Source: Rudaea sp.
GTDB taxonomy: Bacteria > Pseudomonadota > Gammaproteobacteria > Xanthomonadales > Rhodanobacteraceae
Assembly: GCA_025934455.1 (NCBI GenBank)
Contig: JAICYA010000107.1
Coordinates: 1-6,801, forward strand
DNA: 6,801 nt
Reading direction: 5' to 3'
The notes below the pieces were generated by a model that was given only the letters and a program-made list of their open reading frames with translations, was not told the DNA's origin and made no database searches. Shown in pieces: positions 1-6,801 of this stretch; position 1 is the first letter of the stretch, and each line of letters starts with the position of its first letter. A program made the position numbers and the translations under genes.

Positions 1-282
1 CTGGCCCTTTACGTGCACCGCATCGTGCGCGAAACGGGATCGTTGGCGGCGGTACTGGGTGGTCTGGACCTGCTCGCGTTCACGGCTGGCATCGGCGAGC
101 ACAGCGCGCCGATGCGCGAACGCGTCTGTGCGGGCCTGCGCTTCCTTGGTGTCGAGCTCGATGCGGCGGCGAATGCCGCGGACGCGCCGGTCATCTCCGC
201 GCCGTCGAGCAGGGTTCTGGTCGCCGTCGAGCCGACCAACGAGGAATGGATCGCCGCGCGTGCCGCGGCGACGCTGGTTTAA
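1..282 (+). CDS. ackA: Acetate kinase, C-terminal part (5' end outside window)
   Basis: Acetate kinase interconverts acetate + ATP and acetyl phosphate + ADP in the cytoplasm. The 93 residues seen are open from base 1, so the gene starts upstream; the family is about 400 residues, so roughly three quarters is missing. Family marks visible: the FTAGIGEHS segment (fragment residues 27-35), matching the nucleotide-binding FTGGIGENS motif of the ASKHA fold, then the following MRERVCAGLRFLGVELD helix, and near the end PTNEE (78-82), which carries the conserved acidic residue near the Mg site in acetate kinases. The gene ends in TAA and overlaps by 4 bases the convergent CBS-BON gene. No terminator fits between them. 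Its upstream partner (phosphotransacetylase or phosphoketolase are usual) is not in the window. Confidence 0.93.
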   Translation: MALYVHRIVRETGSLAAVLGGLDLLAFTAGIGEHSAPMRERVCAGLRFLGVELDAAANAADAPVISAPSSRVLVAVEPTNEEWIAARAAATLV

Positions 283-989
283 TCGTCCCCGGAACGCACG
301 ATCGCGCCGGTCATCGGTTCGATCGTGGTCAGGCGATCGCGCACCTGGCCGACGCCACAGACGTTTTCCGCGAGCACGCGCAACGCACGGCGCATGCGGT
401 CGTCGACGAGCACGCCGTGCAAGGTCGCCACGCCGCCGTCGACGCCAACATGCACGAGTGCGCCCGGCCCCCACGCCTGGCGGTCGATCTCGGCGGCAAT
501 GCGATCGCGCAGCGCCGTGTCGGACGTGGCGGCTGCGGCCGTACGCGGCACGTGGGTGAGGAAGGCACGCATCAGGTCGGCGCGGCTGACGATGCCGGCC
601 AGCTTGCCGTTCGCGGTCACCGGCAGGCGCTTGATGTGGTGTTTTTCCATTGCCTGCACGGCCTCGACCAGCGCCGCGTCGGGCGCGATGGTCTGTACGT
701 CCGTGGTCATGATCTGGCCCACGCTCAGTGCATGCGCGTCGGTGTACTCATCGGCGAGCTTGCCCGGACTGGTCAGCCACTCCACCCAGCGGCGGCGATG
801 TTTCTCGGTGCCGAGTTCCCCGCGGCGCAGGAAGTCGCCCTCGCTGACGATGCCGACCAACACGCCGTGCGCGTCGGTTACCGGCAATCCGCTGACGCGA
901 CGCTCGAGCATCAGGCGCATTGCCTCGAACACGCTGGTGCCGGCGTTCACCACGGCCGGATCGATCGTCATCACATCATGAATTTTCAT
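279..989 (-). CDS. CBS-CBS-BON domain protein
   Basis: A 236-residue soluble protein. Two CBS domains form a Bateman module: CBS1 about residues 7-55 (starts DVMTIDPAVVNAGTSVFEAM, ends GIVSEGDFLRR) and CBS2 about 94-143 (IMTTDVQTIAPDAALVEAV, ends GIVSRADLMRAF). A BON domain follows at about 155-222 (ALRDRIAAEIDRQAW ... VHVGVDGGVATLHGVLVDD). CBS pairs usually bind adenine nucleotides such as AMP, ATP or NAD and report energy state; BON is a small alpha/beta domain often linked to membrane or ligand binding. The exact ligand is not predictable here. ATG start, 6 bases after the stop of the upstream GNAT gene and with only a weak GTGAGA ribosome site, which suggests translational coupling in one operon. 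Its TAA shares TTAA with the ackA stop. Cytoplasmic: no signal peptide or membrane segment. Confidence 0.9.
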   Translation of the reverse strand: MKIHDVMTIDPAVVNAGTSVFEAMRLMLERRVSGLPVTDAHGVLVGIVSEGDFLRRGELGTEKHRRRWVEWLTSPGKLADEYTDAHALSVGQIMTTDVQTIAPDAALVEAVQAMEKHHIKRLPVTANGKLAGIVSRADLMRAFLTHVPRTAAAATSDTALRDRIAAEIDRQAWGPGALVHVGVDGGVATLHGVLVDDRMRRALRVLAENVCGVGQVRDRLTTIEPMTGAIVRSGDD

Positions 990-995
990 GGCGTC

Positions 996-1601
996 TCACA
1001 CGCTCGCGGCCGCAAGGTCGAGGGTATGCAGCACTTGCGTCGCGTTTTCCGGATCGCGCCGGCAGGTGAAGCCCAGATGCGCGGCCAGATCGTCCATGGC
1101 GGGATTTTCGGCCGCGTCCAACGAATACATGGATTCGATGCCGCGCCGGCGTGCGACTTCGATCAGGTGCTGCATGAGAACGGTGGCGAGTCCGCGATTG
1201 CGCCAGTCTTCACTCACCGTCACCGCGCATTCGCAGCGCCGTCCATCCGCCTGCGCGCTGAAACGGGCGACCCCGATCTCGCGTTTGGCCGCGCCTTCCG
1301 CAATCAGCGCGACGAACGCGGCATCACGTCGGGGGTCGGGATGCGTGAGCTGGTCGAGAAGAGCCGGGCTCGGCGTGCCGATCTGACCGAGGAAGCGCAG
1401 GCGCCGCGATTCGGGTGAAAGCTCCGCGATGAAACGCCGTTCCAGTTCGATATCGGCCGGGTGGATGGGCCGGATGAGGACCGTGGTGCCGTCGCGCAGT
1501 TTTTCCCGCCATTGCGGCTCGGTCGAGGCGGTATCGCGGGTTGCCGGCCGGTGGGCGGCTGGAAAGATCGGAGTGGGTTTCGACGTGCGCGTGCTGATCA
1601 T
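996..1601 (-). CDS. GNAT-family N-acetyltransferase (Pat-like domain)
   Basis: A 201-residue protein. A poorly conserved basic N-tail (1-33) precedes a GNAT domain at about 34-180. The domain opens LRDGTTVLIRPIHPAD, continues ELSPESRRLRFLG, has the core strand CECAVTVSEDWRNRGLA (123-139) with the acetyl-CoA pyrophosphate-binding RNRGLA, and ends NPAMDDLAAHLGF. This layout resembles the acetyltransferase domain of Pat-type protein lysine acetylases, without their large CoA-ligase-like part; the acceptor substrate is unknown. The frame extends to an ATG at 1709, but I chose 1601: GGAG lies 7 bases before that ATG, the extra residues look unlike the family, and the longer start would run into the rpoH promoter region. 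First gene of a probable operon with the CBS-BON gene. Proximity to acetate kinase fits acetyl-phosphate or acetyl-CoA metabolism, an inference from context. Confidence 0.88.
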   Translation of the reverse strand: MISTRTSKPTPIFPAAHRPATRDTASTEPQWREKLRDGTTVLIRPIHPADIELERRFIAELSPESRRLRFLGQIGTPSPALLDQLTHPDPRRDAAFVALIAEGAAKREIGVARFSAQADGRRCECAVTVSEDWRNRGLATVLMQHLIEVARRRGIESMYSLDAAENPAMDDLAAHLGFTCRRDPENATQVLHTLDLAAASV

Positions 1602-1656
1602 GGGACTTCTCCGCATTCGTACGCTGCCAATCTGCCATGCGGTGAATTGGCGGACA

Positions 1657-1670
1657 TTGATATGCGTCAG
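1657..1670 (-). promoter_or_regulatory. Possible FNR/Anr/Dnr-type box upstream of the GNAT-CBS operon
   Basis: Plus-strand bases read TTGAT-ATGC-GTCAG. This matches 8 of 10 positions of the FNR consensus TTGAT-N4-ATCAA and 9 of 10 of the Dnr/Anr-like TTGAT-N4-GTCAA. Its centre is about 62 bases upstream of the GNAT ATG. A weak -10 like CAGATT (1634-1629 on the minus strand) would put the start of transcription near 1622, giving a centre at about -41.5, the usual class II activator position. The -10 is poor, so the call rests mainly on the box and its position. CBS, GNAT and acetate kinase genes are plausible low-oxygen genes. Confidence 0.33.
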
Positions 1671-1692
1671 TTGTCCGGATGCCGGGGGCGGA

Positions 1693-1721
1693 TTGACAGG
1701 CCTGGACATTTAATGTACTAT
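1693..1721 (+). promoter_or_regulatory. Distal sigma-70-like promoter of rpoH
   Basis: A perfect -35 TTGACA (1693-1698), a 17-base spacer and a -10 TACTAT (1716-1721, 4 of 6 with TATAAT). Transcription would start near 1728, giving a leader of about 95 bases that contains the hairpin at 1736-1751 and the CIRCE palindrome. It is the best housekeeping promoter match I see in the window. Confidence 0.55.
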
Positions 1722-1735
1722 TCGGTGTAGTAAAT

Positions 1736-1751
1736 CTGGCCGCGAGGCCAG
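1736..1751 (+). repeat. Perfect 6-bp inverted repeat with GCGA loop in the rpoH leader
   Basis: CTGGCC (1736-1741), GCGA (1742-1745), GGCCAG (1746-1751). In RNA it would form a GC-rich hairpin closed by a GNRA tetraloop, a few bases after the predicted distal start site, followed only by TTT. It could stabilise the 5' end, attenuate the distal transcript, or be a protein operator; nothing in the sequence decides between these. Confidence 0.4.
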
Positions 1752-1770
1752 TTTGAACTTCAGGGCTTGT

Positions 1771-1797
1771 TTAGCACTCCAACTTCACGAGTGCTAA
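1771..1797 (+). promoter_or_regulatory. CIRCE operator (HrcA site) upstream of rpoH
   Basis: TTAGCACTC (1771-1779), nine-base spacer (1780-1788), GAGTGCTAA (1789-1797): an exact match to the CIRCE consensus TTAGCACTC-N9-GAGTGCTAA. CIRCE is the operator of the heat-shock repressor HrcA, whose activity depends on the GroE chaperonin. It ends 25 bases before the rpoH ATG and overlaps the proximal promoter, so bound HrcA should block rpoH transcription. CIRCE sites normally precede groES-groEL or hrcA-grpE-dnaK; none of those genes is here, so the site must serve rpoH. Presence of hrcA elsewhere in the genome is assumed. Confidence 0.93.
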
Positions 1798-1800
1798 AAT
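1771..1800 (+). promoter_or_regulatory. Proximal rpoH promoter embedded in CIRCE
   Basis: The left CIRCE arm supplies a -35-like TTAGCA (1771-1776, 4 of 6), and the right arm runs into TAAAAT (1795-1800, 5 of 6) after 18 bases. Overlap of both promoter hexamers with the operator arms is the usual geometry at CIRCE-controlled genes. The start site would be near 1807, leaving a leader of only about 16 bases. Confidence 0.5.
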
Positions 1801-1811
1801 TGCGTTCATAC

Positions 1812-1817
1812 GGGAGG
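1812..1817 (+). promoter_or_regulatory. Ribosome binding site of rpoH
   Basis: GGGAGG lies 5 bases before the ATG at 1823. It is a strong Shine-Dalgarno match and fixes the rpoH start. Confidence 0.8.
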
Positions 1818-1822
1818 TTTCA

Positions 1823-2686
<864 letters not shown>

Positions 2687-2721
2687 TTTGTGCGATCGTC
2701 CCTGATCGCGAAAATCACGAA

Positions 2722-2745
2722 GCGGCCATCCGTGGCCGCACTTTT
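2722..2745 (+). terminator. Hairpin after rpoH, weak terminator
   Basis: GCGGCCA (2722-2728), loop TCCG, TGGCCGC (2733-2739), then ACTTTTC. The stem is 7 bp and GC-rich, but the T-run is short. It lies 35 bases after the rpoH stop and may pause or protect the 3' end before the stronger terminator downstream. Confidence 0.5.
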
Positions 2746-2762
2746 CAACAAGAGCAATTCCT

Positions 2763-2795
2763 AAACGGCCCCTCGCGGGCCGTTTTGTTTTTGGC
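2763..2795 (+). terminator. Intrinsic terminator of rpoH
   Basis: AAACGGCCC (2763-2771), loop CTCGC, GGGCCGTTT (2777-2785), continuing into a T-rich tail (TTTTGTTTTT). Nine paired bases plus the T-run make this a clear Rho-independent terminator on the plus strand. On the minus strand the tail is only TTTAG, so it should work poorly for priA, whose stop lies just beyond at 2804. Confidence 0.85.
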
Positions 2796-2803
2796 GGATT
2801 GAA

Positions 2804-4993
<2,190 letters not shown>

Positions 4994-5066
4994 GTGGCTG
5001 GAATCGGACGGTTTGGCGTAAAAATCATGGCTTGCGAGAAAATCGTAAGTAAATGCTCAGAAATAA

Positions 5067-5072
5067 TGTATA
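5067..5072 (-). promoter_or_regulatory. Possible -10 element for priA
   Basis: The minus strand reads TATACA inside TATACATTAT, about 75-80 bases before the priA start. No good -35 hexamer is present at 16-18 bases; that position falls just next to the DnaA boxes at 5101-5123. The leader downstream is AT-rich, without a recognised structure. Confidence 0.3.
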
Positions 5073-5100
5073 AATAATTGATGAAAAACAGTTTTGTCGC

Positions 5101-5123
5101 TTATCCACAAAGGATGTGGATAA
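5101..5123. promoter_or_regulatory. Pair of perfect DnaA boxes in inverted orientation
   Basis: TTATCCACA (5101-5109), five-base spacer AAGGA, TGTGGATAA (5115-5123). Each arm equals the strong E. coli consensus DnaA box, and pairing extends one base on each side (C5100, G5124). DnaA initiates chromosome replication and also acts as a transcription factor. The pair sits about 107 bases before priA, next to an AT-rich stretch, so it could be a DnaA-controlled promoter, a DnaA titration site, or part of an accessory origin. No T-run follows on either side, so it is not an intrinsic terminator. Confidence 0.75.
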
Positions 5124-5247
5124 GTCTGTGCATGGCTCCTTGTACAGCGCCGTGACAGGCGCGTAGTTATGCGCCCGGCGACGCCTTGGTGAATTTTTAA
5201 CCAGCCTGAAATAGACATTTTGAATCAATAGGTTATAAACAAAAATT

Positions 5248-5256
5248 TGGTATACA
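5248..5256 (+). promoter_or_regulatory. Possible extended -10 promoter of the ECF sigma operon
   Basis: TGGTATACA fits TGn plus a -10 hexamer (4 of 6). No good -35 is seen at 16-18 bases. A start near 5263 would give a leader of about 150 bases containing the nested inverted repeat. I do not see a typical ECF autoregulatory promoter (GAAC-type -35). Confidence 0.28.
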
Positions 5257-5310
5257 TTGGCGCATTTCGGCAGCTCTATTGATCTCTCACCCCGGTGCCT
5301 GCCGGCCTGT

Positions 5311-5354
5311 GCAAAACCGGCTGGTGCGGAAATGCGCAATTTCCCTGGTTTTGC
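5311..5354 (+). repeat. Nested inverted repeat in the leader of the ECF sigma operon
   Basis: Outer arms GCAAAACC (5311-5318) and GGTTTTGC (5347-5354) are perfect 8-bp complements. Inside them, GGAAAT (5328-5333) and ATTTCC (5339-5344) form a 6-bp stem around GCGCA. The two stems are joined by unequal gaps of 9 and 2 bases. A competing pairing exists between GCCGG (5301-5305) and CCGGC (5317-5321), which overlaps the outer left arm. It lies 60 bases before the sigma-factor ATG. It may be an RNA leader structure or a protein-binding site; I do not recognise a known riboswitch. Confidence 0.5.
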
Positions 5355-5413
5355 GTCAACCGCGACGGGCCTGCCGCGTTGCAGGATAGTGGACGAGCTT
5401 ATTCCCAAAGGCC

Positions 5414-6013
5414 ATGACGCATACAATCGCATTGACGGCCCCGGCCATCTGGAATCCTGCGCGCGTGGATGCGGAAAACACCGGCGAGCGCACGCTCGAT
5501 CAGTTCCTGAAAAGCGTCGAACGCCGCGCCCTGCGCATGGCCGAACTCGCCACGGGCAATCGCGACGAGGCGCTGGATCTGGTGCAGGACGCGATGTTCG
5601 GTTTCGCGCGCCATTATGCCGCCAAACCGGCCGCCGACTGGGCGCCGCTGTTTTACCGTGTCCTCGACAGCCGCCTCAACGACTGGCACCGGCGCCGCAA
5701 CGTGCGCAGTCGCTGGCTGGGGGTATGGACGCGCAACGACGATGACGACGAACACGACGAGATCGCGCAGGCGCCGGACACGAACGATCCGGGACCCTTG
5801 CTGCGCCTGGCCGGCAACGAGGCCGCGCACGCGCTTGACGCCGCGCTCGGAAATCTGCCGCTGCGTCAGCGCCAGGCCTTCCTGCTGCGCGTGTGGGAAG
5901 GTTTCGACGTCGCCGCCACCGCGAGTACCATGCGCTGCAGCGAGGGCAGCGTGAAGACGCACCTGTCGCGCGCGCTCGCCGCGTTGCGTCGCGCACTGGA
6001 GGATCACGCATGA
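5414..6013 (+). CDS. ECF-family RNA polymerase sigma factor
   Basis: A 199-residue two-domain sigma factor. Sigma-2 spans about 31-98, with DEALDLVQDAMFGFARHY (51-68) containing the usual core-binding DxxQD-like segment, and LFYRVLDSRLNDWHRRR (79-95). A linker follows with an acidic run DDDDEHDE (109-116). Sigma-4 is at about 146-196: LPLRQRQAFLLRVWEGFDVA followed by the helix-turn-helix STMRCSEGSVKTHLSRALAALR. It acts in the cytoplasm to redirect RNA polymerase to a small regulon. ATG chosen at 5414; AAAGG is only 2 bases away, so the ribosome site is poor, and GTG at 5465 would keep both domains. It overlaps the next gene by 4 bases (ATGA). The partner genes suggest control by a membrane protein rather than by a zinc anti-sigma factor. 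Confidence 0.93.
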   Translation: MTHTIALTAPAIWNPARVDAENTGERTLDQFLKSVERRALRMAELATGNRDEALDLVQDAMFGFARHYAAKPAADWAPLFYRVLDSRLNDWHRRRNVRSRWLGVWTRNDDDDEHDEIAQAPDTNDPGPLLRLAGNEAAHALDAALGNLPLRQRQAFLLRVWEGFDVAATASTMRCSEGSVKTHLSRALAALRRALEDHA

Positions 6014-6402
6014 ACGACAACGTACTTCCACCGTGGACCGACCAGGCGCGCAGCGTGCTCGACGAATCCGCGCAGGCGCTCGATGCCGCCACGTTGTCGC
6101 GGTTGAATCGCGCGCGCCAGGCCGCGCTGGCGCAGCGCGCGCCGCGTCGCCGTGCGGCTTGGGTGTTCCTGCCGGCCGGGCTGGCCGGCGCGTGTGCGCT
6201 GCTGCTTGCCGTGGGCGTGTGGCATGGGCGTCGCGCCCCGACCGCGATACCCGCGCAGGCTGCGCTGGCGGCCAGTGCGAGCGGCAATGCCGTGAATGCC
6301 GGCGACCTGGACATGATTGCGAGCGGCGACGACATGGAGATGATGCAGGACCTGGATTTCTACGCCTGGCTCGATGTGCAGGACCAGGACAACAACGGCT
6401 GA
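6010..6402 (+). CDS. DUF3619-like single-pass membrane protein, possible anti-sigma factor
   Basis: A 130-residue protein. The N-terminal helix DESAQALDAATLSRLNRARQAALAQ (18-42) is followed by a basic stop RAPRRR (43-48), one membrane segment (about 51-71, WVFLPAGLAGACALLLAVGVW) and a small acidic tail ending MMQDLDFYAWLDVQDQ. The positive-inside rule puts the N-terminus in the cytoplasm and the tail in the periplasm. The pattern matches DUF3619 as I remember it, found after ECF sigma genes in Xanthomonadales and Burkholderiales. No HxxxCxxC zinc anti-sigma motif is present. The start overlaps the sigma stop as ATGA, with GGAGGA at 5998-6003, so translation is coupled. Role as an anti-sigma factor is inferred from topology and position. 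Confidence 0.85.
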   Translation: MNDNVLPPWTDQARSVLDESAQALDAATLSRLNRARQAALAQRAPRRRAAWVFLPAGLAGACALLLAVGVWHGRRAPTAIPAQAALAASASGNAVNAGDLDMIASGDDMEMMQDLDFYAWLDVQDQDNNG

Positions 6403-6405
6403 ACC

Positions 6406-6801
6406 ATGCGCCTGCCGCGTCCCGCCATCGCCGTCCTGTTCGCGCTTTGCCTCGCACCTTGCGCTGCGCGGGCGCAGGACGCATCCGCACCGACTGCCGC
6501 CGGGCCGGCGGCACCGATACCGTGGTCGAGCCTGAGTCCCGCCGAACAGCAGGTGCTGGCATCGGCGCAGGACAAGTGGGACACGCTTTCTCCGGCCGCG
6601 CAACAGCGCCTGCAGCGCGGCGCGCAGCGTTGGACGACGCTGAACCCGGAACAGCGTGCGGACGCGCGCCAGCGCTTCCAGAAGTGGAACGCGTTGACGC
6701 TCGACCAGCGCACGCAATTGCGCGAGCGCTACGAGAAGTTCAAGCGCCTGCCGCCGGTGCAGCAGGAACGCATCCGTCAGGCGTTCAAGCGCTTTTCCAG
6801 C
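6406..6801 (+). CDS. DUF3106-like secreted helical-repeat protein (3' end outside window)
   Basis: The first 132 residues are visible; the frame is still open at the window end. Residues 1-23 are a signal peptide (basic MRLPR, hydrophobic core, cleavage after ARA), so the mature protein is periplasmic. A short Ala/Pro-rich linker follows. From residue 40 there are five tandem 18-residue repeats, each starting with an aromatic residue (W40, W58, W76, W94, F112; F130 begins a sixth), then xxL and a proline- and glutamine-containing turn such as LSPAEQ, LNPEQ, LTLDQ. This is typical of DUF3106. The LTxxQ-like motifs resemble those of CpxP/Spy-type periplasmic stress proteins, but homology is not shown. 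ATG is 3 bases after the preceding stop; no clear ribosome site, so coupling is likely. Confidence 0.86.
   Translation, partial: MRLPRPAIAVLFALCLAPCAARAQDASAPTAAGPAAPIPWSSLSPAEQQVLASAQDKWDTLSPAAQQRLQRGAQRWTTLNPEQRADARQRFQKWNALTLDQRTQLRERYEKFKRLPPVQQERIRQAFKRFSS
6523..6792 (+). repeat. Five tandem 18-residue protein repeats
   Basis: Repeat starts at residues 40, 58, 76, 94 and 112 of the DUF3106-like protein are exactly 18 apart. Eighteen residues equal five turns of an alpha helix, so the aromatic residues would fall on one face of each unit. The pattern is at protein level; DNA identity between units is low, which points to old duplication. Confidence 0.8.

What the first reader, a model, noticed from the sequence alone, without database searches (positions are those of the whole stretch)
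1771..1797. Letter-perfect CIRCE operator directly controlling rpoH
The palindrome equals the CIRCE consensus at all 18 arm positions with a 9-base spacer, and overlaps the promoter 25 bases before rpoH. CIRCE usually guards groE or dnaK operons. Here the repressor of one heat-shock circuit (HrcA) would control the sigma factor of the other, giving a hierarchy in which GroE titration releases HrcA and then raises RpoH. I recall comparative work proposing HrcA/RpoH cross-links in some proteobacteria, but not whether this lineage was included.
Basis: partly seen in the sequence, partly recalled or inferred. Interest (0 to 1): 0.72.

Follow-up and report, generated by a model that had tools for sequence, protein, structure and literature searches.

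The report
HrcA operator built into rpoH promoter
In this bacterium the DNA switch of one heat-shock system (HrcA) sits on the promoter of the master gene of the other (RpoH); the arrangement is widespread in relatives that own HrcA and looks fused with an envelope-stress promoter, so it is a real but partly known piece of wiring.

Summary
TTAGCACTC-N9-GAGTGCTAA lies at 1771-1797 with no mismatch (none expected), 25 bases before the rpoH ATG (1823). It is not a local oddity: 42 of 80 rpoH loci from public genomes carry it within 2 mismatches. Among 90 Xanthomonadales rpoH loci it is present in 48 of 50 genomes with HrcA and 0 of 40 without. HrcA-to-rpoH control is therefore the best reading; CIRCE before rpoH was already in print for Geobacter (PMC545781).

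New here: the rpoH CIRCE is superimposed on a sigmaE-type promoter. GAAC[TC] ends 9-11 bases before the left arm in 41 of 48 distinct Xanthomonadales-set sites (shuffle mean 0.27; 0 of 46 groES sites), and left arm plus first spacer bases read as a sigmaE -10. Relatives without HrcA keep a sigmaE-like promoter in 24 of 40, without the palindrome. So HrcA probably gates an envelope-stress promoter of rpoH. In a subgroup both arms changed together (left CTC to GTC, right GAG to GAC). The window's own genome is not held, so its hrcA was not checked; no binding or expression test exists, and one Xylella observation points the other way.

The parts
1771..1797 (+). CIRCE operator TTAGCACTC-N9-GAGTGCTAA (arms 1771-1779 and 1789-1797, spacer 1780-1788)
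   Evidence: conserved at rpoH
1823..2686 (+). rpoH, heat-shock sigma factor sigma32, 287 aa
   Evidence: TIGR02392; sigma70 regions 1.2, 2 and 4
1755..1760 (+). predicted sigmaE-type -35, GAACTT
   Evidence: same element at about the same distance in relatives
1778..1782 (+). predicted sigmaE-type -10, TCCAA, made of the end of the left CIRCE arm and the start of the spacer
   Evidence: spacer position 3 is A in 39 of 48 distinct rpoH sites, 2 of 46 groES sites
1771..1800 (+). predicted sigma70-type promoter TTAGCA-18-TAAAAT with extended -10; the -10 (1795-1800) overlaps the right CIRCE arm
   Evidence: third base after the right arm is T in 45 of 48 rpoH sites, 13 of 46 groES sites
1693..1721 (+). 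second, upstream sigma70-like promoter TTGACA-17-TACTAT
   Evidence: only; conservation not tested
1812..1817 (+). likely ribosome-binding site GGGAGG
   Evidence: read

Best explanation
The palindrome is an HrcA operator that represses rpoH directly. HrcA bound at 1771-1797 would cover the -10 regions of two overlapping promoters, a sigmaE-type one (-35 GAACTT at 1755, -10 in left arm plus spacer) and a sigma70-type one (-10 in the right arm plus AAT). When GroE is busy with unfolded protein, HrcA loses DNA binding (described for B. subtilis HrcA, PMC6032397, passages), groESL and rpoH are released together, and RpoH then raises the other heat-shock genes, perhaps including hrcA itself, whose upstream region has no CIRCE; that would close a negative loop. 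Shown here: the operator, its conservation, its tie to the presence of hrcA, and its fixed register with a sigmaE-like promoter. Inferred: binding, repression, use by sigmaE, the order of events, RpoH control of hrcA (only weak promoter matches, 2-4 mismatches of 12), and that this genome has hrcA and rpoE.
For: Exact CIRCE. Within 2 mismatches before rpoH in 42 of 80 loci, exact in 25. Present in 48 of 50 HrcA+ and 0 of 40 HrcA- Xanthomonadales. Over 147 loci with both facts known, 77 have both, 59 neither, 8 HrcA only, 3 site only; one genome is in twice, as L003 and L122. The upstream neighbour of rpoH differs between loci (acetyltransferase here; uracil-DNA glycosylase, FtsX and FtsY look-alikes elsewhere, judged by eye), the site stays with rpoH. 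Whole-genome scan of 10 genomes within 2 mismatches: 11 places in 7 genomes, 5 at rpoH, 4 at groES, 1 doubtful, 1 at a contig end. GAAC[TC] ends 9-11 bases before the left arm in 41 of 48 distinct sites of the Xanthomonadales set (0.27 by shuffle) and in 20 of 39 other sites (0.22), but in 0 of 46 at groES. RpoE (TIGR02939) in 149 of 151 genomes. Best CIRCE match upstream of hrcA has 6-10 mismatches in 19 of 19 loci. The three nearest genomes (RpoH 84, 81, 79%) all have HrcA and an exact site.
Against: The window's genome is not held. No binding or expression data. In Xylella fastidiosa under nitrogen starvation hrcA rose four-fold and the groE genes fell while rpoH rose two-fold (PMC3224663, passages), opposite to simple HrcA repression of rpoH there. 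Eight HrcA+ loci lack a site within the threshold and three HrcA- genomes (all MAGs) have one. The co-occurrence rests on few independent events: a sign test on independent pairs gives median p 0.125. The 10-genome scan also found its backward control pattern in 2 of 10 genomes, so lone 2-mismatch hits mean little. The window's -35 is TTGAACTT, not GGAACTT.
Confidence: 0.8

Rival explanations
1. The palindrome is conserved at rpoH because it encodes promoter elements, and HrcA binding is secondary or absent.
For: Both arms overlap promoter-like hexamers, and relatives without HrcA keep a sigmaE-like promoter in 24 of 40.
Against: Those HrcA- relatives have no palindrome within the threshold, 0 of 40. 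Arm symmetry is kept even where the base changed: left C with right G 24, left G with right C 14, against 10 mixed, of 48 (kinship ignored). Promoter function does not need symmetry.
Confidence: 0.1
2. CIRCE controls rpoH but the sigmaE-like element is not used; only sigma70 reads this promoter.
For: The window's -35 is TTGAACTT rather than GGAACTT and its -10 has C, not G, before TC; no start site is known. 19 of 39 sites outside the Xanthomonadales set lack GAAC[TC] at this distance.
Against: Fixed spacing in 41 of 48 distinct sites, absence at 46 groES sites, rpoE in 149 of 151 genomes.
Confidence: 0.2
3. CIRCE acts on the divergent acetyltransferase gene (start near 1601, or 1709 if the longer ORF is used) rather than on rpoH.
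For: Divergent arrangement in the window.
Against: The site is 25 bases from rpoH and about 170 (or about 60) from that start; in relatives the upstream gene differs while the site stays before rpoH.
Confidence: 0.03

Closest known systems
CIRCE upstream of rpoH in Geobacter sulfurreducens (PMC545781, heat-shock section and Table 8, passages read)
   Same: Exact TTAGCACTC-N9-GAGTGCTAA before rpoH, hrcA in the genome, groESL also under CIRCE
   Different: A deltaproteobacterium; site listed at -51; there hrcA-grpE-dnaK-dnaJ also has CIRCE, while hrcA of the 19 relatives looked at here has none; no overlap with a sigmaE promoter in the passages read
[quoted passage not shown] paper not held)
   Same: Title covers the groups looked at here; it may already list rpoH
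   Different: Content not seen; any claim of priority for beta/gamma rpoH must be checked against it
E. coli rpoH P3, the RpoE promoter of rpoH (PMC8103513, passages read)
   Same: RpoE transcribes rpoH; the review gives GGAACTT as an E. coli RpoE -35 target
   Different: E. coli does not ring in the HrcA search (controls); the enterobacterial loci here have no CIRCE at rpoH
CIRCE at groESL
   Same: Same operator, same repressor
   Different: In 46 groES sites left arm position 3 is G in 40 (A in 45 of 48 at rpoH), no GAAC[TC] at that distance, A at spacer 3 in 2, T three bases after the right arm in 13

Membership tests
CIRCE / HrcA operator | TTAGCACTC-N9-GAGTGCTAA inverted repeat | tested here: met
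   0 mismatches; consensus as printed in PMC545781
CIRCE / HrcA operator | hrcA in the same genome | not testable with these tools
   no genome held; met in the three nearest relatives
CIRCE / HrcA operator | placed at the promoter or leader of a heat-shock gene | tested here: met
   25 bases before rpoH, overlapping promoter-like hexamers; the promoter is predicted, not mapped
CIRCE / HrcA operator | presence follows hrcA among relatives | tested here: met
   48 of 50 with, 0 of 40 without; but few independent events, median p 0.125
CIRCE / HrcA operator | HrcA binding and repression | not testable with these tools
   no wet data
sigmaE (RpoE) promoter | GGAACTT -35 and a TCNNA-type -10 about 16-17 bases on (the -10 and spacing recalled, not from a call) | tested here: inconclusive
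   window has GAACTT-N17-TCCAA (counted there as 18 after GAACT); strong register in relatives; no start site mapped
RpoH (sigma32) | curated family score | tested here: met
   TIGR02392 416.2 bits, cut-off 323.1

The most novel reading that the evidence does not exclude
In HrcA-bearing beta- and gammaproteobacteria the rpoH promoter is a built-in conflict: one short sequence must be both a symmetric HrcA operator and a sigmaE promoter, so rpoH answers envelope stress fully only when GroE is also short. The CIRCE consensus forces CTC where HrcA-less relatives with the promoter have GTC (G in 21 of 24). A subgroup (named members: Lysobacteraceae bacterium NML93-0793, L005, and Luteimonas terricola, L002) escaped by the change TTAGCACTC to TTAGCAGTC, matched by GAG to GAC (CAC in L002) on the other arm, with a Met-to-Leu change next to ATIRN in HrcA (8 of 12 with a non-G right arm, 0 of 13 with G): co-evolution of operator, promoter and repressor.
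Probability: 0.35. Interest if true: 0.65.

Novelty: new variant of a known kind. Interest (0 to 1): 0.45.

Why it matters
It would mean that in many bacteria the two textbook heat-shock circuits are not parallel but stacked: the repressor that senses GroE capacity holds down the sigma factor gene itself, on the very bases that the envelope-stress sigma factor must melt. The natural variants (canonical, mixed, switched, lost) make the trade-off between operator and promoter directly testable.

Tried and rejected
Searching the window's own genome for hrcA and other CIRCE sites: not held. Papers not held: Permina and Gelfand, a Geobacter RpoH paper by a recalled DOI, a sigmaE paper by a recalled DOI and a recalled PMC number. 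A Proteobacteria regulon paper (PMC5343134) holds neither HrcA nor rpoH in its main text. An RNA-hairpin reading of the palindrome was considered and not pursued: from either overlapping promoter only part of the palindrome would be transcribed (inference). A full switch of HrcA specificity as the reason for the GAC arms was rejected: the groES sites of most of those genomes keep GAGTGCTAA on the right, and 7 of 48 rpoH sites have C on both sides, that is, changed on the right arm only. A first HrcA extraction script found no usable motif and was replaced.

Selection to bear in mind. 90 of 144 Xanthomonadales RpoH loci were examined, the 30 best hits plus 60 that I picked down the ranking; 54 were not. 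Spacers of 8 or 10 were allowed with one penalty, and C or G at the seventh arm position was free. HrcA was checked in 49 of the 70 remaining first-scan genomes. L071 and L063 were dropped for missing upstream sequence. Four near-identical sites (L114, L122, L125, L127) were dropped. L122 and L003 are one genome, counted twice. In one search, 46 of 50 groES loci gave a distinct site within 4 mismatches. In one search, 25 of the 36 HrcA loci were used, those whose rpoH operator was known.

Full report
Observation. The 27-base palindrome at 1771-1797 matches CIRCE at all 18 arm positions with a 9-base spacer; it is the only match with up to 3 mismatches in the window, and 200 shuffles gave none. 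It ends 25 bases before the ATG of an ORF (1823-2686) that scores as RpoH. The window also holds the end of an acetate/propionate kinase, a CBS-BON protein, an acetyltransferase, priA, an ECF sigma factor and two proteins with DUF matches. The RpoH is nearest to three unnamed Xanthomonadales genomes at 84, 81 and 79% identity; on a quick tree it pairs with the first, L099 (98% SH-aLRT).

Conservation. One scan of public genomes with the RpoH protein kept the best 80 loci (more matched). CIRCE within 2 mismatches lies before rpoH in 42 of 80, exact in 25; two loci lack the upstream stretch. The 42 include Dyella, a Rhodanobacter MAG, Nitrosomonas, Pandoraea, Methylocaldum, Polynucleobacter and Pseudoalteromonas; the enterobacterial and Vibrio loci have none at rpoH.

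Tie to hrcA. In 151 Xanthomonadales genomes RpoH was found in 144 at the threshold used and HrcA in 71. For 90 rpoH loci (30 best hits and 60 picked down the ranking) the operator, with C or G allowed at the seventh arm position, is there in 48 of 50 HrcA+ and 0 of 40 HrcA- genomes (Fisher 1.4e-23, which ignores kinship). With the first-scan loci of known HrcA state added: 77 both, 59 neither, 8 HrcA only, 3 site only, of 147 rows, one genome entering twice. Of the eight, L107 and L144 have decayed sites, L001 and L006 decayed versions of the switched site, and L031, L033, L077 and L079 nothing within the threshold; the three site-only cases (L007, L043, L065) are MAGs, where hrcA may simply be missing. 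On the quick tree the fewest changes are 11 for HrcA and 13 for the site; in 7 independent pairs the site goes the same way in 4.1 and the other way in 0.2 on average, too few for significance. One HrcA- genome, G023 (L104), shows what loss may look like: the left arm is broken and the spacer has one extra base, while GAACTT and the sigmaE-like -10 remain.

Size of the regulon. In 10 genomes scanned whole within 2 mismatches, 7 had a match: 11 places, 5 at rpoH, 4 at groES, 1 doubtful in Dyella and 1 at a contig end; the backward control pattern matched in 2 of the 10. hrcA, with a grpE-like motif downstream in 12 of 19 loci within the stretch held, has no CIRCE upstream in 19 of 19 (best match 6-10 mismatches). 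In 38 paired genomes the rpoH operator is closer to consensus than the groES one in 24, equal in 8, farther in 6; exact in 15 against 3.

The promoter. Two sigma70-like promoters were found between 1600 and 1900, one over the palindrome. More telling is a pattern across loci: GAAC[TC] ends 9-11 bases before the left arm in 41 of 48 distinct sites of the Xanthomonadales set, window included (shuffle mean 0.27), and in 20 of 39 other sites (0.22). The left arm ends in TC and spacer position 3 is A in 39 of 48, giving TCNNA. The third base after the right arm is T in 45 of 48, as a -10 of the form TAANNT needs. At 46 groES sites the same numbers are 0, 2 and 13, so these are features of rpoH and not of CIRCE. 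GGAACTT is given as an RpoE -35 in E. coli, where RpoE drives rpoH P3 (PMC8103513, passages). RpoE is in 149 of 151 genomes. GAAC[TC]-N16-18-TCN[ACG]A occurs in 41 of 50 HrcA+ loci, 39 of them at the operator or its decayed form (L124 and L125 have theirs about 180 bases up), and in 24 of 40 HrcA- loci, against 0.64 expected for each. So the sigmaE-like promoter looks like the shared core and CIRCE an overlay found with HrcA; 16 of 40 HrcA- loci show no such promoter.

Variation of the operator. Among the 48 distinct sites the bases at the seventh left and third right arm positions are C/G in 24, G/C in 14, C/C in 7, G/G in 2, G/T in 1 (association p 3e-5, kinship ignored). The G/C form, typically TTAGCAGTC-N9-GACTGCTAA, turns the base before TC from C to G, as in 21 of 24 HrcA- sigmaE-like promoters. 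This fits an operator giving way to the promoter while staying symmetric; the seven C/C sites, changed only on the right, do not fit that story by themselves. In 25 HrcA sequences the second residue after ATIRN (ATVRN in one) is Leu in 8 of 12 with a non-G right arm and in 0 of 13 with G; one of the 12, L095, belongs to a badly decayed operator. Kinship alone may explain this.

Evidence the other way. In Xylella, hrcA up four-fold went with rpoH up two-fold under nitrogen starvation (PMC3224663, passages; also told in PMC11764788, passages). Xylella's own rpoH operator was not looked at here; Xanthomonas pisi (L001) and two unnamed relatives (L124, L125) have a weakened left arm.

What is known. 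CIRCE before rpoH is in print for G. sulfurreducens (PMC545781, passages). Ten searches of the open-licence library led me to no paper that, in the passages I opened, joins HrcA/CIRCE with a sigmaE promoter at rpoH. Most subscription papers and the Permina-Gelfand study are not in that library, and RegPrecise was not searched, so this is no claim that it is unpublished. The plain finding is a new member of a known kind; the composite with a sigmaE promoter is why I file it as a variant.

Noticed in passing
window 2804-4993 (-), TGA at 3596-3598: priA is interrupted by one in-frame TGA in its Cys-rich region; the frame is open on both sides. Sequencing error or real nonsense was not tested.
   Followed up: no
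L036 (Pseudoalteromonas luteoviolacea), rpoH upstream: Exact CIRCE at rpoH in a genome whose only HrcA match is weak (1.2e-11, 46.6 bits, where most others score about 200): a strongly diverged HrcA may still read the classic operator.
   Followed up: no
L104 (G023), 64 to 30 bases before rpoH: HrcA not found; palindrome decayed with an extra spacer base, GAACTT and AGTCCAA kept: looks like a relaxed operator after loss of the repressor.
   Followed up: partly
L151 (G044), rpoH upstream: Perfect CIRCE arms with an 8-base spacer in an HrcA+ genome.
   Followed up: no
HrcA of L094, L095, L096, L097, L189, L211, L214, L215: Leu instead of Met two residues after ATIRN goes with a non-G third base in the rpoH right arm.
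   Followed up: partly
window 1736-1751: Perfect hairpin CTGGCC-GCGA-GGCCAG just upstream of the GAACTT element; not in the upstream stretch of the nearest relative, L099, printed.
   Followed up: no
L017: A MAG named Verrucomicrobia carries an RpoH 61% like the window's and a 1-mismatch CIRCE before it; a misbinned or misnamed record seems likely.
   Followed up: no
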